This document shows positions 1-7,620 of a stretch of 7,620 nucleotides of DNA, one piece after another. Under the pieces are notes generated by a model. It made no database searches, was not told the origin of the DNA, and saw only the letters and a list, made by a program, of their open reading frames with translations. Location: the NCBI GenBank assembly GCA_030620005.1, contig JAUXAJ010000249.1:1-7620 (forward strand). The letters run 5' to 3'. Numbering within the stretch: the first letter of the stretch is position 1; every line of letters begins with the position of its first letter. The translations under genes were made by a program, and so were the position numbers. Origin of the DNA: Promethearchaeota archaeon. Its GTDB lineage: Archaea; Asgardarchaeota; Lokiarchaeia; Sigynarchaeales; SOKP01.

Positions 1-210
1 TTAATTACTTTAACACTTAAAAGAAATTGGGTGAGATTTGATGTTAAGCATTGAAATTTCACTTAGGAGATAAAAATGCAATGTCTTACTAAAATTATTA
101 AAATTAACAATAATTACAAATTACAAAACTTAAGTTATTAAATTAAATAAAGATATTAATTTTTTTACATAGAATTAATTGTTAAAAGTAAATTAATCAT
201 GTGAAAAAAA
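1..210. other. AT-rich upstream region of the kor operon
   Basis: No normal-sized gene is visible on either strand. The stretch is very AT-rich, especially 100-200, and presumably contains the operon promoter, but it is so A/T-dense that no single TATA box stands out. The only structured part is 29-141. There a GGGTGA (29-34) precedes an ATG at 41 with 10 codons ending at 73, and an AGGAG (65-69) precedes an ATG at 76 with 21 codons ending at 141. These could be leader peptides or chance. GTGA at 201-204 lies 6 nt before the korD ATG and is the probable korD ribosome binding site. Confidence 0.5.
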
Positions 211-492
211 ATGAGTCTTAAATTAATTGAAAATAAAGAAAAGAAATATTCTTTATTTCTTAATAAGAATAGATGCGGTGGTTGCGAAATATGCGTGGTA
301 GTGTGCCCTACTGGGATACTAGAAATGGGCGACGAGTTAAACGTGAGAATTGCTTACATTCCTAGAGTAAAAGAAGGTAAAGAAAAATATTGTTCAGCGT
401 GCAGGAGATGCGAGTATAGTTGCCCTGATTGGGCTATTTACGTTTTAGATGAAGGAAAAAATAATCAAGCTACTGAAAAGGCTAAAGTTTAA
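211..492 (+). CDS. korD: KorD: 2x[4Fe-4S] ferredoxin subunit of 2-oxoacid:ferredoxin oxidoreductase
   Basis: A 93-residue dicluster ferredoxin, the delta subunit of the 2-oxoacid:ferredoxin oxidoreductase encoded by the next three genes. Two classical CxxCxxCxxxCP motifs are visible: C22/C25/C28/C32-P33 and C61/C64/C67/C71-P72, each giving one [4Fe-4S] cluster. Size and spacing fit the KorD/PorD family. In that family the subunit takes electrons from the KorB cluster and hands them to free ferredoxin. Here a further acceptor may be the fusion protein at the end of the operon. The ATG start follows a GTGA element with 6 nt spacing. The GTG at 201 is out of frame. It is first in the operon, 12 nt ahead of korA. 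No membrane segment or signal is visible, so it should be cytoplasmic. The family is clear; the exact substrate class of the complex is not settled by this subunit. Confidence 0.93.
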   Translation: MSLKLIENKEKKYSLFLNKNRCGGCEICVVVCPTGILEMGDELNVRIAYIPRVKEGKEKYCSACRRCEYSCPDWAIYVLDEGKNNQATEKAKV

Positions 493-504
493 CGAGGTGA
501 AAAT

Positions 505-1677
505 ATGAATAAAGCTGAAAAAAATAGGTTTTTACCCGAAGGAAAATATGTAATGATGGGAAATATTGCGATGAGCGAAGGTGCTATAGCTGCCGGCTTG
601 AAATTCTTTGGAGGTTATCCAATCACCCCCAGCACGGAAGTGATAGAACATCTTGCGAGAAGGCTCCCTGAAGTAGGGGGGTGTTGCATGCAGATGGAGG
701 ACGAGCTCGCGTCAATTAACTCGGTTATTGGAGCTTCAATAGCTGGAGCTAAGGCAATGACAGCAACTTCTGGACCTGGCCTTTCTTTAATGACTGAAAC
801 CATTTCAATGGCAGCCAATCTTGAAATACCCTTTGTCTTTTGTGATGTTCAGAGAAACGGTCCCGGAACTGGTTATGTAACTGAACCCCACCATAACGAT
901 TTAGGTTTAGTTAGGTTTGCTGGAAACGGTGAATTTCAAGTGATTGCGTTAGCTCCCATGAATTGTCAAGAATTATTTGACTTGACCATAACGGCGTTTA
1001 ATTTTGCTGAGATATACCGGTGTCCCGTATTTATATTATCGGATGCGTACTTAGGACATCTCCACGAAGCAATCTACATTCCACCTAAAGAAGAGATTTT
1101 ATCAAGAGTTGTATCGCGTAAACTTCCAGAAAAAGTAGGAGCAAAGATTTTTACTTACAAGGATCCGAGTACAGGCGCTCACATAATCCCTCCACAATCA
1201 ATGATGGGAACTGAATTTGGAGCGCCCCTTCTCATACACCTACCCCACGGGCCAGATGGCTTGCCAACGCCTAAACCAATGAATTTCATAGAAGCAATCA
1301 TGGATAAAGTAAACTCCAACAAAGACAAAATATGTTTAACCGATCAATATAAATTGACCGACGCTGAAATCGTGATAGTTGCTTACGGTTTACCCGTTCG
1401 CACGAGTTATCGGGCAGTTGATATAGCTCGAAAAGAAGGGATCAAGGTTGGTATTTTTAGATTAATTACTGTCTGGCCCTTTCCAGACGAGAAAGTGAAG
1501 GAAGCTGTAAAGGATGCAAAGGCAGTAATAGTGCCGGAGTTGAATTATACGGGCGTCATTGCTGAACAAGTTGAAAGGGTTACTAAACTTGAAACTCCAG
1601 TATTGAAAATTCCCAAGGTATGTGAATTTCATCACCCCGACGACATATTAGAAGTTATAAGGGAGGTGGCCAATTAA
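505..1677 (+). CDS. korA: 2-oxoacid:ferredoxin oxidoreductase, alpha subunit (KorA-like)
   Basis: The 390-residue alpha subunit, combining the pyrimidine-binding TPP half (domain I) and the transketolase C-terminal-like domain (domain II). The signature GYPITPST lies at 37-44, and QMEDELASI (63-71) and TATSGPGLSL (86-95) are also conserved family blocks. The C-terminal third (from about residue 285) has the VIVAYG...VGIFRLITVWPFP pattern of domain II. With KorB it oxidatively decarboxylates a 2-oxoacid to an acyl-CoA plus CO2. The substrate is probably 2-oxoglutarate or a branched-chain 2-oxoacid. The loop usually reading GPSTGLPT in KorA reads GPGTGYVTE (119-127), followed by HHNDL, which is intermediate between the KorA and VorA-type patterns I recall, so the kor name is provisional. 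GAGGTGA (494-500) supports the ATG. The stop overlaps the korB ATG by 1 nt, indicating translational coupling. Confidence 0.92.
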   Translation: MNKAEKNRFLPEGKYVMMGNIAMSEGAIAAGLKFFGGYPITPSTEVIEHLARRLPEVGGCCMQMEDELASINSVIGASIAGAKAMTATSGPGLSLMTETISMAANLEIPFVFCDVQRNGPGTGYVTEPHHNDLGLVRFAGNGEFQVIALAPMNCQELFDLTITAFNFAEIYRCPVFILSDAYLGHLHEAIYIPPKEEILSRVVSRKLPEKVGAKIFTYKDPSTGAHIIPPQSMMGTEFGAPLLIHLPHGPDGLPTPKPMNFIEAIMDKVNSNKDKICLTDQYKLTDAEIVIVAYGLPVRTSYRAVDIARKEGIKVGIFRLITVWPFPDEKVKEAVKDAKAVIVPELNYTGVIAEQVERVTKLETPVLKIPKVCEFHHPDDILEVIREVAN

Positions 1678-2597
1678 TGTCTGGAATAGGTCCAACATAT
1701 CCAAGCGAGAAGCCAGAGCATCCTTACTTGAAATATTCCTACGTGGGAGACCTGCTTGGAAATTATTCCTCGAGATTCTGCGCTGGATGTGGGTACGGAA
1801 TCATGGCTCATGTTTACACTCGATTATTTGAAGATTTAAAGCTAGATCCAAAATTGTACCCTTTAGTAGTTGGAATTGGATGTTACAGTCAAATAATGCT
1901 ATTAGTTCACGCAAAAGCTCAAAAAATTTTAACGCTACACGGTCGAGCTCCGGCAATTGCCACGGGTATTAAGATGGCAAATCCTAAGATGAAACCCATC
2001 ATCTTTTCTGGTGATGGAGATTGCTTGGGGATTGGTGGAAATCACTTCATTCATCTTTGTCGAAGAAATCTTGACTGCATTATATTCATTTTTAACAATA
2101 GCATATACGCTATGACTGGAGGGCAAGGTGCACCTACAACTTTATTCGGTGCAAAATCAACAACGACTCCTTATTCAATGTTTGAGAATAGAAGTGACGG
2201 AGTAAAATTAGCGCTAGCGGCAGGTGCCACCTACGTTGCGAGAACTTCCATTGCTCACCCACGGACCTTGATGAAATACTTCAAGAAAGCGCTCAATCAT
2301 AAAGGCACTTCCGTGATTGAAATTATTATTCAATGCGTGACTTATTTCGGTAGAAAGAATCTTGATAGCTTAGGTTCTGAGATTGATGGTGCTAAGGGTA
2401 TAAAAATGGATTCCGGAGGGAAAATGATTGATTGGATAAAAAAGAACACGGTTAGAAAAAATCAGGCCAAATTCATGAGCGAAGAAGAGTTATTTAACAA
2501 GTATGTTCTCGGAGAATTCAGATACGAGCCAAATAAACCAGAATATTCGGAAGAATACGAAAAAATAAAAAGAATTGCCCAAGGGGAGGGAAAGTAA
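1677..2597 (+). CDS. korB: 2-oxoacid:ferredoxin oxidoreductase, beta subunit (TPP and [4Fe-4S])
   Basis: The 306-residue catalytic beta subunit carrying the diphosphate-binding half of TPP and the internal [4Fe-4S] cluster. The cluster ligands expected for the family are visible: C35-x2-C38-G and C220 in the CVTYFGRKN block, with C69 (GIGCY) near the active site. The TPP/Mg motif GDGDCLGIGGNH is at 112-123, with RRN at 129-131 and NNSIYAMTGGQ at 140-150. LHGRAPAIATG (87-97) is also typical. Members with KorA form the decarboxylating core, and electrons from the hydroxyalkyl-TPP radical leave through this cluster to KorD. GGGAGGTGG (1661-1669) lies inside the end of korA, 7 nt before the ATG. 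The first 30 residues are variable. The C-terminal tail after about residue 270 is charged and carries no recognised motif. The family is secure; substrate specificity is inferred only. Confidence 0.94.
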   Translation: MSGIGPTYPSEKPEHPYLKYSYVGDLLGNYSSRFCAGCGYGIMAHVYTRLFEDLKLDPKLYPLVVGIGCYSQIMLLVHAKAQKILTLHGRAPAIATGIKMANPKMKPIIFSGDGDCLGIGGNHFIHLCRRNLDCIIFIFNNSIYAMTGGQGAPTTLFGAKSTTTPYSMFENRSDGVKLALAAGATYVARTSIAHPRTLMKYFKKALNHKGTSVIEIIIQCVTYFGRKNLDSLGSEIDGAKGIKMDSGGKMIDWIKKNTVRKNQAKFMSEEELFNKYVLGEFRYEPNKPEYSEEYEKIKRIAQGEGK

Positions 2598-2600
2598 CAA

Positions 2601-3197
2601 ATGAGTAGATATGAAATTCGTATAGCGGGATTTGGTGGACAGGGTGTAATCACGCTCAGTAAGATGATTGTCACAGCTACTTCTCTGTACGAAGGATTAG
2701 CTTCAACGCAAACAGAAGCTTATAGTGCTTCCGCGCGTGGCGGAAAATGTTGGGGAGAAATTGTTGTGGATTTAGATAAAGAGACGAAATTGATTGATTA
2801 TCCAAAAGCAATGATACCTTATGATTTTTTAATAGTTCTTTCTGAAGAATCTGCGAAGGATGTCAAGCGAAATCACCTGAAAAAGGGAGATAATACAGGA
2901 TTCTTGGTGTGGGATCCCTCAACGATAAAGAAATTTCCAACAGCGAAAAGAGTGAAATCGCTTTCGATACCCGTTCAGAAATTGGCGTTGGAAAGGTTTG
3001 GGAACATCGTGTATGGAAACACCATTCTCTTTGGCATCTTTACAACTCTTTCTGGCGTGATTTCTGAAGAATCCGCGATCGAGACGGTAAAAAAATTCGT
3101 CCCTAGCGTTACATTGGACAAGAACTTGGAAGCTTTTGAGTTAGGTAAGCAAGAAGCTTTAGAATACTTGAATAAGTTAAAGGAGGAGGAGAAATAA
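2601..3197 (+). CDS. korC: 2-oxoacid:ferredoxin oxidoreductase, gamma subunit (KorC-like)
   Basis: The 198-residue gamma subunit of the pyruvate/ketoisovalerate oxidoreductase catalytic-domain family, involved in CoA binding and stabilisation of the complex. The N-terminal glycine motif AGFGGQGV is at 9-16, and the family block TQTEAYSASARGGKCWGE is at 36-53. In KorC sequences I recall, the middle of this block reads SYGPEARGG, so SASARGG is a variant, although the RGG core is kept. The length is normal for a free-standing gamma subunit. It starts 3 nt after korB, and GGGGAGGG (2583-2590) inside the end of korB acts as the ribosome binding site with a 10-nt spacer. Its own last codons encode KEEEK through an AGGAGGAGGAG run, which doubles as the Shine-Dalgarno site of the next gene. 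It is probably cytoplasmic. It completes the D-A-B-C subunit set. Confidence 0.9.
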   Translation: MSRYEIRIAGFGGQGVITLSKMIVTATSLYEGLASTQTEAYSASARGGKCWGEIVVDLDKETKLIDYPKAMIPYDFLIVLSEESAKDVKRNHLKKGDNTGFLVWDPSTIKKFPTAKRVKSLSIPVQKLALERFGNIVYGNTILFGIFTTLSGVISEESAIETVKKFVPSVTLDKNLEAFELGKQEALEYLNKLKEEEK

Positions 3198-3198
3198 A

Positions 3199-5016
3199 AT
3201 GCACTTTGAAAAAATCAAGAAAGGATGGAGCGAATTAGAGGCAGAAGTGATTAGAACTGGCAAATGCACGTTTTGTGGTGCGTGTGGTGCATTTTGCATG
3301 AACATCACGTTTGACATGGAAAAGGAGGTACCAATCGAAGACGGTTCTTGCAAAGACGTGAACACTTGCCGCGACGGTTTTGGCCTTTGTTATAATTTGT
3401 GCCCACAAACAGGAAAAGATCAAATTTCGACATTCCTATTGGATAAGTGGGTTTTTGGTAAGGAACACGATAAAATCTTGGGTCATTACATCGATATTGT
3501 TTCCGTTAAGCTGTCAGATTCAGCAAGCAAAAAATTACCGATGGAAGCTGGACCTCTAACGGGGTTGTTATATTCTGCAATGGAAGAAGGATTAATTGAT
3601 TGTTCGATAATAACAGACAAGGACGAAAATTTTAGACCTTTTCCCATGCTTGCAAAAAATCCGCAGGAATTATTCCAGGGTGTTGGATATAAACCAAGTC
3701 AAAGTCCCACGCTATCTTTAGTTGGAGAAGCAATAAATAAGGAATTTGTTGATATCGCAGTTGTAGGAACTCCTTGCCAAATTCAGGCCCTTCGAAAGCT
3801 ACAAAACCATCCACACTTCGATTTTGAAGCGTACGACTTGGTTTCGCTTGCCGTGGGAACTTTTTGTTTAGGGACGTTCCACAATCAATTAATTGAACAA
3901 TGTTTTAAAGAACAGGATTTGAAACCTGGTGAAATCACCAAAATAGAAACCGACAAGAACGAGTTTAAAATGATCGTAACGACAAGTTCAGGCAAGAAAG
4001 AAATCCCCTTGAATTATATATACGATAAATCCGTTAGAAACGCCTGTTTCTCTTGTTCGGATTACACTGCTTCGTTTGCAGACGTGTCTGTTGGAAGCAT
4101 AGGAAGCGAAAACGGTTGGAAAACGATGATAATCAGAACAGAAAGAGGTAAAGAAGTGTTTGACGCGGCTGTTAGCAAGGGAATTCTTGAAGCAAAAACT
4201 CTGGAAAAAGATAAAGAAGAGATCGTCTTGGACATAACTAGAAATAAAACTGATATCGTAAAAATCGAATCAGTCGTGGAACATTCTCCTGAAATTAAAA
4301 GCATCATTATAAGGAACGAAAGAATTGCTAAAGCGTATCGACCCGGACAATTCATGATTTTATGGATTCACGACGTTGATTTTTTACCAATGTCAATTTC
4401 TAATATTGAAGGAAACCTAATTGAAATTACCGTTCAGAAAATTGGGGAAGGCACGGGTAAACTGTTTGAACTAAAAGAAGGCGATAGTATAGGAATAAGA
4501 GGTCCTTTTGGAAACTCGTGGAATTACGAGGACGCTTCCAATATTCTTATAGTTGGAGGGGGAATGGGTACTGCTGCTTTAACTTCACTGATTGAACCAT
4601 TAAAACAAAATAAGAAGAATATAACCGTGACTATTGGAGCAAAAGACGAGCCTTCCTTAATTTTTGCCGATAAGTTGATTGACCTGATTCCTAATACCAT
4701 GTGCAGTACTGACGATGGTTCGCGGGGAAAAAAATGCTTTGTAACTGATACAATTGAGGAAATTTTTAAGGGAAATACAATTGACCTCATAATGACATGT
4801 GGCCCTGAAGTAATGATGAAAAAAGTCCTTGAAATTGCTGAATCTAAAAACATTGAAGTTCAAGCTTCCCTCGAGAGAAAGATGAAATGTGGCGTTGGAT
4901 TATGTGGGTCATGCTGTATTGGAGAAAATAATGATACATGCGTTTGTAAGGATGGCCCCATTTTCAAGTCAGAGCAATTAAAAACATTTCCGCAGTTTGG
5001 AACTTACTCGAAATAA
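3199..5016 (+). CDS. FrhB-PyrK fusion: ferredoxin-like + F420-type flavoprotein + FAD/NAD/[2Fe-2S] reductase
   Basis: A 605-residue soluble redox protein with three modules. Residues 20-72 are ferredoxin-like: C23/C26/C29/C33 form one [4Fe-4S] motif, and C51/C57/C64/C68-P a second with irregular spacing. Residues 95-335 match the FrhB/FdhB family (F420-reducing hydrogenase beta subunit; FAD, F420 and [4Fe-4S]). Visible there are AGPLTGLLYSAMEEG (117-131), GTPCQIQALRKLQ (190-202), GTFC (220-223), CFSC (283-286) and ADVSVGSIGS (294-303). C193, C223, C283 and C286 are candidate cluster ligands. Residues 350-605 are a full archaeal PyrK-type domain: RPGQF (381-385), PMSIS (397-401) for FAD, GGGMGTAAL (453-461) and TCGPEVMM (533-540) for NAD(P), and C564-x4-C569-x2-C572-x10-C583 for [2Fe-2S]. 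It starts 1 nt after korC behind AGGAGGAGGAG. No pyrD is nearby. It probably links Kor-derived electrons to F420 and NAD(P); the direction of flow is inference. Confidence 0.92.
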   Translation: MHFEKIKKGWSELEAEVIRTGKCTFCGACGAFCMNITFDMEKEVPIEDGSCKDVNTCRDGFGLCYNLCPQTGKDQISTFLLDKWVFGKEHDKILGHYIDIVSVKLSDSASKKLPMEAGPLTGLLYSAMEEGLIDCSIITDKDENFRPFPMLAKNPQELFQGVGYKPSQSPTLSLVGEAINKEFVDIAVVGTPCQIQALRKLQNHPHFDFEAYDLVSLAVGTFCLGTFHNQLIEQCFKEQDLKPGEITKIETDKNEFKMIVTTSSGKKEIPLNYIYDKSVRNACFSCSDYTASFADVSVGSIGSENGWKTMIIRTERGKEVFDAAVSKGILEAKTLEKDKEEIVLDITRNKTDIVKIESVVEHSPEIKSIIIRNERIAKAYRPGQFMILWIHDVDFLPMSISNIEGNLIEITVQKIGEGTGKLFELKEGDSIGIRGPFGNSWNYEDASNILIVGGGMGTAALTSLIEPLKQNKKNITVTIGAKDEPSLIFADKLIDLIPNTMCSTDDGSRGKKCFVTDTIEEIFKGNTIDLIMTCGPEVMMKKVLEIAESKNIEVQASLERKMKCGVGLCGSCCIGENNDTCVCKDGPIFKSEQLKTFPQFGTYSK

Positions 5017-5023
5017 TATCAAA

Positions 5024-5048
5024 TTTTTTTATCTTATTTTATATTTTT
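5024..5048 (+). terminator. Oligo-T terminator after the kor operon
   Basis: Starting 8 nt after the fusion-gene stop, the + strand carries T7 (5024-5030), T4 (5037-5040) and T5 (5044-5048), with no GC-rich hairpin before them. This is the form of archaeal intrinsic termination. It closes the operon before the separately spaced membrane-protein gene. The call rests on base composition and position only. Confidence 0.6.
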
Positions 5049-5145
5049 AATGCGGAATGAAAGAAGTTTCGTCAAATTTTATTAATTTTTAAAATTTCAT
5101 TACAATAATAAAATTCATGAATAATTTATTTTTAAGTGATGAGAA

Positions 5146-5829
5146 GTGTCTAGAGAATCCATGAAAAATCTACCCAAAAATTGTATTGCTGATGATAACT
5201 CTAATTGTGATGAATGCGAATTAAATGATCTTTTGCTTTGCAATTTTGAGAAAAAGTTTGCTAATGGATTCTTATTTGGTAATATCGCGTATAGAATTCT
5301 TGCAATTATCATATTATCATTAGTAGGGTTCTTAATGGGACAATGGTGGATGGTAATTACTTATTTATTTGTTGTCTTGTTAACCTTTGTTGTTATTGAG
5401 CCAAGATTGTTATGTAGTCATTGCCCTTTCTATGCCAAGGAAGGAAAATGCCTTAAATGTTGGGCACTAAGAGGCATGCCTAAGTTCTGGAGATATCGTC
5501 CAGAACCTATTAATAAAAAAGAGAAGAACGCAATGCTTGCCATCGGAGCCTTTATAGACTTATTTCCTTATGTAGGTTCTATTTTAGGAATTATTTGGTT
5601 TATTTTCAATCCAACAGACAATTATTTAATAGGAACATGGTTAATAATCGTCACGATCATTTTTACAGGTATAGTTATTTACTTTTCCTCAATACTACAA
5701 GGCAATGCTTGTAAAAAATGTCCCAATTTTTCTTGCGCAATGAACAAAGTTCATGATAATATTAAAGAAGCGTTCATGGAAAAAAACCCAATAATTAAAG
5801 AAGCTTGGAAAAATTCAGAAAAAATCTAA
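5146..5829 (+). CDS. Four-helix membrane protein with three cysteine clusters, unknown function
   Basis: A 227-residue integral membrane protein with four predicted helices at about 46-64, 67-84, 128-154 and 160-182, so both ends should face the same side. Cysteines sit only in the soluble parts. The N-terminus has C13, C21-x2-C24 and C32; the central loop after helix 2 has C90-x2-C93-P, C102-x2-C105; the C-terminal side after helix 4 has C189-x2-C192-P and C197. The loop continues with a GMPKFWRYRPEP block (110-121). This pattern recalls uncharacterised archaeal and bacterial membrane proteins I have seen only as hypothetical. Metal or Fe-S binding is plausible but unproven. The start is GTG at 5146, supported by GTGAT at 5136-5140 with a 5-nt spacer. 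The ATG at 5161 is an alternative. It lies 129 nt beyond the kor operon and its terminator, so it is probably a separate transcription unit. Confidence 0.82.
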   Translation: MSRESMKNLPKNCIADDNSNCDECELNDLLLCNFEKKFANGFLFGNIAYRILAIIILSLVGFLMGQWWMVITYLFVVLLTFVVIEPRLLCSHCPFYAKEGKCLKCWALRGMPKFWRYRPEPINKKEKNAMLAIGAFIDLFPYVGSILGIIWFIFNPTDNYLIGTWLIIVTIIFTGIVIYFSSILQGNACKKCPNFSCAMNKVHDNIKEAFMEKNPIIKEAWKNSEKI

Positions 5830-5844
5830 ACTTTTCAAAAGTAA

Positions 5845-5943
5845 AATTTTCAAAATGGAATCTGCTTAAAAAAGGCTTTTCCTGAAGAATATTACCGAGG
5901 GTTCCCAGATTTTTACCCCGATGAATACAAGTGGTCATATTAA
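5845..5943 (+). pseudogene. Possible start-less gene tail (coding-like fragment)
   Basis: After the stop of the membrane protein there is an open + strand stretch with no plausible start. From 5872 it reads KAFPEEYYRGFPDF followed by YPDEYKWSY and a TAA at 5941-5943. The composition (Tyr/Phe/Pro/acidic, ending in an ordinary tail) looks more like protein than the surrounding AT-rich spacer. It may be the 3' remnant of a lost gene. It is only about 24 credible codons and I recognise no family, so chance is a real alternative. Confidence 0.25.
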
Positions 5944-6212
5944 GTCTTATAACAATACTTTAAATTTAGATCCAACTTTTTCTTTTATTTTAGAACGATA
6001 GCATTTAAGGAGATATCAATTCCATGTATAATGAGATTATCCAATTTCGATGTTAAAAACGCAATAACGCTTCCATCGCTCCAACCAATATCAAAAAATG
6101 AGTATTTGTCAGATTTATTTAAAAAATGGCTAAGACAATTTAAGGTTACACTCGCAGTTTTACTAACCTTATCATCGCCACTATAAATCCTAGGTATCTC
6201 TCTCTCTCACAT
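5940..6212 (-). pseudogene. Degraded SAM-dependent class I methyltransferase (N-terminal remnant)
   Basis: Read on the - strand, the frame from 6206 down to 5988 gives 73 codons with the start of a class I methyltransferase. SAM motif I appears as FDIGWSDGS (residues 38-46 counted from 6206), and the end of strand 2 with its acidic residue as HGIDIS (61-66). The first codons read EREIPRIYSGDDK. Several lesions are visible. An in-frame ATG at 6212-6210 is followed directly by TGA. A TAA at 5987-5985 interrupts the chain just after ISLNAIVLK, yet coding-like KKKLDLNLKYCYKT continues to a second TAA at 5942-5940. The family GxGxG core is spoiled, since DIGCGDGS would be usual and here W and S replace C and G. 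The remaining two thirds of a normal 200-300 residue enzyme is absent. No Shine-Dalgarno site precedes it. The substrate cannot be told. Confidence 0.62.
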
Positions 6213-6264
6213 TGGTTTTTTACAAAAATTTTTTGATAATGTCGAATTTAACTGTTTGTTAGAT

Positions 6265-6846
6265 ATGAATGAATTTACTATTAACGAATTTTTAAAATTA
6301 CATTTGGAAAATGGTAAGACTATCATTTATGTTGATGATAAGAAGGTAATTCAGTGTAAATACTTATTATTAAACCCTTCCTCTGAAAAAAAGGATAAAC
6401 TAGACGCAAATAATCAGAATAATACTGTTGATGACCAGCTTGAAAATCTAGATCGTTCTCTAGAACTTAATGAAGATAATTGCATTGAAATCCCCCCAGA
6501 AGCAGAATTCTGGGCCCATTCATCTAACTTACAAGCATGGTATGAAAATGATTATGACACTCATGTGCTCCACACTAATTTAGCTTTCCCTCTCTTGAGA
6601 GAATTGACTGAGGCAGGGGATAAACTCGCCAAAAAAGTTTTCAAGGAGGAAATAAAAAAACGATTCCGTTCTGGTAATTTAAATGTTAAAGTTTTTTTAA
6701 TTAAGGAAGGATTTCTTGATAGGGACATCATGGATATTGATGAATATGAAGAGCTCCACGAGGTATTAGATTTTGAAACTCAGAAGATGCTTCAGAAGCG
6801 CCTTAGAGAAGAATCTAATACAATTCGCGATGGTTTTTTAATATAA
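6265..6846 (+). CDS. Hypothetical protein resembling a Lokiarchaea-expanded family
   Basis: A 193-residue soluble, charged protein with no signal peptide, membrane helix or catalytic motif I can name. The N-terminal 36 residues form a small beta-rich unit (NEFLKLHLENGKTIIYV, then QCKYLLLN). Residues 38-74 are polar, Asn/Asp/Glu-rich linker. Residues 76-135 are the conserved-looking core: IPPEAEFWAHSSNLQAWYEN (76-95), then YDTHVLHTNLAFPLL and a helix ending KKVFKEEIKKRF. From memory, very similar cores occur repeatedly in Lokiarchaeal proteins, often beside leucine-rich repeats. No such repeats follow here. I chose ATG 6265 because the recalled family starts with M-(D/N)-x-NEF. An upstream in-frame TTG at 6256 would add three residues. 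No clear Shine-Dalgarno site is present, so translation may be leaderless. Function is unknown; protein interaction or regulation is a guess. Confidence 0.8.
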   Translation: MNEFTINEFLKLHLENGKTIIYVDDKKVIQCKYLLLNPSSEKKDKLDANNQNNTVDDQLENLDRSLELNEDNCIEIPPEAEFWAHSSNLQAWYENDYDTHVLHTNLAFPLLRELTEAGDKLAKKVFKEEIKKRFRSGNLNVKVFLIKEGFLDRDIMDIDEYEELHEVLDFETQKMLQKRLREESNTIRDGFLI

Positions 6847-6857
6847 ATGATAAATGG

Positions 6858-6869
6858 ATTGTTAACAAT
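6858..6869. repeat. 12-bp perfect palindrome
   Basis: ATTGTTAACAAT is a perfect 12-bp inverted repeat, 12 nt after the stop of the preceding gene and about 40 nt upstream of the TATA-like element. It could be a dimeric regulator site, but in such AT-rich DNA chance is possible. Confidence 0.3.
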
Positions 6870-6889
6870 TCAATGAAATAATACACAAA

Positions 6890-6903
6890 TTTATTATTTT
6901 TTG
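6890..6903 (+). terminator. Possible T-rich terminator
   Basis: T-rich run TTTATTATTTTTT with T6 at 6897-6902, about 45 nt after the stop of the gene ending at 6846. It is consistent with archaeal oligo-T termination but weak in this AT-rich spacer. Confidence 0.3.
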
Positions 6904-6910
6904 TTGCATA

Positions 6911-6922
6911 ACATATATATTA
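6911..6922 (+). promoter_or_regulatory. TATA-like element for the 3' membrane-protein gene
   Basis: ACATATATATTA is the best TATA-box match between the two genes. If used, transcription would begin near 6940-6950, giving a leader of roughly 50 nt before the ATG at 6996. It lies just after the T-rich run, as expected of a gene boundary. No clear BRE can be distinguished. Confidence 0.35.
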
Positions 6923-6923
6923 T

Positions 6924-6959
6924 CTTGTTTTTACTTAGAAAATATTAAAAAAAAACAAG
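6924..6959 (+). repeat. 9-bp inverted repeat in the spacer before 6996
   Basis: CTTGTTTTT (6924-6932) and AAAAACAAG (6951-6959) are perfect complements separated by 18 nt, so a weak stem-loop or a protein-binding site is possible. The A/T-rich arms make chance occurrence plausible. TTGCATAA also occurs twice as a direct repeat, at 6904-6911 and 6966-6973. Confidence 0.3.
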
Positions 6960-6995
6960 CATTGATTGCATAAGGATATAAGGGGTTTTATTTAC

Positions 6996-7620
6996 ATGGA
7001 TATTGAAATAATTTATTATACTTTTTTATCTTTCTTCTTTGTATTTATAGGAACCATATTAATTGTAGGCATTTTTTTATTATATCGAGCGAAGAAAACA
7101 AGGTTAAATAATCTTTTTTTTATCGGGATGGCATTTATATTAATTTCAATAGGGTTAATAGGTAATTTAACCTTAAATTTAGGAGATATTTTTCAACAGA
7201 GCTTCATTTTTTTTAGTTATATATTAGTAATACTTTTTACTAATTTTACGTTTCATCAAAACCGAAATACTCCTGCTAAACAAATTCTTATTATAGTAAT
7301 ATTACTGGGCATTGTTGTGTTGTTAGTTCAAGTATGGTTCACGTTTCAACTTAACCCTATAACATATTATTTAAAACTACTTTTTGATATCGCATTTAAC
7401 ATGCTAACCTTTAATTGGATGGCATGGTCGTCATTTTCTGCGTATAAACAATTAAAAAATCAAGATATACAGCCATGGATAAAAATGAGATATAAAATGA
7501 TTTCCCTATTTTCATTTCTTTTAAGTTTAAACGTTATCCCTCAATTATTTCAACCATGGAATGTTAAGTGGGGAGATCCTAACAATGCTCAGGCTTTAAT
7601 TGTTTTTGGTATCATGGCTA
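6996..7620 (+). CDS. Multi-pass membrane protein, partial (runs off the window end)
   Basis: An open frame of 208 codons from ATG 6996 with no stop before the window ends, so the C-terminus is missing. It is strongly hydrophobic with about six or seven helices visible: roughly 5-29, 39-60, 66-86, 95-117, 124-147, 166-185 and a last beginning near 198. The first helix begins almost at the N-terminus and needs no cleavable signal. RAKKTR (31-36) after helix 1 suggests by the positive-inside rule that this loop is cytoplasmic. The sixth helix is preceded by QPWIKMRYKM (159-168). The layout resembles small 7-TM-like hypothetical proteins and sensor N-termini I recall from Lokiarchaea. No enzymatic motif or sensor output domain is visible. 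AGGGG at 6981-6985 lies 10 nt before the ATG and supports this start. Confidence 0.75.
   Translation, partial: MDIEIIYYTFLSFFFVFIGTILIVGIFLLYRAKKTRLNNLFFIGMAFILISIGLIGNLTLNLGDIFQQSFIFFSYILVILFTNFTFHQNRNTPAKQILIIVILLGIVVLLVQVWFTFQLNPITYYLKLLFDIAFNMLTFNWMAWSSFSAYKQLKNQDIQPWIKMRYKMISLFSFLLSLNVIPQLFQPWNVKWGDPNNAQALIVFGIMA

What the first reader, a model, noticed from the sequence alone, without database searches (positions are those of the whole stretch)
3199..5016. FrhB-PyrK fusion welded to a complete KorDABC operon: possible ferredoxin/F420/NAD electron hub
Seen: one 605-residue protein carries ferredoxin-like cysteines (23-68), an FrhB-type domain (95-335) and a full archaeal PyrK-type domain with FAD, NAD and [2Fe-2S] motifs (350-605), 1 nt downstream of korC. 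Known: FrhB uses FAD to exchange electrons with F420, PyrK uses FAD and a [2Fe-2S] cluster to exchange electrons with NAD, and Kor makes low-potential ferredoxin-level electrons. Inference: the operon makes one complex in which 2-oxoacid oxidation (or reductive carboxylation) is coupled to both F420 and NAD(P). Two flavins with different two-electron acceptors is an architecture compatible with flavin-based bifurcation or confurcation. I do not recall a characterised protein with this domain combination.
Basis: partly seen in the sequence, partly recalled or inferred. Interest (0 to 1): 0.8.

Follow-up and report, generated by a model that had tools for sequence, protein, structure and literature searches.

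The report
Kor-linked FrhB-PyrK electron-output fusion
Some Asgard archaea carry a fused iron-sulfur flavoprotein as the fifth gene of a 2-oxoacid oxidoreductase operon, which probably lets that enzyme hand its electrons directly to NAD(P) instead of to free ferredoxin; whether it also uses coenzyme F420 is doubtful.

Summary
Window 3199-5016 encodes a 605-aa ferredoxin(2x[4Fe-4S])-FrhB-PyrK fusion, 1 nt after korC in a korDABC operon, of Asgard (probably Lokiarchaeia) origin. It is a discrete family: 167 fused proteins, this one included, were aligned, one on a 3.7-Mb contig. Each domain forms one clade in its own tree. Of 227 Asgard genomes, 48 have the fusion, whole or in part, and 48 the matching korB; 45 have both, and 4 of the 6 mismatches end at contig or scaffold breaks. 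The window model is confident (pLDDT 91.8, pTM 0.91); its N-half matches the F420-reductase subunit of CO dehydrogenase (8RIU), its C-half NfnA and PyrK. The F420 half of the claim is weak: cluster cysteines and the NAD motif are invariant, but several FrhB residues near FAD/F420 are mostly replaced. Best reading: a dedicated output subunit making this Kor an NAD(P)-linked 2-oxoacid dehydrogenase, FrhB being mainly an Fe-S (perhaps flavin) bridge. A dual F420/NAD hub is possible; bifurcation has no positive support. I found no description in the papers searched. New variant of a known kind.

The parts
211..492 (+). korD: 2x[4Fe-4S] ferredoxin-like delta subunit
   Evidence: 93 aa, Fer4 families, OorD-like NF007205 E 5e-18, 65 bits, below cut-off 93
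505..1677 (+). korA: 2-oxoacid oxidoreductase alpha (POR_N + PFOR_II)
   Evidence: NF006412 404.7 bits, just under its cut-off 411
1677..2597 (+). korB: TPP-binding beta subunit
   Evidence: TPP_enzyme_C E 3e-31; TIGR02177 195.9 bits, below cut-off 261.9
2601..3197 (+). korC: gamma subunit (POR domain)
   Evidence: PF01558 E 4e-24
3181..3191 (+). purine-rich ribosome-binding-like stretch inside the korC 3' end, upstream of the fusion start
   Evidence: read from sequence
3199..5016 (+). Fd-FrhB-PyrK fusion, 605 aa
3199..3468 (+). fusion aa 1-90: ferredoxin-like domain, 8 invariant Cys (23,26,29,33,51,57,64,68), presumably two [4Fe-4S]
   Evidence: aligned to the 8RIU zeta N-terminal domain
3469..4233 (+). 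fusion aa 91-345: FrhB-fold domain, [4Fe-4S] ligands C193, C223, C283, C286; several FAD/F420-lining residues altered
4246..5013 (+). fusion aa 350-605: PyrK-type FAD/NAD(P) domain with [2Fe-2S] ligands C564, C569, C572, C583

Best explanation
The fusion is a dedicated electron-output subunit of this Kor complex. Its N-terminal ferredoxin domain probably docks on Kor where free ferredoxin would, as the homologous zeta subunit docks on CO dehydrogenase, and takes electrons released by 2-oxoacid + CoA oxidation. They pass through two [4Fe-4S] clusters and the [4Fe-4S] of the FrhB-fold domain (with or without its flavin) to the [2Fe-2S], FAD and NAD(P) site of the PyrK domain. Net: 2-oxoacid + CoA + NAD(P)+ to acyl-CoA + CO2 + NAD(P)H, downhill without bifurcation. 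The FrhB domain serves mainly as a bridge; its F420 site has been remodelled and may no longer use F420. Shown here: predicted fold, conserved ligands, operon link, co-occurrence, common origin, pocket change. Inferred: complex formation, electron path, direction, acceptor.
Against: No experiment shows binding to Kor or NAD(P) reduction. The window's own pocket keeps some F420-type letters (S300, K165, K253). In a mostly Lokiarchaeia set of 132 the new pocket consensus is itself conserved (A117 120, P119 120, P166 125 of 132), which suggests a working flavin or ligand site rather than a plain wire. The genomes can make F420 (CofD over cut-off in 44/48, CofH in 34/48). A second model, of the Sigynarchaeia fusion (32-sequence alignment), was weak: pLDDT 75.3, pTM 0.71, with most of the ferredoxin part under 50 and only the PyrK part near 90, so a fixed arrangement is supported only for the window protein. 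In G116 korB lies apart from korC-fusion. NAD against NADP was not resolved. No coordinates were available, so distances are untested.
Confidence: 0.5

Rival explanations
1. One reading: Kor electrons go both to F420 (at the FrhB flavin) and to NAD(P) (at the PyrK flavin), and the protein also equilibrates F420H2 with NAD(P)H.
For: FrhB fold and all four cluster ligands kept; K165-type Lys/Arg 135/166 and the G211/S212 loop 147/167 and 161/167 kept; F420 biosynthesis genes in most host genomes; FrhB paralogues with PFOR in ANME-1 were proposed to reduce F420 (PMC9012536, passages); zeta-CODH does so in vitro (PMC11493965).
Against: Q24, D25, G26, Y76 and S209 equivalents mostly replaced, most in Sigynarchaeia; K167-type kept in 30/167 against 23/36 elsewhere; 4 of 48 fusion genomes (G005, G006, G115, G151) gave no CofH match at all, though these genomes may be incomplete.
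Confidence: 0.25
2. Nfn-like confurcation: low-potential Kor electrons and NADH meet at the FrhB-domain flavin to make two F420H2 (or another two-electron product), or the reverse drives reductive carboxylation.
Against: Cys at the [2Fe-2S] place where the solved NfnA proteins have Asp (that the Asp is a ligand is recalled); no FrhB flavin is known to me to bifurcate (recalled); oxidation of 2-oxoacids by NAD is already downhill, and no high-potential acceptor was found among the ORFs tested.
Confidence: 0.07
3. The fusion is a free ferredoxin:NAD(P) (or F420) oxidoreductase that only shares an operon with Kor.
For: It carries its own Fd-like and NAD modules; in G116 (L004) korC-fusion lies apart from korB, which is on another contig.
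Against: Near-perfect co-occurrence and synteny; the homologous Fd domain in 8RIU is a docking domain (PMC11493965).
Confidence: 0.13
4. It is the pyrimidine-pathway PyrK with an added FrhB domain, as its database name says.
For: Named dihydroorotate dehydrogenase electron transfer subunit in public records; NF000796 above cut-off.
Against: PyrD has its own adjacent PyrK in G001, which also scores above cut-off (one fusion genome checked), and the tree separates that group from the fusions.
Confidence: 0.03

Closest known systems
Zeta subunit of F420-reducing CO dehydrogenase, Ca. Ethanoperedens (8RIU; PMC11493965), and FwdI of F420-reducing Fwd (8RJA)
   Different: No PyrK domain; partner is CODH or Fwd, not Kor; canonical Q-D/N-G-G and Tyr-76 kept there
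FrhB6 with pyruvate:ferredoxin oxidoreductase in ANME-1 (PMC9012536, passages)
   Same: An FrhB paralogue encoded with a 2-oxoacid oxidoreductase, proposed to take its electrons
   Different: PFOR rather than Kor; no PyrK fusion described in the passages read
PyrK of class 1B dihydroorotate dehydrogenase
   Different: Partner is not PyrD; fused to Fd-FrhB
NfnAB (NfnSL) bifurcating transhydrogenase
   Different: No NfnB; Cys for Asp at the [2Fe-2S]
NADP-linked 2-oxoglutarate oxidoreductase of Azoarcus and NADH-dependent phenylglyoxylate dehydrogenase (recalled; seen only as a title in a reference list, and as NCBIfam names; papers not read)
   Same: 2-oxoacid oxidoreductases that use NAD(P) through an extra flavin-bearing subunit (recalled)
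   Different: That subunit is of another family (recalled)

Membership tests
2-oxoacid:acceptor oxidoreductase KorDABC | alpha (POR_N), beta (TPP), gamma (POR) and delta (2x[4Fe-4S]) subunits | tested here: met
   Pfam; the best NCBIfam scores of all four subunits are under the curated cut-offs, so the substrate is not settled
F420-reactive FrhB family | FrhB fold | tested here: met
F420-reactive FrhB family | four Cys ligands of the [4Fe-4S] (C104, C134, C192, C195 of FrhB) | tested here: met
   167/167 each
F420-reactive FrhB family | FAD/F420-lining residues (QDGG helix start, Tyr76, Ser209; places from PMC3591093) | tested here: not met
   changed in most fusions; in the window Q24, D25, G26 and Y76 are changed, S209 kept
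F420-reactive FrhB family | F420 reduction | not testable with these tools
   needs enzyme assay
PyrK (DHODB electron transfer subunit) | curated archaeal PyrK model above cut-off; [2Fe-2S] Cys and NAD motif | tested here: met
PyrK (DHODB electron transfer subunit) | encoded with PyrD as its partner | tested here: not met
   after korC in 35 of 35 loci; a separate PyrK stands beside PyrD in G001
NfnAB electron bifurcase | NfnB subunit in the operon | tested here: not met
   no GltD/NfnB-like match among the 7 window ORFs tested
NfnAB electron bifurcase | Asp in place of the first [2Fe-2S] Cys | tested here: not met
   Cys564 aligned to Asp in 4YLF and 5JCA
Zeta-type F420 output subunit of CODH | Fd + FrhB domains encoded with a CO2-forming oxidoreductase | tested here: met
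Zeta-type F420 output subunit of CODH | physical complex with F420 reduction | not testable with these tools
   needs purification

The most novel reading that the evidence does not exclude
The remodelled FrhB flavin is a new type of bifurcating/confurcating site: electrons from 2-oxoacid oxidation by Kor and from NADH meet there, through the [4Fe-4S] chain and the PyrK [2Fe-2S], to drive a two-electron carrier (F420 or another), or in reverse to drive reductive carboxylation, an Nfn-like machine built from FrhB and PyrK instead of NfnB and NfnA.
Probability: 0.07. Interest if true: 0.9.

Novelty: new variant of a known kind. Interest (0 to 1): 0.55.

Why it matters
[quoted passage not shown] If in these lineages Kor delivers electrons to NAD(P) (or F420), the redox budget of 2-oxoacid breakdown and of any syntrophic hydrogen or formate exchange changes. 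The family also shows how one docking module (Fd-FrhB) can be given a second, NAD-type head while its own acceptor site changes. Public records call it a dihydroorotate dehydrogenase subunit, which is misleading.

Tried and rejected
Rejected: assembly artefact or frameshift join (160 of 167 aligned fusions carry both ends with all 16 cysteines, the other 7 lack one end; one lies on a 3.7-Mb contig); pyrimidine PyrK; F420 genes as proof of F420 use (CofE is above cut-off in 200 of 227 Asgard genomes, so it does not discriminate). Tried without result: Rfam on the window (0 matches); a whole genome for the window (none held); measuring cluster distances (no coordinates are handed out). Literature: the Azoarcus Kor paper is not held. 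NAD against NADP: the P. furiosus SHI gamma alignment was fetched but not used for a conclusion. Substrate of Kor: neighbours (LutAB-like, nitrilase, RidA in L001) are suggestive only and not conserved in all loci.

Counting notes: the comparison set of 41 rows held one fusion fragment (L174) and duplicate rows; it was reduced to 40 and to 36 distinct. Apart from the PDB chains these other FrhBs are not shown to use F420. One search tallied several positions that were off by one; one search has the right ones. The 132 rows include partial rows L139 and L140, and rows taken from loci that may repeat listed proteins. The PyrK tree used 82 of 113 domain matches (duplicates and most further fusion rows dropped; no L139 or L140). 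The FrhB tree used 68 distinct rows, 32 of them fusions. The close-korB set was taken by me from the top matches listed at 58% identity or more, including partial ones (G115, G128, G145, G148, G159). The fusion set of 48 includes partial matches (G094, G103, G104, G108, G115, G146, G153, G157, G162). In one search the ORF picker lost korB and korC of L029, which one search shows. Listing limits: searches list 120 of 334 and 120 of 296 hits; one search kept the best 80 of 214.

Full report
What is there. The window encodes korD (211-492), korA (505-1677), korB (1677-2597), korC (2601-3197) and a 605-aa protein (3199-5016) on one strand with gaps of 12, -1, 3 and 1 nt. Pfam and NCBIfam identify Kor subunits and, in the fifth protein, FrhB N and C families, an NAD-binding domain and the DHODB [2Fe-2S] domain. 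The archaeal PyrK model NF000796 scores 266 bits against a cut-off of 224, while the FrhB models score well but below their cut-offs. Relatives place the window in Asgard archaea: the best matches with named genomes are Lokiarchaeota/Lokiarchaeia MAGs at 77% and below, and the 119 other proteins listed are 70-78% identical; their records, where named, carry mostly Promethearchaeota or Lokiarchaeota labels, a few Hermod-, Thor- or Hodarchaeota.

A real and discrete family. Searches with the window protein and with a Sigynarchaeia protein together listed 167 fused proteins, the window's own included. In the second search (120 of 296 hits listed) the scores fall abruptly from E 1e-116 (fusions) to E 5e-42 (other PyrK-containing architectures). 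One member lies on a contig of 3,705,313 bases (P0135), so the fusion is not an assembly product. In the genome collection, the 32 fused matches listed all carry Asgard names; the other 46 loci match the PyrK part, some reaching into the end of the FrhB part (best 80 of 214 kept). A scan of 227 Asgard genomes found the fusion, whole or in part, in 48. A tree of the FrhB part puts 32 fusion rows in one clade (100/99); a tree of the PyrK part puts 14 fusion rows in one clade (99/88), away from the group that holds the PyrK standing beside PyrD in G001. One origin by fusion is the simplest reading; long branches (G162) make inner placing unsure.

Tie to kor. korC is upstream on the same strand in 35 of 35 loci with a fusion (32, L139, L140 and the window); korB is present upstream in 33 of 34 where sequence allows. 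The exception is L004, a locus of G116, where 1.3 kb before korC holds no korB and the genome's close korB lies on another contig. In L025 an insert of about 1.4 kb separates korB and korC. Among 227 genomes a close korB (58% or more) occurs in 48 and the fusion in 48, both in 45 (Fisher p 3e-40; within a 70-genome block of handles around Lokiarchaeia 44 both, 3, 3, 20 neither, p 2e-11; related genomes are not independent, so p is only a guide). The three korB-only genomes break inside korB (two contig ends, one run of 100 N); of the three fusion-only genomes one is cut by a contig end and two hold only C-terminal fragments. More distant korABC loci in G092 and G093 (KorB 47-52%) have no fusion after korC, so the fusion is an addition to this Kor, not a general part of such operons.

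The F420 question. Mills et al. (PMC3591093, passages read) place the FAD pyrophosphate at the N-terminal end of FrhB helix 26-64, the flavin near Lys75-Tyr76, and F420 near Ser209-Val210 and the 163-IGKGK turn. Mapping by the alignment, the fusions keep Gln24 in 5/167, Asp/Asn25 in 35/167, Gly26 in 26/167, an aromatic residue at 76 in 7/166 and a small residue at 209 in 13/167, against 26/35, 34/35, 35/35, 34/36 and 33/36 in 36 distinct other FrhB domains (33 Asgard, 3 PDB). With one fusion per 75%-identity cluster (45) the figures are 1, 12, 16, 5 and 3 of 45, while two glycines of the PyrK GGGxG motif are 45/45. Other pocket letters are kept: Gly27 159/167, Gly211 147/167, Ser212-type 161/167, Lys165-type 135/166; Lys167-type only 30/167 against 23/36. 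In a mostly Lokiarchaeia set the new pocket is itself conserved; in Sigynarchaeia it differs again (GGGAEAGLL, ANAP, GVVDALPGW in several); the G094-like branch is nearest to the classical pattern. I read this as a flavin/F420 pocket that has been re-specified more than once while the Fe-S path was held fixed. That makes F420 reduction uncertain, not excluded; the window itself has Ser at 209.

Mechanism. From these facts the likeliest working is a dedicated output subunit: Kor to Fd domain to FrhB cluster to [2Fe-2S] to FAD to NAD(P). With NAD at -320 mV, F420 at -360 mV and ferredoxin near -420 mV (PMC5861303, passages read) and 2-oxoacid couples near -500 mV (recalled), oxidation is downhill and needs no bifurcation. 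NfnAB has a similar order of parts (PMC5861303), which keeps a confurcating reading open, but the fusion has Cys where the solved NfnA proteins have Asp and no high-potential acceptor was found among the window ORFs tested. All steps after gene order and predicted fold are inferred. The second, weak model came in after the odds were set; it bears on the arrangement in Sigynarchaeia, not on the acceptor, and I left the odds as they were.

What is known. F420 output modules on CODH and Fwd are known (PMC11493965); FrhB genes beside PFOR and CODH were noted in ANME-1 and proposed as dedicated F420 reduction (PMC9012536, passages read). An archaeal fusion survey lists korA-korC and korB-korC fusions; the passages found by my terms in PMC11237513 do not mention this one, and PyrK does not occur in that main text. 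A search for FrhB with PyrK in one paper found none; searches with Asgard/Lokiarchaeota/Lokiarchaeia terms gave listings in which I saw no description, and passages of PMC8163825, PMC11291895 and PMC8498797 gave none. Most subscription papers are not in that library, and supplements could not be read. PMC8498797 (passages) states that several Asgard groups encode F420 synthesis. The record name 'dihydroorotate dehydrogenase electron transfer subunit' reflects only the C-terminal domain.

Verdict. The NAD side and the Kor link are well supported by sequence; the F420 side is doubtful; bifurcation is a possibility without positive support. New variant of a known kind; interest 0.55.

Noticed in passing
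L160:1623-6415 (G120), L161:3789-8319 (G125): Two Asgard genomes without the fusion carry more distant korA and korB followed directly by a 787-aa HdrA2-like protein (NF040770 1061 and 1055 bits, just under cut-off 1100); in L160 a korD-like hit and a korC-like gene (986-1555) precede them: a possible bifurcating Kor.
   Followed up: partly
L150:4192-7825 (G110); L095:3-2268 and L188 (G003): A 915-aa FrhB + GltA/NfnB-like fusion beside a SudB/NfnA-like gene in L150, and an FrhB gene beside a SudB/NfnA-like gene in L095 (same gene 917 aa long in L188): a possible F420-linked Nfn or glutamate-synthase-like system in Asgard archaea.
   Followed up: partly
L103:318-3097 (G008), L104 (G002): An FrhB gene beside sulfhydrogenase gamma-like and beta-like genes (for L103; FrhB- and PyrK-like matches side by side in L104).
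   Followed up: no
L001, L008, L014, L015, L016, L017, L018, L019, L020, L024, L028, L032: upstream of korD: In 12 of 35 loci (several others have too little flank) a LutA/LldE-like and a LutB-like gene lie near the operon, in 6 with a D-galactarate/altronate dehydratase C-terminal-family gene further out, hinting at 2-hydroxyacid to 2-oxoacid supply.
   Followed up: partly
L004 / G116: korC and the fusion stand without korB just upstream; the genome's close korB lies on another contig; rearrangement or assembly error.
   Followed up: partly
L195 (G153) 6724-7284; L196 (G157) 5917-6243: Orphan C-terminal fragments of the fusion; decay or misassembly.
   Followed up: partly
window 5146-5829 and 6256-6846: Two ORFs of 227 and 196 aa after the fusion without any family above its cut-off; the second has a partial relative in L004.
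   Followed up: no
G003: Twelve FrhB_FdhB_C matches, the fusion among them, in one 4.3-Mb genome: a large set of paralogues.
   Followed up: no
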